Positions 1-64,000 of a stretch of 64,000 nucleotides of DNA are shown piece after piece. The DNA is from Caldalkalibacillus uzonensis (lineage in GTDB: Bacteria; Bacillota; Bacilli; Caldalkalibacillales; Caldalkalibacillaceae): positions 1 through 64,000 of the forward strand of contig NZ_JAUSUQ010000011.1 of NCBI RefSeq assembly GCF_030814135.1, in the 5' to 3' direction. The first letter of the stretch is position 1. Every line of letters starts with the position of its first letter. The translations under genes were made by a program, and so were the position numbers. The notes under the pieces are model-generated. The model did no database searches. It saw only the letters and a list, made by a program, of their open reading frames with translations, and had not been told where the DNA came from.

Positions 1-100
1 CGTCCGCCCGAAGGCTTCGGAAAGCTTCACGCGCTCGACTTGCATGTATTAGGCGTGCCGCCAGCGTTCGTCCTGAGCCAGGATCAAACTCTCCGTAAAA
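1..100 (-). rRNA. 16S ribosomal RNA, 5' end (partial)
   Basis: The reverse complement carries the universal 16S 5' motif AGAGTTTGATCCTGGCTCAG (about 92-73), then GACGAACGCTGGCGG and ATGCAAGTCGAGCG. The 5' end is placed near 100 by analogy with the Bacillus 16S start. The rest of the gene lies left of the window. A GGCTCTTT stretch at about 122-115, just upstream, resembles the boxA antitermination element of rrn leaders (weak match). Confidence 0.97.
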
Positions 101-179
101 GTCATTCCCAAAGGAAAGAGCCTCGCACGCTTGTGCTTTGTTCAGTTTTCAAGGTTCTGTCTTGAAAGCGACATTTTTG

Positions 180-209
180 ATCATAACACAGTCAAACACA
201 ATGTGTCAA
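180..209 (-). promoter_or_regulatory. rrn promoter P2 (proximal)
   Basis: On the minus strand a perfect -35 TTGACA (209-204) is followed after 18 bp by TATGAT (185-180). It lies about 80 bp upstream of the 16S 5' end and downstream of tRNA-Ala. Tandem sigma-A promoters in front of 16S are usual in Bacillus rrn operons. Confidence 0.75.
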
Positions 210-249
210 TAAGCAATTTTTGCTATACCGCAAATCAAAACCGAGAGAT

Positions 250-278
250 AATATATCACAGCAAACAAATAAAATCAA
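250..278 (-). promoter_or_regulatory. rrn promoter P1 (distal)
   Basis: On the minus strand TTGATT (278-273) and TATATT (255-250) are separated by 17 bp, between tRNA-Ala and the second promoter. With the promoter at 180-209 it would give the 16S gene its own transcription in addition to readthrough from the tRNA genes. Confidence 0.6.
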
Positions 279-300
279 CAGCAACTTTTACCAAAATCGT

Positions 301-376
301 TGGTGGAGCCAAGCGGGATCGAACCGCTGACCTCCACGCTGCCAGCGTGGCGCTCTCCCAGCTGAGCTATGGCCCC
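301..376 (-). tRNA. tRNA-Ala (anticodon GGC)
   Basis: The reverse complement starts GGGGCCATAGCTCAG and ends TTGGCTCCACCA, so CCA is encoded. The anticodon stem is CCACG/CGTGG and the loop CTGGCAG gives GGC. The T-loop GGTTCGATCC is standard. It is the last tRNA before the 16S gene. Confidence 0.97.
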
Positions 377-399
377 ATAGCGTTTTCGATTAAAGGTGA

Positions 400-476
400 T
401 GGTCGGGGAGACAGGATTTGAACCTGCGACCCCCTGGTCCCAAACCAGGTGCTCTACCAAGCTGAGCCACTCCCCG
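400..476 (-). tRNA. tRNA-Pro (anticodon TGG)
   Basis: The acceptor stem CGGGGAG pairs with CTCCCCG, followed by ACCA. The anticodon stem CCTGG/CCAGG encloses TTTGGGA, giving TGG. CCA is encoded. The gene is 23 bp upstream of tRNA-Ala in transcription order. Confidence 0.97.
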
Positions 477-480
477 ACAA

Positions 481-557
481 TGGTGCGCCCTGAGAGACTC
501 GAACTCCCAACCTTTTGATTCGTAGTCAAACGCTCTATCCAGTTGAGCTAAGGGCGC
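481..557 (-). tRNA. tRNA-Arg (anticodon ACG)
   Basis: The acceptor stem GCGCCCT pairs with AGGGCGC, followed by ACCA. The anticodon stem TTTGA/TCAAA encloses CTACGAA, giving ACG (wobble A normally edited to inosine by TadA). It is separated from tRNA-Pro by only 4 bp. Confidence 0.97.
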
Positions 558-579
558 ACAGTTGCGTTACATTGTAATG

Positions 580-658
580 TCGCTGACTACTAATGGTGCA
601 TCTTACAGGTATAACAAGTTCGCTCGCAAAGATGTAGTATCGCTCACTATTAATGGTG
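580..658. repeat. Imperfect 19-bp direct repeat in a tRNA spacer
   Basis: TCGCTGACTACTAATGGTG at 580-598 and TCGCTCACTATTAATGGTG at 640-658 match at 17 of 19 positions, 60 bp apart, in the long spacer between tRNA-Leu(TAA) and tRNA-Arg. The TTAATGGTG tail recurs at 660-668 where it enters the tRNA-Leu CCA end. It may be a local duplication or the scar of a lost tRNA; nothing shows a function. Confidence 0.6.
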
Positions 659-663
659 ATTAA

Positions 664-752
664 TGGTGCCGAGGGCCGGACTCGAACCGGCACGGTTGTC
701 ACCAACCGCAGGATTTTAAGTCCTGTGCGTCTGCCAATTCCGCCACCCCGGC
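664..752 (-). tRNA. tRNA-Leu (anticodon TAA)
   Basis: A class II tRNA of 89 nt with a long variable arm. The acceptor stem GCCGGGG pairs with CCTCGGC, followed by ACCA. The anticodon stem CAGGA/TCCTG encloses CTTAAAA, giving TAA. Confidence 0.96.
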
Positions 753-763
753 AAATATAAAAA

Positions 764-838
764 TGGAGCGGAAAACGGGATTCGAACCCGCGACCCCCAC
801 CTTGGCAAGGTGGTGCTCTACCCCTGAGCTATTTCCGC
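764..838 (-). tRNA. tRNA-Gly (anticodon GCC)
   Basis: A 75-nt tRNA that starts GCGGAAATAGCTCAGG and ends in encoded CCA. The anticodon stem CCACC/GGTGG encloses TTGCCAA, giving GCC. Confidence 0.97.
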
Positions 839-925
839 ACACCAAGTTGCCAACCACAATGGCAAGACTACTGGTTAGCGTTCCATATATTTAATTAAGA
901 TGTGGAACAAGGAATATCACAAACA

Positions 926-1013
926 TGGTGCGGGTGAAGGGATTTGAACCCCCACGCCCGTAAAGGGCACTAGACCCTGAATCTAGCGCGTCTGCCAGTT
1001 CCGCCACACCCGC
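926..1013 (-). tRNA. tRNA-Leu (anticodon CAG)
   Basis: A class II tRNA of 88 nt with a long variable arm and encoded CCA. The acceptor stem begins GCGGGTG. The anticodon stem CTAGA/TCTAG encloses TTCAGGG, giving CAG. Confidence 0.96.
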
Positions 1014-1024
1014 ATATATTTACA

Positions 1025-1100
1025 TGGTGAGCCGCGAAGGATTCGAACCTTCGACCCTCTGATTAAAAGTCAGATGCTCTACCAACTGAGCTAGCGGCTC
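1025..1100 (-). tRNA. tRNA-Lys (anticodon TTT)
   Basis: The acceptor stem GAGCCGC pairs with GCGGCTC, followed by ACCA. The anticodon stem TCTGA/TCAGA encloses CTTTTAA, giving TTT. It is the first gene of the minus-strand tRNA run. Confidence 0.97.
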
Positions 1101-1125
1101 ACATCTGTCTCAATGGACAAGTGAT

Positions 1126-1154
1126 ATAATAGCATGTCCTTCAGTCAAAATCAA
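1126..1154 (-). promoter_or_regulatory. Promoter of the tRNA-rrn transcription unit
   Basis: Minus-strand TTGATT (1154-1149) and TATTAT (1131-1126) with exactly 17 bp between them, about 26 bp upstream of tRNA-Lys. No other sigma-A-like site lies between this point and the tRNAs. Confidence 0.6.
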
Positions 1155-1274
1155 CCCCTTTTTTATTCCACTTATTTTCATAAACCAGGCACACATTTGT
1201 CAAATATAGATGAAATTAATCATGAAATTGCCGTAACCATTATGATATACTGGACCCAGGCAGGAGGGACAACA

Positions 1275-1616
1275 ATGTTTGGAAAAGGTAAAATCAATAT
1301 TATTCGCACATTTGCGCTAGGACTTGTTTTTGGCGGGATGATTGTCATGTACGGCTCGTTTCTCATGAATACACCATGGGCCATGTGGTTGTTTATGATC
1401 TTAGGGTTACTCATGGTGATCGCCAGCACGCTGGTGTATTTTTGGATCGGCTACATTTCTTCTACTAGAGCCGTATATGTGCTTTGCCCTAATTGTAATA
1501 AGCAAACAAAAATGCTGGGAAAAGTAGATGAATGCATGCATTGCAAGCAAAAGTTGACTCTGGATCCTCAGAAGGCGACAGATGTGAAAACAACGCCAAT
1601 GAAGGAAACAAAATGA
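1275..1616 (+). CDS. ygzB: YgzB-family membrane protein (DUF2614)
   Basis: A 113-residue protein of unknown biochemical role. The ATG at 1275 follows CAGGAGGGACAACA and is preferred over upstream in-frame starts. Two hydrophobic segments at roughly residues 9-30 and 38-62 are membrane spans. A CPNC...CMHC pair of CxxC motifs in the second half (from VLCPNCNKQ) suggests a small zinc ribbon facing the cytoplasm. Bacillus subtilis also places ygzB next to perR and an rrn operon, which supports the identification. It converges on perR across a shared hairpin. Confidence 0.9.
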   Translation: MFGKGKINIIRTFALGLVFGGMIVMYGSFLMNTPWAMWLFMILGLLMVIASTLVYFWIGYISSTRAVYVLCPNCNKQTKMLGKVDECMHCKQKLTLDPQKATDVKTTPMKETK

Positions 1617-1650
1617 TTGACAAACCATATACGTTAAACATACGCAAAGC

Positions 1651-1680
1651 AAAGAGGTCCGGCCACGGACCTCTTTAAAA
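1651..1680. terminator. Bidirectional terminator between ygzB and perR
   Basis: AAAGAGGTCCGG and its complement CGGACCTCTTT form a long stem with A and T tracts on the two sides, so it can serve both convergent genes. Confidence 0.85.
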
Positions 1681-1686
1681 TTAATA

Positions 1687-2154
1687 TCAATTTACTTGTT
1701 TGAGCAGTTTTTGTTTGTGCGTAGCCTTATCTTTACACTTTGCACAAAGTCCATATACTTCCATACGATGAAACTCCACATCAAATCCTGTTTTTTCAGA
1801 TGCAACACGTTCTACATCGTATAAGCTCGGATAATGGAAATCCACAATTTTGCCGCATTCACGACAAATGACATGATAATGTTCCTCGACGTTGGCATCA
1901 AAGCGGCTAGATGCATCCCCATAGGTTAATTCTTGAACCAAACCAGCCTCTTTAAACAGACGCAAATTATTATAGACAGTGGCCACACTCATATTGGGAA
2001 ACTGGCTGGCCAATGCTTGATATATTTCATCAGCTGTTGGATGGCTCATAGTATTAATTAAATATGATAAAATCGCATGACGTTGGGGAGTCATACGAAC
2101 ACCTTTTTTCTTCAACTTATCAAGGGCAATTGTTAATTGTTTGGACTCTGCCAT
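1687..2154 (-). CDS. perR: Peroxide-responsive repressor PerR (Fur family)
   Basis: A 155-residue Fur-family metalloregulator. In Bacillus, PerR with Fe or Mn represses peroxide-defence genes and is inactivated by metal-catalysed histidine oxidation. The N-terminal winged helix has [12 protein letters not shown] and [13 protein letters not shown], the diagnostic Fur/PerR recognition helix. The middle has [10 protein letters not shown] and [13 protein letters not shown], which carry the regulatory-metal histidines and aspartates. Two CxxC motifs (CREC and CAKC) form the structural zinc site. The start was set at the ATG after GAGGTGTATGTCGTT rather than at an ATG 14 codons upstream. I saw no clean PerR box in front of it. 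Confidence 0.95.
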
Positions 2155-2228
2155 AACGACATACACCTCATTTTTACCAAACACACTGCACACCATTTTA
2201 TTTTACTAACATACTACCCATGATGTGC

Positions 2229-2531
2229 CTATTTGTCAATGTTGATCCCCCCAAAAACCGATAAATGATGCATGTCAAGCACAAACAAGGTACAACGATA
2301 CTGGTGGATTTTCCATCCTTTTTCTCGATTAATACGGTCAATAACGGACTTGATCTTTCCCCTAACCTTTTGTACCTCTTGATCTTTAACGCCTAAAATT
2401 AAGGTGTCATTCCCTTGTTTCAAGAAGTTTCCTGTGCTTGCCAAATGGGTTGCCTTATATTTTCCATCCACCAGTTGCTGAATTACTTTGCTTCCATATC
2501 GCTGGTCAATGATACAGATTATGACCTTCAT
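2229..2531 (-). CDS. PII-like cyclic-di-AMP receptor family protein (DarA/YaaQ paralogue)
   Basis: A 100-residue protein resembling the DUF970/DarA trimeric PII-like fold that binds c-di-AMP in Bacillus. Visible family features are the MKVIICIID first strand, THLASTGNFLKQGNDTL (the T-loop region, with the TGxFLxxGN signature) and a GVKDQEVQKV segment. In B. subtilis the single yaaQ gene sits in the dnaX-recR region, so this copy beside perR is probably a paralogue, and ligand binding may differ. The second of two overlapping ATGs (2531) was chosen, giving the normal MK start. The upstream GGTGGTGGG is a weak ribosome site. Confidence 0.75.
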   Translation of the reverse strand: MKVIICIIDQRYGSKVIQQLVDGKYKATHLASTGNFLKQGNDTLILGVKDQEVQKVRGKIKSVIDRINREKGWKIHQYRCTLFVLDMHHLSVFGGINIDK

Positions 2532-2622
2532 CCATCTGCCCACCACCGTTCCAATAGTAATAATAAAGCGCTAATATAGCGTATGACAGTGACAGGCAAA
2601 TCATTAATGGGGCTGCATTATT

Positions 2623-2675
2623 TTGTCGAGAGTTAAGTTATTTCCACGGAAATAGTCTGTCCTCTTTTTCGACAA
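2623..2675. repeat. Nested inverted repeats in an intergenic region
   Basis: TTGTCGA (2623-2629) pairs with TCGACAA (2669-2675). Inside it lies the almost perfect palindrome TATTTCCACGGAAATA (2639-2654). It sits between the SDR gene stop (2706) and the DarA-like gene. It lacks a clean T tract on either strand, so it may be an RNA processing structure or a protein-binding site rather than a simple terminator. Confidence 0.5.
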
Positions 2676-2705
2676 GTTATGTCTATGTCAGACAGGGGTA
2701 TTCAT

Positions 2706-3425
2706 TCACACATTGGGATACTCTTGGATCAATGGGTGAAGCATCACTTCATCTACAACCATATGTTTTGGCGCACTGGCCATATAGAGCACGGCATCTG
2801 CTACATCCTCGACTTTTAACCAGTCTTTTTTTTGCGGATCACCCTGGACAGTGTTATTAAAATACGTATCCACCATTCCAGGATTAATGGTGCCAACACG
2901 AATGCCCAATTTACGGACCTCCTGGGCAACAGACCCTGTAAATCCTTGCACTGCGTATTTAGAAGCGGTATAAGCAGCCCCTTTGGGGATCGTCCTTCTA
3001 GCTACGTCTGAAGCAATATTAATAATGGTTCCCTGTCCCCTTTCCTTCATGTAGGGCAATACCGCTTTTGTAAATAAAAACACCCCTTGAACATTGACTT
3101 CAAACAAACGCTGCCACTCCTCCAAAGAGGTTGCTTCTACATCTTTAAAAAAGCCAATACCTGCGTTATTAACCAAAATATCTATTTTACCGAAATGTTC
3201 AATGGTTTTGGATACACAATCATTAACCTCATTTTCCCGGGCCACATCCCCGCGAATCGCTAACACCCGGTGACCCAGATGCTCCAGCTCCTCTGCACTT
3301 TGTTGAATCTGTTCTGAACTGCCAAACAAAACAACCTGCACCTCGTGTTGGGCCAATTTAAAAGCCACGGCCTTTCCAATCCCACGGCTTGCTCCTGTCA
3401 CAATAGCCACTTTATTTTTTAGCAT
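2706..3425 (-). CDS. SDR family NAD(P)-dependent oxidoreductase
   Basis: A 239-residue classical short-chain dehydrogenase of FabG-like architecture; the substrate cannot be read from sequence. Motifs in order: the TGASRGIG nucleotide-binding loop (10-17), the NNAG structural motif (86-89), catalytic Ser139, Tyr152 and Lys156 (YTASK), and the INPGMVDT segment after strand beta-6. A Ser-Ser pair after the second strand rather than an acidic residue suggests NADPH preference. It is divergent from gsaB, with 95 bp between them, and replaces ygaF of the B. subtilis gene order. Confidence 0.85.
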   Translation of the reverse strand: MLKNKVAIVTGASRGIGKAVAFKLAQHEVQVVLFGSSEQIQQSAEELEHLGHRVLAIRGDVARENEVNDCVSKTIEHFGKIDILVNNAGIGFFKDVEATSLEEWQRLFEVNVQGVFLFTKAVLPYMKERGQGTIINIASDVARRTIPKGAAYTASKYAVQGFTGSVAQEVRKLGIRVGTINPGMVDTYFNNTVQGDPQKKDWLKVEDVADAVLYMASAPKHMVVDEVMLHPLIQEYPNV

Positions 3426-3520
3426 ACGATTAACCTCCTTATCCCTTCTAACTTACTAGTATACCTCATCACTGCCATGATACAATAATACACGCAACGA
3501 AAAGGAGGGTATATATAAAA

Positions 3521-4834
3521 ATGAATGAGACCAGATCTTATTCACAATCCGAGGCATATTACCGCGAGGCATTGGAATATATTGTGGGTGGAGTTAACAG
3601 TCCCTCACGTTCCTATAAGGCCGTGGGCGGGGGAACACCCGTGTTTATGGATAGGGCAGAAGGGGCTTATTTTTGGGATGTGGATGGCAACCGTTATATT
3701 GACTACCTTGGTGCATTTGGCCCGATCATTACAGGACACGCACACCCCCATATTACACAGGCCATTGCCGACCAAGCAGCGAAAGGAACTTTATACGGCA
3801 CTCCTACACCTTTGGAAGTAAAGTTTGCCAAAATGCTAAGGGAAGCGATTCCGTCCCTGGAAAAGATCCGCTTTGTGAATTCCGGAACTGAAGCCGTGAT
3901 GACCACTATCCGGGTGGCCCGCGCCTATACCAACCGGACCAAAATCATGAAGTTTGCCGGATGTTATCATGGCCACTCCGATCTTGTGCTGGTTGCAGCT
4001 GGTTCAGGCCCCTCTACGCTAGGTATTCCTGACAGTGCTGGTATCCCGCACAGCATAGCCCAGGAGGTGATCACCGTCCCCTTCAATGACTTGGCCTCTT
4101 TTGAAGAAGCGCTGCACACCTGGGGGGAAGAAGTCGCTGCCGTCTTGATTGAACCCATTGTGGGCAATTTTGGCATCGTCATGCCAGAACCAGGTTTCTT
4201 GGAAGAGGTACATCGCTTGGCGCATCAAAAAGGGGCCCTCATCATTTATGATGAAGTAATCACCGCCTTCCGCTTTATGTATGGAGGTGCCCAAAATATT
4301 CTTAAACTTGAACCTGATTTAACTGCCATGGGTAAAATTATCGGTGGCGGAACACCGATAGGTGCCTACGGCGGGAGAAAATCGATCATGGAACAAGTTG
4401 CTCCGTTAGGCCCTGCCTATCAGGCCGGAACCATGGCTGGAAACCCTCTTTCTTTGGCAGCCGGTATTGCCTGCCTGGAAGTACTGCAAGAGAAAGGAAC
4501 ATATGATTATCTTGACCGCTTGGGACAAAAACTGGCCAATGGCATCATCAGCCTGGCTGAGCAGCACAACATCCCCGCTACCATTAACAGGTACAAAGGT
4601 GCCTTTACCGTTTATTTTGGTGTCGACCAGGTGAAAAACTATGAGGATGCCGCCAAAAGTAATGACCGTCTGTTTGCCACATTCTTTAAAGGCATGTTGA
4701 AGCAAGGTATCAACTTGGCCCCCTCCAAATACGAGGCCTGGTTCTTAACCATAAAGCACACGGAACAGGATGTAGAAGATACGTTACAAGCTGTCGCCAA
4801 CACATTTAAAACAATGGCTTCACATGTTGATTAA
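3521..4834 (+). CDS. gsaB: Glutamate-1-semialdehyde 2,1-aminomutase
   Basis: A 437-residue PLP enzyme converting glutamate-1-semialdehyde to 5-aminolevulinate in C5-pathway heme biosynthesis. Signatures: VGGVNSPSR near the N-terminus, VNSGTEAVM (phosphate and PLP contact), [16 protein letters not shown] with Asp244, and the Schiff-base Lys272 in [15 protein letters not shown]. Length matches the family. The location between perR and a ygaE homologue matches the second copy (gsaB) of B. subtilis rather than the hemAXCDBL copy, so it is probably not the only aminomutase in the genome. AGGAGGG lies 13 bp upstream of the ATG. Confidence 0.93.
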
Positions 4835-4914
4835 AACACATGCACACACTATAATGGATGAGGATTTTCTAAGCATACTTATACCACCTTGTCAAAGAGG
4901 AGATTTCAAATTCC

Positions 4915-5970
4915 ATGAGACTGGGAGCACGCATCATTAAGACAGGAATAGCGGTTACCTTGTCTTTGTATTTGGCCAGCATGTTCAATTTGGAACCGGT
5001 TATATTTGCGGCTTTAGCCGCGGTCCTGGCCATTCAACCTTCTTTATACCGTTCATGGCAAAATGTGCTGGAGCAACTGCAAGCTAATGTAATCGGAGCT
5101 GTAGTGGCTGTCTCCTTCACCTATCTATTGGGGAACGAACCTTTTGTTGTCGGTTTAGTGGTTATCATCGTCATTGCCATTAATCTGCGGTTGCGTTTTG
5201 AAAAAAGTATTCCCTTAGCCATTATTACTGTGATTGCCATTATGGAATCAACTGAAGGGAACTTCCTGCTGTTTGCTTTGGACCGCTTTTTACTTATCTT
5301 GCTGGGAATTGGCTCGTCGGTCGTCGTTAATGCTATTTTCTTGCCGCCTAAATATGAAGACCGCTTATACCGGGAATTAAATGAGGCCACTTATGACATT
5401 TTGTCTTATCTGCGCTCAAGTACATTAGATGAACTGGACGAGCGGAGATACCGGGAGGAAGTAAGGCGCCTCAAAGACCAGTTAATTAAAATTGACCAGA
5501 TATATTTGTTATTCAAAGAAGAACGTACCTATTTCAGGAAAGTCACCTATAGCAAACAGCGGAAGCTGGTACTGTTCCGTAAAATGATTCACGCCAACCA
5601 AAAAGGGTTGGCCTTGCTTAAAAGCATCGAGAAACATAAATGTAACCTGGCCCAGGTCCCATTGGGATTAACAAAACTGCTGCAAGAAGAAATCGATATC
5701 TTAACCAATTACCACGAGCGAATTTTGTTAAAATATGAGCGGAAATTACGTTCACATCATCCCCATATGATTCCCACAGACGTATTTAGCGGCAGAGACC
5801 AGGTGTTAACCCAATTTATGTCCTTATATAAAGAAAATCAGGAACAACAAGATGAAGACTGGATTCATTTGTTTCCCCTTTTCGCCCAACTGATCGATTA
5901 TGCTGACGAATTGGAACGCTTGGATAAATTGGTGGAAGCTTATTACTCCTTCCATGAGCAGAGACTTTAA
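4915..5970 (+). CDS. ygaE: Aromatic acid exporter family membrane protein (YgaE-like)
   Basis: A 351-residue protein. The first 145 residues are hydrophobic with about five or six membrane spans (from IIKTGIAVTLSLYLASMF to IGSSVVVNAIF) and match the ArAE/FUSC-like N-terminal domain. The remaining 200 residues are hydrophilic and rich in charged helices, the cytoplasmic domain of the family. Efflux of aromatic acids is a family-level guess. It lies 80 bp downstream of gsaB on the same strand, as in B. subtilis. GAGGAG precedes the ATG. Confidence 0.8.
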   Translation: MRLGARIIKTGIAVTLSLYLASMFNLEPVIFAALAAVLAIQPSLYRSWQNVLEQLQANVIGAVVAVSFTYLLGNEPFVVGLVVIIVIAINLRLRFEKSIPLAIITVIAIMESTEGNFLLFALDRFLLILLGIGSSVVVNAIFLPPKYEDRLYRELNEATYDILSYLRSSTLDELDERRYREEVRRLKDQLIKIDQIYLLFKEERTYFRKVTYSKQRKLVLFRKMIHANQKGLALLKSIEKHKCNLAQVPLGLTKLLQEEIDILTNYHERILLKYERKLRSHHPHMIPTDVFSGRDQVLTQFMSLYKENQEQQDEDWIHLFPLFAQLIDYADELERLDKLVEAYYSFHEQRL

Positions 5971-6006
5971 AAAACCGGTCGTGTGGCATAAACACCGGAC
6001 CGTTTT
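5971..6006. terminator. Bidirectional terminator between ygaE and ygaD
   Basis: AAAACCGGTC-GTGT and ACAC-CGGACCGTTTT form an interrupted stem flanked by A and T runs between convergent genes. Confidence 0.75.
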
Positions 6007-6015
6007 AACACATAA

Positions 6016-7767
6016 TCACTCATCTTCAAGTTCTTGAATTCGATACAAACGATAATACACCCCTTGCCGGGCCATCAGGGACTCATGGGTCCCTTCCTCC
6101 ACGATCTTCCCATTTTCAATCACCACAATCCGGTCAGCATGGGTAATGGTGGATAAGCGGTGGGCCACGATAAATGTGGTTTTGTTCTTGGCCAGTTTCT
6201 CAATGGCTTCCTGAATCATCCGCTCAGATTCAAGATCCAAAGCTGAGGTAGCTTCATCCAAAACTAAAACAGGGGGATTTTTAAGAAAAAGTCGGGCCAA
6301 GGCAATCCGTTGCTTTTGCCCACCGGATAATTTAATGCCCCGCTCCCCAATTTCTGTATCGTACCCATGGGGCAATTCCATAATAAATTGATGGGCATTG
6401 GCCGCTTCGGCCGCTCTGATCATCTCATCCTCTGAAGCAGCAGGATTGCCCATCATGATGTTTTCACGAACCGAATCACTGAATAAAATACTGTCCTGCA
6501 GCACCATTCCAATTTGCCCTCTCAAAGAACGCAACTGATAATCCCTGATATCCACCCCATCCAGGCGAATCGTCCCTTCTGTCACATCATAAAAACGGGG
6601 TAACAAACTGATTAATGATGACTTCCCTCCCCCGCTCATGCCTACCACTGCCACTGTTTCCCCCGCTTTGACACGCAAGTTGATATTCTTTAGTACAAAG
6701 GGTGAATTGTCATCATAGCGGAAGCTGACCTGTTCAAAACTGACATCCCCTTTAATATGACGAGCTGGTTTGGCATGGGGACGGTCCGTAATGTCATAGG
6801 GTTCCTTAAATAGCTCAAAGACTCGGTCCATAGAAGCAATCGCCTGCGTTAATATGGTGGAAGAATTGACAAAACGGCGCAGAGGACCATAGATTCGTTC
6901 CAGATACCCGTAAAAAGCAACCAATGCCCCCAAACTCAACTGATCATGAATGGCCAAATAACCGCCGTAGGAGAGCACTAATAAAGGTGCCAAATCAGTG
7001 ATGGTATTGATCACGGCAAACGTTTTGGCATTCCAGCTGGTATGAGTCAAAGCCCGGCTCAAGAAATGATCATTCCGCTTAGCAAATTGCCGTTGTTCAT
7101 GCTCTTCCAAGGCAAAGCTCTGGGTCACAGGCATGCCCTGCACCCGCTCATGGAGATGACCCTGCATCTCAGCCAAAGCTTGGGAGCGTTTCTTGGTCAA
7201 CATCCTCAGCCGCTGGTAAAAGTACTTTACCGCAAAGCCATACAATGGGAACACAGCAATGGCCACCAGCGCCAGACGGGCATCCAAATAAAACATAATA
7301 CCAATGGCAATAAACAAAGTAATAAAATCTAGCCATAAGTTCATCAAACCCGTCATGACGAAATTTTTTGTTTGTTCCACATCGTTGATCACTCTTGATA
7401 TAATCTCTCCCGATTTATGGTTTTGATAATACCTGAGGGATAATTTTTGCAAATGTTCAAACAACCGGGCACGGATATCATATAAAATTTTATTGCCCAC
7501 CCACTGGGCAAAAAATTGGCGGTAATACTCCACTGGTGCCCGAATCACGGTAAAGATAAAAAAGCTAGCCGCCATCACCAGGGCTAACTGGGTCAGTTTT
7601 TCCTCAATGCTCAATGTCTTGGTCTGAATTACTTCATCAATCACATACATGAGGATAAGAGGTAACAACATGGGAATGCCGAACTTCAAAATCCCAATCA
7701 CAACGGTAATGCCAATCATCTTCCAGTATGGCTTGACAAATTGAAAATAGTGCTTAATGCTCTCCAA
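6016..7767 (-). CDS. ygaD: ABC transporter, fused permease/ATP-binding protein (YgaD-like)
   Basis: A 583-residue half-transporter of the ABCB/MsbA type, expected to work as a homodimer exporting a lipid-like or drug substrate. Residues 1-320 form a six-span type I exporter domain. The ATPase domain has Walker A GMSGGGKS (376-383), Q-loop MVLQDS, signature LSGGQ (480-484), Walker B VLVLDEAT (500-507) and H-loop VAHRLST. The start is TTG at 7767 after AGAGGGGAAGACGG. It is 27 bp downstream of ntdP on the same strand, as in B. subtilis ygaC-ygaD. Confidence 0.9.
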   Translation of the reverse strand: MESIKHYFQFVKPYWKMIGITVVIGILKFGIPMLLPLILMYVIDEVIQTKTLSIEEKLTQLALVMAASFFIFTVIRAPVEYYRQFFAQWVGNKILYDIRARLFEHLQKLSLRYYQNHKSGEIISRVINDVEQTKNFVMTGLMNLWLDFITLFIAIGIMFYLDARLALVAIAVFPLYGFAVKYFYQRLRMLTKKRSQALAEMQGHLHERVQGMPVTQSFALEEHEQRQFAKRNDHFLSRALTHTSWNAKTFAVINTITDLAPLLVLSYGGYLAIHDQLSLGALVAFYGYLERIYGPLRRFVNSSTILTQAIASMDRVFELFKEPYDITDRPHAKPARHIKGDVSFEQVSFRYDDNSPFVLKNINLRVKAGETVAVVGMSGGGKSSLISLLPRFYDVTEGTIRLDGVDIRDYQLRSLRGQIGMVLQDSILFSDSVRENIMMGNPAASEDEMIRAAEAANAHQFIMELPHGYDTEIGERGIKLSGGQKQRIALARLFLKNPPVLVLDEATSALDLESERMIQEAIEKLAKNKTTFIVAHRLSTITHADRIVVIENGKIVEEGTHESLMARQGVYYRLYRIQELEDE

Positions 7768-7794
7768 CCGTCTTCCCCTCTATGTTCACAAATT

Positions 7795-8322
7795 TTATTT
7801 ATAAAACAAAAACCGTTCGTACCAGCGCTCAATGTAATCTGCCTCAAAAGGCCCCTTTTGTTGATGTATTAGAGAGAGAAGCTCTTCCAAAGCCTGCTGT
7901 ACCTTGCGCACGATGTGGTTCGGGTAGTTCAACTCTCGTTTGTGAAGTTGAAACTCTTCCTCATCTAAAATGACATAGGTCATGTCCGGAAACACTTTCA
8001 CATCCAAGTCATAATCAATATATTGCAAGCAATTGTTTTTCCATTGGTATGGTGAGCCGATATTACAATAATAATACACACCATCTTCTCTTAACATACC
8101 AATCGTATTGAACCACTGCCCTTTCCCAAAAGTACAGATGGCCGGTTCCCGGGTTCGCCATTCCCGCCCGTCCGCTTCCCTCACCAGCACCCGATCATTG
8201 CCAACAATCCAGCTCTCTGAGCCGGTTTTGAGCACTGTTGACCGTTCCCAAACACGATGGACTGAGCCGTCATGTTTGAAACTGACAATCTCGATTTGCT
8301 GTCCTGGATGGGGGAAACTCAT
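7795..8322 (-). CDS. ntdP: Nucleoside tri-/diphosphatase, DUF402 family (YgaC/NtdP)
   Basis: A 175-residue protein matching the DUF402 phosphatase family, whose Staphylococcus member hydrolyses nucleoside tri- and diphosphates. Conserved blocks: FKHDGSVHRVW, the TREPAICTF segment, WFNTIGMLREDGVYYYCNI, and YIDYDLDVKVFPD with the metal-binding acidic residues, then a C-terminal KKGPF-type motif. The ATG at 8322 follows AAGGAGTTTACC and is better than an ATG seven codons upstream. It is the first gene of the ntdP-ygaD pair. Confidence 0.9.
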   Translation of the reverse strand: MSFPHPGQQIEIVSFKHDGSVHRVWERSTVLKTGSESWIVGNDRVLVREADGREWRTREPAICTFGKGQWFNTIGMLREDGVYYYCNIGSPYQWKNNCLQYIDYDLDVKVFPDMTYVILDEEEFQLHKRELNYPNHIVRKVQQALEELLSLIHQQKGPFEADYIERWYERFLFYK

Positions 8323-8398
8323 GGTAAACTCCTTCCAATACAATCAATGTTACTGATATTATACTCTTTATGTGGACAAACTGCTAATTTTTTTCGTG

Positions 8399-8427
8399 AA
8401 AAAGGGAGTGGCTTAATACCACTCCCC
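8399..8427 (-). terminator. Terminator of the spore protein gene
   Basis: On the minus strand GGGGAGTGG-TATTAAG-CCACTCCC is followed by a T run, 37 bp past the sspE stop. Confidence 0.85.
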
Positions 8428-8463
8428 AAAAGCATTTTGGCGTTATAAACAGGTTCGCTGGAG

Positions 8464-8622
8464 TTATTGTTGTCTTTGTTGTTTCTTAGCCTCAGCTTGC
8501 TGGTTTTGCTGGCGGACTTGTTGAGCAGCGGTTTCAGCAGCAAACTCAGCTTGTTGACCGCGAGCAGCAGCTTGGTTTTGTCTTCTCACTTGTTGAGCAT
8601 TGGTTTTTTGTTGATCGGCCAC
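8464..8622 (-). CDS. sspE: Gamma-type small acid-soluble spore protein
   Basis: A 52-residue, Gln/Ala-rich protein without Cys or Trp. It has the tandem repeat structure of gamma-SASP: TNAQQVRRQNQAAARG, then an EFAAET site, then QQVRQQNQQAEA. Gamma-SASP do not coat DNA; they are amino-acid stores degraded at germination by the GPR protease, which cuts at EFA-type sites. The start is GTG at 8622 with the strong GGAGGTGAT upstream. It is monocistronic, ending at a clear terminator. Position between ygaC and mutY homologues matches B. subtilis sspE. Spore-specific sigma-G control is expected but was not read from sequence. Confidence 0.92.
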   Translation of the reverse strand: MADQQKTNAQQVRRQNQAAARGQQAEFAAETAAQQVRQQNQQAEAKKQQRQQ

Positions 8623-8681
8623 TTTTATCACCTCCACATGCCTTATGTTAGCCATGCGGATAAAAAATATGCATTGGGTCA

Positions 8682-9803
8682 TCATAATCTTTGTCTGAGT
8701 TCCTTTTTGATTTTCTGGTGGGAGACAGGAAACGGATAGCGGTCCAGATTTCCAATCCGCTCCCAACGAGTTTCAGAGGCAAGACTCAGTCGGTTTTGCG
8801 CAGACTTTAGGGTACCTCCCAATGGCTCAGCTAATTGCAAACGATAAACTCTGATCTCCCAAATTAAATGGGTAAAAGTGTGCTGGACGAGCGGCCATTC
8901 CTCTACCGTTTCCGCCCTTAAACCATACGTTTCAAACAAATAGCGACTGATGGTTTCAGCAGGTTCATGCCCGTACCACTCCACATTAGGAAATTCATAC
9001 AGCTTGGCCAGTAAGCCGCTGTTTGGTCTCTGGCGGATGAGCACCTGTTCCCCATCAGTCAAGACACCAGCAACCAGCTTTACCGTTTTTGGCTTCTTTT
9101 TCTTAGCCTTCACTGGTAGCTGAGACTGCACCCCTTGCTGGTAGGCCAGGCACACTTCATGGACGGGACAAGTCAGACAGTGGGGTGATTTAGGGGTACA
9201 TACCAATGCGCCCAGTTCCATTAAACCTTGATTAAAGTATGAGGCCCGTCCCTCGGGGATTAAACACTGCACAATGGCTTCAACCAATCGACGCGTTTTT
9301 ACTTTTTGAATATCCTCCTCAATATACAAAAGGCGTGAGATGACTCGCAGCACATTGCCATCCACAGCCGGCTCACGCTGCCCATAGGCAATACTCAAAA
9401 TAGCACCGGCCGTATAAGGCCCAACCCCTTTCAAAGTGGAAATATCCTCACGGTTCTCAGGCACTTGCCCGCCATACCGCTCTTTGACCTCTTTCACAGC
9501 CTGATGCAGGTTGCGGGCGCGGGAGTAATAGCCCAACCCTTCCCAATGCTTCAACACTTCTTCCTCATCGGCTTCTGCCAGGGCTTCCAGTGTGGGAAAG
9601 CGTTCCATAAACCGCTTATAATAGGGGATAACTGTATCCACTTGCGTTTGCTGCAACATGACCTCAGAAACCCAGATTTTATAGGGGTCCCGGTCTTCCC
9701 GCCAAGGCAGCTGGCGCATATTGCGTTCAAACCAGTACAACAACTGCTTCTGAAACCTGTCGACCGGAAATGCAGCCAAATATTTTTCTGCCGCTTGGTC
9801 CAA
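8682..9803 (-). CDS. mutY: A/G-specific adenine glycosylase MutY
   Basis: Removes adenine mispaired with 8-oxoguanine. Length is 373 residues from a TTG at 9803, which has AGGGAGAGG at good spacing; a TTG seven codons upstream lacks one. The catalytic glutamate lies in SEVMLQQTQ. The helix-hairpin-helix LKGVGPYTAGAIL is followed by the catalytic aspartate in AVDGNVLRV. The four [4Fe-4S] cysteines follow the C-x6-C-x2-C-x5-C pattern (CTPKSPHCLTC...). The C-terminal third is the NUDIX-like 8-oxoG recognition domain with HTFTHLIWEI. Confidence 0.95.
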   Translation of the reverse strand: MDQAAEKYLAAFPVDRFQKQLLYWFERNMRQLPWREDRDPYKIWVSEVMLQQTQVDTVIPYYKRFMERFPTLEALAEADEEEVLKHWEGLGYYSRARNLHQAVKEVKERYGGQVPENREDISTLKGVGPYTAGAILSIAYGQREPAVDGNVLRVISRLLYIEEDIQKVKTRRLVEAIVQCLIPEGRASYFNQGLMELGALVCTPKSPHCLTCPVHEVCLAYQQGVQSQLPVKAKKKKPKTVKLVAGVLTDGEQVLIRQRPNSGLLAKLYEFPNVEWYGHEPAETISRYLFETYGLRAETVEEWPLVQHTFTHLIWEIRVYRLQLAEPLGGTLKSAQNRLSLASETRWERIGNLDRYPFPVSHQKIKKELRQRL

Positions 9804-9883
9804 ATTGTTCCTCTCCCTTGTCAACTTTTTCGATATTCTTTACAATAGGATAAGATGATTACATACGGATGAGGTGTCTTGTC

Positions 9884-10072
9884 ATGAATAAACTACTGGC
9901 CTTTATCGTTTCCATCATAATCGCCATCGCCTTAACCCTTGTGGTCGGCTTTGTGGTGGCCAGCATTAACGGGTACGAGTACAACTTCAGTGATGCCGTT
10001 CCCTATGGTGTTGTGCTGGGGCTTATCATTTATTTTTTTGGTTCTGTGGTTACAGCCAGCGAACAGTCTTAA
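9884..10072 (+). CDS. Small two-span membrane protein, unknown function
   Basis: A 62-residue protein with a hydrophobic span at about 4-26 and another at 40-56, and a short hydrophilic tail ending ASEQS. The ATG at 9884 follows GATGAGGTG. It is divergent from mutY and has its own terminator immediately after the stop, so it is very likely a real monocistronic gene. I do not recognise the family. Confidence 0.7.
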   Translation: MNKLLAFIVSIIIAIALTLVVGFVVASINGYEYNFSDAVPYGVVLGLIIYFFGSVVTASEQS

Positions 10073-10079
10073 CAACGCC

Positions 10080-10107
10080 AAAAGAGCCTGACAGCAGGCT
10101 CTTTTTT
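10080..10107 (+). terminator. Terminator after the small membrane protein gene
   Basis: AAAAGAGCCTG-ACAG-CAGGCTCTTTTTT, a perfect stem followed by T residues. Confidence 0.92.
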
Positions 10108-10160
10108 CAATTATACCGTTTAACGTGCCCTATAAAATGTTGGTGACTGGAAGCTGAGAT

Positions 10161-10355
10161 CTATTGCTTAGAATCTGTATTATCTTGGTCATTGTCATCC
10201 TCTTTTTGAACGGTGGCAATTTCATACTCCTCATGAAATTTTCCCGAAGCAATATGGTAAATTGCCCAGCAAATGGCACCGATAATGGAAACAGCCAAAA
10301 TAATACCCATGATAAACATGGAAATAAAAGCTGGGCTGCTAAACATCACTGACAT
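10161..10355 (-). CDS. Small single-span membrane protein, unknown function
   Basis: A 64-residue protein. Residues 8-36 form one membrane segment (FISMFIMGIILAVSIIGAIC core); the rest is a very acidic tail (EDDNDQDNTD). AAGGGAG precedes the ATG. It lies downstream of yfhF on the same strand. The family was not recognised. Confidence 0.6.
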   Translation of the reverse strand: MSVMFSSPAFISMFIMGIILAVSIIGAICWAIYHIASGKFHEEYEIATVQKEDDNDQDNTDSKQ

Positions 10356-10429
10356 GTGCTTGTTCTCCCTTCAGTTTGGCTTGTCCCAGACACACTCATA
10401 CTTTGATCTTCATTCACTCACTCATTTTA

Positions 10430-11329
10430 TTATACCAGATCACGCAAAGCCTCTTCCAGATGGGGGAATTGAAACTTAAATCCAGCCTCAAGCAGCTTGT
10501 CAGGTTTGACACACTGGCCCTTCAAGATGAGATCAGACATTTCCCCCAATAACAGCTTAAGTGCAAAGCCAGGAGCAGGAAGCCAGTGTGGGCGTCCCAA
10601 TACCTTGGCCACGGTTTGACCGAACGTTGTCATTCGCACCGGATGAGGCGCTGTTACATTAACAGGACCTTGAATATCCGAGTTAACCATGGCAAACGCA
10701 ATGGCCCGGGCCACGTCCCGGATATGCACCCAAGATACCCATTGTTGTCCGCTGCCCAGCGTACCTCCTACAAACAAACGGTAAGGTAACAGCATTTTTT
10801 CCAAGGCTCCCCCTTTGTGCCCCAGCACAACCCCCAACCTCATTTTGGCCACACGGACTCCATAATGAGCGGCCTGATCCGCTTCTTTTTCCCAAGCCTG
10901 AGTCACCTCAGCCAAAAAATCAGCACCCGGCCCAGATTCTTCCGTAAATACATCCTCAACAGATGTGCCATAATAACCAACGGCTGAGGCGTTAATCAAC
11001 ACTTTGGGGTTCAGGTTTTGCTCCTTGATCAGACCGATCAAGTGACGGGTGGTTTCCACTCTGCTGCTTAAGATGCGTTTCTTGGCCTTGCTGTTCCAGC
11101 GCTGGTTGATCGTTTCCCCAGCCAGGTTCACCACCGCCTCCATCTCTGCCAAACTGACTGCTTCCCTTTGTGGAGGCCATGATACAAGCTGAACATGTTT
11201 GAAGTCGGGAACGGTCCGATACACGTCTGCTGAACGGGAAAACAGCACGACCTGATCCCCTTGCTCCAGTAAATAATGAATCAAAGCCCGCCCAATAAAG
11301 CCGGTTCCTCCCACAATAGCGACCCGCAT
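10430..11329 (-). CDS. yfhF: TIGR01777-type NAD-dependent epimerase/dehydratase (YfhF-like)
   Basis: A 299-residue extended-SDR protein. The N-terminal GGTGFIGRAL is the dinucleotide-binding loop. VNLAGETINQRWNSKAKKRI is the hallmark of the TIGR01777/SulA-like family, followed by SAVGYYGT with the YxxxK-like region, and a DUF1731 C-terminal domain (GRPHWLPAPGFALKLLLGEM). No substrate is known for the family. GGGGAG precedes the ATG. In B. subtilis recX and yfhH follow yfhF on the chromosome; here yfhH is 16 kb away and recX is absent between them. Confidence 0.88.
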   Translation of the reverse strand: MRVAIVGGTGFIGRALIHYLLEQGDQVVLFSRSADVYRTVPDFKHVQLVSWPPQREAVSLAEMEAVVNLAGETINQRWNSKAKKRILSSRVETTRHLIGLIKEQNLNPKVLINASAVGYYGTSVEDVFTEESGPGADFLAEVTQAWEKEADQAAHYGVRVAKMRLGVVLGHKGGALEKMLLPYRLFVGGTLGSGQQWVSWVHIRDVARAIAFAMVNSDIQGPVNVTAPHPVRMTTFGQTVAKVLGRPHWLPAPGFALKLLLGEMSDLILKGQCVKPDKLLEAGFKFQFPHLEEALRDLV

Positions 11330-11460
11330 ATTCAGCTCTCCCCTTTTATAAGGATAACAACTTGCCAGATCATAATTATGCTATTTTTTCCTATAATGGT
11401 TTTATCTTCTTGAGTGACGGTTAACCGTATGTTACCATAAGTATAGCGGTTTTATATCCT

Positions 11461-11652
11461 GTGGGAAAGGAGATGGTGGGCGTAGGGAGAGAATTGACGG
11501 CATACACTGCATGCCGGCCAGAGGTAGAAGCGGCAGGAGCAACCTATATTGAAGAACCTTTGCATGTGGATGGCAACATTGTCTCGGCCCATGCCTGGCC
11601 TGATCTCCCAGGTTTTATGAGAGAGTTCTTAAAAAAATTGGGTGTCAAATAA
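11461..11652 (+). pseudogene. C-terminal remnant of a DJ-1/PfpI-family protease-like gene
   Basis: Only about 50 residues of homologous sequence remain: TAYTACRPEVEAAGATYIEE, then VDGNIVSAHAWPDLPGFMREF. This is the C-terminal strand-helix block of PfpI/YfkM-type proteins, which are normally about 170 residues. The catalytic Cys elbow and the N-terminal two thirds are missing. The reading frame runs back only to about 11461 with no family sequence. An AAAGGAG lies directly against an ATG and GTG, so a short peptide could be made, but not a working enzyme. Confidence 0.7.
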
Positions 11653-11834
11653 TGTTAGTATGTCAATATAAATCATTGGTGGCTGCCCTTTGGTTTGGAA
11701 CGCAACCGGGGCAGCCACTTTTTTACCTGTACACACATTTTTATGACTGCCGAATTTCTCTCTTTTTTTCATATTCTACATTTCAGCCTCATATGCATTT
11801 ACCATGTTATCTTTTATGGAGAGGAAGAGAAATT

Positions 11835-12482
11835 GTGCCTTATGAATGGGGAGTCGATTCGGCAGCACCTGTCACTGAATCCTTTTTTCAATGTGTCGTG
11901 GATCACTTTGGTTATCCCTCTTACTGGGGACGATATCTCACCACCGTGCCAAATGTCTCTGACGGACTCACGCGCCAAGAAATTGCCCTATTACGCGGAC
12001 GAGGTGTAAAGATTTGGCCTATATATAACGAATTTGTTGATGCCATTGGTTACCGTAACGGGCGTGTAGCTGCGCGCAACAGTATTTATCATGCCCAACG
12101 TTTAGGCATACCGGAAGGAATCATGCTCACCGCCAACCTGGAATATGCCATCGATGAAGCCTGGATCAGAGGATGGGTCGATGCCATCTATCCAAGTGGT
12201 TACCGGCCGGGTCTATATGGAGACCCTGCTGAAGGTGACTTTTCCACTGCTTATTGCCAGGCCGTCCAGAACAGCAATCTGGTTGCCGCACAGGCCATCA
12301 TTTGGTCGAACATGCCCAGACCCGGTGTCACACGCAGGGCAGAAGCACCAGCCTATCGGCCAAGCATGCCTCCGTGTCAAGCCAATGTATGGGGGTGGCA
12401 ATATGGTTGGGATGATCCAACATGCAACATGCCGATCGATTCAAACCTCATCGACTCAAAACTGATGCAGTATTTGTGGTAA
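11835..12482 (+). CDS. DUF1906 (Rv2525c-like) glycoside-hydrolase-like protein
   Basis: A 215-residue TIM-barrel protein of the DUF1906 family, related to GH25-like lysozyme folds; wall or polysaccharide hydrolysis is possible but unproven. Conserved blocks: EWGVDSAAPVT at the start with the first-strand Asp, PSYWGRYLTTVPNVSDGLT, IWPIYNEF, a GIPEGIMLTANLEY strand-3 region, DAIYPSGYRPGLYGDP, and WGWQYGWDDP near the end. The start is GTG at 11835 after GGAGAGGAAGAG; no family similarity is seen upstream of it. It has no signal peptide, so it is probably cytoplasmic or spore-associated. Confidence 0.75.
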   Translation: MPYEWGVDSAAPVTESFFQCVVDHFGYPSYWGRYLTTVPNVSDGLTRQEIALLRGRGVKIWPIYNEFVDAIGYRNGRVAARNSIYHAQRLGIPEGIMLTANLEYAIDEAWIRGWVDAIYPSGYRPGLYGDPAEGDFSTAYCQAVQNSNLVAAQAIIWSNMPRPGVTRRAEAPAYRPSMPPCQANVWGWQYGWDDPTCNMPIDSNLIDSKLMQYLW

Positions 12483-12538
12483 TTTGATTTGAAACAGGAG
12501 AGTTTCCGTAACTCACAAAGTTTCTACGTTACCCACCA

Positions 12539-13891
12539 TCAATATCTTGATTCTCCTTTTTGGCGCACTTCTGCTAACAGATCAACCACATGAATTGCCT
12601 TCATGTGATCGGACAGCCCTGCACGCTGGATACCTGCTTTCATCTGTAATAAACAGCCAGGATTTGAGGTCACCAGGATATCAGCTTTCGTGGCTCTCAC
12701 ATGTTTCATCTTTTCATCCAATATGCGTGCTGACATCTCGGGTTGCGTCAGATTGTAGATGCCAGCTGAACCGCAACAACGGTCCGCTTCAAACAGCTCA
12801 ACATAAGTCGCTCCCTTGATTTGGCGCAACAATTGGCGCGGCTGTTCCTTGACTTGCATCACATTCTGCAAGTGGCACGAGGCTTGATAAGTAATTCTTG
12901 CTTCAAGTGTTCCCCACTTTTCCACTGGACCATGATCAAGCAAAAGTTCACTGATATCTTTCACCCGCTCTGAAAACCAGCGGGCCTCTTTCGCTTCACA
13001 TTCATCCTCTAACAAATGCTCATACTCCTGTAACAAAGCCCCGCATCCTCCCGCATTAGATACAATGTAGTCCACCTCTCTTTGTTTAAAAGCCTGGATA
13101 TTCTGACGGGCCAATGAGCGGGCCATCTCCCGTTCTCCGCTATGAGCGTGCAAGGCCCCACAACAGGTTTGTTGCGGAGGAATAACGACGTCAAACCCTG
13201 CCTCACTCAGCAGTGTAACTGTATTTATATTAGTTTCAGTAAACAACACATCCATGACACACCCTCTGAACAGACCCACTGTTCCTTTCTTTTTCCCTTG
13301 GGCAGGGATAAAGTTACCCAACTGTTCGGCTACACCCTTGGACGCAGCGGCAGGCATCACCGCCTCCATCTCCCTTAAATAGGATGGCAAAAGTTTTAGG
13401 AACCCAAGCTTGCGCAACAGCCATTGCAAACCCGTTTTTTGGTAGATGATCAGCAATCGTCCCAGCCAGCGCAACCGCTTGGGATGGGGAAATAGGAAGT
13501 GGAAAAAGAAGCGTCGCAAAACCCGCACCCAAACCTTATGGCGGGCATGATCTTCCAGTGCATCGCGCGCTTGCTCCAAGAGTTCCCCATACTTAACACC
13601 AGCCGGACAGGCTGGCTCACAAGCCCGGCAACCCAGGCACTGATTAAGCTGATCTTCTAACTGCTTTCCATTCTGCAGGTGACCGTCAACAGCGGCTTTC
13701 ATCAAGGCAATCCGTCCCCGGGGAGAAGATGCTTCCCGGCCTGTCTCCCTGTAGGTGGGACAGGCCGGCAGACAAAAACCACAGCGCATACAATTGGATA
13801 ATTCGTCATAATTGAGCTTGTCCTGCAGACGCCGTGTGACCGGAGTTTTTTCAACTTGAGGCATTTTGCCTTGAATCTCCTTTGTCTTCAT
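12539..13891 (-). CDS. glcF: Glycolate/lactate oxidase iron-sulfur subunit GlcF
   Basis: A 450-residue protein that relays electrons from the FAD subunit GlcD. Two [4Fe-4S] ferredoxin motifs lie near the N-terminus, CMRCGFCLPACP and CLGCRACEPACP. Two CCG (DUF3400-type) domains follow with the cysteine blocks CCGALHAHSG and CCGSAGIYNL. The gene overlaps the end of glcD by 4 bp (ATGA), indicating translational coupling. No glcE is present, as in the two-gene Bacillus ysfC-ysfD arrangement. Whether the substrate is glycolate or D-lactate cannot be decided from sequence. Confidence 0.9.
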   Translation of the reverse strand: MKTKEIQGKMPQVEKTPVTRRLQDKLNYDELSNCMRCGFCLPACPTYRETGREASSPRGRIALMKAAVDGHLQNGKQLEDQLNQCLGCRACEPACPAGVKYGELLEQARDALEDHARHKVWVRVLRRFFFHFLFPHPKRLRWLGRLLIIYQKTGLQWLLRKLGFLKLLPSYLREMEAVMPAAASKGVAEQLGNFIPAQGKKKGTVGLFRGCVMDVLFTETNINTVTLLSEAGFDVVIPPQQTCCGALHAHSGEREMARSLARQNIQAFKQREVDYIVSNAGGCGALLQEYEHLLEDECEAKEARWFSERVKDISELLLDHGPVEKWGTLEARITYQASCHLQNVMQVKEQPRQLLRQIKGATYVELFEADRCCGSAGIYNLTQPEMSARILDEKMKHVRATKADILVTSNPGCLLQMKAGIQRAGLSDHMKAIHVVDLLAEVRQKGESRY

Positions 13892-15303
13892 CTGTTAATC
13901 ACCACTCTCTTGCGGGTTTGGCCGGCAAACATTTTTCCAGGGTTTAGAATGTTTTTCGGATCGAATGCCCGTTTAATCCCTTTCATCACCTCTATACCAG
14001 CCGGGCCCACTTTCCATTCCAAAAAAGGAGCCTTGACGATACCTACACCGTGTTCGCCTGTAATGGTTCCTCCCAGCTCCAATGCAGCGGCAAAAATCTC
14101 TTCAAACGCTTCTTCCACCCGTTCAATTTCGTCTTGATCCCGGGCATCGGTCATACATGTCGGATGAAGATTGCCGTCACCTGCATGGCCGAAGGTACAG
14201 ATACGGACGTTATATTTGGCGCCAATCTCTGCAATTTTTTCCACCATGGTCGCAATCTGGGAGCGTGGTACTGTAGCATCTTCCAAAATGGTGGTCGGTT
14301 TAAGGCGTGCCAAGGCGGACAAGGCACTGCGGCGTGCAGTCATAAGTTCCTCTGCTTCCCGCATGTCTTTGGCCACTTTGATTTCCCGCGCTTCTTCCAT
14401 ACAAATTGCCCTCATTTTTTCCATATCCTCTTCCACCACAGCAGGATGTCCGTCCTGTCCGATCAATAAGATGGCCTTCATGTCAGTGGGAAGGCCGATC
14501 TTAGCATAGTCTTCTACCACCAAAATGGTGCCATGATCCATAAACTCCAGCGTACTGGGAATGATACGGGCAGCGATAATTTTGGAGACCGTCCGGGCAG
14601 CAGCATACATATCATCGAAATAGGCCAACATCACGCTTGTGGCCTGCGGTTTAGGCAAAAGCTTCACCGTTGCTTCTGTGATGACAGCTAAGGTGCCTTC
14701 AGACCCGACCAGCAATTTCGTTAAATCGTAGCCGGCCACATCCTTCATCAATTTGCCTCCCGTATGAATCACTTCCCCGTTGGGCAAGACAGCTGTTAAA
14801 CCGATCACATAATCCTTTGTGGTGCCATATTTCAGTCCGCGAAGCCCCCCGGCACACTGGGCAATATTTCCACCTAACGTAGAGACCAACATACTGCCTG
14901 GGTCAGGGGGGTAAAATAATCCTTTAGCTTCGACTGCTTGATGCAGCGCTTTGGTGGTGAGACCGGTTTCAAAAGTAGCTGTTAAGTTTTCCTCATCAAT
15001 TTCCAGCAAACGGTTCATACGTGTGGTCACCAGGACCACCCCACCATGGACCGGAACGGTGCCACCGCACAAATTGCTGGCCGCCCCCCTGGTGTAAACA
15101 GGGATCTCATACTGATGACATATCTTCAACACGGCACTGACTTGGTTGGTCGATTGCGCATAGATCACTGCCTCAGGCATGGCCTGCAGCATGGGTGTAG
15201 CATCATAGGAATGACTGAGCAAACTTTCCTCATCGTCAAAATAAGCACTAACCCCGGCTGCTTCAATGAGCTTGGCACGAATCTCCCCAGTAATGCGACG
15301 CAA
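13888..15303 (-). CDS. glcD: FAD-linked oxidase subunit GlcD (glycolate/D-lactate dehydrogenase)
   Basis: A 471-residue VAO/PCMH flavoprotein oxidising a 2-hydroxyacid. The FAD-binding domain shows VYTRGAASNLCGG, PPDPGS...STLGGNIAQCAGG and DLTKLLVGSEGTL. The C-terminal cap has FGHAGDGNLHPT and ITGEHGVGIVK, which carry the substrate and metal histidines. The start is a TTG at 15303 with AAGGAG upstream. It is the first gene of glcDF, divergent from lctP, so uptake and oxidation of the same acids are probably coordinated. Confidence 0.92.
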   Translation of the reverse strand: MRRITGEIRAKLIEAAGVSAYFDDEESLLSHSYDATPMLQAMPEAVIYAQSTNQVSAVLKICHQYEIPVYTRGAASNLCGGTVPVHGGVVLVTTRMNRLLEIDEENLTATFETGLTTKALHQAVEAKGLFYPPDPGSMLVSTLGGNIAQCAGGLRGLKYGTTKDYVIGLTAVLPNGEVIHTGGKLMKDVAGYDLTKLLVGSEGTLAVITEATVKLLPKPQATSVMLAYFDDMYAAARTVSKIIAARIIPSTLEFMDHGTILVVEDYAKIGLPTDMKAILLIGQDGHPAVVEEDMEKMRAICMEEAREIKVAKDMREAEELMTARRSALSALARLKPTTILEDATVPRSQIATMVEKIAEIGAKYNVRICTFGHAGDGNLHPTCMTDARDQDEIERVEEAFEEIFAAALELGGTITGEHGVGIVKAPFLEWKVGPAGIEVMKGIKRAFDPKNILNPGKMFAGQTRKRVVINR

Positions 15304-15370
15304 TTTTTATTCATCTCCTTTTTGTCAAACCTTAAAAATACATATATCGGGCCATTGTGTATAAATCAGG

Positions 15371-15381
15371 TCATATGATGA
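15371..15381 (-). promoter_or_regulatory. Putative LutR operator in the glcD leader
   Basis: On the minus strand TCATCATATGA, one base different from TCATCAGATGA in front of lutA. It is about 30-40 bp downstream of the expected glcD transcription start, a position suited to repression. Assignment to LutR is inference. Confidence 0.45.
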
Positions 15382-15418
15382 TTTTGGCCGACACAAAATG
15401 AGTATGCTCTCCACCATG

Positions 15419-15447
15419 ATTATAGCTGAACCCAAATGTGTTGTAAA
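15419..15447 (-). promoter_or_regulatory. Promoter of glcDF
   Basis: Minus-strand TTTACA (15447-15442), 17 bp, TATAAT (15424-15419), about 115 bp upstream of the glcD start. Confidence 0.65.
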
Positions 15448-15497
15448 TTCATTCTTGCTTGATCTGTCAAACAATCATTATTTTTTTAAAAAAGAGA

Positions 15498-15526
15498 TTG
15501 AAATCAATGTGACATTTTTTTATGAT
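15498..15526 (+). promoter_or_regulatory. Promoter of lctP
   Basis: TTGAAA (15498-15503), 17 bp, TATGAT (15521-15526). A long leader of about 170 nt separates it from the lctP start. The 401-bp region between glcD and lctP contains two divergent promoters, two operator-like sites and a cre-like site. Confidence 0.65.
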
Positions 15527-15533
15527 TATTTAT

Positions 15534-15544
15534 ACATCTGATGA
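15534..15544 (+). promoter_or_regulatory. Putative LutR operator at the lctP transcription start
   Basis: ACATCTGATGA contains the palindrome CATCTGATG; its complement TCATCAGATGT differs from the lutA site by one base. It begins 8 bp after the -10 box, so a bound repressor would block initiation. Confidence 0.55.
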
Positions 15545-15622
15545 CCTTATCATACTATGGGTGGTTTGAAAGCTTAACCCAGAGAAGGAGGTGAAAAACA
15601 AACATTAATTTTAAATAACAAT

Positions 15623-15637
15623 TTGAAAGCGTTCTAA
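15623..15637 (+). promoter_or_regulatory. Possible cre site (CcpA) in the lctP leader
   Basis: TTGAAAGCGTTCTAA matches the consensus WTGNAANCGNWWNCA at all but one position. It is about 95 bp downstream of the promoter -10, a roadblock position. Carbon catabolite repression of lactate uptake would be sensible. Confidence 0.4.
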
Positions 15638-15704
15638 ATGTGCCGTCTGTCTTTGCCACGGACCTGTTTTGTCCAAACTGAATAACTTAAGGAAGTGAAT
15701 TGAT

Positions 15705-17492
15705 GTGAGCGTTGGTTTATTATCCCTGTTTGCATTGACACCTATCGCCACTGTATTTATTTTTCTCGTCATTTTAAAATGGCCAGCCAAAAAAGCCATG
15801 CCACTGGCCTACATCATAACCGTACTTATGGCGCTGATCATTTGGGGTACACCCTCAAACAAAGTATGGGCTGCCTCCGTTCACGGACTGGTCACGGCAT
15901 TAAACATGCTGTTTATCGTTTTTGGGGCTATATTGCTCCTTAATACGTTAAAAGAAAGCGGTGCCATCCAAGCCATCCGTAAAGGTTTTACTGATATTTC
16001 TCCGGACCGGCGCATCCAAGCCATCCTCATTGCTTGGCTGTTTGGTGCGTTTATTGAAGGATCAGCCGGGTTTGGCACTCCTGCAGCCATTGCAGCGCCA
16101 TTGCTTGTTGCCATTGGCTTTCCGGCTATGGCTGCGGTCTTGGTGGCACTGATTATTCAAAGCACACCCGTTTCTTTTGGAGCTGTAGGAACACCTATTC
16201 TGGTCGGTGTCAACAGCGGCCTTGACGGGCAAGAAAATGTACTAGCAGCCATTGGCTCAACACCTTTTTCAGAATATTTATTTCAAATTGGGGTTAAAGT
16301 GGCCATGATTCATGGTTTGGTTGGCGTATTGATCCCCTTGATCATGGTCGGGATGCTGACCCGCTTCTTTGGTGCATCACGCTCTTTTACAGAAGGGTTA
16401 AAGGTGTGGAAGTTCGCCCTGTTTGCGGGAGTGGCATTTACCGTTCCCTACTATTTGGTTGCCTTGTTGTTCGGTCCTGAGTTTCCGTCATTACTAGGGG
16501 CTTTAATTGGTTTATTGATCGTCGTACCCGCAACTAAAGCTAAATTATTTATGCCCAAAGAAACATTCGATTTTGAAGAACGCAGCAAGTGGGAATCCCA
16601 ATGGATTGGTAAATTAAATGAGGTTTCCCAGCAATCAACCGAAACGCCTGCCATGTCCCTGTTAAGAGCTTGGGCCCCTTATATTATCGTTGCCGGTTTG
16701 TTGGTTATCACACGAACCGTTGATACGGTTCAGGCTGCATTGCGGCACGAGTATGTGACTCTTTCAATTACCGATATCTTTGGTTCAGGTATTTCAACTT
16801 CGTCTCAACCGCTTTATTTACCTGGATTTATCTTTATCGTGGCTTCTTTAGCTACCTACTTCATCCATAACATGTCCAAAAACGGACATTACATCCGGGC
16901 CTGGTCTGATTCGTTGAAGACCACGTTTAGTGCTGCTGCAGCCCTGATATTTGCTGTCCCCATGGTGCAGGTGTTTCTCAATTCCGCGACAGATGAGCTG
17001 GCCAGCATGCCGCTTGTTTTGGCAGAAGGGGTCTCTAATATGGTCGGGGGTTTATGGCCAATGTTTGCCCCGGCCATCGGTGCACTGGGCGCGTTTATCG
17101 CAGGCAGTAATACGGTCAGCAATATGATGTTCTCGTTATTCCAGTTTGGAACAGCTGAAAGTATTGGACTCGGAGCGACCGGGGCAGGCATTGTCGTGGC
17201 CTTGCAAGCAGTCGGGGGGGCTGCCGGAAATATGATTTGTGTCCACAATGTGGTCGCTGCTTCAGCCACCGTTGGTCTCGTGGGACGTGAAGGGGATTTG
17301 ATTCGCCAAGCTTTAATCCCGATGACCTATTATATTCTTGCCACTGGTGGATTGGGTATGGCTCTGATTACCGGCGGGGCGAACCCCTGGTACTTGGCTT
17401 GGCTGGTCATCATCGGTTTATTCCTGGCCTTCATGCTTACCAACAAAGGTGCAGCTGGTGAGCAGAACATAAGCCACTCTCTTCAAAAATAA
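15705..17492 (+). CDS. lctP: L-lactate permease (LctP family)
   Basis: A 595-residue proton-coupled lactate/glycolate transporter with about 13-14 membrane spans. Family blocks: [45 protein letters not shown] in the first half, and [20 protein letters not shown] with [19 protein letters not shown] in the second. The start is GTG at 15705 with AAGGAAG upstream. It is flanked by glcDF and lutR-lutABC, which supports a lactate or glycolate substrate. Confidence 0.95.
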
Positions 17493-17641
17493 CATCAGAT
17501 CGACAATGGAGGATCCATTTTTTTCCCTTCCCTGGTCCGTAGAGACGGCCCAGGAAATTGTGTTCCCACCGCCACCTCTATTGTGATCATTTCCGTCATT
17601 GGTTACAATAAGAGTATGTAGGTTATTCCAGGGGTGGCGTT

Positions 17642-18376
17642 ATGGGATATAAACGTGTCAGAACAAAAAAAATCTATGAAATTGTAGCTGAACAGTTAAT
17701 AGAGATGATCAAAAGCGGGGAATTAAAACCTGGGGATAAACTGGATTCGGTTGAACAGCTGGCCAAAAACTTTAATGTTGGCCGTTCAGCCATTCGGGAA
17801 GCATTAAGTGCATTGAGGGCCATGGGCTTGGTGCACATGAAGCAGGGAGAAGGAACTTTTGTCAATGCCTATGACTTTTCCAAGCTTTCCTTGCCCGCTA
17901 CACCGGCTATTTTACTAGATAACAAGAGCATGCTGGAGTTTTTTGAAGTGCGCAAAATCATTGAAACAGGGGCCGCAAGTCTGGCAGCAACCAAACGGAA
18001 GGAGTCCGATTTAGCCCAGATGAAAGCGGCCCTGGACGAAATGAGCCGAGCGGCAGGAGATGAAGATCTCGGGGAAAAGGCCGATGTCAAATTTCATCTG
18101 GCAATCGCAGAAGCGTCTCAAAACAGCGTTTTAGTCAAGCTCATGAACCAAATTGCCGATACGATGGTAGAAACCATGAGGGAAAGCCGGCGCATCTGGC
18201 TCTATGCGGAAGAATCCACCTTTGAACGATTATATCAAGAGCATGTTTCCATTTATCAGGCCATTGTTGACCGCAATGCGCCACTAGCTGAACAGCTGAT
18301 GCTTGCCCACCTCGTCAAAGTTGAAGAGGTATTGATTCGTTTTAACAAAGATCTTGAACATACAAAAACAGAATAA
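17642..18376 (+). CDS. lutR: GntR-family lactate-responsive repressor LutR
   Basis: A 244-residue FadR-subfamily regulator. The winged-helix domain has PGDKLDSVEQLAKNFNVGRS and AIREALSALRAMGL, closely resembling B. subtilis LutR, and the MKQGEGTFV wing. The C-terminal FCD domain has the metal-binding pattern of an Asp-xxx-His (DVKFHLAIAEAS) and two later histidines (EHVSIYQAI and AHL). LutR represses lut genes and is released by lactate in B. subtilis. It is placed directly upstream of lutABC. Confidence 0.9.
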   Translation: MGYKRVRTKKIYEIVAEQLIEMIKSGELKPGDKLDSVEQLAKNFNVGRSAIREALSALRAMGLVHMKQGEGTFVNAYDFSKLSLPATPAILLDNKSMLEFFEVRKIIETGAASLAATKRKESDLAQMKAALDEMSRAAGDEDLGEKADVKFHLAIAEASQNSVLVKLMNQIADTMVETMRESRRIWLYAEESTFERLYQEHVSIYQAIVDRNAPLAEQLMLAHLVKVEEVLIRFNKDLEHTKTE

Positions 18377-18465
18377 ATAAACATAATTCCCAGGCTATCT
18401 TTCAAAAAGCATAGGTTTCACTTTTTCTAAGCTTCTCGTGTTGTTTTGTTCTTCTTTTTTGAACA

Positions 18466-18478
18466 ATCATCAGATGAT
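18466..18478 (+). promoter_or_regulatory. Putative LutR operator upstream of lutABC
   Basis: ATCATCAGATGAT is a perfect 13-bp palindrome. It lies just after a TTGAAC (18459-18464) that could be a -35 element, inside the -35/-10 spacer of a weak promoter, 36 bp upstream of lutA. Near copies occur at 15371 and 15534. Confidence 0.6.
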
Positions 18479-18513
18479 CATACTTTTAAATCTCAACTGA
18501 GGAGGGATTTGAC

Positions 18514-19269
18514 ATGCGCGTTTCTCTGTTCATCACCTGTCTTTCAGATTGTTTTTTTCCACGTGTAGGCCAGGCGGTCGTTCATTTATTGCGCCGTCAC
18601 GGCTGCGAGGTAGATTTTCCTCTCGAACAGGTCTGTTGCGGTCAGCCTGCCTATAACAGCGGTTACCATGAAGAGGCCCGGACAGCAGCCAAACAACTGA
18701 TCCGCGCCTTTAAAAACGCTCAGTACGTGGTGTCCCCTTCTGGTTCCTGTGCAGCCATGATTCGCCATTATTATCCTACTTTGTTTGCAGCCGACGACGA
18801 GTGGCGTGATAAGGCCCAGCAATTTGCCGACAAAGTTTATGAATTCTCTCAATTTATGGTTAATATTCTAAAAGTTAGCTCTGTTGATGCCTGTTACGAA
18901 GGCAGAGCCACCTATCATCATTCCTGCCATATGATGCGGGGCCTGGGTGTCTCGGGCGAACCCCTTCGACTTTTACAATCCATCAAGGGATTAGAAGTCG
19001 TGGATCTGCCTTATCATCAGGATTGCTGCGGGTTTGGTGGAACTTTTGCCGTGAAGATGAAAGAGATTTCTGAACAAATGGTGGATGAAAAAGTGGAACA
19101 TATCCTTGCTACTCAGGCCAATATTTTGGTTGGTTCTGATATGGCCTGCCTGATGAACATCCAAGGGCGTTTGAGAAGACTTGGATATCCTGTCCAGGTT
19201 TTTCATGTAGCCGAACTGTTATATGAGGGGGTGCAGCGCTATGAGTCTCTCCAATCCTCTGCCATTTAA
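18514..19269 (+). CDS. lutA: Lactate utilization protein A (Fe-S oxidoreductase)
   Basis: A 251-residue subunit of the LutABC L-lactate oxidising system. It consists of two CCG domains. Cysteine blocks: CLSDCFFPRVGQ and VCCGQPAYNSGY in the first, SGSCAAMI between them, then YHHSCHMMRGLGV and HQDCCGFGGTFA. GAGGAGGG precedes the ATG. Its end overlaps lutB by 29 bp, so the two are translationally coupled. Confidence 0.93.
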   Translation: MRVSLFITCLSDCFFPRVGQAVVHLLRRHGCEVDFPLEQVCCGQPAYNSGYHEEARTAAKQLIRAFKNAQYVVSPSGSCAAMIRHYYPTLFAADDEWRDKAQQFADKVYEFSQFMVNILKVSSVDACYEGRATYHHSCHMMRGLGVSGEPLRLLQSIKGLEVVDLPYHQDCCGFGGTFAVKMKEISEQMVDEKVEHILATQANILVGSDMACLMNIQGRLRRLGYPVQVFHVAELLYEGVQRYESLQSSAI

Positions 19270-20674
19270 ACAACGAGTGGAACAAGGGCTGAATGATCCC
19301 TTCCTGCGCCAGTCCTTAAAAAACGCCCAAGCCCGTTTCCGGGAAGGAAAACAAAGAGCTGCTCAGATTTTGGGCAATCTTGAGGAATGGCGGACACGGG
19401 CAGAAGCGATTCGCCACCATACCATTGAACACCTCGATTACTATTTGGACCAATTCGCCACCAATGTGGAAAACAACGGTGGCACCGTCTTTTTTGCCGA
19501 GACAGAACAGGAAGCGGTGGATTACCTCATCCGTCTGGCTAAAGCAAAGCAGGCCAAAACTGTGATTAAGTCCAAGTCGATGGTCTCCGAAGAAACGCAT
19601 GTAAACAAGCGCTTAGAGGAAATTGGAGTAGAAGCCATTGAATCGGATCTCGGAGAGTACATCATTCAGTTGGCTAAAGAGATGCCTTCTCATATTATTG
19701 CCCCGGCTATTCACAAAAACCGCAGACAGATTGCCCAGTTGTTTGCAGAAGTGGCCGGGAAAGAACTGCCCGAAGACACTTCGGCTTTAACCCGCTTTGC
19801 CCGCCACCAGTTGCGGGACAAATTTTTAAACGCGGATATAGGTATCAGCGGCTGTAACTTTGCTGTGGCAGAGACCGGCTCTATCGTCCTGGTCAGCAAT
19901 GAAGGCAATGCCCGACTGACCACGACTTTGCCCAAAACCCATGTTGTCATGATGGGCATGGAGCGCATTGTGCCCACCTGGGAAGATCTTGATGCCGTGC
20001 TTTCTCTTCTGCCGCGCAGTGCCACCGGCCAAAAAATAACCAGCTATGTAACAGCACTAACCGGTCCCCGGCGGGAAAATGATCAAGACGGACCGGAAGA
20101 GATGCATGTGATTATCGTGGACAATGGCCGTTCCAACGCGTTGGGCACAGAGTACCAAAGCATTTTGCACTGCATCCGCTGTGGTGCCTGCCTGAACGTC
20201 TGCCCTGTTTACCGGCACATTGGCGGCCATGCCTACGGCGGTGTTTATACCGGCCCCGTGGGCGCAGTTTTAACCCCCATTTTAGAAGGATTTGATGAAT
20301 GGGAAGAACTCCCTTACGCTTCCAGTCTGTGCGGTGCCTGTACGGAAACGTGCCCTGTCAAAATCCCTCTGCACGATATGCTGATTGATCTGCGCCGGGA
20401 TGAAGTAGATGAGAAGCGGAGTCCTGGCGTGGAACGGTTTATTTTTCGTTTGTTCGGCACGGCGATGAACAACCCTGCCCTCTACCGGCTGGGATTAAAA
20501 ATGGCCAAACATCTGTTAAAACCATTTGCTGATGATGAAGGATTCCTGAACAAGGGGCCAGGGCCATTAAAAGCATGGACCGAGGAACGCGACTTTCCTG
20601 CACCAGCTAAAGAAAGTTTCCGGGAATGGTGGCAGCGGGCAGGACGGTACGGAGGTGATCCCGATGGCAGATAG
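19241..20674 (+). CDS. lutB: Lactate utilization iron-sulfur protein B
   Basis: A 477-residue Fe-S protein with an N-terminal LUD domain (residues about 70-300, with AETGSIVLVSNEGNARL) and a ferredoxin domain holding two 4Fe-4S motifs, CIRCGACLNVCP and CGACTETCP. Near the C-terminus KGPGPLKAWTEERDFPAP is strongly conserved with B. subtilis LutB. The ATG at 19241 after GAGGGGGTG was chosen over an ATG six codons upstream. It overlaps lutA and lutC at its two ends. Confidence 0.95.
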   Translation: MSLSNPLPFKQRVEQGLNDPFLRQSLKNAQARFREGKQRAAQILGNLEEWRTRAEAIRHHTIEHLDYYLDQFATNVENNGGTVFFAETEQEAVDYLIRLAKAKQAKTVIKSKSMVSEETHVNKRLEEIGVEAIESDLGEYIIQLAKEMPSHIIAPAIHKNRRQIAQLFAEVAGKELPEDTSALTRFARHQLRDKFLNADIGISGCNFAVAETGSIVLVSNEGNARLTTTLPKTHVVMMGMERIVPTWEDLDAVLSLLPRSATGQKITSYVTALTGPRRENDQDGPEEMHVIIVDNGRSNALGTEYQSILHCIRCGACLNVCPVYRHIGGHAYGGVYTGPVGAVLTPILEGFDEWEELPYASSLCGACTETCPVKIPLHDMLIDLRRDEVDEKRSPGVERFIFRLFGTAMNNPALYRLGLKMAKHLLKPFADDEGFLNKGPGPLKAWTEERDFPAPAKESFREWWQRAGRYGGDPDGR

Positions 20675-21359
20675 ACAGGCATTTTTGCAGAAGATTGCCC
20701 ATAAACTGGGACGTCCCACACCTACACAGGTCAACCGTCCCCGCTGGACCCGTCACCCTTGGGACCATCTGTGCCAAGGCCTTACTCAAAGCGAGCTGGT
20801 AGATCAATTTGAACAAGAACTGAGCGCTTTAACCGGTGAAGTGGTACGCATTTCTACCCTGCAAGAGCTGCCTGAAGCAGTGAGCCGTTGGATTCAAGAG
20901 GAGGGCTGTAAGCGAATCGTGGCCTGGCAGCATCCTTCTGCTGCAGGACAAGTCCTTACCGAAACCTTGAACCAGTTAAGAGACATCCACACCACCTATT
21001 GGTCGTCCTCAGCCGGACGGGAGGCCCTTATTGCCGCAGCCGAACAAGCCGATTTAGGATTGGTGGTGGCTGAGCACGGCCTGGCAGAAACAGGCACTGT
21101 TGTGCTCTATAACCGGGGAGAGCAAGGAAGATTGGTCAGTTTGTTGCCCACTACTTGTGGCGTGATCCTGCACGGGTCACAAATTATCCCGCGACTCACC
21201 CAAGTGTTAAGCCAGTTCAAAGGGATTGTCCCAGATTATTCCTGCATTAACCTTATTACTGGGCCCAGCCGCAGTGCTGACATAGAAATGGATCTGAGCA
21301 TCGGCGTTCACGGTCCAGGACGTATTGTTGTCTTTCTCATTGACGATCATCTGTCGTAA
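20664..21359 (+). CDS. lutC: Lactate utilization protein C
   Basis: A 231-residue LUD-domain protein, the third component of LutABC. Conserved segments: DLGLVVAEHGLAETGTVVLY, RLVSLLPTTCGVILHGSQI and a GPSRSADIEMDLSIGVHGPG C-terminal signature. The ATG at 20664 follows GGAGGTGATC, and the gene overlaps lutB by 11 bp. The exact biochemical role of LutC is not established. Confidence 0.94.
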   Translation: MADRQAFLQKIAHKLGRPTPTQVNRPRWTRHPWDHLCQGLTQSELVDQFEQELSALTGEVVRISTLQELPEAVSRWIQEEGCKRIVAWQHPSAAGQVLTETLNQLRDIHTTYWSSSAGREALIAAAEQADLGLVVAEHGLAETGTVVLYNRGEQGRLVSLLPTTCGVILHGSQIIPRLTQVLSQFKGIVPDYSCINLITGPSRSADIEMDLSIGVHGPGRIVVFLIDDHLS

Positions 21360-21397
21360 AATGGTGATAAAAGGTCTCTGACAAAGGAGATGAGTCC

Positions 21398-22390
21398 ATG
21401 GCTAAACCGTACGTGTTTATTACCATGCAAATTCCGAATGAAATCGTTTCTCTTCTGGAAAAAGTAGCTCACGTAGGCATGTGGGAAGCCGATATTCCCT
21501 GCCCCAGGGATAAATTGCTGGAAGAGGCGGCCAAAGCGGATGCTCTGTTCACCATGGTGGTGGACCGCATCGACGAAGAAGTGTTAAGGACCGGACAAAA
21601 TTTGAAACTGGTGGCCAATATGGCCGTCGGCTATGATAACATTGACCTTAAAACAGCCAAACAACTTGGCATTATGGTGACCAATACCCCCGATGTACTC
21701 AGTGAAGCGACAGCAGACCTCACCTTTGCTTTGCTGATGGCCACCGCCCGCCGTCTGGTAGAAGCCTCCCTGGCCTTGTATGAAGGCAAGTGGACTTCAT
21801 GGAGTCCAATGTATATGGCTGGGCAGGATGTGTACGGCAAAACGCTGGGCATTGTGGGCATGGGCCGCATAGGGGAAGCAGTTGCCCGCCGGGCCAAGGG
21901 GTTTGACATGGAGATTCTATACCACAACCGCCATCGCAAACCAGACGCAGAAGAAAAGCTGGGAGCCACCTACTGTTCTTTTGAACAGCTCTTGCAACAA
22001 GCCGATTTTGTTGTATCTTTGGCTCCGCTGACCCCGGAAACCCGCCATTTGTTTGGCCGGCGGGAATTTGAATTGATGAAAAAGACAGCCATTTTTATTA
22101 ATGCTTCCCGCGGACCTGTTGTTGATGAAGATGCCTTATATCATGCCTTGAAAGAGAAGCAAATTTGGGCAGCAGGATTAGATGTGTTTCAACAGGAGCC
22201 CGTGCCCATTGACCACCCCCTGCTCACCTTGCCAAATTTAGTTCCCCTTCCCCATATCGGCAGTGCCAGCATCCCGGCCCGGATGGCTATGGCTCGCCTG
22301 GCAGCTGAAAACATCATGCTAGGGCTGTCCGGCCAAAAACCCAAAACACTGATTGATGAAGCGATGTGGACCAGCCACCGCTCCCGCTAG
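21398..22390 (+). CDS. D-2-hydroxyacid dehydrogenase (glyoxylate/hydroxypyruvate reductase type)
   Basis: A 330-residue member of the D-isomer-specific 2-hydroxyacid dehydrogenases. The NAD(P) loop is GKTLGIVGMGRIGEAVARR (about 146-164). The catalytic Arg lies in FINASRGPVVDEDAL, the Glu in QQEPVPIDHPL and the His in LPHIGSAS. The ANMAVGYDNID and TADLTFALLMATARR blocks resemble GyaR/GhrB glyoxylate reductases. It sits 38 bp after lutC and is probably in the same transcript, with glycolate-glyoxylate or D-lactate interconversion as a plausible job. AGGAG lies upstream of the ATG. Confidence 0.88.
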   Translation: MAKPYVFITMQIPNEIVSLLEKVAHVGMWEADIPCPRDKLLEEAAKADALFTMVVDRIDEEVLRTGQNLKLVANMAVGYDNIDLKTAKQLGIMVTNTPDVLSEATADLTFALLMATARRLVEASLALYEGKWTSWSPMYMAGQDVYGKTLGIVGMGRIGEAVARRAKGFDMEILYHNRHRKPDAEEKLGATYCSFEQLLQQADFVVSLAPLTPETRHLFGRREFELMKKTAIFINASRGPVVDEDALYHALKEKQIWAAGLDVFQQEPVPIDHPLLTLPNLVPLPHIGSASIPARMAMARLAAENIMLGLSGQKPKTLIDEAMWTSHRSR

Positions 22391-22413
22391 TTCATTCCAA
22401 ATCAGCCCCCCGT

Positions 22414-22447
22414 ATGGCGGCCGCTAAACAACGGCTGCCATTTTCCT
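22414..22447 (+). terminator. Terminator of the lutR-lutABC region
   Basis: ATGGCGGCCG-CTAAACAA-CGGCTGCCAT, then TTTT. It marks the end of the lactate island. Confidence 0.8.
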
Positions 22448-22467
22448 ATTTAATTCATATCATTTTG

Positions 22468-22482
22468 CGATCATTATGATCG
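22468..22482. promoter_or_regulatory. Palindromic operator-like site upstream of gltA
   Basis: CGATCATTATGATCG is a perfect 15-bp palindrome ending 10 bp before a -35 element. It contains the T-N11-A pattern of LysR-type regulators and is in an activator position. A GltC-like regulator would be expected, but none is encoded nearby. Confidence 0.5.
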
Positions 22483-22492
22483 AAATTATATA

Positions 22493-22522
22493 TTGTAAAG
22501 ATCAATCAAATTGCTCTATAAT
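22493..22522 (+). promoter_or_regulatory. Promoter of gltA
   Basis: TTGTAA (22493-22498), 18 bp, TATAAT (22517-22522). A weak -35 with a consensus -10 suits an activator-dependent promoter. Confidence 0.6.
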
Positions 22523-22568
22523 GGTAAAAAAATCTGACAAATATCAAACAACAGTGGGAGTGGAGCTC

Positions 22569-25500
22569 ATGAGACAGAACGGACTGCCTGAAAAACAGGG
22601 ACTTTATGATCCCCAATTTGAACACGATGCCTGTGGAATCGGCTTTTTAGCTCATATGAAAGGTAAAAAATCGCATGCCATCGTGCAAGATGCGTTACAC
22701 ATGTTACGCAATTTAGACCACCGGGGCGGACAGGGGGATGAACCGACCACCGGAGATGGGGCCGGTATTTTGCTGCAGATTCCCCATGCCTTTTTAGTCA
22801 AGGCCTGTTCCCAGGAAGGTATCAACCTTCCCGCTCCCGGCGAATATGGTGTGGGCATGATTTTTCTCCCTCATGATGATGAAGTGCGCAGTCAATTTGA
22901 ATCCATCGTAGGACGGATCATAAAAGAAGAAGGGCAAACCTTGCTTGGCTGGCGTACGGTTCCCGTGGAAAACGAATTTTTGGGCCAAAGAGCCAAAGCC
23001 GCCCAACCGTTTATCCGTCAGGTATTTATTGGCCGCAGTGCTGATCTGACAGATGATCTGGATTTTGAGCGCCGCCTGTACGTGATCCGCAAACGGGCAG
23101 AAAACGAAATCGGGGCTCTTGAAGAGGTCAAAGACCATCCCTTCTACGTTGCCAGCCTGTCCAGCCGGACAGTTGTCTATAAAGGGATGCTCACTTCTGA
23201 CCAGTTGGACCGTTTTTACCTGGATCTCAAAGACCCGGATGTCACCACGGCAGTCGCTATGGTGCACTCCCGGTTCAGTACGAACACTTTCCCCAGCTGG
23301 GAGCGTGCCCATCCCAACCGCTATACCATTCACAACGGGGAGTTTAACACTTTAAAAGGCAATGTGAACTGGATGCATGCCCGTGAAGCCGTATGTGAAT
23401 CCCCTTATTTTGGCCAGGACATGGAAAAAATCCGCCCCGTCATTGATCAGGATGGCAGTGACTCTGCCATGTTTGACAATGCCTTGGAGTTCTTGATGTT
23501 ATCGGGACGTTCTCTGGCCCATGCCGTGATGATGATGATTCCGGAACCGTGGGTTCATGATCAGCATATGGATCCGGAAAAACGGGCCTTTTATGAGTAT
23601 CACAGTTGTTTGATGGAACCATGGGATGGACCGGCTGCCATTGCTTTTACGGACGGAAAACAGGTGGGCGCTTGTCTGGACCGCAACGGCTTGCGTCCTG
23701 CCCGCTATTATGTCACTAAGGATGAGCGGGTGATTATGGCTTCTGAAGTCGGTGTCTTGGACATCCCGGAAGAGAATATTGTGCTTAAAGAACGGTTGCA
23801 TCCTGGCCATATGCTGCTGGTTGACCTGGAAGAGGGACGCATTGTCTCCGACCAGGAACTAAAACAACAAATCGCCACAGAACACCCTTACCAGGAGTGG
23901 CTGGATGAACATTTAATTGACCTGGATGAGCTTGAAACGAACAATCCTGAAATGCCCCAAGCCGATTTTGACAGCTTAACCCAGCGTCAAAACGCTTTTG
24001 GCTACACCAAAGAAGAACTGGATAAAATGATCAAACCAATGGTGGAGGGTGGCGAAGATCCAGTCGGATCCATGGGCTATGATGCCCCCTTGGCGGTGTT
24101 GTCTAAAAAGCCACAGCTCTTGTATAACTATTTCAAGCAAATGTTTGCCCAGGTAACCAACCCGCCTATTGATGCCATCCGCGAGGAAGTGGTCACAGCG
24201 GTCAGCACCACTATCGGTCCGGAGCGCAATTTGCTCCATCCTGAACCGGAAAGCTGCCGCCATATTCGCCTGGAGACACCGATTTTGACCAACGAACAGC
24301 TGGCTCGCCTCCGGGCCAACACCCGCGAAGGGCTCAAGGCAGCCACACTGCCTATCACGTTCCCTGTCGCTGAAGGTGAACAAGGCCTGGAAAAGGCTCT
24401 GCAAGCCTTATTCCAAGCAGCGGATAAAGCGTTGCAAAGCGGTGCAAGCCTCCTGATTTTGTCTGACCGCAATGTGGATGAAGCGCATGCTGCTATGCCT
24501 GCGCTCTTGGCTGCTTCAGGTTTGCACCATCATCTCATCCGTCAGGGCACACGCACCAAAGCCAGCATCATTGTCGAATCTGGAGAGCCGCGGGAAGTCC
24601 ATCATTTCTGTGTGCTCCTGGGTTACGGCACTGATGCAATCAACCCGTATCTTGCCTTTGAATCTATTGAATATATGGTTGAAAATCAAATTCTGAAAGA
24701 CATCACGGTGGAGCAAGCCATTGCCAAATATATTAAAGCGGCGACCAAAGGGATTCTCAAAGTCATCTCCAAAATGGGGATCTCCACCATCCAGAGCTAC
24801 AAAGGCGCACAAATCTTTGAAGCGATCGGTATTGCCCAGACTGTGATCGACAAATATTTCACCTGGACCACCTCCCGCCTGGGCGGCATCGATCTCGACA
24901 TCATCGCCAAAGAGGCCTTGCTCCGCCATGAACGGGGCTATGGAGATCCTGAACAGGCCCAGCAGCTGGACAGTGGAGACGACTTCCAGTTCAGACGCAA
25001 TGGCGATACGGAGCACATGTTTGAACCCAAGGTGATCCACCAGCTGCAAAAAGCTTGCCGTAACAACGATTATGAGGAATACAAAAAATTTGCCGAACTG
25101 GCCAACAGCTTCCATGAGAAACAAAACAGCTTGCGCGGTCTGCTTAAGTTTAAAACAGACCGGCAGCCCGTCCCCTTAGACGAAGTAGAGCCGGTCGAAT
25201 CCATCTGCCGCCGCTTCAAAACGGGCGCCATGTCCTATGGGGCTTTAAGCAAGGAAGCCCATGAAGCTCTGGCCATTGCCATGAACCGCATCGGTGGCAA
25301 AAGCAACTCCGGTGAAGGGGGAGAAGATCCGGCCCGCTTCACCCGTGACAAAAACGGTGACTGGCGCCGCAGTGCGATCAAGCAGGTTGCATCCGGCCGC
25401 TTTGGGGTGACCAGTCATTACCTGACCAACGCCGATGAGATTCAGATCAAAATGGCCCAAGGAGCCAAGCCGGGCGAAGGGGGACAATTGCCGGGGAACA

Positions 25501-27194
25501 AAGTGTATCCGTGGATTGCAGAAGTGAGAGGTTCTACCCCGGGTGTCGGACTGATTTCACCGCCTCCGCACCATGACATCTACTCAATTGAAGACCTGGC
25601 CCAATTAATTCATGATCTGAAAAATGCCAACCCTCAAGCCCGCATCAGCGTCAAGCTGGTTTCTGAAGCGGGAGTAGGCACTGTGGCAGCCGGAGTGGCT
25701 AAAGGCCGGGCCGATACCGTATTAATCAGCGGCTATGACGGCGGTACAGGTGCAGCAGCCAAAACGAGCATTAAGCACGCCGGTTTACCCTGGGAACTGG
25801 GATTGGCTGAAACTCATCAAACGCTGGTCCTGAACAATTTGCGTGACCGCATTGCTGTTGAAACTGACGGTAAAATGATGACGGGGCGTGATGTGGTTAT
25901 TGCCACCCTGCTGGGAGCCGAGGAGTACGGCTTCTCTACCGCTCCTTTGGTGGTGCTCGGGTGCGTGATGGCCCGTGTCTGCCACCTGAATACATGTCCG
26001 GTAGGAGTAGCCACCCAAGATCCTAAACTGCGGGAACGCTTCAAGGGTGATCCGGAATACATTGTCAACTACATGCGCTTTATCGCCCAAGAGGTCAGAG
26101 AATTAATGGCCCAGCTCGGCTTCCGCACCATTGATGAAATGGTGGGCCGCACCGATGTGCTTGAGCCGAAGCAAGCCATTGACCACTGGAAAGCCAGCGG
26201 TCTTGATCTGTCACCGCTGCTTTACCAGCCTCCGGTGGAAGGCCAGCACAAACGTTACAACTCTCAAAGACAGGATCATGGTTTAGATCAAGCGCTGGAT
26301 AAGCAGCTGATAGAACGCTGCGGACCGGCCCTGGAGAAACAAGAAACAGTGGAAGCCTCTTTCCCAATCAAAAACACCAACCGTGTGGTAGGCACCATGC
26401 TGGGACATGAAGTGACGAAGCGTTACGGTGCTGAAGGCTTGCCTGAAGATACGATCCGCCTGCACTTTACCGGTTCAGCCGGCCAAAGTTTTGGCGCTTT
26501 TGTACCCAAAGGGATAACCTTAACCCTGGAAGGAGACGCCAACGACTACTTCGGCAAAGGACTGTCCGGCGGCAAGCTCATTGCCTACCCGTCACCCAAA
26601 GCCACATTTAAAGCGGAAGAAAACATGATTATCGGTAACGTCGCTTTCTATGGGGCCACCGGGGGTGAAGCTTATATCCGCGGCTTGGCTGGAGAGCGCT
26701 TCTGCGTCCGTAACAGCGGAGCCCGGGTGGTCGTGGAAGGTGTCGGTGACCACGGGTGCGAATATATGACTGGCGGCCGGGTCGTGATTCTTGGTCCGAC
26801 TGGCAAGAACTTTGCAGCTGGTATGTCCGGCGGTATCGCCTATGTGCTGGATGAGAAAAACACCTTTAAATCCACCTGCAACACAGAATTAATCGAGTTT
26901 GAATCCTTGCAAGATCCCGCTGAAATCGCAGAAGTTAAGGCGATGATTGAGAAGCACGTGCAATATACGGGAAGCGAACATGCTAAGAGAATCCTGGAGC
27001 AGTGGGACTTGGTTGTGTCCTGCTTCGTCAAAGTAATTCCGAAAGATTACAAGCGTATGGTCGAGACCATTGCCCGTGTTGAACAAGAGCAAGGTTTAAG
27101 CGGATATGAAGCAGCCCTTGTTGCCTTTGAAGAAGTCGTCGGTACACAAACCAAGAAAAAGAAGAAAAAGCAGATTGCAGTATCTGCTAAATAG
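22569..27194 (+). CDS. gltA: Glutamate synthase large (alpha) subunit
   Basis: A 1541-residue glutamate synthase. It hydrolyses glutamine in an N-terminal class II amidotransferase domain and makes glutamate from 2-oxoglutarate at an FMN/3Fe-4S centre. From the ATG at 22569 the catalytic Cys is residue 22 in EHDACGIGF, implying a 21-residue propeptide. [19 protein letters not shown] is typical. The FMN domain has the 3Fe-4S cysteines in [16 protein letters not shown] (C-x5-C-x4-C). The C-terminal GXGXG beta-helix has repeated GG motifs. The protein ends in an unusual Lys run. No small-subunit gene lies next to it. Confidence 0.95.
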
Positions 27195-27240
27195 CTTGCT
27201 ACCAAAGTAAACTGATCGCTGATCCACAAGCCACCCATAA

Positions 27241-27271
27241 TAAAGACCCTGCCTTCTGGCCAGGGTCTTTA
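27241..27271. terminator. Bidirectional terminator between gltA and yfhH
   Basis: TAAAGACCCTG and CAGGGTCTTTA form a perfect stem between convergent genes. Confidence 0.9.
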
Positions 27272-27275
27272 TCTG

Positions 27276-27590
27276 TTAGTTCTCTTTTACCTCTTCTAAT
27301 CTTCCAATGGGGAAACCACGTTCCTCCGGTGATGTATCCAGCTTCCCCCAAGCAAACACGCCGTTTATATACTCTACAGTGAAGATGCCTTTTTCACCGA
27401 CAACTCTGTATGTGCCTCCTATTTTAATCTCAGCCGGATCCATCAGATACGATTTAGCCATGTAAAATTTTTGCTCCAATATATTAGCCTCAGAAATAAA
27501 CCCAGCTTGCTCCTTTTTCCTTGCTTCAGCCAACAGCCGCCGCATTTCCCGCTCCAGTTCTTCCCTGCTCATCTCACTCATTCTGGTCAT
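27276..27590 (-). CDS. yfhH: YfhH family protein (DUF1811)
   Basis: A 104-residue protein of unknown function matching B. subtilis YfhH. The N-terminal half is helical (MSREELEREMRRLLAEA, then FYMAKSYLMDP). The C-terminal half is a small beta-barrel with GGTYRVVGEKGIFTVEY and NGVFAWGKLD. The ATG at 27590 follows AAAGGGATGGG; the longer frame upstream is not conserved. It would normally lie close to yfhF, but here about 16 kb of metabolic genes separates the two. Confidence 0.82.
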   Translation of the reverse strand: MTRMSEMSREELEREMRRLLAEARKKEQAGFISEANILEQKFYMAKSYLMDPAEIKIGGTYRVVGEKGIFTVEYINGVFAWGKLDTSPEERGFPIGRLEEVKEN

Positions 27591-27709
27591 GTTGTCCCAT
27601 CCCTTTCTCCCGGCTCTTTTCCCTATCATGCAAAAGTGAAAGGCCTGTATCCATTCTGTCCCTATTGTACATGAAATTTTCATGGGGATAAATGAGCACA
27701 TGATACAAT

Positions 27710-28888
27710 TTATGGTAACGGATCGACAAAGTCATCCGCCGAACGTTTGAACTCTTCATCTGAAACCAGGCACTCATCAAGGGATTTTGTCACCCTTTCA
27801 GGATCCAGATGAATCCCGATAAATACGATCTCATTAATTCTGTCACCATGCTCCGAAGCCAACGTTTGCTTCAATTGAGGTTGTTCAGCTAGTAGAGCCT
27901 CCCGCTCCTCTTCTGGCAAAGCAGCTATCCAGTAGCCGGCTGGACCGAATTGAATCGAAGGACCCGCTTGACTTATATTGTTAGCAACGTCTGGACGGGA
28001 AGCTAACCAGACCAGCCCTTTGGCCCGAACTATTTCTTCTGGCCACTCTTCAAACCACCGGGCCAGTCGTTCAGGATGAAAAGGCCTTTTGCGCCGGTAT
28101 ACATAGGAGTTGATGCCGTACTCATCTGTTTCCGGAGTATGTTCTCCTTTTTGTAATTCTTTGATCCATCCAGCCGATTGACTGGCCCGCTCAAAGTTAA
28201 ACAAGCCAGTGTTCAAAATTTCCCTGGGATCTACCTGGCCATGGGAAGCCCTGATAAACTTGGCTGTCGGCTGCAGCTTGCGTAACAATTTCTCCAGTTT
28301 CGCCAAGTCCTGCTCATTGACCAGATCGCATTTATTTAATATGAGTACATCACAAAACTCGATTTGATCAATAAGCAGATCAACCACGTCCCGGGTATCA
28401 TCCTCTCCCACCGCTTGATTGCGGTCCATCAGGCTCTCCCCTGAAGAGAAGTCGATCCAGAAACGGTAGGCGTCAACCACTGTGACCATGGTATCCAGGC
28501 GACAGTATTTGGATAAATCGATGCCCTGCTCCTCGTCCACATAGGTAAACGTCTGGGCAACCGGAACGGGTTCCCCTATGCCAGTAGATTCAATTAAGAT
28601 GTAATCAAACCGGCCTTCCTTGGCCAGACGTTCTACCTCTACCAGCAAGTCTTCACGCAATGTACAGCAAATACAGCCGTTGGACATCTCCACCAGCTTT
28701 TCATCAGTGCGGGATAAAGCCCCTTCATTCTGAATTAAATTGGCATCAATATTCACTTCACTCAAATCATTCACAATGACGGCCACTTTCAACCCTTGTT
28801 TGTTGTTTAAGACATGATTAAGGATTGTTGTTTTCCCCGCCCCTAGGTACCCGCTTAAAACCGTCACAGGAATCCGTTTGTCTTCCAT
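27710..28888 (-). CDS. CobW/COG0523 family GTP-binding metallochaperone (YciC/ZigA type)
   Basis: A 392-residue G3E GTPase. Walker A is GYLGAGKTT (13-21). The metal-binding CxCC motif is NGCICC (Cys72, 74, 75). The Walker B-like ESTGIGEP and the guanine motif NKCD follow. The C-terminal CobW domain includes [15 protein letters not shown]. YciC-type members deliver or insert zinc under zinc limitation. A Zur-box-like site lies about 90 bp upstream, which points to a zinc-starvation role. The start follows GGGAGAGAAGAAC. Confidence 0.88.
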
Positions 28889-28978
28889 TGTTCTTCTCTC
28901 CCATATATAAAAATTTTTTACACCCTGCTTGGTATTTTCTTATAAAAAAACATCTTGTGATCCTAAGTAGTTTGTTTA

Positions 28979-28993
28979 TAATAATTATTACGA
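28979..28993. promoter_or_regulatory. Putative Zur box
   Basis: TAATAATTATTACGA matches the Bacillus Zur consensus TCGTAATNATTACGA at all but two positions, and the flanking TTT continues the extended consensus. It lies between the CobW-type gene (minus) and the oxidoreductase remnant (plus), so it could have controlled both. Confidence 0.6.
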
Positions 28994-29102
28994 TTTACAT
29001 TAGCCATTGTAGAGTAATAAATAACCTCTGTCAAATAATATATTCCTAATTATTCTGCTTTATGATCAGATTAAGAATACATCAATCAAAGGAGTTGTAG
29101 AC

Positions 29103-29213
29103 ATGCTTGACTGGCTCTTCATCGGAGGCGGAATTCAGGGTGATAAAGTTGGATTGCTGCCAGCTAGTAGTCATTTATCACCATTCCCCTTATGGTTACA
29201 TACCCTAATATGA
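29103..29213 (+). pseudogene. 5' remnant of an FAD/NAD(P)-binding oxidoreductase gene
   Basis: AAAGGAGTTGTAGAC precedes an ATG that encodes MLDWLFIGGGIQG, the first strand and GxGxxG-type dinucleotide loop of a flavoprotein. After about 13 codons the reading frame turns into unrelated sequence and stops at codon 37. Ribosome site and start are intact, but the gene body is gone, apparently by deletion ahead of the LysM gene. The original family is uncertain. Confidence 0.5.
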
Positions 29214-29237
29214 AAAAGTCTTAAGGGGGAATGACCT

Positions 29238-29738
29238 TTGCCTGTGGCTCATGGAACACATTTTATTTATACTGTCCGGCCCACTGATACACTTTATTGG
29301 ATTGCTACCATATTAGGCAGCGATATCAATCAACTTGAACGCCTAAACGCCCTTTACCCACCATTTACTGATCCTGGCCTCATTTTTCCAGGTCAGGTCC
29401 TGATTGCCCCATCCGTTTTCTTTCCTGATGATCAAGTCATTTATATTGTGAATTGGGGAGATACCCTCGGTAGCATTGCTGATCGGTTTGGAACTACTGT
29501 GGAAATGTTGCTGGAGACGAATCCCCAGATTATCGACCCGGATTTGCTTGCTCCCAGCCAACTCATCAGGGTTCCTGCGGCTATTTATGTCATCTCTCCA
29601 GGAGACACGCTCTCCCGGATTGCCGAAACATTTGAGGTTTCCATCCAGTCCATTATTACAGCAAATCGAGGGCGCCCGTTTTTTTCACCGGATTTACTGT
29701 ATCCGGGATATGGGCTAATTATTCCGCACACAGCATAA
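29238..29738 (+). CDS. Triple-LysM domain protein
   Basis: A 166-residue protein made only of three LysM repeats: FIYTVRPTDTLYWIATILG (about 8-57), VIYIVNWGDTLGSIADRFG (67-112) and AIYVISPGDTLSRIAETF (114-163). Each ends in an L/I-x-P-x-Q/G segment. LysM modules bind peptidoglycan or chitin-type glycans. There is no signal peptide, which is usual for spore-coat or mother-cell LysM proteins such as SafA-like ones. The start is TTG at 29238 behind AAGGGGG; a GTG two codons later is an alternative. Confidence 0.85.
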   Translation: MPVAHGTHFIYTVRPTDTLYWIATILGSDINQLERLNALYPPFTDPGLIFPGQVLIAPSVFFPDDQVIYIVNWGDTLGSIADRFGTTVEMLLETNPQIIDPDLLAPSQLIRVPAAIYVISPGDTLSRIAETFEVSIQSIITANRGRPFFSPDLLYPGYGLIIPHTA

Positions 29739-29816
29739 GGCAATCAACCAAGGAGCTGCCGGCTTGCTGTCCCTGACTAGCATCCAGCACAAACCTCTCT
29801 TTCTTCCATCCGGTTT

Positions 29817-29853
29817 AAGGGGCTGCCCCATGACATTGGGGGCAACCCCTTTA
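29817..29853. terminator. Bidirectional terminator between the LysM gene and larA
   Basis: AAGGGGCTGCCCC-ATGACATT-GGGGGCAACCCCTT, a GC-rich stem between convergent genes. Confidence 0.85.
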
Positions 29854-29856
29854 CTT

Positions 29857-31119
29857 TTACTCTTCAACATAGGGAATCGTTAATGGACCGAGGGGAAGCA
29901 CAGCTACACTCATATTTTCACCATATTTTTCCTTTAATTGTTCCAATGTGTGTTCGATATCATGAGTAGGATTGAACATGGCTTTTTCCACATCTTTGTC
30001 GGGCAAACTCGAATAAACGTAAACATCCGCCCAAACCTGGATGACGGCTTGTTTTTGTACTTGCCATTGGTCAAAGATTTTAAATGACGGGTCATTGATC
30101 ATATCCAGGATTTCCTGGGGCGTTTTTCTCATTTGAAGGATCTTTGCGTAATTCCCATGATTGGGAAGACCGTCCGAACATTCCGCTGCACAAATAATGG
30201 TTCCGCCCTGTTTTACGATTTTATGCGCGGCACTCATCCCTTTTACAGCTTGATAAAGATTTTGATCCAACGGATAACCTGAATTCGATGTAATGACCAC
30301 ATCGAAACGATGCTCGCAACGGATCATCGCATGTTCTTTGGCAAATGCGCAGCCCCGGTCATGGGCTTGAAACAACTCCCCGGCAAATACCGCCGTAATT
30401 TCTTTCTCCCTGTTTAAGGTGACATTCAACAAGAAGTCAGGCGGACACATCCGGTTCACTTCCCGGGCCATCTCCTGGACTGGATTGTTTACCATATTTC
30501 CCCATGTGGCTAAAGGATCGCCAATCATCCGTGCATTGTGGAAGGTCATGATTGTTTCGATTCCCGCAATCCCCGGCATGATCCCTTTCGGTCCTCCGGA
30601 GAATCCCGCAAAGAAGTGAGGCTCAATAAATCCAGTCACAATCTTGAAATCGGCTTCCACATACTCCTTATTCAAATAAACATGACAGCCAAATCGGCTT
30701 TCCCCGACTTTGACCAACTCCTCTTTATTATGGCAATGATGATTGATGACACGAACATTGTCAACAACCCACTCGCCCAACATTTGAACAAATTCTTCTC
30801 TCGTTTGATCTCTATGGGTTCCGGTCCCGTTAATGATAACAAAGTTTTCAAGGGGAACGTGATGCAATTCCTTTAATAACCATGGAACCAGCTTGTGATT
30901 AGGGGTGGGACGTGTAATGTCGCTGATGACGATGGCCACTTTATCCGTTTTTTTCACTCTATCGCGTAATGGGGCTGTCCCGATCGGATTTCGCAAGGCA
31001 TGAAGAACCGCTTCCTCTTCATTTTCAAGTCCAGGCAAGTTTTTTGGTTCAAGAATGACCGAATGATCCGGTACTTCAATCGCCAATCCTTGTTTTCCGT
31101 AAAGCAGTGTTGTTTTCAT
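29857..31119 (-). CDS. larA: LarA-family nickel-pincer racemase/epimerase
   Basis: A 420-residue homologue of lactate racemase, which uses a covalently bound nickel-pincer nucleotide to racemise 2-hydroxyacids. The active-site set of LarA is present at near-constant offset: Asp67/Arg70 (SDITRPTP), His102 (GTGTHR), His168 (EPHFFAG), Lys178 (GGPKGIMPG, cofactor attachment), His194, Gln290 and Lys293 (QAVKG). The natural substrate may be lactate or another 2-hydroxyacid. No larB, larC or larE maturation genes occur in the window, so they must be encoded elsewhere. GGGGAGG precedes the ATG; glxK lies 77 bp upstream. Confidence 0.88.
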   Translation of the reverse strand: MKTTLLYGKQGLAIEVPDHSVILEPKNLPGLENEEEAVLHALRNPIGTAPLRDRVKKTDKVAIVISDITRPTPNHKLVPWLLKELHHVPLENFVIINGTGTHRDQTREEFVQMLGEWVVDNVRVINHHCHNKEELVKVGESRFGCHVYLNKEYVEADFKIVTGFIEPHFFAGFSGGPKGIMPGIAGIETIMTFHNARMIGDPLATWGNMVNNPVQEMAREVNRMCPPDFLLNVTLNREKEITAVFAGELFQAHDRGCAFAKEHAMIRCEHRFDVVITSNSGYPLDQNLYQAVKGMSAAHKIVKQGGTIICAAECSDGLPNHGNYAKILQMRKTPQEILDMINDPSFKIFDQWQVQKQAVIQVWADVYVYSSLPDKDVEKAMFNPTHDIEHTLEQLKEKYGENMSVAVLPLGPLTIPYVEE

Positions 31120-31195
31120 ACAAGCCTCCCCATTTCCCAATTTTTACTTTTTTATTTCAATCATTTGTTTGATTTTCAATGTTTAGACCTCCTTG

Positions 31196-32341
31196 CTATT
31201 CATGATGAGCTGGATTTGCCATATATGTTCGTACAACTTGTTCCGCCGTTTGCGCCAGTAATTCTTCGGCACGATCGATCGCTTCCTCGAGGGACATTGG
31301 ACCGCTGACAATACTATGAATACTATGGATCCCATATTGATAGAGGGTTTCCACTCCAGGCCCCACAGAGCCTGCTAAGACAAACACCGGTACCCCCTGC
31401 TTTTGGGCTTCCTGGGCCACTCCCATCGGTGTTTTTCCGGAAGCGGTTTGGAAATCGATTTGTCCTTCCCCTGTGAAGGCCAACTCAGCTCCTCTCATTT
31501 TTTCCCCCAGCCTGGTGAACTCAATCACAATATCGATCCCCCGTTTCATTGTGGCTGGGAAAAAGGCTTGAAATGCTCCCCCAATCCCGCCAGCCGCCCC
31601 CGCTCCAGGCAGGTCGTGCAAACGGATCCCTTTTTTCTTTTCCACCAGATCCGCCCAACGAGTGAGATAATGATCCAATTGTTCCACCATTTCCGGTGTT
31701 GCCCCTTTTTGCGGACCAAACACATGGGAAGCTCCATGAGGACCAATCAAAGGGTTTTGTACGTCGGAGGCAATTAAAAATTGGGACTCCTCAATACGAG
31801 GATCAAAGTTTCGATCATCAATATCGGCGATATCGCCCAAGGCCTGCCCGCCCCATCCGATGGGATTCCCTTTACTATCATAAAGCCGAATACCCAGAGC
31901 CTGCAGCATCCCTATTCCGCCATCATTGGTTGCGCTTCCGCCAATCGCCAAAATAAAACGGCGACATCCGTCATCAAGGGCTTTTTTAATTAACTCCCCC
32001 GTTCCGTAGGTTGTCGTTACCATGGGATTTCTCTCTTCGGGAGGGACGAGACATAGGCCGGAAGCGCTGGCCATTTCGATCACACAGGTTTCCCCATCTC
32101 CCAACACGCCATATGCTGCCTGAACCGGCCTGTGCAAGGGCCCGGTCACGGATACCGCCACCTTCCGACCGTTGGTGGCGGCAACAAGACTATCCAGCGT
32201 ACCTTCTCCTCCATCCGCTACGGGAACAAGGACCGTTTCCGCTTTTGGCAGTACACGTTTAATTCCCTTTTCGATTGCAAGCGAAGCTTCCCATGCCGAT
32301 ACACTGCCCTTGAAAGAATCAGGTGCAATTACAATTTTCAC
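31196..32341 (-). CDS. glxK: Glycerate kinase (GarK/GlxK family)
   Basis: A 381-residue glycerate kinase of the two-domain bacterial type. Diagnostic segments: IAPDSFKGSVSAWEA at the start, VADGGEGTLDSL, AIGGSATNDGGIGMLQALG (phosphate binding), a DLPGAGAAGGIGGA motif and AFTGEGQID. Family members phosphorylate D-glycerate from glycolate, glucarate or galactarate routes; E. coli GarK yields 2-phosphoglycerate. The start is GTG at 32341 behind GGGAGGCGGTG. It is divergent from cdaR and in line with larA, forming a glxK-larA unit. Confidence 0.92.
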   Translation of the reverse strand: MKIVIAPDSFKGSVSAWEASLAIEKGIKRVLPKAETVLVPVADGGEGTLDSLVAATNGRKVAVSVTGPLHRPVQAAYGVLGDGETCVIEMASASGLCLVPPEERNPMVTTTYGTGELIKKALDDGCRRFILAIGGSATNDGGIGMLQALGIRLYDSKGNPIGWGGQALGDIADIDDRNFDPRIEESQFLIASDVQNPLIGPHGASHVFGPQKGATPEMVEQLDHYLTRWADLVEKKKGIRLHDLPGAGAAGGIGGAFQAFFPATMKRGIDIVIEFTRLGEKMRGAELAFTGEGQIDFQTASGKTPMGVAQEAQKQGVPVFVLAGSVGPGVETLYQYGIHSIHSIVSGPMSLEEAIDRAEELLAQTAEQVVRTYMANPAHHE

Positions 32342-32495
32342 GTTTTCACCGCCTCCCTGTAAAACGCTCTTAGTTATATATATTATAAAAATTTAAACCC
32401 CAAAAATCTTCAGTTAAAATATACAAAAGAAAGATTTAAATTATAGCATATTTTTGGTTAATATAAACATAAATGACACAGGGAGTGAAAGCAGC

Positions 32496-33569
32496 ATGCT
32501 GACCAAGGAAATTGCCCGCGACATTGTAAAGGAAACAATGATACGGCTGAATCGAAATGTCAATATGATGGATCACACTGGAAAGATCATCGCCTCCGGA
32601 GATGCTTCCCGGCTGAATCAAATTCATGAAGGTGCTCAGTATGTTTTGGAGACCGGCCAACCCTTAATTATTCAAAATCCTTCACAATGGATGGGAGCCC
32701 TCCCTGGTATCAATTTGCCCGTTGTATTCCAAGGTCAAATTGTGGGAGTCATTGGAATCACTGGAGCCCCGGATGAAATCGGGCAAGTCGCGGAGTTGGT
32801 CAAAATGATCACAGAGATGATGATCAACCAAGCTTTTGTTGAAACTCAATTGGAATGGAAACAGCGGATGAAAGAAATTGTTTTCCATGAATTAATTCAA
32901 CCAAAAACTAATTATGAAGGGGTGGACCAGCGTTTAAATCTGTTACAGATTCATCTCCATCCCCCATTTCATGTGACTATTGTTGAATTTGGAGAAATGA
33001 CCATGAAAAGCCAGATGTTGATTAAAACGCTAGAAGACCTTCTTGATGACAAAAAAATGGTCACCGGCTTTCTTGGCTTCAACCGTTTGTTCATTCTTTC
33101 TTTCGGCCTTGCTGAACTCACCATTATACAAAATTTGGAAAAGGTTTGCGCGTTTATGAAACGGATGGGGATTCCACTAAAAATGGGACTGGGTTCCGCA
33201 GTGGAAGAAAAGGAAAAGATATGGATCTCTTATGAAGAGGCAAGGATTGCCCTGGATATGGGGACCCAAGATCAGGATCTCATTTCTTATGCTGACATTG
33301 AGACGAGAGCATTGCTTTCTCAAATTGACAGGGAGTTTAAACAAAAATTTACTTCCCGGATTTTGGGAAACCTTTCGCCTAAAGCACTCCAAACACTGGA
33401 AGTATTTTTTTCCTGTAATTTGAATCTGGCCAAGACTGCCAAAGCACTATATGTGCACCGGAATACGTTGATTTACCGTTTGAAAAAAATCAAACAAGAT
33501 ACAGGTTATGATCCCCAAAATTTTGAAGATGCCGTTACGTTGCAGATTGCTCTATGGATGCGGCAATAG
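32496..33569 (+). CDS. cdaR: Sugar-diacid/glycerate utilization regulator (CdaR family)
   Basis: A 357-residue activator of the CdaR family. Residues 1-130 are the diacid-recognition domain (EIARDIVKETM near the start, then HTGKIIASGD and GQIVGVIGITG). The middle is a GGDEF-like fold. The C-terminal PucR-type helix-turn-helix reads NLAKTAKALYVHRNTLIYRLKKI. Family members respond to glycerate, galactarate or glucarate and switch on glycerate kinase genes. The gene is divergent from glxK-larA. The ATG at 32496 follows AGGGAGTG. Confidence 0.88.
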   Translation: MLTKEIARDIVKETMIRLNRNVNMMDHTGKIIASGDASRLNQIHEGAQYVLETGQPLIIQNPSQWMGALPGINLPVVFQGQIVGVIGITGAPDEIGQVAELVKMITEMMINQAFVETQLEWKQRMKEIVFHELIQPKTNYEGVDQRLNLLQIHLHPPFHVTIVEFGEMTMKSQMLIKTLEDLLDDKKMVTGFLGFNRLFILSFGLAELTIIQNLEKVCAFMKRMGIPLKMGLGSAVEEKEKIWISYEEARIALDMGTQDQDLISYADIETRALLSQIDREFKQKFTSRILGNLSPKALQTLEVFFSCNLNLAKTAKALYVHRNTLIYRLKKIKQDTGYDPQNFEDAVTLQIALWMRQ

Positions 33570-33580
33570 AAGTGAACAAT

Positions 33581-33658
33581 GTAGTAACCGATCCCTTCAC
33601 CATCTATGCCCAAACGCTTGATGGTCATTGTCACTTCTTGTCCGCGTTTCACTTTCAT
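33581..33658 (-). pseudogene. 5' remnant of a YfjO/RlmCD-type rRNA methyltransferase gene
   Basis: The ATG at 33658 has a ribosome site (AGGAG) and encodes 26 residues whose core TIKRLGIDGEGIGYY is the TRAM domain start of RlmD/RlmCD methyltransferases. It nearly matches [15 protein letters not shown] of the intact gene at 54508-55899. Homology ends right after GYY, about 12 bp from the cdaR stop; the frame then runs into antisense cdaR until a stop at 33506. In B. subtilis yfjO lies beside yfjP (alkA-like), so the remnant is in the ancestral place. Confidence 0.8.
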
Positions 33659-33668
33659 GTTTATTCTC

Positions 33669-34583
33669 CTATCCAAGTGAACCCCATAAATATATGGTGA
33701 CATAGCTGGCCCAGTCGGCGTAAGGTTTGACCCACTCCCGGCATTCTTCAGGCTCCGGCCGCCGTTCAAGCTGCTCAAGTTTTTGCAAGGCGTTGCGCAA
33801 GCCGATGTCTGCTGCCGGAAACAGATTGGGTCGGGCCAGGCAAAATAATAAGACACACTCGGCAGTCCACAGCCCAATGCCTTTTTCCCGGGTGAGCCGG
33901 TCAATAAAAGCCTCATTGTCAAGCTGGGCCAATTCTGTCAAGTTTAATTCACCGGATGCAACCTTACGTCCCACATTAATGATATATTCTGCCTTGCGGG
34001 CACTAAATTTATGTTGCCTGAGCTCTTCTATGGTAAGAGCAGCTAATTGGGCGGGTGTAGGCAACAACAAGTACTCCTGACCATCACACGAGATGGTTTG
34101 TCCATAAAAACGGGCTAAATTTCGAGAAAGTTGACGGGCAAAAGAAAAGTTAAGCTGCTGTTGGATAATGGTTTGCACGAGTCCCTCGTAAATTCCCTCA
34201 TCTTGTATCAGAGGAAGACCACGCAAATGATGAGTTAAGCGGCGTAATGGCGGGTATGAATGAACGGCCTGATAAAATCGTACAAGCACATCAGTTTGCC
34301 ACTGAAAGCGCTGGTTAAGGTGGTGTTGCAACCAATTTTGATCCGCACTGGTCAGTGTGTCTCCCTTGACAGTAACCCGGATCTGAGGGGTATCCACAGT
34401 ACCCTCATTGGTTAATACGCACACCACGGGCTTCCAGTTTTCCTCCACCAGACTGTGCTTGATGCGTACGGCAAATGACAGTTCGTCTCCCTCTTCATTC
34501 ACATGATAAAAAGGCTCCCTTGAACAGCGCTGGATCACCCTCGCAAAGTCATAGGGTGGCCGGGGCAGGATAACAAACTCCAT
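33669..34583 (-). CDS. DNA-3-methyladenine glycosylase II (AlkA/YfjP-like)
   Basis: A 304-residue base-excision repair glycosylase of the HhH-GPD superfamily. The N-terminal 120 residues form the AlkA-type beta domain. Then come LVQTIIQQQLNFSFARQL, the helix-hairpin-helix (LTREKGIGLWTAECVLLF) and the catalytic Asp in FPAADIGLRNAL. No Fe-S cysteines are present, as expected for AlkA. Length agrees with B. subtilis YfjP. The truncated yfjO remnant follows it by 10 bp. Confidence 0.9.
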   Translation of the reverse strand: MEFVILPRPPYDFARVIQRCSREPFYHVNEEGDELSFAVRIKHSLVEENWKPVVCVLTNEGTVDTPQIRVTVKGDTLTSADQNWLQHHLNQRFQWQTDVLVRFYQAVHSYPPLRRLTHHLRGLPLIQDEGIYEGLVQTIIQQQLNFSFARQLSRNLARFYGQTISCDGQEYLLLPTPAQLAALTIEELRQHKFSARKAEYIINVGRKVASGELNLTELAQLDNEAFIDRLTREKGIGLWTAECVLLFCLARPNLFPAADIGLRNALQKLEQLERRPEPEECREWVKPYADWASYVTIYLWGSLG

Positions 34584-34799
34584 GTTATGCCTCCTCAGTT
34601 CGTTTATAACAATTAACGCTAGACAAACAGAAACCTGTGTGTTTGTCCCTCCATTACCTTAAACTACTAGCGAATGACGGATCAAACTTTTGATACAATG
34701 ATTTTATCATAAATCACCATTGAACTGACCCTCTAAGCCCAGCGTGGTCAGAGTGTTCAAACTTCACACATAGATCGTACAATGATGGAGGGAAGTTTT

Positions 34800-35165
34800 A
34801 TGTCAATTAGAACCGATGTAGCATCCCTTGCCGCTTTAGCCAAAGTGCTGAGAAACCGAAATCTTAATCAAAGCTTTGCGGATGTTGTACGCACACTGCA
34901 GAAGCAAGTGCCCTATTTTGATTGGGTCGGCGTTTATCTGAGACAAGGGAACGCATCAGAATTGGTAGCGGCATCCGACCAAGACAAGCAACTGGAATGG
35001 GAAGCTAATGCCGAGCTACGCATCCCCATTGAAGACCAAGTTCAACAACAGGAATTAGGGAAAATTGTGGTTAAAAGCCGGGATCCCCTGTGCTTTGATA
35101 TGACAGACGTTTCCACTCTGCAAACCCTGGCTCATGAGCTTAGCCAACGGTTGAGCCTGCATTGA
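34800..35165 (+). CDS. GAF domain-containing protein
   Basis: A 121-residue protein that is essentially one GAF domain: VPYFDWVGVYLRQGN, then a stretch ending in ELRIPIEDQVQQQELGKIVV, and a C-terminal helix with FDMTDVSTLQTLAHEL. It lacks the cysteines of the free-methionine-(R)-sulfoxide reductases, so a small-ligand sensor role is more likely. The ATG at 34800 follows GGAGGGAAG. It converges on the GntR gene. Confidence 0.75.
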   Translation: MSIRTDVASLAALAKVLRNRNLNQSFADVVRTLQKQVPYFDWVGVYLRQGNASELVAASDQDKQLEWEANAELRIPIEDQVQQQELGKIVVKSRDPLCFDMTDVSTLQTLAHELSQRLSLH

Positions 35166-35170
35166 CTTAT

Positions 35171-35203
35171 AAAAAGGTGTTCCTGTTACTCAAGGAACAC
35201 CCT
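35171..35203 (-). terminator. Terminator of the accessory sugar-acid operon
   Basis: GGTGTTCCT-...-AGGAACACC with a minus-strand T run after it. The stem overlaps the stop codon of the GntR gene and can also serve the convergent GAF gene. Confidence 0.88.
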
Positions 35204-35818
35204 CCACGAATCATCTAAATCAAGATGGCGATACAACTCTGCGGTTAACCGCGCCTCGTCCCGATTGCGAATTGCTTCCAGGATCGACAGATGTTGTTCC
35301 GCCACCCTGGTCAGGTTTTGGTGATATTGGGTGGAAACCAGTGCAATGAACCTTCGAATCTGGGCATCGACGGTTAACCACAACCGCAAAAACACGTTCT
35401 TGTTGGCGCCTTCAATGATCAACTGGTGAAAACGGCAATCCTCGGCCGTAAATTGAAGTACATTTCCATCCAAGGCAAGCTGCATCATACGCCGTACAAC
35501 GTCCTCGAAGGGGGCCAAATCAAAAGGACGCTTGATCAACGCCTTGGCCGAAGAGATTTCGATCAGCTTCCTGAACTCAAAAAGCTGCTCCATTTCATGA
35601 AAAGAGATTTCTGTTACAAAGGTTCCTGTGTGTGGAATGACGTTGACCAAGCCCTCCATTTCTAAAACCCTCAGCGCCTCGCGCACCGGCGCTTGACTTG
35701 TGCCAAAAGAGTTGGCGACTTGGAGCTCTCTGATTCGCGTTCCCGGACGCAATTGACCGGTTATGATCTGTAGCCGTAACTCGGATAAAATTTGCTCCCG
35801 CCGTACGTTGGTTGTCAC
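35186..35818 (-). CDS. GntR-family (FadR subfamily) transcriptional regulator
   Basis: A 210-residue regulator. The winged helix has PGTRIRELQVANSFGTSQ and APVREALRVLEMEGL, and the wing HTGTFVTEI. The FCD domain carries the metal-binding residues (EDCRFHQLIIEG, then EQHLSILEAI and YRHL). The start is GTG at 35818, which has TTGGAGTG at good spacing; upstream codons in frame are not conserved. It is the last gene of the minus-strand operon and probably represses the promoter at 40071-40107. Confidence 0.85.
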   Translation of the reverse strand: MTTNVRREQILSELRLQIITGQLRPGTRIRELQVANSFGTSQAPVREALRVLEMEGLVNVIPHTGTFVTEISFHEMEQLFEFRKLIEISSAKALIKRPFDLAPFEDVVRRMMQLALDGNVLQFTAEDCRFHQLIIEGANKNVFLRLWLTVDAQIRRFIALVSTQYHQNLTRVAEQHLSILEAIRNRDEARLTAELYRHLDLDDSWRVFLE

Positions 35819-35930
35819 TTGTGCCTGCACTCCAATGCTGTATATATTGGTTATTGATAGCCGTATGTTAAAAACTTTTAAAATGAGACTTCTGGTAGTT
35901 AGATTAACGATGATCCCTGAAGATGTCAAT

Positions 35931-37133
35931 TTAAAAATTGTTTCCTAAATCATCTTTCCAAGGATCACCCACCGCCCAATGGGTATTTACTCCTGAATCT
36001 TTTGTCACTCTACGAATGAGATCATCCCGTTTTAAAAGTTCCGGCAAGAGTTCCGCTCCGATTCCTGGAGCCTCAGGGATCTGCATAAACCCGTTTTTCA
36101 CCTGAATCGGATTGGTCACAATATTTTTGAAGTATGTGTTATAAAATGCACGTACCGACTCACAAATAAACAGATTCGGGATATTGGCGCAAATATGTGC
36201 ATTAGCAAGGCTGATAATTGGACCTCCGCAGTTATGGGGAGCAATTGGGAGTTGATACGCGCTTGCCAAAGTGGCAATCTTTTTCATTTCAGAAATGCCG
36301 CCAACCCAAGCAATATCCGGCATGACAATATCTACTGCTTCCTGCTGAAGCAGAGGTAAGAATTGGAACCGGCTAAATAACCGCTCACTCGCACAAATAG
36401 GAGACGTTGTTGTATTGCGAAGCTGTCTCAATGCCCCGATGTTATCCGCAGGAATAAGATCCTCAAGCCACATCACATCATAAGGTTCCAGTGCTTTGGC
36501 AATCTTGATTGCGGAAGGCAGATTCCAGCAGGCATGCCCCTCTATGGCAATTTCCATCTTGTCTCCCACAGCCTGGCGAATCCGTTCGACAATGCTCACC
36601 CCATAAGCCAGGTCCTCTTTCGAAATCGATTGACCTCCCGTTTTGACCGATAATTCGTCAAAATGCCAGATTTTCATGGCGCGAATGCCGTCAGCCAAAA
36701 GGCTTTGCGCCAGCTCTTCGGGGTTTTCGGTAAAGAGTTCATGATCCTGGTACGGACCATGGCTCACACAAGTATTATAAACCGGGATTTCTTCCCTGCA
36801 TTTTCCACCCAGCAGGCGATAGACAGGCAAATTGCTGGCCTTGCCAAGAATATCCCAAAGCGCCATATCTATGGCACTTAACGCACGAAGTTCCGCTCCA
36901 GCGTATCCATGGTAGTTAATCGCCTGGAACATATCCCTCCACAGACGTTCGATATCGAAAGGATTCTGGCCAAGGATCAGACCTGTCAATACATCGTGGA
37001 TCACGGCCACCGAAGAGGATGGTCGCGGAAATGTTTCCCCAAGTCCGGTTATCCCTTCATCGGTATGTATTTGTACAAATAAAAGATGCGGATGTTCCGG
37101 AATCTGAATGGTTTCAACTGCAGTGATTTTCAT
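35931..37133 (-). CDS. Mandelate racemase/muconate lactonizing enzyme family, sugar-acid dehydratase type
   Basis: A 400-residue enolase-superfamily enzyme. Residues 1-115 are the capping domain and the rest is the barrel. Metal ligands are Glu198 (IEGH), Glu224 (WLED) and Glu250 (ASER). His200 and His300 (IAPHNCGG) sit where the acid/base pair of D-galactonate dehydratase (ligands D183, E209, E235; H185, H285) is expected, with identical spacings of 26, 26 and 50 residues. Lys154 in MKIW is on the second strand. This predicts dehydration of a sugar acid to a 2-keto-3-deoxy acid; the exact substrate is unknown. The first ligand is Glu instead of the usual Asp. Confidence 0.85.
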   Translation of the reverse strand: MKITAVETIQIPEHPHLLFVQIHTDEGITGLGETFPRPSSSVAVIHDVLTGLILGQNPFDIERLWRDMFQAINYHGYAGAELRALSAIDMALWDILGKASNLPVYRLLGGKCREEIPVYNTCVSHGPYQDHELFTENPEELAQSLLADGIRAMKIWHFDELSVKTGGQSISKEDLAYGVSIVERIRQAVGDKMEIAIEGHACWNLPSAIKIAKALEPYDVMWLEDLIPADNIGALRQLRNTTTSPICASERLFSRFQFLPLLQQEAVDIVMPDIAWVGGISEMKKIATLASAYQLPIAPHNCGGPIISLANAHICANIPNLFICESVRAFYNTYFKNIVTNPIQVKNGFMQIPEAPGIGAELLPELLKRDDLIRRVTKDSGVNTHWAVGDPWKDDLGNNF

Positions 37134-37145
37134 CTTGATCCCCCC

Positions 37146-37811
37146 CTATGCTTCAAAAAAACTCTCTCCATCTTTGCGGTATTGGTATGCGATATCTTCG
37201 TCCAATTCGATTCCCAAACCCGGTTTCTCGGTTAGCGTCAAATATCCGTTGTGTATCAAGGGTTTATCCGAGTCCTTCACTAGATCATTCCAGAAGGGTA
37301 CACTGGCAGAGTGCCACTCCAGGACAAGGAAGTTCGGAATCGCTGCACAAACATGGGCGGCCGCAACTGTTCCAATCGGACTACTGATATTGTGGGGAGC
37401 AACTGCGACATTGTGCATATCCGCCAAATCTGCGATACGTCTGGCTTCCAACAAGCCTCCCACTTTCTGAAAATCAGGAGCAAGAATATTGACTGCCTGC
37501 TTTTGCAAAATCTCATAAAATTGGTGCCTTAAATAGTGATTTTCACCGGAAGCGATCGGAACACTTGTGGCGTGCGTCACCCAATGCAAGGAATAGATAT
37601 TCTCCGGAGGGACAGGATCTTCCATCCACAATAGGTTAAAAGGTTGACAAGCTCTAGCCAATTTAATAGCGTCGTTGACATTGTAATTCCAATGACAATC
37701 AATGGCGAGGTCCACTTCATTTCCCACCGCTTCACGGACTGCTTCCACCAGGCTTACCATGAACTCGATTTCCTTCATTGCTAAGGAACGGTTATAGTCT
37801 GGATCCGATTT
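37146..37811 (-). pseudogene. 5'-truncated second sugar-acid dehydratase (MR/MLE family)
   Basis: About 220 residues of a second enolase-superfamily dehydratase remain, starting at KSDPDYNRSLAMKEI. The catalytic half is intact: Asp and His in IDCHWN, then Glu in WMEDPVPP, Glu in ASGENHYL and His in VAPHNISS, with spacings of 26, 26 and 50. The capping domain and first barrel strands (some 150 residues) are gone, replaced by the 3' end of the enolase paralogue in another frame. An ATG upstream in this frame (37859) could start a chimeric 237-residue protein, but it would lack the domain that closes the active site. Confidence 0.8.
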
Positions 37812-38994
37812 TAATCTGCCCTCCACCGACTCCCACTGCCAAATCAGACAGAGTAGCATCTTCTGTTTCTCCAGAACGAGCTGAAATAATAGTATTCATA
37901 CCAGACTGTTGAGCCAACTTTATTGCTGCAATCGTTTCCGTGAACGTGCCAATTTGATTCATTTTTATTAGTACCGCATCTCCGGCTTGTTCCTTAACGC
38001 CCATTTTTATTCGCTGCGGGTTTGTTGCGAACAAATCGTCACCAATCAATTGAACGCGATGTCCTAATCTTCGTGTCAGTTCCTTCCACCCCTCCCAGTC
38101 TTCTTCAGCCAAGCCGTCTTCGATTGATAATATTGGATATTCATTGACCCATTTTTCAAGCAAATCAATCATTTCTAAAGAACTCAATATACGATTCTCA
38201 GATTTTAAATGATACATTCCATCCTCTGGATGATAGAAATGTGAAGCAGCTACATCCAGGGCAATCATAACATCCTTACCCGGCAATAACCCTCCCATTT
38301 CTACGGCCTGAAGAAGTAACTCTAATGCCTCTCGATGTGAGCTTAATTGAGGACCAAATCCTCCTTCATCCGCAAATAGGGAGGATTGGTATCCCTTTTC
38401 TTCTAATACTTGCTTAAGATTCCAAAAAACATTGGATACGATCTCCAACGCATGTGGAAAATTCATCGCGCCGATGGGAATAATCAAGAAATCCTGAAGA
38501 TCAATGTTTTTGCCTGCATGAAGACCACCGCTAATCATATTGACCATAGGCAATGGAATTTCAAGATTATGATTATTAAAATATTTTTGAGCGATATAAA
38601 GATACAAAGGACATTTCTTTGCTTTGGCAACTGCATGAATGACTGCAAAGGAAACACCAAGGATGGCATTCGCACCTAATCGGGACTTGTTTGCAGTACC
38701 GTCCATTTCAATCATCGTGTAGTCAATTGCTTCATGTTCCTCCGCATCCATCCCTATAAGTTTAGCAGCCAATTCCTCATTAACATGTTTTACTGCAGAA
38801 AGTACACCCATCCCCCGGAATCGACTGAGATCTCCGTCTCTAAGTTCCCATGCTTCATATTTTCCAGTTGATGCACCCGAAGGAACCATCATGCGCCCTG
38901 TATCCCCAGATTCAAGTAAGACTTCTACCTCTACCGTTGGGTTCCCACGTGAATCCAAGATTTCCCTCCCATTTATCGATTTAATGCGATTCAT
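37792..38994 (-). CDS. Divergent enolase paralogue, C-terminally truncated
   Basis: A 400-residue enolase homologue. The metal ligands Asp247, Glu292 and Asp319 and the lysines Lys344 (LIKMNQIGT) and Lys395 (GQIKIGS) are kept, as are the mobile loop PSGASTG and His159. Two catalytic positions differ from glycolytic enolase: Glu of QEF is Asp168 (QDF), and His of SHRSGETED is Ala372 (SARSGETED). It is therefore unlikely to be a housekeeping enolase. The last 30 or so residues are missing; the frame stops just after KIGS at the fusion point with the dehydratase remnant. The gene overlaps the upstream kinase gene by 4 bp. Confidence 0.85.
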   Translation of the reverse strand: MNRIKSINGREILDSRGNPTVEVEVLLESGDTGRMMVPSGASTGKYEAWELRDGDLSRFRGMGVLSAVKHVNEELAAKLIGMDAEEHEAIDYTMIEMDGTANKSRLGANAILGVSFAVIHAVAKAKKCPLYLYIAQKYFNNHNLEIPLPMVNMISGGLHAGKNIDLQDFLIIPIGAMNFPHALEIVSNVFWNLKQVLEEKGYQSSLFADEGGFGPQLSSHREALELLLQAVEMGGLLPGKDVMIALDVAASHFYHPEDGMYHLKSENRILSSLEMIDLLEKWVNEYPILSIEDGLAEEDWEGWKELTRRLGHRVQLIGDDLFATNPQRIKMGVKEQAGDAVLIKMNQIGTFTETIAAIKLAQQSGMNTIISARSGETEDATLSDLAVGVGGGQIKIGSRL

Positions 38995-39989
38995 AGAGTG
39001 CTGTCCCCTCCCATGACTTCATGAAAAAATTGATCTAGCGGAACCTTCCTTGAGCCTCTTAAAATATTTAAAGCCGTCATTCGTATTTCTTTAATTAATT
39101 TATCATCTTGTAAATAGCTGACCGGAGATTTTCCATCTAATCTACTAAGTAGAAAAAGCCCTAAATGACATGGAAATTTTTCACTGATTTGCTCCCCATA
39201 TTCATCTAATAATGCCAAAACTGTACGGACAGCTTCTGTCCGTTTTTCCAATGCCCATCCCTTAAGTAACAAATGAGCAATACAGGATACCAGATCAAAA
39301 ACAGGATTCCCCCAATGGGCAACTTCGTAATCCAGTAAAATTAACGAATGATCTTGATCGACGAGAATATTTTTAGGTGTAAAATCTCCATGGACAAGAC
39401 AGAATTGTACCTCAGTTAAGTCCTTGACTAACACTTGAACCATGTTTTTTAATTCAGCATACTTTTGTCCTATGTAATGATAAAAAGGGTCAATTCTAAG
39501 TTGTTTAGAAAATCTCAAATCTTTTAACTGAGCGATTTGATTTTCATTCATAGATAAACTTTGCTTATGAATCATCTTCAGCAATCGACCTACATTGCTA
39601 GCAACAGATTGATCGAATATACCCTCCATCAGTTGATTCTTCCAGGGTATTGTGCTTTCGGGTGCACAATTCATAATTAAAATATGCCTTTCTAAATCAT
39701 GATGGATGATCCCAGGTACTGTATCACTTGGGATTAAGTCTTGCAAAAACCTCATCACCAATTGCTCGCGAAAAATACGATCGACATCCGAATACCATTC
39801 TTCCTGAACTTTAAGTTTGGGCAGAGCTTGTTTCAACACCCAACGTTTGGACGGTGTCGTGATTTTCCAAACCATATTTGAAACACCGCCTGTCAATAAT
39901 TCAACTTTCAATTGTTCATCGATGTTTACCCATTCCATTTGCCGCAGATATGAAACTACTTCTTCATGGGTACTTAATAACCAGCTCAT
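38991..39989 (-). CDS. APH-family small-molecule kinase
   Basis: A 332-residue protein of the aminoglycoside phosphotransferase/choline kinase fold. The nucleotide loop is LTGGVSNMVWKI (32-43), with Lys53 as the ATP-binding lysine in WVLKQ. The Brenner motif is HGDFTPKN (200-207), with catalytic Asp202, and the DFG-like metal site is LLDYEVAHWGNPVFDL. Substrates of this fold include methylthioribose, choline, homoserine and sugars; none can be assigned. It is the first gene of the operon and overlaps the enolase paralogue by 4 bp, so the two products probably act on the same metabolite. GGGAGG precedes the ATG. Confidence 0.8.
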   Translation of the reverse strand: MSWLLSTHEEVVSYLRQMEWVNIDEQLKVELLTGGVSNMVWKITTPSKRWVLKQALPKLKVQEEWYSDVDRIFREQLVMRFLQDLIPSDTVPGIIHHDLERHILIMNCAPESTIPWKNQLMEGIFDQSVASNVGRLLKMIHKQSLSMNENQIAQLKDLRFSKQLRIDPFYHYIGQKYAELKNMVQVLVKDLTEVQFCLVHGDFTPKNILVDQDHSLILLDYEVAHWGNPVFDLVSCIAHLLLKGWALEKRTEAVRTVLALLDEYGEQISEKFPCHLGLFLLSRLDGKSPVSYLQDDKLIKEIRMTALNILRGSRKVPLDQFFHEVMGGDSTL

Positions 39990-40070
39990 TTAACAGCCTC
40001 CCGTTGCCGAAGAATTACTTTTAGGTAATTCTTGGAGAGGATATGTTTTGCTTATTTTTTAACATCTGTC

Positions 40071-40107
40071 TTATCGATATATTATCGATAATCATACAAA
40101 ATGTCAA
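40071..40107 (-). promoter_or_regulatory. Promoter with doubled TATCGATA operator for the APH kinase-enolase operon
   Basis: Minus-strand TTGACA (40107-40102), 17 bp, TAATAT (40084-40079). Two copies of TTATCGATA (40071-40079 and 40082-40090) lie 11 bp apart, one helical turn, and overlap the -10 on both sides. This is a typical repressor arrangement; the operon's own GntR protein is the obvious candidate. Confidence 0.7.
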
Positions 40108-40169
40108 TTTATTTTTATTTTTTATGGTTGTGGGGCTGTGATCTTGTCATACTCCAGGCGCACAAAAAT

Positions 40170-40200
40170 GAAAGTTCCCTCCAGTGACGGAGGGAACTTC
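40170..40200 (-). terminator. Terminator of the fumarase gene
   Basis: Minus-strand AAGTTCCCTCC-GTCACT-GGAGGGAACTTT, then ATTTTTG, 16 bp after the stop. Confidence 0.88.
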
Positions 40201-40215
40201 TGTTATAAATGTCTT

Positions 40216-41754
40216 TTAATTAAATACCGGCTCTTTGAACTGAGCCAGACGCTCCAGTGAAGATTTTTCCACATCTTCATGCAAGCTGTTGCCATGAGCA
40301 TCCATGGTGACGATGGCGGCAAAGTTCTCCACTTCAAGATGCCACATGGCTTCCGGAATACCGAATTCTTTCAGGAAATGAACATCTTTGACATCTTTAA
40401 TACACTTGGCGTAATATTGGGCCGCTCCGCCAATGGCATTGAGATACACTGCCCCGTGTTCTTTAAGACCAGCCAGTGTTTTGGGGCCCATACCGCCTTT
40501 ACCAATCACGGCCCGGATGCCAAACTTTTTGATGATATCCGCCTGGTAAGGTTCTTCACGGATACTGGTGGTAGGTCCTGCTGCCTTGACATGCCACTTG
40601 CCGTTTTCATCCTGTAACATCACTGGGCCGCAGTGATAAATCACCTGGCCATTCAGATCAACCGGTGCATCATGGTCCATTAGATACTTGTGAATGGCAT
40701 CACGGCCAGTGTACATGGAACCATTAATGATCACCACATCGCCCACTTTTAGCTGGCGAATCTGCTCCTCTGTAATCGGCGGGGTTAGGACCACTTCCCG
40801 GGCGCCTTCACTCTTGGCCACTTCAACGATTCTCTTCACTTCCATCTCGATTGGCCGTTCATCTTTATACAACCAGCGTTTAATCTCCCCTGTTGCAGGG
40901 TCCACCACGACACCCAGACGGCGGAAAGCCCAGCAGTTGTAAGCGACTGAAACAAAGAAGCTGGCCGGGATGCGGTTCATCACCCCGATCTTACAGCCCA
41001 GCAAGGTGGTTTCACCACCGAATCCCATAGTGCCAATACCCAGCTTATTGGCGTTTTCCATGATGTACTCTTCCAGCTTGGCCAGCTCTGGGTTAGGATT
41101 AACGTCATCCACTTCCCGGAACAGTTGCTTCTTGGCCAGTTCATAACCGGTGGCCCGGTCTCCGCCAATACCGACACCAATGAAACCGGCGCTGCAGCCC
41201 TGTCCCTGGGCTTGATAGACACTGTGTAAAATGCATTTGCGAATCCCGTCCAGATCACGGCCCGCCCGGCCCAATCCTTCCAGTTCAGTGGGCAAGCTGT
41301 ACTGGATGTTTTTGTTTTCACAGCCGCCTCCTTTGAGAATCAGGCGGACGTCAATTTCATCTTTTTCCCACTGTTCATACTTAATGACAGGCGTTCCTTC
41401 CCCAAGGTTGTCTCCGCTGTTCTCCCCGGTTAAGGAGTCCACAGAGTTGGGACGCAACTTGCCGTCTTTAGTGGCCTGAGCAATCGCCTCACGAATCGCT
41501 TCGGTCATCTCCAGCTGATTGGCACCAACCGGTGTTTTAATGATAAAGGTGGGCAAGCCGGTGTCCTGACAGATGGGGGACACGTTTTCTTCTGCCATGG
41601 TGATGTTCTCGCTGATGGTGGATAATGATAAGGCGGCACGTGTACCCGCATTCTCCCGGGCCTTCGCTTTGGCAATGGCTGCCCGAACATCAGGCGGCAA
41701 GTTGGTGGATGTTTCTACAATTAACTTGTACATGCTTTCCCTAAAGTTTTTCAT
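40216..41754 (-). CDS. fumA: Fumarate hydratase class I (Fe-S, single chain)
   Basis: A 512-residue oxygen-sensitive [4Fe-4S] fumarase of the TCA cycle. The N-terminal alpha domain has SPICQDTGLPTF, KGGGCENKN and GCSAGFIGVGIGGDRATG. The C-terminal beta domain has VVIINGSMYTGRDAIHK, AAGPTTSIR and GKGGMGPKTLAGL. Single-chain class I fumarases are about 505-550 residues, so the length is normal. The ATG at 41754 follows GGAAGGGG; another ATG at codon 8 with AGGGAAAG is possible. Related class I hydratases act on tartrate or mesaconate, but position and conservation favour fumarase. Confidence 0.9.
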   Translation of the reverse strand: MKNFRESMYKLIVETSTNLPPDVRAAIAKAKARENAGTRAALSLSTISENITMAEENVSPICQDTGLPTFIIKTPVGANQLEMTEAIREAIAQATKDGKLRPNSVDSLTGENSGDNLGEGTPVIKYEQWEKDEIDVRLILKGGGCENKNIQYSLPTELEGLGRAGRDLDGIRKCILHSVYQAQGQGCSAGFIGVGIGGDRATGYELAKKQLFREVDDVNPNPELAKLEEYIMENANKLGIGTMGFGGETTLLGCKIGVMNRIPASFFVSVAYNCWAFRRLGVVVDPATGEIKRWLYKDERPIEMEVKRIVEVAKSEGAREVVLTPPITEEQIRQLKVGDVVIINGSMYTGRDAIHKYLMDHDAPVDLNGQVIYHCGPVMLQDENGKWHVKAAGPTTSIREEPYQADIIKKFGIRAVIGKGGMGPKTLAGLKEHGAVYLNAIGGAAQYYAKCIKDVKDVHFLKEFGIPEAMWHLEVENFAAIVTMDAHGNSLHEDVEKSSLERLAQFKEPVFN

Positions 41755-41871
41755 AGACAATATACCCCTTCCCATCATCAACGGTCCCGTTTCTATGATT
41801 TTAACGATTAAGAATAATCTTCTTTCATTATTATAAACGCTTTCTTGAACAGGCTCAAAGCAAAAAGCGGC

Positions 41872-42504
41872 TTAACCAGCTCCCAGCTTTTGGTTTATGA
41901 CCTGATTCACTTGCAGATGAGGTTGTTCATTAACCCCCAAAATCATGAACTGCTTCTCCGTACGAAAATCAATGGTGGTGATACTGGTATTTCCTACCGA
42001 AAATATTCGTTTTCCCGGCCATTTAATGCCTAAAAGGGCCATCAACATACACCCGATGAATGTGCCGTGGGAGACAACTACAACCCGCTCTCCAAAGTGA
42101 CGTTGCAACAGGTCATCCACAACACTTAAAGCCCGTTGATACACCTGCTCGGCCTGTTCCACATCTTCCAGACCACACGATAACAAATCGGTCTGAAAAT
42201 AAGCGGGATACTTTTGTTTGATGTCACTTGCGGTTAACTTCTCAAAACGGCCTAACTTGATTTCCCGCAGATCCTCTCTGGTTTGAACAGAAAGATCATG
42301 GTAACGGGCAATGACCAGAGCGGTATCATAGGCCCTGCTCAAATCACTGGAATAAAGTGCGTCAATTTGGTCGTCCGCCAGCCATTCGGCCAACAGCTGG
42401 GCCTGTTGCTTTCCCTCTGGAGAGAGAGGAAAGTCAGACTGGCCCTGCATCCGCCCTTCCCTGTTAGCCACAGTTTCCCCATGCCGAATCAAACGTAAAT
42501 GCAC
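41872..42504 (-). CDS. Histidine phosphatase family protein (phosphoglycerate mutase-like)
   Basis: A 210-residue branch-1 histidine phosphatase. The catalytic RHG is in LIRHGETVAN; SSDLSRAYDTA carries the second arginine, the acid Glu lies in LREIKLGRFE, and the second histidine in VVVVSHGTFIG. Members of this size are cofactor-independent phosphatases with diverse substrates rather than glycolytic mutases. The start is GTG at 42504 behind AGAGGAG. Confidence 0.85.
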   Translation of the reverse strand: MHLRLIRHGETVANREGRMQGQSDFPLSPEGKQQAQLLAEWLADDQIDALYSSDLSRAYDTALVIARYHDLSVQTREDLREIKLGRFEKLTASDIKQKYPAYFQTDLLSCGLEDVEQAEQVYQRALSVVDDLLQRHFGERVVVVSHGTFIGCMLMALLGIKWPGKRIFSVGNTSITTIDFRTEKQFMILGVNEQPHLQVNQVINQKLGAG

Positions 42505-42590
42505 ACTGTTTCTCCTCTCTTTTTTCTTTCTATTGTAACATACCGGGCCATAAGACAAGGACGCTGGTGTTCCAACCAGCGCCCTGAACT

Positions 42591-43094
42591 TTAAGATTTA
42601 GACAGGTTAAACTCGGCTTCTTCATACTTTCCATCCACTTTTAACAACAGGACCGGGTAGGTGATCATGGTCAAATGCATATCACCGGGCTTCGGATCCG
42701 TATACGCCGCTTCCACGAGGAGTGTGTGACCCTGGACTTGCACACGGACCGGTTCGATGCCATATCCGGAACTGGCGCTTTCACCACGGGCAATGAGGAT
42801 ATAGGTGGCTCCTTCAGCCTGTTTAATTCCCTGATACTCCTTTCTTCCATTTTGCTCCACCCAGTCTTGAATGTCTGCTGGCAGCTTTGCTTGGGTACCC
42901 GATTGAATATCCTGGCTGAGTATAATGTCATAGTCCACTTCTCTTGTCTCTGTCTCGTCAGGGAGAAGCTCACCGGAACCGGATTGGGATGTTTCGGTAG
43001 AGAAGATATCGGTGACAGCGAAGATCCAGCCCCCCAGAATAAGCATCACCAGCACCGTAAAGCCCCAGCCTTTGATCCCTTTCAATTTGCTCAT
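42591..43094 (-). CDS. Membrane-anchored protein with PrcB-like C-terminal domain
   Basis: A 167-residue protein with an N-terminal membrane anchor (GFTVLVMLILGGWIFAV, residues 11-27), an acidic linker, and a beta-rich extracellular domain. The segment SGYGIEPVRVQVQGHTLLV followed by TDPKPGDMHLTMITYPVLLLK resembles the PrcB C-terminal domain found in protease-associated proteins. No catalytic residues can be assigned. Confidence 0.65.
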   Translation of the reverse strand: MSKLKGIKGWGFTVLVMLILGGWIFAVTDIFSTETSQSGSGELLPDETETREVDYDIILSQDIQSGTQAKLPADIQDWVEQNGRKEYQGIKQAEGATYILIARGESASSGYGIEPVRVQVQGHTLLVEAAYTDPKPGDMHLTMITYPVLLLKVDGKYEEAEFNLSKS

Positions 43095-43213
43095 CTAATA
43101 TCACCCTGTTCTTGTCTTGTTTAATTATATAGACGAGAAATATATTGCTAATGTTGCACCCTGGTAAAAGTTCCCTGTTTTTTCCTAGACAGGGTGGGTT
43201 ACTTTTTTGAAGA

Positions 43214-44653
43214 TTAAATTCCAGGCTTTCTTGTATGCCAGGGAAACGCTTGTTCATAAGCATAAGCGAGACGTAAAACCAGGGAATCTTCCATCCTGCG
43301 GCCAATCACTTGCATGCCAATTGGTCTTTCATCTCTCGTAAATCCAACAGGAACAGAAGCGGCTGGATGACCCGTTAAGTTAAAGACAGGGGTCAACATC
43401 CAGTCAGAGGCGGGATGTATCTCTTTATCATTAATAGTTGACGGCCCTTTAATTTGATAGGAAAAAGCTGCAACCGCCAAAGTGGGGCAAACAAGCAGAT
43501 CATAGGTTTGGAACAGCTGCTGCAGGGTTTGCCACACTTTCGTGCGCACCCGCTCCACATGTTTGTAATCCATTAAGCTCACTTGTTGACCTTTTTCAAT
43601 GATATAGACCATATCTTCACTCAACTGATCTTTAAAACGAGGTAGCAGTCCCCGGTGCTGGGAGGCAAAATGGGCCAGCCATAAAAGGTTAAACGCTTGG
43701 TCCACCGTCCGCTTAGACAGACCAAAGTCAAGGTTCACTTCTTCCACATAGCAGCCAAGCTCACTTAGGTGCTGCATCCCTTGCTCCACTGCTTTCTCTA
43801 CCTCTTTATCAATTTCGTACCACCCCAAGTTGCGGCTGTATGCGACACGCTTCCCTTGGACCCCGTCTTGAAGAGATTGCACAACATCTATGGGATCTTC
43901 AGGCAAACAGAAAGGATCACTGGGATGAGGCCCGGCCATCACTGAATAAAAAAGAGCCGCATCCTCCACTGTCCTGGTGAGCGGGCCATGGTGCAGAAAT
44001 GGATGCTGGTAGCCAAAACTGTTCTCCGTATGAAATCCGGTTCCTGATGGAATCCGCCCATAGGTTGGTTTAAAACCGAACACACCGCACAAGCTGGCCG
44101 GAATGCGGATCGAACCTCCTCCATCACTTCCTTCAGCTAAAGGAACCAGACCGGCGGCAACCGCCGCTGCTGCCCCGCCACTGGATCCGCCCGCCGTTTT
44201 ATCCAGAGCCCACGGATTGCGGGTTGGGCCAAATAACTTGTTATCGGTGGTTCCTTTGTAACCAAATTCGGGGGTATTGGTTTTGCCCAAGATAATAGCT
44301 CCAGCCTGTTTAATGCGCTGAACACAGATCGCATCCACATCGGGCACATGCTCAGCATAGACCAGTGAACCATAGGTGGTTCTCAGCCCTCTGGTAGGGG
44401 TTAAATCTTTAATCGCCACAGGAATCCCGTGCAAGGGATTAAGCCTTTCACCCTTGATGATTGCTTGCTCAGCCTGCTTAGCCTGCATTAACGCACCTTC
44501 CGGATTGAGGGTACAAAAAGCATTAACCTTAGGGTTAATTTGCTCAATCCGTTTCAAAAAGGTCTGTATCACATCCACAGGCGAGAGTTCCTTTGCCACC
44601 ATCAACTTCCTCAGCTGTACTGCAGACATATAACATACGTTTGGACTATCCAA
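43214..44653 (-). CDS. Amidase signature family hydrolase
   Basis: A 479-residue amidase. The Ser-cisSer-Lys triad is Lys82 (VAIKDL), Ser157 (AGGSSGG) and Ser181 ([13 protein letters not shown]). The length and the P-x-G-x-Q end region ([12 protein letters not shown]) match standalone amidases close to GatA, but the gene is alone without gatC or gatB, so it is probably not the amidotransferase. Substrate unknown. The start is TTG at 44653 behind AGAGGTG. A hairpin with a T run lies 85 bp upstream of the start. Confidence 0.88.
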
Positions 44654-44736
44654 ACTCTTGCACCTCTTTTCTAATAGTTCAGGATATTAAATGTTAGCTA
44701 ATACCTAACTTTAATGAAATTTTACACAAAAAACAC

Positions 44737-44768
44737 GAGGAGGCAAAGCAACCGAGTGCCTCCTCGTT
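44737..44768 (-). terminator. Terminator-like hairpin upstream of the amidase gene
   Basis: Minus-strand CGAGGAGGCA-...-TGCCTCCTCG, then TGTTTTTTG. It ends any transcript coming from 44800-44940. It may belong to a small gene at 44800-44886 or be an attenuator in the amidase leader. The 287-bp gap between amidase and terC otherwise shows nothing clear. Confidence 0.75.
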
Positions 44769-44799
44769 GAATACTGAAAAAAGTCACTGCGGATCAAGA

Positions 44800-44886
44800 T
44801 TACCCCAGATCAGCCTGAAATGTCACTTTAACATCCTCAACATACCCCAGTTGCAGCACTTCGAGTTGTAAAAATCGACTGCACAA
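44800..44886 (-). CDS. Possible 28-residue small protein
   Basis: A short frame from a TTG at 44886, with AGAGGAG ten bases upstream, reading FLQLEVLQLGYVEDVKVTF and ending just before a terminator. The sequence looks protein-like (alternating hydrophobic residues, charged turn), but it is too short to test by eye. It could also be the tail of a lost gene. Confidence 0.25.
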   Translation of the reverse strand: MCSRFLQLEVLQLGYVEDVKVTFQADLG

Positions 44887-44940
44887 CGACTATCTGCTCC
44901 TCTTTTGACATATACATGTCCCAAGGGGAGGGACAAGAAC

Positions 44941-45603
44941 ATGGAGTGGTGGTTACTGGCTTTTGTTAAAATTGTGTTCATCAATATGATCTTAAGTGGA
45001 GACAATGCCATTGTCATTGCCATGGCTAGCCGAAATTTGCCTGAAGCCAAGCGGCGGCTGGCTATCTTTTGGGGAGCGTTCGGCGCCATTGCCTTACGAG
45101 TCATCCTTACCGTAGTCGCTATTCAGTTGTTAAGTATCCCCTTTTTAATGGCCGTTGGCGCGCTTTTGCTGCTGTGGGTGGCCATTAAATTGTTGGCCGA
45201 TCAAGAACAAGAGAAAGACATCCAAGCATCCAATGTATTGCTGACTGTGGTGATGACCATTATGATGGCTGACTTTATTATGAGCTTGGATAATGTGGTT
45301 GCTATTGCTGCCGTTGCCAAAGGGGATCTGCTTTTAATCACATTGGGCTTAATCCTTAGCATCCCCATTATCATCTGGGGGAGCCATTTTGTCTTGAAGC
45401 TCTTAGACCGCTATCCTGTTTTTTTATATTTAGGTGCCGCCATCTTAGGCTTCACGGCCGGAGAAATGGTGTTGGAAGATCAAAAAGTATCTCCCTGGCT
45501 TGAAAGTGTGTGGCCTCTTCCTCACTGGGGCCTCCCAGTTGCCCTGGCTTTACTGGTTATGGGGGCAGGACACATCTCCAAAAATAGCAAAACGTGCTAT
45601 TGA
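44941..45603 (+). CDS. TerC family integral membrane protein
   Basis: A 220-residue protein of the TerC/YkoY/YjbE family, linked in Bacillus to manganese export or metallation of secreted proteins. About seven membrane spans. Characteristic acidic residues within the membrane lie in INMILSGDNAIVIAMA and in MMADFIMSLDNVVAIAAVA, the duplicated metal-site motif of the family. GGGAGGGACAAGAAC precedes the ATG. I looked for a yybP-ykoY manganese riboswitch upstream and did not find a convincing one. Confidence 0.9.
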   Translation: MEWWLLAFVKIVFINMILSGDNAIVIAMASRNLPEAKRRLAIFWGAFGAIALRVILTVVAIQLLSIPFLMAVGALLLLWVAIKLLADQEQEKDIQASNVLLTVVMTIMMADFIMSLDNVVAIAAVAKGDLLLITLGLILSIPIIIWGSHFVLKLLDRYPVFLYLGAAILGFTAGEMVLEDQKVSPWLESVWPLPHWGLPVALALLVMGAGHISKNSKTCY

Positions 45604-45673
45604 CGAAAAGCTTTTTGCGCATATGATAGATAATAGAATGAGTTTCTTACTTGGGGAACGGAGAGGAAGAGCA

Positions 45674-46489
45674 ATGAAGCTGGTCACTTTTCAACCGATG
45701 CGCACCATTGGTCTGCCCAATGTCTCTTATATTAAGCCGGAACATCTTTTCAAAGAGAAACAAACCATTGCTGAAGCAGATTGGATTTTGTTTCCTGAAT
45801 ATTGGCAAGTTAATGTTCTGGTTTACGGCCTGAAAAAGCGTATTTTCCCCAGCATCCAGTCTTACCATCTAGGACATAACAAAGTTGAAATGACCCGCGC
45901 CTTATGGGCCGTTTGTCCTGAACATGTGCCCTATACCCAAATCTTGGCCAATACGGAGGCTAATATTGAACACATTCTGGAGGAGTTTCCCTTTCCGTTT
46001 ATCGCCAAGGAAGTGCGCAACTCCATGGGCAGAGGGGTCTTCCTGATCGAGTCAGAAGCCCAGCTTCAAGACTATGCCCGGCATAATGATATATTATATG
46101 TGCAGGAGTATCTGCCTATCGACCGTGATTTGCGTATCACCTTTGTCGGTGATGAAGTGATCGGGGCTTACTGGCGTGTAGGGCAAGAGGGACATTTTCT
46201 TAATAATGTGGCTCAAGGGGGAACCATCTCCTTCGAACACGTCCCGCCCGGTGCCATTCGCCTGGTGGAAACCGTGGCCAAGCAGTTAGGGATTAACCAT
46301 GCCGGCTTCGATATAGCGGTGGTGGGAGAGCGCTTGTACTTTCTCGAGTTTAATGTACTATTTGGCAATATGGGCTTCAGGGATAACCAGCAGCTGATTG
46401 AACGCAAGATATGGGAGTACCTCTTAACCCACAGTTCCCCCGATTCTCCGCCGTTTAAGCCAATCACACCAGCGCCCCGTGCTTCGTAA
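45674..46489 (+). CDS. ATP-grasp protein, RimK-like
   Basis: A 271-residue ligase-type protein. The N-terminal 90 residues are a pre-ATP-grasp domain. The ATP-grasp core shows FPFIAKEVRNSMGRGVFLI (nucleotide-binding Lys and Gly-rich loop), LYVQEYLPIDRDLRITFVGDEVIGAYWR, and the metal-binding end GFDIAVVGERLYFLEFNVLFG with Glu and Asn. This resembles RimK/LysX peptide ligases that attach amino acids; the substrate is unknown. The ATG at 45674 follows GAGAGGAAGAGCA. It is 70 bp after terC and possibly cotranscribed. Confidence 0.8.
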   Translation: MKLVTFQPMRTIGLPNVSYIKPEHLFKEKQTIAEADWILFPEYWQVNVLVYGLKKRIFPSIQSYHLGHNKVEMTRALWAVCPEHVPYTQILANTEANIEHILEEFPFPFIAKEVRNSMGRGVFLIESEAQLQDYARHNDILYVQEYLPIDRDLRITFVGDEVIGAYWRVGQEGHFLNNVAQGGTISFEHVPPGAIRLVETVAKQLGINHAGFDIAVVGERLYFLEFNVLFGNMGFRDNQQLIERKIWEYLLTHSSPDSPPFKPITPAPRAS

Positions 46490-46508
46490 ACCCTTGACAG
46501 AAAGGAAA

Positions 46509-46554
46509 ACCAGTCCCGCCTTTGCACACAAGCAAGGACAGGACTGGTTTTTTT
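46509..46554. terminator. Bidirectional terminator
   Basis: AACCAGTCC...CCTTTGC-ACACAA-GCAAGG...GGACTGGTT, then TTTTTT, between the convergent ATP-grasp and lipoprotein genes. Confidence 0.9.
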
Positions 46555-46556
46555 GA

Positions 46557-47480
46557 TTAGCTCTGAGGTTCTCCTTCAACATTTTCAGATTGTTCAGGCA
46601 CCGCCTGCGGTTCAACAGGTTGTGCTGGTGCTTTGGACTGCTTTTGTTCCTGGGGTTGTGCCTGTTCATTTGAGGAATGCTGTTGTTGCTGCCCCGATTC
46701 CTGTTGAAGCTGACCCAGCTTTTGGTAGAGAATTTGCAATTCTTTTTTAAGCTTGGCCATCTCCTTGGCGACAGCCATTTTGATCATTTTTTCCAATTCC
46801 TTTTGTATTTTTGGATCTTTCATGAGCAACAGCATGGCGTCAGCCATGTCAGCGCGTAAATCAGGATTTTCAGCAATGGCCCCAAACGCTTCAATCTGTT
46901 GTTTAAGCAGGCGGTTTTTCAGTTGTTGGTCCTTTAACAACTGTTCGTTTGTCTGTAATGTTAACGCTCGCACTCTTCTGGCAGTGGCATCATGTTTTAA
47001 AGCCAATTCCTGTTCGGTTAGGTTCTGTTCCAAAATGGCCTGGCGCAGGTCAGAATCGCGGACAGCCTTGGCCCTGGCTTCTTGCTGGCTTTTGACAAGC
47101 CGCCGGTATTTGTCTTCTTCCTCGGTCATTTTTTCCATGATTGCCAGCGTTGAATCCATCAATTGTTGTTGACCCTCTTTCGTGTTCGTCATCAGTTTAT
47201 TCACATCTACATTAAATTGTATCAACCGGTCTCTCAGTTCAGGGTCTTTAAGCATATGCTGTTGTTCGCTCAGGCTATTGCGCAGGATCACACGGCCAGT
47301 TTTATTGTTTTTTTGGACGGTTTGCAGCCTGCCCTCGGAAAATGACCTTTGGATGGCGTCATTCTTGGCCATCTTTTCAATGGTTTGGGCCTTCATTTGC
47401 CCCTGCTGCTGACAGCCGGTCGTTACCAAAACCATCATTATCACCAACACCGGCCAAAACCTCATGATTGTGTTGATCAT
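46557..47480 (-). CDS. GerD-like lipoprotein with coiled coil and Gln-rich tail
   Basis: A 307-residue lipoprotein. The signal peptide ends in a lipobox around LVTTGC (Cys about 23). The mature part is almost wholly alpha-helical and charged, with repeated patterns such as DPELRDRLIQFN, DSDLRQAILEQN, DQQLKNRLLKQQ and NPDLRADMADAM, so it looks like a helical repeat protein. The tail from about residue 260 is rich in Gln and Pro and probably disordered. The lipobox plus helical body resembles the germination protein GerD, but it is much longer, so that identity is tentative. AGGAGGAAG precedes the ATG. Confidence 0.7.
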   Translation of the reverse strand: MINTIMRFWPVLVIMMVLVTTGCQQQGQMKAQTIEKMAKNDAIQRSFSEGRLQTVQKNNKTGRVILRNSLSEQQHMLKDPELRDRLIQFNVDVNKLMTNTKEGQQQLMDSTLAIMEKMTEEEDKYRRLVKSQQEARAKAVRDSDLRQAILEQNLTEQELALKHDATARRVRALTLQTNEQLLKDQQLKNRLLKQQIEAFGAIAENPDLRADMADAMLLLMKDPKIQKELEKMIKMAVAKEMAKLKKELQILYQKLGQLQQESGQQQQHSSNEQAQPQEQKQSKAPAQPVEPQAVPEQSENVEGEPQS

Positions 47481-47610
47481 GCTGTTCTTCCTCCTGAGTA
47501 AGATATGTACATATGTTATCTTGTACCCAGGAGCTGGTAATATGCGTAAAAAATTACGTTAAAATTGAAATTGATGCATGGTGCCGGTGGGTATAAAAAG
47601 GTGGGTATAA

Positions 47611-47645
47611 AAAACAGAGGCCATCCCCTGCCTGGGGGCCTCTGC
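47611..47645 (-). terminator. Terminator of the tre operon
   Basis: Minus-strand CAGAGGCC...GGCCTCTG, then TTTTTT, just after the treR stop. Confidence 0.88.
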
Positions 47646-47651
47646 TGTGGT

Positions 47652-48362
47652 TTAATGCCGTCTGGCAAAGTCAACAAATTGAAATTTATCCGGGCGGTGG
47701 CGGGACTCGGTGTATTGGAACAAGGTGGCATCGTCCAGATAGACATAGTTTTTGACCAGCACAATAAAATCATAACCTTGCAGATCAAGATAGCGCCTGT
47801 CTTCTGCAGTGGCTTTTTCGATGGAGATCACTTTCTTGGCGAAGCTGATTTTCAAGCCCAGATCCTGTTCCAGATATTCATACAGGGACCGTTCACAGAT
47901 GTCTTTAGTTAAGCGGGGGACGTGCTGGGCGGCAATATAATCCCGGTCCAGAATCATTGCTTCCCCATCAATCTTGCGGCTGCGGATAATTTTCCACACT
48001 TTGTCCTTGGGGGAGACCGGCAGATGTTCCTTCAGCCAGGCGTCCGGTTCAATCAAAGCCAACTGGTGGCAAATGGTTTCGGCCTCTCTGCCCATCTTTT
48101 CAGCCAACTCTTTGAAGCTGACCAACCCCGACACCGGAAAGTTAATCCGGGGAATGTCCAGGACAATGGAGCCTTTACCCTGGATTTTTTGGATATATCC
48201 TTGCTGGGCCAACAGGTTTAAAGCCTTGCGGACCGTCTCCCGCGACGTTTGGTACAGCTCACACAGTTCATGTTCTGAAGGGAGTTTGGCCTGGGGCTTG
48301 AGCTCCCCTGATTCTATTTTTCCGGACAAATCAGCATAAATGTGCAAGTATTTGTTCTCCAT
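47652..48362 (-). CDS. treR: Trehalose operon repressor TreR (GntR/HutC family)
   Basis: A 236-residue repressor. The winged helix is KIESGELKPQAKLPSEHELC and TSRETVRKALNLLAQQGYI; the UTRA effector domain begins near residue 95, with RSRKIDGEAMILDRDYI and a C-terminal YTESRHRPDKFQFVDFARR typical of TreR, which senses trehalose-6-phosphate. It is the last gene of treP-treA-treR, the same order as in B. subtilis. The ATG at 48362 was chosen; a GTG three codons earlier is an alternative. Confidence 0.93.
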   Translation of the reverse strand: MENKYLHIYADLSGKIESGELKPQAKLPSEHELCELYQTSRETVRKALNLLAQQGYIQKIQGKGSIVLDIPRINFPVSGLVSFKELAEKMGREAETICHQLALIEPDAWLKEHLPVSPKDKVWKIIRSRKIDGEAMILDRDYIAAQHVPRLTKDICERSLYEYLEQDLGLKISFAKKVISIEKATAEDRRYLDLQGYDFIVLVKNYVYLDDATLFQYTESRHRPDKFQFVDFARRH

Positions 48363-48383
48363 CTGCCACACCCTATCTCCATT

Positions 48384-50069
48384 TTAATGCTTTCTGAGAT
48401 GATACACAACCGATTCGTAAGGACGCAGCCTGATCTGTCTGAAATCGGCCGGTGTGTCCGGATAATTGGAGATCAGGATGCGGCTGTCTGCCCCGTCCAC
48501 GTTTATATCACCAGGCAGTTCAAACAGTGTCTCTTGCCGGTAGAAGTTGTTAATCACCAGCAACATTTCCTGGCCATAGGTGCGCAGATAGGCAAAGATC
48601 TGCGGATGATCTTCCAATATTAAGCGGTAATCCCCGTAGGTGATGATGTCCAGCTCTTTGCGCAACTTGATTAACTTTTGGTAGTGGTAAAAAATCGAGT
48701 CCGGATCGGCTAGTGCCTGTTGCACATTAATCTGCTTGTAATTGGGGGCCACGTTAATCCAAGGCGTTCCGTCGGTAAATCCGGCGTGCCGGCTGTCATC
48801 CCACTGCATGGGGGTACGGGAGTTGTCTCTGGATTTCTTTTTAATCATGTCCATTATTGCCTGTTCACTGAGCCCCTCTGCCTTTTTCATGCGGTAGATG
48901 TTCAGGGTCTCAACGTCACGGTAATCGCTGATGTTCTCAAACTTGGGATCCGTCATGCCAATCTCTTCCCCCTGATAAATATAAGGGGTGCCCTGCATCA
49001 TATGGATGGTGGTGGCCAGCATTTTGGCCGACTCCCGGTGATACTGTCCGTCATCCCCGTAGCGGGAGACCACGCGAGGCTGATCATGGTTACACCAGAA
49101 CAAGGCATTCCAGCCGTTGCCTTCATGCATTTTAACCTGCCATTCGGACAAAATGCGTTTTAAAGCCAGAAAATCAAAGTCAGCTACTGCCCATTTTTCT
49201 CCGCCGGGATAATCCACTTTCAAATGATGGAAGTTAAAGGTCATATTCAATTCTTTCCGTTCAGGATTGGTGTATTGGATACAATGCTCGATAGATGTGG
49301 AAGACATCTCACCGACTGTCATGATGTCATATTTTGAAAAAACTTCCCGGTTCATCTCCTGTAAAAATTCATGTACCCGGGGGCCATCCGTATAGAAACG
49401 GCGTCCGTCTCCAGGAGGCACGCTCCCGTCATCATCGGGGAAGCGCTGGTCTTTGGAAATCAGGTTGATCACGTCCAGCCTGAAGCCGTCAACCCCCTTT
49501 TTTAACCAAAAATGCATCATCTCATAGATGCGGCGGCGCACCTCTTCATTTTCCCAGTTCAGATCAGCCTGGGTCACATCAAACAGATGCAAATAGTACT
49601 GCCCGGTCTGAGGATCATATTCCCAAGCCGGACCGCCAAATTTAGATTGCCAATTGTTCGGTTCCCGTCCGTCTTTCGGGTTATTCCAAATATAAAAGTC
49701 CCGGTAAGGGTTGGTTCTGGATTGGCGGCTGGCTTTAAACCACTCATGTTCGGTGGAGGTATGGTTAACGACCATATCCATGATCACTTTGATGTTGCGC
49801 CGGTGGGCTTCAGCCAAGAGCTGCTCAAAATCGGCCATCGTGCCATAACGCTCGTCAATTCGATAGTAATCACTGATATCATAACCGTTATCCCGCTGTG
49901 GGGATTGATAGATCGGGGTTAACCAAATGACGTCAACCCCCAATGTTTTAAGATAGTCGAGCTTGTGGATGATGCCTTGCAAGTCGCCTTCACCGTTTCC
50001 TGTGGTATCCTTGAAACTTTTGGGATAAATTTGGTAGACCACTGCTCTTTTCCACCAGGGTTCTCTCAT
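48384..50069 (-). CDS. treA: Trehalose-6-phosphate hydrolase (GH13)
   Basis: A 561-residue alpha-glucosidase that splits trehalose-6-phosphate to glucose and glucose-6-phosphate in the cytoplasm. GH13 motifs: VIMDMVVNHTS (region I), DGFRLDVINLI with the nucleophile Asp (region II), IMTVGEMSS with the acid Glu (region III) and WCNHDQPRVVSRYGDD (region IV). The N-terminal WWKRAVVYQIYPKSFKDT and the length match TreA/TreC. It overlaps treP by 4 bp and has GAGAGGTGG upstream. Oligo-1,6-glucosidase is excluded mainly by the operon context. Confidence 0.94.
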   Translation of the reverse strand: MREPWWKRAVVYQIYPKSFKDTTGNGEGDLQGIIHKLDYLKTLGVDVIWLTPIYQSPQRDNGYDISDYYRIDERYGTMADFEQLLAEAHRRNIKVIMDMVVNHTSTEHEWFKASRQSRTNPYRDFYIWNNPKDGREPNNWQSKFGGPAWEYDPQTGQYYLHLFDVTQADLNWENEEVRRRIYEMMHFWLKKGVDGFRLDVINLISKDQRFPDDDGSVPPGDGRRFYTDGPRVHEFLQEMNREVFSKYDIMTVGEMSSTSIEHCIQYTNPERKELNMTFNFHHLKVDYPGGEKWAVADFDFLALKRILSEWQVKMHEGNGWNALFWCNHDQPRVVSRYGDDGQYHRESAKMLATTIHMMQGTPYIYQGEEIGMTDPKFENISDYRDVETLNIYRMKKAEGLSEQAIMDMIKKKSRDNSRTPMQWDDSRHAGFTDGTPWINVAPNYKQINVQQALADPDSIFYHYQKLIKLRKELDIITYGDYRLILEDHPQIFAYLRTYGQEMLLVINNFYRQETLFELPGDINVDGADSRILISNYPDTPADFRQIRLRPYESVVYHLRKH

Positions 50070-51481
50070 ACTTGTCCACCTCTCAGTTTGGCATAGCCCA
50101 GCGTCAGGGCAAAAGGAACAATCAAGGCAATCGCCATGCCGATGAAGAACGCCCCCCACTGCTGCGGGAAGATGGAGAGGAATCCCGGCAGCCCGCCGAC
50201 ACCGATGGATGCCGCTCTCACTTGATTAAGGGTAATAAACGCAGCAGCCGTAGCGGACCCGATCATGGCACAAATAAAGGGATACTTAAATCTCAAATTC
50301 ACACCAAACATGGCCGGTTCCGTAATGCCCAGATAAGCCGAAACTGAAGATGTTAACGATAATCCTTTTATTTTTTTATCCCGGCTGGCAAACATCATCG
50401 CCAAAGCCGCCGAGCCCTGAGAAATATTGGACAAGGCCAGGATGGGCCATAAGAATGTTCCGCCAATGGTGCCGATCAGTTGTAAATCGACGGCTAAGAA
50501 AGTATGATGCATCCCTGTCACCACAAGCACAGCATAAAAGCCACCGTAGATCAATCCGCCCAAGAGGGCAAAATGCTCGAACAGCGTCACAAAAGCAGAG
50601 GTAATGGCATTGCCGGCCGCAAAAGTGACCGGACCGATCAAGGTAAAGGCTAAGAAGCCTGTTAACAACAAAGTAACGGGGGCGACCACCAGCAGTTTAA
50701 ACGCATCGGGTACTCTCCTGTCTAAAAACTGCTCCACTTTGGCCAGAACATAAGCGGCAAAAAGCACAGGCAGGACTTGCCCCTGATAACCGATTTTGGA
50801 CACCTCAAATCCGAATAAATGCCAGGTCGGGACCGTTCCCTCTTGTACCGCTTCAGCATAAGCCCATGCATTTAACAAGGCCGGGTGCACCAGCATGAGA
50901 CCAAGAACAACCCCCAACAGAGGGCTTCCGCCAAATTTTTTAACCGCAGACCAGCCAATCAAGGCCGGCAGGAAAACGAAGGCCGTATTGGCAATCAGGT
51001 TAATGATGTCGGCTAAATCAGCCCACTGGGTGTGAACGTCAATCAAGGCTTGATCCTCATAGAAAATGCCCGGACCAGCCAAAAGATTGTGAATACCCAT
51101 TAACAAGCCAGCCGTGACAATGGCAGGCAAGATGGGAATAAAAATGTCGGCCAAGGTTTTAATGGCCCGTTGTAAAGGATTGAGCTTTTTCTCCGCGGCA
51201 TCTTTAACATCCTGTTTGGTCGCGTGGCCGATGCCCGTGATCTCGGTCAATTCTTTGTATACTTTATCGACTGCACCTTGACCGATGACGACCTGAAACT
51301 GGCCGTTGGCTGAAAAAGCCCCCTTGACCAAGTCAATGTTCTCCAGTTTCTCTTTGTCCACTTTACTTTCATCTTTTAAAGCAAAACGCAAGCGGGTGAC
51401 ACAGTGGCTGGCCGCCACAATATTGTCTTTACCCCCAATCGCCTCAACAATCTGTTCTACTGATGCTCTGTCGACTGCCAT
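50066..51481 (-). CDS. treP: PTS trehalose-specific EIIBC component
   Basis: A 471-residue permease that imports and phosphorylates trehalose. The EIIB domain (residues 1-85) has the phosphorylated Cys27 in AASHCVTRLRFAL. The EIIC domain has about ten spans, from IFIPILPAIVTAGLLMG to the C-terminus, with the sugar-binding region GGFYAVLVVTGMHHTF. No EIIA domain is attached, so a glucose-type EIIA encoded elsewhere must donate phosphate, as in B. subtilis. GGGAGGAAG precedes the ATG. It is the first gene of the operon behind two TreR operators. Confidence 0.94.
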   Translation of the reverse strand: MAVDRASVEQIVEAIGGKDNIVAASHCVTRLRFALKDESKVDKEKLENIDLVKGAFSANGQFQVVIGQGAVDKVYKELTEITGIGHATKQDVKDAAEKKLNPLQRAIKTLADIFIPILPAIVTAGLLMGIHNLLAGPGIFYEDQALIDVHTQWADLADIINLIANTAFVFLPALIGWSAVKKFGGSPLLGVVLGLMLVHPALLNAWAYAEAVQEGTVPTWHLFGFEVSKIGYQGQVLPVLFAAYVLAKVEQFLDRRVPDAFKLLVVAPVTLLLTGFLAFTLIGPVTFAAGNAITSAFVTLFEHFALLGGLIYGGFYAVLVVTGMHHTFLAVDLQLIGTIGGTFLWPILALSNISQGSAALAMMFASRDKKIKGLSLTSSVSAYLGITEPAMFGVNLRFKYPFICAMIGSATAAAFITLNQVRAASIGVGGLPGFLSIFPQQWGAFFIGMAIALIVPFALTLGYAKLRGGQV

Positions 51482-51559
51482 CGCTCTTCCTCCCGTTTCC
51501 AATATATCCAACAAATGTTTTTGAAAAAGCGCTTCCAATTGTTGCTACACTTGTAACTG

Positions 51560-51577
51560 ATCTTGTATATACAAGAT
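51560..51577. promoter_or_regulatory. TreR operator 1, overlapping the tre promoter -10
   Basis: ATCTTGTATATACAAGAT is a perfect 18-bp palindrome containing TTGTATATACAA, the known TreR site of B. subtilis. A minus-strand promoter TTGTAA (51592-51587), 17 bp, TATACA (51569-51564) has its -10 inside this operator. Confidence 0.88.
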
Positions 51578-51598
51578 TTGAACCCTTTACAAGTTTAA

Positions 51599-51612
51599 CT
51601 TGTCTATACAAG
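51599..51612. promoter_or_regulatory. TreR operator 2
   Basis: CTTGTCTATACAAG is the same palindrome with one mismatch pair, about 37 bp upstream of operator 1 and upstream of the -35. Confidence 0.75.
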
Positions 51613-51658
51613 ATCGTCAATGACAAAGTTGTCCAAACCGTATCCTTGCCTAACCCAG

Positions 51659-51700
51659 AAAGGCTGCCCCAAAGTCATGGTACTTCAGGGCAGCCTCTGT
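51659..51700. terminator. Hairpin between the EamA gene and the tre operon
   Basis: AAGGCTGCCC...GGGCAGCCTCTG forms a long stem about 90 bp after the EamA transporter stop. The T tract is poor, so termination would be moderate. Confidence 0.6.
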
Positions 51701-51789
51701 TAATTTCCAGGATGAACGTTTTATGTTGGAAATTCTTTTATTAATAAATCAGCTCACACGAGCGAAGCTGCTTGAAACTCAAGTTTCCT

Positions 51790-52737
51790 TTAATAGCTTT
51801 GTTCAACTGTTTCCTTTGTGGTTGTTTTAGTTTTGGACAAGGAAGAGAAGCTGATTCCTAGCACAATCATACATCCTCCGCACACCATCTCCAGTGTGAG
51901 TGGTTCCCCCAGAAAGAGCCAGCTAAACACCACCCCGAAAACAGGAACCAACAGGGTTGAAATGGTGGCTGTCGCTGTATCTATCCTGTTTAAAAGATAA
52001 AACCAAATGGTAAAGCACAAAGCAGAGGCCAGCACACCGGTAAACAGCACGGCAAAGAGGCTTGTTACGTTCAGCACAATTGGTTGGCCCCACTCCGCCA
52101 GAACAGCCAAAATAGTAATGCCCACAGCCCCAAACACCATTTGATAGGCATTCACCTGTATACGGTCTTGACCAGAGAACTTAAGTTGATAATAAATGTT
52201 AGCCACTGCCCAGCACAGGGCAGCAAGCAAAATGAGACTTTCTCCCCATATCACGGCAGGGGTTTGCTGTTTCCATAAGTCGACTCCCAAGATAAGGAAG
52301 AGCCCTGCGATGCCTAAAATCAAGCCTATGACTTTTCTCAACCCGAGCTTTTGATTTAAAAAGTGACTGGCTAGCAAGCTGCTCCAAATGGGCATCGTAT
52401 ACAGGATAATGGACGACTTTCCTGCTTCAACAAAGCGCATCCCATACATAATCAGGGCAAAAACCAAAACTGTTTGTATCAGTCCAAGAATGAGCAAGGG
52501 TTTCCATTGTAAGTTGTGAAAAGTAAGCCGGCGAAGCCCCCATAAAAGCAGAAGCAATGCCAATGATCCCACGGTAAAACGGAAAGCTGAAAAGGTAAAC
52601 GGGCCCATATAATCCAAACCTACTTTCATCCATACCCAACCATAACCCCAGATAAACGTTATGGTTAGAATAAGAACGACGATAAACATCCTAGATGACG
52701 TAAATAAAGCCAAAGCTTGCCGCCACTTTTTCTGCAT
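51790..52737 (-). CDS. EamA/DMT family transporter
   Basis: A 315-residue drug/metabolite exporter with ten predicted membrane spans in two EamA repeats. ILTITFIWGYGWVWMKVGLDYM at the start and ALCWAVANIYYQLKF at the start of the second repeat are typical, as are GPFTFSAFRFTVGSLALL and a GVVFSWLFLGEPLTLEMVCG region near the end. The substrate is unknown. AGGAGTGGGTCAC precedes the ATG at 52737. Confidence 0.88.
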   Translation of the reverse strand: MQKKWRQALALFTSSRMFIVVLILTITFIWGYGWVWMKVGLDYMGPFTFSAFRFTVGSLALLLLLWGLRRLTFHNLQWKPLLILGLIQTVLVFALIMYGMRFVEAGKSSIILYTMPIWSSLLASHFLNQKLGLRKVIGLILGIAGLFLILGVDLWKQQTPAVIWGESLILLAALCWAVANIYYQLKFSGQDRIQVNAYQMVFGAVGITILAVLAEWGQPIVLNVTSLFAVLFTGVLASALCFTIWFYLLNRIDTATATISTLLVPVFGVVFSWLFLGEPLTLEMVCGGCMIVLGISFSSLSKTKTTTKETVEQSY

Positions 52738-53031
52738 GTGACCCACTCCTTATCAATAGATTCTGTAAGGTCCCGTCAACTTCTAACCAGATTTTTTACA
52801 TGTGGTTCATCTATAATATATTGGCAGATCTTTTATCATAAAGAATACTCGTAGCGGACCAAAATTTCCACTACGAGCCTCATTCCCTTTTAAGATCTCC
52901 CTTATCTCCATTTTTCCCGCGGGTACCAATTTTTTTTGACATAAAACCACTCAAGGCATTCCTGAACCATTGCAAATCATGTAATATAAAAATACGAAAA
53001 ACGATTGAATGTGATAAACTTGGAGGTAGCA

Positions 53032-53334
53032 ATGGAACTGTTGGAAGTGTTTAAGGCCTTGTCCAATGAAACGAGATTGCAGATCTTACAGTGGTTAAAA
53101 AATCCTGAAGTTCACTTTCCAAAATCGCAAAACACAAATATACGCGAAGACGGGGTTTGCGTGAGCGACATCCAAAAAAAAGTTGGAATGTCACAATCTA
53201 CAGTGTCCCATTACCTGTCCATGCTTCAAAATGCCGGATTGATAAAAGCCAAACGAATCGGGCAATGGACTTATTATAAACGGGATGAGGAGAACATCAA
53301 AAAAATAATCGAATTGTTATCGAATGATTTATAA
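53032..53334 (+). CDS. ArsR-family transcriptional regulator
   Basis: A 100-residue winged-helix repressor. LLEVFKALSNETRLQILQWL is the classical ArsR start. CVSDIQKKVGMSQSTVSHYLSML is the recognition helix region and KAKRIGQWTYYKRD the wing. There is only one Cys, in GVCVSDI, so the usual metal sites are absent; a redox or organic signal is more likely. The ATG at 53032 follows GGAGGTAGCA. It lies 126 bp upstream of a luciferase-like oxidoreductase gene that it probably regulates. Confidence 0.87.
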   Translation: MELLEVFKALSNETRLQILQWLKNPEVHFPKSQNTNIREDGVCVSDIQKKVGMSQSTVSHYLSMLQNAGLIKAKRIGQWTYYKRDEENIKKIIELLSNDL

Positions 53335-53385
53335 AAAAAATCCACGTTTACCATTTACGCCCTAAGCATCATTAAAATTTATACC

Positions 53386-53422
53386 TTGAAGTCATCTTAT
53401 TTTTATAGTAATATATCGATAT
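53386..53422 (+). promoter_or_regulatory. Promoter and palindromic operator of the LLM oxidoreductase gene
   Basis: TTGAAG (53386-53391), 17 bp, TAATAT (53409-53414). The palindrome ATATCGATAT (53413-53422) overlaps the end of the -10. The ArsR-family protein encoded just upstream is the likely binder. Confidence 0.6.
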
Positions 53423-53460
53423 TTCTAGATATTTATATATAAAGGTGTGGAGGGATGATG

Positions 53461-54405
53461 ATGAACCGGTTTGATAAGCATAAAGGATATTCACGCATGT
53501 TTAAAGAAAGTCATCTCACTCTTGGGTTGTTCTTTCCCATAGAATCATACGAGGGCAGCATTCCAAAAATGGACATTGACCAGCAAATGAAACTGGCCAA
53601 AAGAGCAGAAGAGCTCAATTTTGCTGCATTATTCGTCAGGGACGTTCCGTTACATGATCCTTATTTTGGGGATGTGGGCCAAATTTATGATCCTTGGGTC
53701 TATTTAGGATATATAGCCGCCCAGACAGACAACATTGCTTTGGGCACGGGAAGTATTATTCTAACCTTGCGTCACCCTTTGCATGTGGCCAAAGCGGCTG
53801 CTTCCATCGACCAAATTTCCGGCGAACGCCTGGTTCTCGGGGTGGCAACAGGAGATCGTCCTATCGAATTTCCTGCCTTCTCCGTTGATCCTGAACAGCG
53901 TAGTATTTTGTTTCAAGAAGCCATCATGGTCATGAAAAAAGTGTGGAAGGAGAACTTTCCTGCGATCCGATCACCACGGGTTCAGCTGTCGAACGGGGAT
54001 CTTTTGCCTAAACCGCGCCTGTTGGACATTCCGGTGTTGGTCACTGGTCACAGCTCCCAGTCCGTGGAATGGATTGCTGAAAACAGTGATGGTTGGCTGT
54101 ACTATCCCCGAAACTTGAGATTCCAAGCGGAACTGATTAAAAATTGGCGTGCTCATACCGGTCAGTTTAAACCGTTCAGTCAATCCTTATATGTAGATTT
54201 GACGGAGGATCCGAATCATCCGCCAATCCCTATCCATTTAGGGTTCCGAATCGGGCGCAATCCACTCATTGAATTTATAGAAAGCCTTAAAATGGCGGGT
54301 GTGAACCATGTGATTATGAACTTAAAATATGGCCAACGTCCTGTTGAAGAAGTGGTTGAAGAATTAGGGGAAGAAGTTGTTCCGCACTTTCCGGCATTAA
54401 GTTAA
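53461..54405 (+). CDS. LLM class flavin-dependent oxidoreductase
   Basis: A 314-residue member of the bacterial luciferase-like superfamily, closest in appearance to the TIGR03571 group. It binds FMN or F420 in a TIM barrel. Motifs: SHLTLGLFFPIESYEG, LAKRAEELNFAALFVRDVP, DPWVYLGYIAAQTDNIALGTG, HPLHVAKAAASIDQISGERLVLGVATGD and ENSDGWLYYPR. Substrate unknown. Of three consecutive ATGs the third (53461) has the best spacing to GGAGG. The preceding ArsR gene suggests inducible expression. Confidence 0.88.
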   Translation: MNRFDKHKGYSRMFKESHLTLGLFFPIESYEGSIPKMDIDQQMKLAKRAEELNFAALFVRDVPLHDPYFGDVGQIYDPWVYLGYIAAQTDNIALGTGSIILTLRHPLHVAKAAASIDQISGERLVLGVATGDRPIEFPAFSVDPEQRSILFQEAIMVMKKVWKENFPAIRSPRVQLSNGDLLPKPRLLDIPVLVTGHSSQSVEWIAENSDGWLYYPRNLRFQAELIKNWRAHTGQFKPFSQSLYVDLTEDPNHPPIPIHLGFRIGRNPLIEFIESLKMAGVNHVIMNLKYGQRPVEEVVEELGEEVVPHFPALS

Positions 54406-54507
54406 CAACCCTAAGGTCGAAATTCTCGGCCCTAGGGTGCGGACTTAACTGGACGAATAAATGAATAAATCTCCATGAATAGAATAAAGTCTCAATGAAT
54501 AATGGTA

Positions 54508-55899
54508 CTATCCTTTTCCAACTATCTGCGATACGCACTCCACATGGCTTGTGTGCGGAAACATATCGACCGGCTGGACATACTGAAGACGGAAACCGGA
54601 TTGAAGGAGCTTGTTGCTATCTTTAGCCAATGTGGAAGGGTTGCAGGAGACGTAGACCAATCGCTTCGGTTTGACGGCAATGATCGTCTCAAGCAACCGT
54701 TTATCACAGCCGGTGCGGGGCGGATCGACGACAATCACGTCAGGATGCCAGCCTTCTTTCACCCAGCGGGGCAGCCACGTTTCGGCTTTTCCGACGACGT
54801 ATTGCACATGAGGAAAGCCGTGTTTTTTCGCATTCGCATTGGCATCGGCGATCGCTTCAGGGGTGACATCCATGCCCCGCACTTCGCTTGCATGCCGGGC
54901 AAGCCATAAGCCAATCGTTCCGACTCCGCAGTAGGCGTCGACGACCTTTTCTTTTCCCGTCAACTGAGCCGCTTTTTTCACCTCGTCGTATACCCTGACG
55001 GTTTGGGTCGGGTTCAGCTGAAAGAAGGCCCGGGCCGACAGTTCAAATGACAAGTCTCCGAGCGATTCTTGAATGACTTCCTCTCCTGCCAGATGAAGTG
55101 TCTCTTCCCCAAAGATTAACGATGTTTTCCTGCCGTTGATATTTTGCATGAGCGATTTCACTTCCGGTAGGCGGCGGCGGATTTCCTCAATCAGCAATTC
55201 CTTCTTTGGAAGATGCTTTTCCGTTGTGATTATCACTAATTGCACTTCCCCTGTTTGCACGCCGACCCGCGTCACAATCGTTCGGACAAGGCCGGTTTTC
55301 CTGCGTTCATCGTAAATCGGGATGTTTAAGTCTTGCAGGATCGCTTTCATTTCCTGAGTGACGCGATTCGTTGCCGGATGCTGAATAAGGCAATCGGACA
55401 GGTCGATCAGCCGATGGGAATTCATCGCATATAAACCGGCGAGGACTTGTTCCTTTTTCTTTTGTACTTGCAGTTGACTTTTGTTGCGATAGTGCCACGG
55501 ATCATCCATGCCCATCGTGTCACGAAGCGGCAAGCTGCTTCCGGTTAAGTTCGTATAGCGTTCGAACGCCTGGCGTACAATATCCTTTTTCTCGCGAAGC
55601 TGGGCATCATACCGCAAATGCTGCAGCTGGCAACCCCCGCACTGATCATACACAGGACAAGGCGGCTTTACCCGTTCCGGCGACGGCTTGCGAACCGTGT
55701 GAATCGCCCCCTCTGCATAACCGGGATGAACATTCGTCACTTCCACGACAACTTCTTCACCAGGTAAAGCACCGGGAACAAAGATAACCTTTCGCTTGTA
55801 ATAGCCGACTCCCTCTCCATTAATGCCCAGTCGTTTTATCGTAAGGGGAATTTTTTGTCCCTTTTCAATTGCAACATCTCTTGTTTTCTCACGTTTCAT
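54508..55899 (-). CDS. 23S rRNA (uracil-C5)-methyltransferase, RlmCD/YfjO type
   Basis: A 463-residue SAM-dependent methyltransferase. A TRAM domain ([15 protein letters not shown]) is followed by the Fe-S cysteine motif [14 protein letters not shown] (C-x5-C-x2-C). The Rossmann domain has [16 protein letters not shown] and [11 protein letters not shown]. Catalytic Cys is in [13 protein letters not shown]. It is a paralogue of the gene at 56244. Synonymous codons look richer in G and C than in its neighbours by eye. An extended -10 (TGCTATAAT) about 40 bp upstream gives it its own promoter. A 5' fragment of a very similar gene is at 33581. Confidence 0.9.
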
Positions 55900-55988
55900 T
55901 TCTTCCACTCCGTCTCTCTTGTTGACTGGTTACCATTATAGCACGCCGTATAAGAAAATTCCTAAACTTACTAGACCCACAATCCTGC

Positions 55989-56240
55989 TTATTTTTGAAA
56001 CAGCCCCATGTTCTCTATCATCATGAAGATGATCACGAAATGGAGTGCCACTTGCGATGCAGTCGGATTTTTGCAGCGGTGAGGTTTATCTGCGCGAAAG
56101 CGAATCGCCTCGTGCGTATGAAGCTCATACGTTTCTCCATCGACAACACTCTCATCTTTGCGAACAATTGACTTGCGCAAAAGCGATTCCATAAGCCTTT
56201 TTTCGACTTGAGCTTTCAATCCTTTGAGCGATGCTGTCAC
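55989..56240 (-). CDS. Small unrecognised protein coupled to RlmCD
   Basis: An 83-residue frame that begins with GTG at 56240, only 3 bp after the stop of the RlmCD gene at 56244, so it can be translated by coupling. The first half is charged (GLKAQVEKRLMESLLRKSIV, then DGETYELHTHEAIRFRADK); the end is hydrophobic (VALHFVIIFMMIENMGLF) and could be a membrane helix or a frame-worn end. The family was not recognised. The abrupt end close to the second methyltransferase gene may mean truncation by the insertion that brought it. Confidence 0.45.
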   Translation of the reverse strand: MTASLKGLKAQVEKRLMESLLRKSIVRKDESVVDGETYELHTHEAIRFRADKPHRCKNPTASQVALHFVIIFMMIENMGLFQK

Positions 56241-56243
56241 ATC

Positions 56244-57629
56244 TCACTTTATACGTTCCATCAATATTACACACTCCACATGGCTGGTGTGGGGGAACAT
56301 ATCAACGGGTTGTACTTCCCGGGTTTGAAATCCGCCCACTTCCAAAATACGCAGATCCCGCGCCAAGGTAGAAGGGTTACAGGAAACATACACCACCCGC
56401 TCCGGTTTCATCTCAATAATGGTCTGCAGCAGAGACTCATCACAGCCCTTACGCGGGGGATCAACGACAATAACATCGGCTTTAATGCCTTGCGCCCGCC
56501 ACCAAGGGATGATCTTCTCTGCCTCTCCTACGGCAAACTGCACGTTGGTCATCCCATTAAGCCGGGCATTCCGCTTGGCATCGGCCACAGCTTCGGGAAC
56601 AACTTCCACCCCCAACACCTGCTTTGCTTTTTGAGCCAAAAACAGAGAGATGGTGCCGATGCCGCAATAAGCATCGATCACCGTTTCATACCCTTCTAAA
56701 CAGGCATACTCCAGGGCTTTTTCATACAATACCTTGGTTTGCACCGGGTTGACCTGAAAGAAGGAGCGGGCTGAAATGGCAAAACGGATATCGCCAATTT
56801 TGTCATAGATATAAGGCTCTCCCCACAAAACTTTGCTCTTGTCTCCAAAAATCACATTGGTCCGCTTGATGTTAATATTTTGGACGATGCTTTTCAGATT
56901 GGGAAAAGAGGACACCAATTCATCCACTAATTTATTCTGGGCAGGGATGTGCTCTCCATTGGTGATGAGGACAATCATCAATTGACCGGTGGCAAAGCCG
57001 TACTTGGCTACCACATGGCGCAACAGACCGCTGTGCTTTTCCTCTTTATAAGCCGGGATCCCCAGGCGCGTGCCGATCTCCTTGACCTTTTGAATGACTT
57101 GATCGTGCTGTTCATGCTGAATCAAACAGGCTTTCATATCAATGATGTCATGACTGCGCAGGCGGTAAAATCCGCCGATCAATCCCCCTTCTTCTTCCCC
57201 GATCGGCACCTGCGTTTTGTTCCGGTATCGCCATGGTTCCTCCATGCCTAGCACAGGGTGAACGTTAACCTTGTTTAAATCCAAACCGCCAATCCGTTCA
57301 AGATCGCTTTTCACCAGCTGTTCCTTATATTTCAGCTGCTCCTCATAGGCTAAATGCTGCAGTTGACAGCCACCACAACGGGCAAAGAGCGGACAGGGCG
57401 GTTCCACTCGCGCCGGGCTTTGCTCTAGAATCTCCACCACTTTGGCATAGCCGAAGTTTTTCTTTGTCTTCAAGACCTTTGCTTTCACCACTTCGCCGGG
57501 CAAGGCATCTTTGACAAACAGGGTATACCCATCATAACGGCCCACACCCATTGCTTCGTGATTGAGATCATGTATCTTCAGTTCTACTTCATCATTTTTC
57601 TGTACCGGCAGCTGTACCTTGGTAGACAT
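56244..57629 (-). CDS. rlmCD: 23S rRNA (uracil-C5)-methyltransferase RlmCD
   Basis: A 461-residue enzyme that in B. subtilis (YefA) makes m5U at two 23S positions. The TRAM domain is [20 protein letters not shown], the Fe-S motif [14 protein letters not shown], the SAM loop [16 protein letters not shown], then [12 protein letters not shown] and the catalytic Cys in [13 protein letters not shown]. The C-terminal [14 protein letters not shown] is shared with its paralogue at 54508. It is on the same strand as dagK, its usual neighbour in Bacillus (dgkB-yefA), but about 5 kb of other genes separates them here. Confidence 0.92.
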
Positions 57630-57879
57630 GAACTGTTCCCTCTTTCACAAAGCTCTATCCAGTTTTGCCACATACACTCACTTATTATCCTTCACGGATT
57701 GTACCATACTTACACAAAGAAACAAACATCTCTACAAAAACTGCATATACATACTAAATTGTTTGAACCTCCCCCACCTACACTTTGTCTTGAGGCCAAT
57801 TAATTGTTTAAAAATTTAGCATAGTGAGCACACTAATAATAGGATATTAACAGAATACAACTATGAAGGAGGATTAGGT

Positions 57880-58035
57880 ATGGCCAGAAAAAAAGCGGCT
57901 CATTCCATTGCCCATTTGATTGACCAGTATAAAGCGGATATCCTGAACAGCAAGGAGTGGCTTGAACAAATCGAAGAAAAGTGGGAAAAAAGAGTGATGC
58001 AAAACTCCCACAGCCAACAAGTCCATTCATCATAA
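57880..58035 (+). CDS. Small basic protein, FbpB-like
   Basis: A 51-residue basic protein starting MARKKAAHSIAHLIDQYKAD and continuing through an EEKWEKRV helix. Length, charge and the pattern of an N-terminal basic patch plus a Leu/Glu-rich helix resemble the FbpB/small-basic-protein family (Fur-regulated RNA-chaperone candidates in Bacillus). GAAGGAGG precedes the ATG and a terminator follows. No clear Fur box was seen upstream, so the name is tentative, but the gene is very probably real. Confidence 0.6.
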   Translation: MARKKAAHSIAHLIDQYKADILNSKEWLEQIEEKWEKRVMQNSHSQQVHSS

Positions 58036-58081
58036 ACAAGCTTTCAGCCAATCTTAATAACAGCTGAGTCTCTCCGATACT

Positions 58082-58113
58082 AAAGAGCTGTCCTCCGTGA
58101 CAGCTCTTTGTTT
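58082..58113. terminator. Terminator after the small basic protein gene
   Basis: AAAGAGCTGTC-CTCC-GTGACAGCTCTTTG, a stem usable by both the small gene and the convergent ABC transporter operon. Confidence 0.85.
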
Positions 58114-58148
58114 GTAGGCCTGTATAGGTTTGAACAACAAGCGATTTC

Positions 58149-58871
58149 CTACAACACCTTACTTAAAAATGCCTGTGTACGGGGATGCTGAGGGTTGCTA
58201 AACAGTTGCTGAGGGTCCCCTTCCTCCATAATAACGCCTTGATCCATAAAGATGACCCGGTCCGCCACTTCACGAGCAAAGCCCATTTCATGGGTGACCA
58301 CAACCATGGTCATCCCTTCCTTGGCCAATTGTTTCATGACCGCCAATACTTCACCGACCATCTCAGGGTCCAAGGCTGACGTGGGTTCATCAAACAGCAT
58401 CACTTTTGGTTCCATGGCCAACGCTCGGGCAATGGCGACACGCTGTTTTTGTCCCCCTGACAGGGAGTCGGGATAAACCCCCGCTTTCTCCGCTAACCCA
58501 ACCTTGTTTAAAAGGGCCATCGCTTTTTCCTCTGCCTTTGTCCTCGGCCAGTTTCTCACCTTCATCGGCGCCAACGTAATGTTTTCCAAAACCGTCATAT
58601 GGGGGAAAAGGTTAAATTGTTGAAAAACCATCCCCACCTCTGTGCGTACTTGATTAATATCGGTTTTTTTATCCGCCAGATCCACCCCGTTAATATACAC
58701 ATGTCCATCCGTAATCGATTCTAAAAGGTTTAGACAGCGCAGAAACGTTGATTTTCCCGACCCGGACGGACCGATAACGACCACTACTTCCTGCGGCCGG
58801 ATCTCTATGTCGATTCCCTTCAAAACCGCCAGATCACCAAAGGACTTTTTTAGATTGGTCACCTTGATCAT
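58149..58871 (-). CDS. Polar amino-acid ABC transporter, ATP-binding protein
   Basis: A 240-residue ATPase of the GlnQ/ArtP type. Walker A is GPSGSGKST, the Q-loop [21 protein letters not shown], signature [15 protein letters not shown], Walker [15 protein letters not shown] and H-loop [10 protein letters not shown]. The [13 protein letters not shown] block is diagnostic of polar amino-acid importers. It is the last gene of the operon and overlaps the permease gene by 4 bp. Confidence 0.93.
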
Positions 58872-59581
58872 TCTGTCTTCATCCTCCGTTCAATGTAGTT
58901 CAGCAGATGCGTTAAGCTGAGCGTTAAGGTGAGATAGATCAGCGCTGCCATCAGATAAGGTTCCCATACGGCAAAGTATTGGGCCTGAGCTGCCCTTCCC
59001 CAGTACATCAGCTCGGGTACTGCAATGATGGCCCCTAAGGACGACTCCTTTAACAAGATAATAAATTCGTTCCCCAGAGGAGGCACCATCCGCTTAAAGG
59101 CCTGGGGCAAAATAATATAGCGCATGGCCTGGGTATGCGTCATGCCCAGTGACCGGGCAGCTTCCATCTGCCCCCGGTCGATGGATTGGATCCCGGCCCG
59201 GAAGATTTCGGCAATATAGGCAGCAGAGTTCAAAGCAAGGGCGACAATGATCGAAGCAGTAGAGTTAACGGGACTCATCAACATGGGCATCAGACCGAAA
59301 TGGATCAGCAAGATCTGGACCAGAAGCGGCGTTCCCCTAAAAAAGTTAATGTACCACACAAAGGGCAGACGGATGAAAAAATTGGAGGACATTTTGCCTA
59401 AGCCGATCATCAGGCCTAAAACGGTCCCTACGATCACCCCTGCCAGGGAGATCCAAATCGTCAGCAAAGTGCCTTTAATAAAAAACGGAAGATAAGCGAT
59501 AATCACATGGAGACGGAAATTAAACGTTTCGGCTAAAAAGGCTTCCACAGACATTAGAACGGTTTCCGGCGACATAAGCAT
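58868..59581 (-). CDS. Polar amino-acid ABC transporter, permease
   Basis: A 237-residue inner-membrane subunit of the HisM/GlnP family. About five spans; the amino-acid permease signature [19 protein letters not shown] is followed by [19 protein letters not shown] and the EAA loop [23 protein letters not shown] that contacts the ATPase. AAAGGAG lies just before the ATG at 59581. A hairpin between the binding-protein gene and this one probably lowers its expression relative to the binding protein. Confidence 0.92.
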
Positions 59582-59631
59582 AAAACTCCTTTTAAGTCAC
59601 TTGATTTATAACCGAAAATGAAGTCCAGGTA

Positions 59632-59661
59632 GAAAAAGAGCGTAACGCACACACGTTACGC
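59632..59661 (-). terminator. Intra-operon attenuating hairpin
   Basis: Minus-strand GCGTAACG-TGTGTG-CGTTACGC, then TCTTTTT, between the binding-protein and permease genes. Partial termination here is common in ABC importer operons and raises the binding-protein ratio. Confidence 0.75.
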
Positions 59662-59697
59662 CAACCCATAGGAGCAACCCACAGCCGTTAGCTTGCC

Positions 59698-60537
59698 CTA
59701 TTCCGCATTTAAGAGAGTTTCAACATCTGGCGTTGTACCAAACCATTTTTCATAAATTTCAGCATAAGTCCCGCTTTCAATAACGGTTGTTAAGGCTTCA
59801 TTGAAAATCTCTACCAGTTCACTACCTTTAGGGAACATGAGGCCATAGAATTCGGATTCGAAGTTCTCCGGATCTTCAATGCCTACGAAATTATCATTGG
59901 GGTTGTTCTTCAGGTATTCGTTCACCACGGCGTTGTCAGTGACAACGGCCTCAACATCTCCGTTTTTCAGGGCCATAATTGCGACAGCAGAGCTTTCATA
60001 CTTCAAAATATCGGAATGGTTTTCACCGAGGATTTTTTCCACGGCAAATTGTCCCGTCGTCCCGTTTTGTACCCCTACTTTTTTACCGACTAAGTCAGTG
60101 GCGCTTTTGATATCGGAATCCTCAGGGACGAGAATCATGTGGGTGGATTCATAATAGGGACGGGTAAAATCATAGCTTTCTATGCGGTCATCGGTAATGG
60201 TAATGCCTGAGATAGCCAGGTCCACTTCTCCATTTTGCACGGCAACAAAGAGGGGATCCCAACCCAAATTGCGCACTTCATGCTCGAATCCCGCTTCCTC
60301 CATTACAGCCGCTAACAAGTCAATGTCAAAACCGACAATTTCTCCTTTGTCCAAGAACTCAAACGGGGCAAAAGCAGCTTCTGTGCCGACGATTAATTGC
60401 TGTTTTTCCTCTACAGCTGTTTCACTATTTTCCTCTCCAGCTGCTTCATTGGTGTCTGCCGGCTGGCCTGAACCGCAAGCAGCCAACAGCGCTGTTAAAA
60501 CTAAAAACACCAGACCCAACCATAACGATTTTTTCAT
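59698..60537 (-). CDS. Polar amino-acid ABC transporter, substrate-binding lipoprotein
   Basis: A 279-residue lipoprotein of the SBP_bac_3 family. The lipobox is around LLAACGSG (Cys about 21), followed by an acidic low-complexity linker. The binding fold shows VGTEAAFAPFEFLDKGEIVGFDIDL, VDLAISGITITDDRIESYDFTRPYY and VGKKVGVQNGTTGQFAV. Ligand is a polar amino acid such as glutamine, glutamate or arginine. The ATG at 60537 follows AAGGGGG. It is the first gene of the transporter operon. Confidence 0.92.
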   Translation of the reverse strand: MKKSLWLGLVFLVLTALLAACGSGQPADTNEAAGEENSETAVEEKQQLIVGTEAAFAPFEFLDKGEIVGFDIDLLAAVMEEAGFEHEVRNLGWDPLFVAVQNGEVDLAISGITITDDRIESYDFTRPYYESTHMILVPEDSDIKSATDLVGKKVGVQNGTTGQFAVEKILGENHSDILKYESSAVAIMALKNGDVEAVVTDNAVVNEYLKNNPNDNFVGIEDPENFESEFYGLMFPKGSELVEIFNEALTTVIESGTYAEIYEKWFGTTPDVETLLNAE

Positions 60538-60805
60538 CTCATTTCCCCCTTGTATCATTCTTTTAATTTCCGACTCTGCTCATGCTCATCTCTATTCTTT
60601 CTGTCTATGTCTATATAGTATAGTATTAATAGTATTAAGAATGCAAAATGTATAAGAACTGTATATTTAAAAGACTATGTTTATATCTATGCCACAACTA
60701 GATTTAACCATAGAACAAGCATTTTCTCAATACTTTTTTATGGACAAAAGTTTGCCAATAGAACAAAAAAGCCAGCCCAGAGGCCGGAACACATGGGAAT
60801 AACGC

Positions 60806-61603
60806 TTATTTAAGCTGCCCGCCCGGAATAAAGGCTGACGGATAATCACTGAAATAGGGAATGTGTTGCCGGGCGCCCTTGACCAATGACGGATCAAAAG
60901 GCGCAAGGATGATTTCTTCCCTGTCAGAGCCAGATTCTGTGATCACCTGTCCCCACGGGTTGACCAACCTGCTTCGGCCGCATGCCCTGCTTCCGGCGGC
61001 ATTTACCCCCAGTACATAACATAGATTGTCCAGGGCCCGGGCTCTGGTTTGAATCTCCCAGCGGGGTTCCGCTGTTTTGCTCCAGACGGAAGGACAGATG
61101 ATCAGCTGCGCTCCCTTCAGGGCCAGTAAGCGGGCCGGTTCAGGAAACTCCAAATCGTAACAAATCAGGACGCCCACAAGCCCCAGAGCCGTCTCAAACA
61201 CCTGGTAATCCAACGGACCCGCAGAGAAAGCCTCCTTTTCCTGTCCCCATAATAATGATTTGCGCTGAACCCCCAACACTGCCCCGTCATTATTAATCAC
61301 TGCAGCCGAAATATACAAGCGGTTCCCGTCACGGGCATCCTGTTCGGGAAACGGGACTATCAACACCGTCTGCAGTTCTCTGGCCAAAGCTTGAAACTGC
61401 TGCACGGTCGGGCCGGAGACTGGTTCAGCATAGCGCCGGAAAAGGGCAGGTTCCAGATCATATCCGGTCACCCACAGTTCCGGCAGCACAATCAGTTGGG
61501 CACCCCGTGCATGGGCTTCCCGGACCATGTTATCTGCCTTCTTCCTGTTGCGTTCAACTTGGCCAACGTGAGGTGCCATTTGGATGGCGGCCACTGTAGC
61601 CAT
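60806..61603 (-). CDS. Carbon-nitrogen hydrolase (nitrilase superfamily)
   Basis: A 265-residue amidase-type hydrolase. The Glu-Lys-Cys triad is Glu42 (VLPELW), Lys115 (QRKSLLWG) and Cys148 (LICYDLEFPE). The length and the Met/Val-rich start fit small aliphatic or omega-amidases (as in methionine salvage or deaminated glutathione repair); substrate unknown. GGGGGATCTGCC precedes the ATG. It is 41 bp downstream of the DUF1002 gene on the same strand. Confidence 0.88.
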   Translation of the reverse strand: MATVAAIQMAPHVGQVERNRKKADNMVREAHARGAQLIVLPELWVTGYDLEPALFRRYAEPVSGPTVQQFQALARELQTVLIVPFPEQDARDGNRLYISAAVINNDGAVLGVQRKSLLWGQEKEAFSAGPLDYQVFETALGLVGVLICYDLEFPEPARLLALKGAQLIICPSVWSKTAEPRWEIQTRARALDNLCYVLGVNAAGSRACGRSRLVNPWGQVITESGSDREEIILAPFDPSLVKGARQHIPYFSDYPSAFIPGGQLK

Positions 61604-61644
61604 GGCAGATCCCCCGTTCTGTGCTCAACGGAGAGTCGAGCAGC

Positions 61645-62541
61645 TTAACTTGAAAAGACATCTTTTAATCTTTCAAAGAAGGCAATGATTACATCGAGAA
61701 CTTTACGCAAGAAATTGCGGGTTTCTTCCCGGTCCAAAATCTCATTTAAGTTATCCCGAATATTTTTGAGCTGGTTGCTGACTTGCTCCCAGTTGATATC
61801 CAGGCTTTTAAGACGCTTTAGCAAATGTACTAGTGCATCGATATCCTCTTCTGTAAGTTCAATGCCCAGTTCTGCGGCGATCTCCCGAATCAGATTACGG
61901 TAATCTTCATCGGTTTCCAGCTTGGTGTCAGCCAATCTTTCTTTAAGCCGTCTCATCAGTTCGGCCGCTTCTTCTGAGCCGATCTTATCGGCCAGTTCGG
62001 CCGTTGTGACCATTTCCTCGTTGGCCACTTGCTTCTGTTCTTCGTCAATTTCAATATCTGCTGCTGCCTCAAAGGCTTTGATGATCCCCGTCAGACCGGC
62101 TGTGCCACTGACACCAAATGGGGCCGTCACATACACATCAGCATCCTGGATGCCGGCCGTGGCCATGGCATTGGCATACATTTCTTCTGTAACCCAATCA
62201 ATGTTGTTGGTGCTGACTGTGAGGCCAGCCCCTTCTTCCAGAAGCGTAATCCTGGCAGAAGAGATGGCCCGTGTGCCAATCGTCTTTTCATCAATATACT
62301 GACCGAGATATTGATGTTCCTCCTGATTGGATACGTAGATAATTTCCACATCTTCACCAACACCCATTTCAGCCAAAATTTGTTGGCGTTGCTCCTGGGT
62401 CAGGTTCTCACCAAGGGTCACCACTGTTTCCCCGGTGATGGCATCAGCAGAAACCGGCAGGACAAAACTAAACACCAGCAAAGTGAATAAAGCCAAACTT
62501 GCAAGCCATTTTTTATAAGGCTTTTCCATCATCCATAACAT
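61645..62541 (-). CDS. DUF1002 secreted protein (YpuA-like)
   Basis: A 298-residue exported protein. A signal peptide with a hydrophobic core (LASLALFTLLVFSFVLPVSADA) ends near residue 32. The DUF1002 body has GENLTQEQRQQILAEMGV, RAISSARITLLEEGAGLTV, and APFGVSGTAGLTGIIKAFE. The C-terminal 100 residues are acidic helices. Role unknown. The ATG at 62541 follows AAGGAGGGACAACC. Confidence 0.82.
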   Translation of the reverse strand: MLWMMEKPYKKWLASLALFTLLVFSFVLPVSADAITGETVVTLGENLTQEQRQQILAEMGVGEDVEIIYVSNQEEHQYLGQYIDEKTIGTRAISSARITLLEEGAGLTVSTNNIDWVTEEMYANAMATAGIQDADVYVTAPFGVSGTAGLTGIIKAFEAAADIEIDEEQKQVANEEMVTTAELADKIGSEEAAELMRRLKERLADTKLETDEDYRNLIREIAAELGIELTEEDIDALVHLLKRLKSLDINWEQVSNQLKNIRDNLNEILDREETRNFLRKVLDVIIAFFERLKDVFSS

Positions 62542-62761
62542 GGGTTGTCCCTCCTTAATTCCAATAAAATGAAACACATGTTAGCGTTTTTCTTCCCTTG
62601 TCTAATCTCTTATATTCGCCCCGTTTTCTTTTCTTTATGGGGGAAAAATGCGGCTAAAACCACCCTCCCATTCTATTTTTCCCACTAAAGGGCTTCTATA
62701 ATCTATGTCTATTAACTTTTGCTTTCAATTATACATGCTTGTCTCATATTTGTGAGCAGGA

Positions 62762-63649
62762 TTAGCCCGGGGTGCGCAAAACCAGGTGTTTATGCAGCAC
62801 TTTAAAATGGCTGGGTAACGTTCCTCCCCGCTCACCGTCCAAGTTCAGCTGGACGGGATCAAGAGAGGTGACTTTCAGTTCAGCTGTTTGAAAGTAAATC
62901 ACACGGGGATCATGAATATGCTCCCCCCTGATGACTTGCGTGGCAATCTTCAGAAACTCAGGCATGGTTGTTTTGCGTACCACCAGCACATCAAAGTAGC
63001 CGTCGTTCATCACTGCCTGGGGGGCCAGTTTCTCAAAGCCCCCCACCGAATGGCTGTTGGTGACTAAAAACAGCATAATCTCTTCATCAATGACCCGTTT
63101 GGGAGAGGTGATGGTTACCCGGGTGGGCTTCAACCAGGCCAGTTTTTCGATACCCTTGACATAGTAAGCCAATTGGCCAAACATTGTTTTGAGCCGGCTG
63201 GGCACTTCGTAAGTGAGCTCGGTGAGCGTCCCTCCGCCGGCAATATTGACAAAATACTGCCGGTTCACTTTGCCCACGTCAATGCTGGTGGTTTTTCCTT
63301 TAATAATGACATCACAGGCCGCTTCAAAATCTTTGGGAATACCCAGCGCACGAGCAAAATCATTTGTAGTGCCAGCTGGGATAATCCCCAGTTGGGGACG
63401 GTGTTTTTTTTCAGCCAAGCCATTGACTACTTCATTGACGGTACCGTCTCCCCCTGCAGCAATCACCAGGTCATAACGGCGCTGAACGGCAGTCTCGGCT
63501 GCCCGTATGGCATCTCCCGCACCGGTGGTGGCATGACAGGAGGCTTCGTACCCGGCTCTTTCCAGCTTCTCCAGTATGCTTGGTATGTATTTGCGGAACA
63601 GCTCCCGCCCTGCCGAAGGATTGTAAATGATGCGTGCCCGTTTATACAT
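62762..63649 (-). CDS. dagK: Diacylglycerol kinase (DgkB/DagK family)
   Basis: A 295-residue soluble lipid kinase that recycles diacylglycerol to phosphatidic acid. YNPSAGRE near the start, the nucleotide-binding AAGGDGTVNEVVNGL, PAGTTNDFARALGIP, and NIAGGGTLTELTYEVPS are the DAGK catalytic motifs. The C-terminal domain has LNLDGERGG. GAGGAG precedes the ATG. In B. subtilis dgkB lies next to yefA (rlmCD), which is 5 kb downstream here. Confidence 0.93.
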   Translation of the reverse strand: MYKRARIIYNPSAGRELFRKYIPSILEKLERAGYEASCHATTGAGDAIRAAETAVQRRYDLVIAAGGDGTVNEVVNGLAEKKHRPQLGIIPAGTTNDFARALGIPKDFEAACDVIIKGKTTSIDVGKVNRQYFVNIAGGGTLTELTYEVPSRLKTMFGQLAYYVKGIEKLAWLKPTRVTITSPKRVIDEEIMLFLVTNSHSVGGFEKLAPQAVMNDGYFDVLVVRKTTMPEFLKIATQVIRGEHIHDPRVIYFQTAELKVTSLDPVQLNLDGERGGTLPSHFKVLHKHLVLRTPG

Positions 63650-63947
63650 AGTAGACGCTCCTCGTGTTCAAAAGGTTTCAGTGCTCCACACAGCACGCAA
63701 AACAAATAGAAAAATACCTTCACTACGCTATCCTTATCATACTCGAATTGGTAAGGCTTGTCATCATTGTATGCGTACAGTATGCTCGCTGTGCCTTGAA
63801 CCGAATCCGATTTCATGTTTAAAAAAATTTCTTCTCCGAAGAAGGAATGTCAAAAGTTTTATCGAACTATAAAAATATCCTAATTACACCAACCTATCTT
63901 TGTCTCATCCAGATGCAGTCACTATTTATTCCAATTAGGAGTTCCCT
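63650..63947. other. Intergenic stretch without a recognisable gene
   Basis: About 300 bp, A+T-rich toward the right. I see no convincing coding frame, terminator or repeat in it. AAATTTCTTCTCCGAAGAAG (63829-63848) contains a short CTTCTCCGAAGAAG hairpin of uncertain meaning. Confidence 0.5.
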
Positions 63948-64000
63948 ATGAACATTCCATTTATTAAAAAATACTTACAAAAATGGCACAACAAATTAAC
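63948..64000 (+). CDS. Possible start of a gene running off the window
   Basis: TTAGGAGTTCCCT precedes an ATG at 63948 that opens MNIPFIKKYLQKWHNKL and stays open to the window end. A ribosome site and 17 sense codons are suggestive but not enough to identify it. Its basic, aromatic N-terminus could suit a transposase, but that is a guess. Confidence 0.35.
   Translation, partial: MNIPFIKKYLQKWHNKL

Follow-up and report, generated by a model that had tools for sequence, protein, structure and literature searches.

The 21-bp inverted repeat that overlaps the promoter of a kinase-enolase-dehydratase-gntR operon in the window (the whole 64-kb stretch of DNA analyzed here) is probably the operator of the FCD-type GntR regulator encoded by the last gene of that operon, with repression relieved by a ligand and the operon autoregulated. 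Judged from sequence comparison, this reading is given a probability of about 0.8. According to the proposed switch, ligand-free GntR dimers would occupy two TATCGATA boxes, which lie one helical turn apart over the -10 hexamer, and occupation of the -10 would keep RNA polymerase off the promoter. A sugar-acid ligand in the FCD pocket would then free GntR from the operator, so that the substrate or an intermediate would induce the kinase-enolase-dehydratase-gntR group, gntR being included in its own control. Since the boxes cover the -10, steric repression by GntR that is relieved by a ligand would be the simplest mechanism. The regulator-operator pair is ready to test, and it belongs to a little-known kinase/enolase/dehydratase operon in the Bacilli. 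No literature report of this operator on such an operon was found among the papers listed (subscription papers and RegPrecise lay outside the scope), and literature searches for the operator text, for FCD operators, and for the pathway returned nothing useful.

A doubled palindrome over the operon promoter

The promoter and its palindromes are as the original prediction described them, in sequence as well as in position: TTGACA and TAATAT, separated by a spacer of 17 bp (minus strand, 40107-40079), are overlapped by two TATCGATA cores (40072-40079 and 40083-40090) at a spacing of exactly 11 bp. A feature absent from that prediction is that both boxes together make up one 21-bp dyad centered on the -10 (Table 1). 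The promoter matches the consensus at 10 of 12 positions and ranks first among the 7 promoter-like sites in 35100-40300; promoter-likeness by itself is no proof, because shuffled versions of this interval contain a mean of 11.2 such sites. The leader that separates the promoter from the start codon contains a further inverted repeat (AAGAATTACC-TAAA-AGTAATTCTT, 40010-40033, one mismatched pair), which may form a hairpin in the mRNA or serve as an additional binding site.

Table 1. Positions of the operon genes and of the promoter and operator elements in the window.
Feature	Position	Strand	Remarks
APH-fold kinase, first operon gene	38991-39989	minus	Pfam PF01636
Enolase paralogue, C-terminally truncated	37792-38994	minus	400 aa, ends after GQIKIGS
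MR/MLE dehydratase fragment	37146-37859	minus	overlaps enolase ORF, different frame
Intact MR/MLE-family dehydratase, galactonate-dehydratase-like	35931-37133	minus	82% identical to G217 protein
FCD-type GntR regulator, proposed repressor of 40071-40091	35186-35818	minus	last operon gene
-35 hexamer TTGACA	40107-40102	minus	
-10 hexamer TAATAT	40084-40079	minus	sits at center of operator dyad
Operator, 21-bp inverted repeat TTATCGATA-ATA-TATCGATAA	40071-40091	strand-neutral	overlaps promoter
Box 1	40082-40091		perfect 10-bp palindrome TTATCGATAA, within ATTATCGATAAT
Box 2	40071-40080		TTATCGATAT on + strand
Terminator-like hairpin	40171-40200	minus	3' of fumarase gene, upstream of operon promoter

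The single box and the pair differ sharply in how often they occur. The window contains three copies of TATCGATA where 0.36 would be expected (a count reached in 1 of 100 shuffles), while TTATCGATA boxes are present twice against a simulated mean of 0.29, a mildly unusual count that 6 of 150 simulations reached. In the genome, single boxes of the form TTATCGATAW fall at 23 distinct places (14-17 rows, vs. 3-4 for the backward control); 21 of these lie outside the operon, and 15 of the 18 that were examined are inside ORFs. On the other hand, no second copy of the pair with up to three mismatches exists in the whole 3,877,707-base genome. Specificity therefore resides in the pair, not in the single motif. 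The commonness of single boxes, mostly in coding DNA, and their only mildly raised count in the window would suit palindromes that arose by chance in an AT-rich promoter, but such an origin is very improbable for a pair that is unique in its genome and conserved at a locus of 61% GC (G217, see below). A lone TATCGATA at 53414-53421 lies approximately 34 bp 5' of a luciferase-like monooxygenase gene (53455-54405); no partner box was found for it.

A wider regulon was also considered and rejected, as matches elsewhere fall mostly in ORFs and the count in the organism's own genome is at the level of the backward control. With up to three mismatches, TTATCGAT-N5-ATCGATAA was found at 12 places in that genome including the operator, vs. 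11 for the control, and the only place with two mismatches falls within an ORF. Of 398 genomes, 7 others have a match to TTATCGATA-N3-TATCGATAA with at most one mismatch, vs. 1 for the backward control, and 6 of these 7 sites fall within ORFs. The seventh lies just 5' of the start of a phosphoglycerate-mutase-like gene, with a glycerate-kinase-like ORF close by (L017; genes named by reading).

The probable regulator and its apparently damaged operon

The product of the last operon gene has matches to PF00392 (E-value 3.4e-15) and PF07729 (E-value 4.4e-19), both above the curated cut-offs. It thus combines an N-terminal GntR winged helix with a C-terminal FCD domain, which places it among the FCD-type (FadR subfamily) regulators. 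An aspartate and three histidines, corresponding to the conserved set of the FCD metal site, are aligned in all 8 proteins compared. Together with the dehydratase neighbors, these conserved residues point to a sugar acid as the ligand, and induction by the substrate would be in keeping with the FCD family. The 112-bp leader of gntR itself contains no TTATCGAT box, so autoregulation would run via the operon promoter. The self-regulated operon of the original prediction is thus plausible, since gntR closes the series of genes on that strand, with its co-transcription presumed.

The operon looks damaged, in that a truncated enolase is fused out of frame to a dehydratase that has lost its N-terminal half, with the junction near 37792-37801; the cause is probably either a deletion or a fault in the assembly. 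Three full-length relatives of the enolase paralogue have 432, 431, and 439 aa, vs. 400 aa here, and the paralogue is 54% identical to the other enolase of the genome. Compared with its G217 relative, the MR/MLE fragment is missing approximately 200 N-terminal residues. The best NCBIfam match of the intact dehydratase is galactonate dehydratase (NF010624), at 247 bits under a cut-off of 311. GC3 also differs between the operon halves (0.32-0.35 vs. 0.45-0.58); neither this difference nor the damage was mentioned in the original prediction. That the promoter and gntR are unrelated units joined by the deletion was rejected, because G217 keeps a kinase, two dehydratases, and gntR together. Nearby, genes for a CdaR-like regulator, a glycerate kinase, and a LarA-like racemase (29857-33569) make up a further cluster for sugar acids or glycerate.

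Among 10 related loci (L003-L012, from Paenibacillus, Cohnella, and Bacteroidota records), the kinase gene is followed by an enolase gene in 9, and no enolase was present in the short stretch examined at the tenth (L009). In two of the related loci that were read, the kinase and enolase genes lie beside SDR and MR/MLE genes. As a guess, the enolase may be dedicated to a product of the kinase that resembles 2-phosphoglycerate. The best kinase match among the 10 loci is 47% identical, and a search for close orthologues returned 1 of 101 relatives, the window's own kinase. The operator was absent, at up to three mismatches, from all 10 related kinase loci, where GntR matches are themselves absent or at most 29% identical.

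Conservation of the operator beside related regulators

Among 396 genomes of the class, relatives of the intact dehydratase were found in G217 (82% identical), which belongs to another family, and in G137 (52%). At the G217 locus (L027), the gene for the 82% dehydratase shares a strand with an MFS transporter gene, and divergent from them are gntR (54%), a dehydratase gene whose product is 57% identical to the fragment, and a kinase gene (33%); no enolase match was found in its 16-kb stretch. The window and G217 GntR proteins share an identical recognition helix, FGTSQAPVREAL, and the 87-bp gap between the MFS and gntR genes contains TTATCGATTTATGATCGATAA over TTGACA-17-TATGAT. Given the composition of this gap, the chance of a match to the window pattern with two or fewer mismatches is approximately 2.4e-6. 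This is a fairer test than the occurrence of TTATCGAT-N5-ATCGATAA in only 2 of 396 class genomes, the window genome and G217 (backward control 0), because that pattern was defined from these two genomes. Two points count against GntR as the reader of the operator: the G217 operator is in the MFS/gntR gap rather than 5' of the kinase, and G217 is the one close comparison genome found. In the family of G007, GntR was found in 0 of 344 genomes (a set containing no positive, although the same query found G217), and the search of the rest of the G217 family returned 1 of 41 genomes, G217 itself.

At E-values of 1e-30 or below, GntR homologues are present in 4 of 309 class genomes, namely the window genome, G217, G169 (36%), and G189 (34%). 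Both G169 and G189 have TTATCGATA approximately 30 bp 5' of gntR, with shuffle chances of 0.0024 and 0.0023, respectively. In G169 (L046, 3905-8953), four TTATCGATA boxes occur in 14 kb, all intergenic (simulated mean 0.12; 0 of 400 simulations reach 4): two between TctC and ETF genes, one before gntR, and one before a DctP gene. Two of the four directly follow TTGACA-17-TACTAT and TTGACA-17-TATGGT. These boxes, in divergent promoter regions and that of gntR around TctC, ETF, and TRAP-transporter genes, are predicted to form the small regulon of another SQAPVREA regulator. The gntR of G189 adjoins an RraA-like gene and MR/MLE dehydratases, and besides the box 5' of gntR there is one inside a dehydratase ORF, which counts against the proposed operator. 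As controls, the regions upstream of 5 other FCD regulators were searched; the 9-mer was found in none, and the 8-mer ATCGATAA in one, which also counts against it.

With the same 21-bp operator beside the G217 gntR and TTATCGATA 5' of gntR in both further homologues, the proposal that GntR is the natural candidate repressor is supported. A different regulator encoded elsewhere, for instance of the LysR, TetR, or LacI type, could be imagined to read the palindromes, as sequences like TATCGATA are also met close to regulators of other kinds. For example, two ATCGAT cores lie 9 bp apart between LysR-like and MFS-like genes elsewhere in the same genome (L050, G000 contig C2 near 227696; genes named by reading), and are possibly the LysR protein's own site. 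Such a reader is improbable at the window operator, since the operator tracks gntR across genomes, and no regulator besides gntR is common to those loci, as far as they were read.

How many dimers would bind is a separate question. A single GntR dimer might span the 21-bp inverted repeat TTATCGAT-N5-ATCGATAA, rather than two dimers on two boxes, and the exact identity between the window and G217 is indeed limited to this outer-arm dyad, the inner arms being degenerate in G217. This arrangement is unlikely, as isolated boxes lie 5' of promoters or gntR in G169 and G189, and known FCD sites such as the BioR boxes are single 10-bp palindromes that are sometimes tandem (PMC4494728, PMC4554459). 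The isolated G169 boxes and the BioR precedent favor one dimer per box, hence two dimers in the window as the better guess. The two-dimer occupancy of the original prediction is in this way favored over a dimer on the long dyad, short of proof.

BioR, a GntR-family repressor of biotin genes in the Alphaproteobacteria, has the operator TTATMKATAA (PMC4494728), and box 1 fits this consensus. In Paracoccus, BioR boxes stand in tandem at each of two bio operons, and gel shifts were obtained with predicted sites (PMC4554459). BioR controls biotin genes, whereas the window operon encodes kinase, enolase, and MR/MLE proteins. AphS and BphS, also of the GntR family, repress operons for phenol and biphenyl and have sites of the form AAATmTCGAkATTT, often several, and cooperative binding has been proposed (PMC6449761); BphS blocks its operon's promoter (PMC10282184). 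Compared by operator consensus alone, these sites resemble the window operator as even palindromes with the same TCGA center and in being multiple (PMC6449761), but they serve aromatic pathways in the Betaproteobacteria. DgoR of Escherichia coli, a GntR/FadR-type repressor of a sugar-acid operon, responds to galactonate, represses its own synthesis, and has a promoter overlaid by a close pair of inverted repeats (PMC12288454, PMC7674646). It resembles the window regulator as a GntR/FadR-type protein with doubled palindromes over the promoter, and the sugar-acid ligand and autoregulation proposed for the window would match it as well. In contrast, dgoR opens its operon and the window gntR comes last, and DgoR is listed with GT-N3-AC sites, not AT (PMC4494728). 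Several dimers of E. coli NanR bind adjacent repeats cooperatively; those repeats are direct (GGTATA) and the cooperativity depends on an N-terminal extension, whereas the window operator is palindromic (PMC8012715).

Recognition-helix residue and operator base

The common motif of the FadR subfamily is TKGT/ACMA, with BioR named as an excluded exception, and extra boxes lie 7-12 nt from the site centers (Suvorova et al., 2015; PMC4494728). The window operator has AT/AT where the common type has GT/AC, and so departs from this motif. It would extend the BioR-like AT-type operator, which that protein-DNA correlation study leaves out, to a catabolic regulator. In FadR, Arg45 contacts G (PMC4494728). 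By our alignment, the first Arg of recognition helices that read S-R-x-P-V-R-E takes this position, which is Gln in the window regulator. A one-residue specificity switch in FCD-type GntR proteins, in which Arg selects G and Gln or His selects A at ±3, has about even odds. Arg regulators would then recognize TTGTnnACAA and Gln or His regulators TTATnnATAA, the window (SQAPVREA with TTATCGATAA) being one example. Upstream of the relatives with SRAPVREA in Nitratireductor and Streptomyces lies ATTGTCGACAAT, vs. ATTATCGATAAT for SQAPVREA proteins.

Among 32 FCD-like regulators compared, 24 have Arg and 8 have Gln, His, or Lys at this position. Strict G-type boxes are present at 5 loci, all with Arg (L067, L069, L071, L088, and L011), whereas the strict A-type box is found at 4 regulator genes (L073 with His, beside bioB; L076, G169, and G189 with Gln) and at the window operon (Gln). 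The remaining 23 of 32 have neither box at the regulator gene, including the window gntR leader as well as G217, where the boxes are imperfect. Some of the boxes counted are weak (TCGTCGACGA in L011; A-type TTATATATAA in L076 and G189), and the assumed gene start of L003 falls inside the gene. The idea arose after the first Nitratireductor box, and the set examined afterwards is small, partly related, and hand-picked among the matches listed, with 23 plasmid loci; two of the 5 G-type loci are both Nitratireductor, and base composition is a confounder. The apparent co-variation of Arg with G and of Gln or His with A is a small-sample lead. If it holds, the operators of many unstudied FCD regulators would be predictable from one recognition-helix residue, and a Gln to Arg substitution in SQAPVREA would shift the preference from TTATCGATAA to TTGTCGACAA.

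Two members of the set deserve a comment. The Gln regulator of L070 has AGAATCGATTCT, with A at ±3 yet outside the strict pattern. The bioB-adjacent regulator of Sinorhizobium numidicum (L073), probably BioR by its position, has His in SHVPVREA, vs. Gln in the SQAPVREA of the window regulator.
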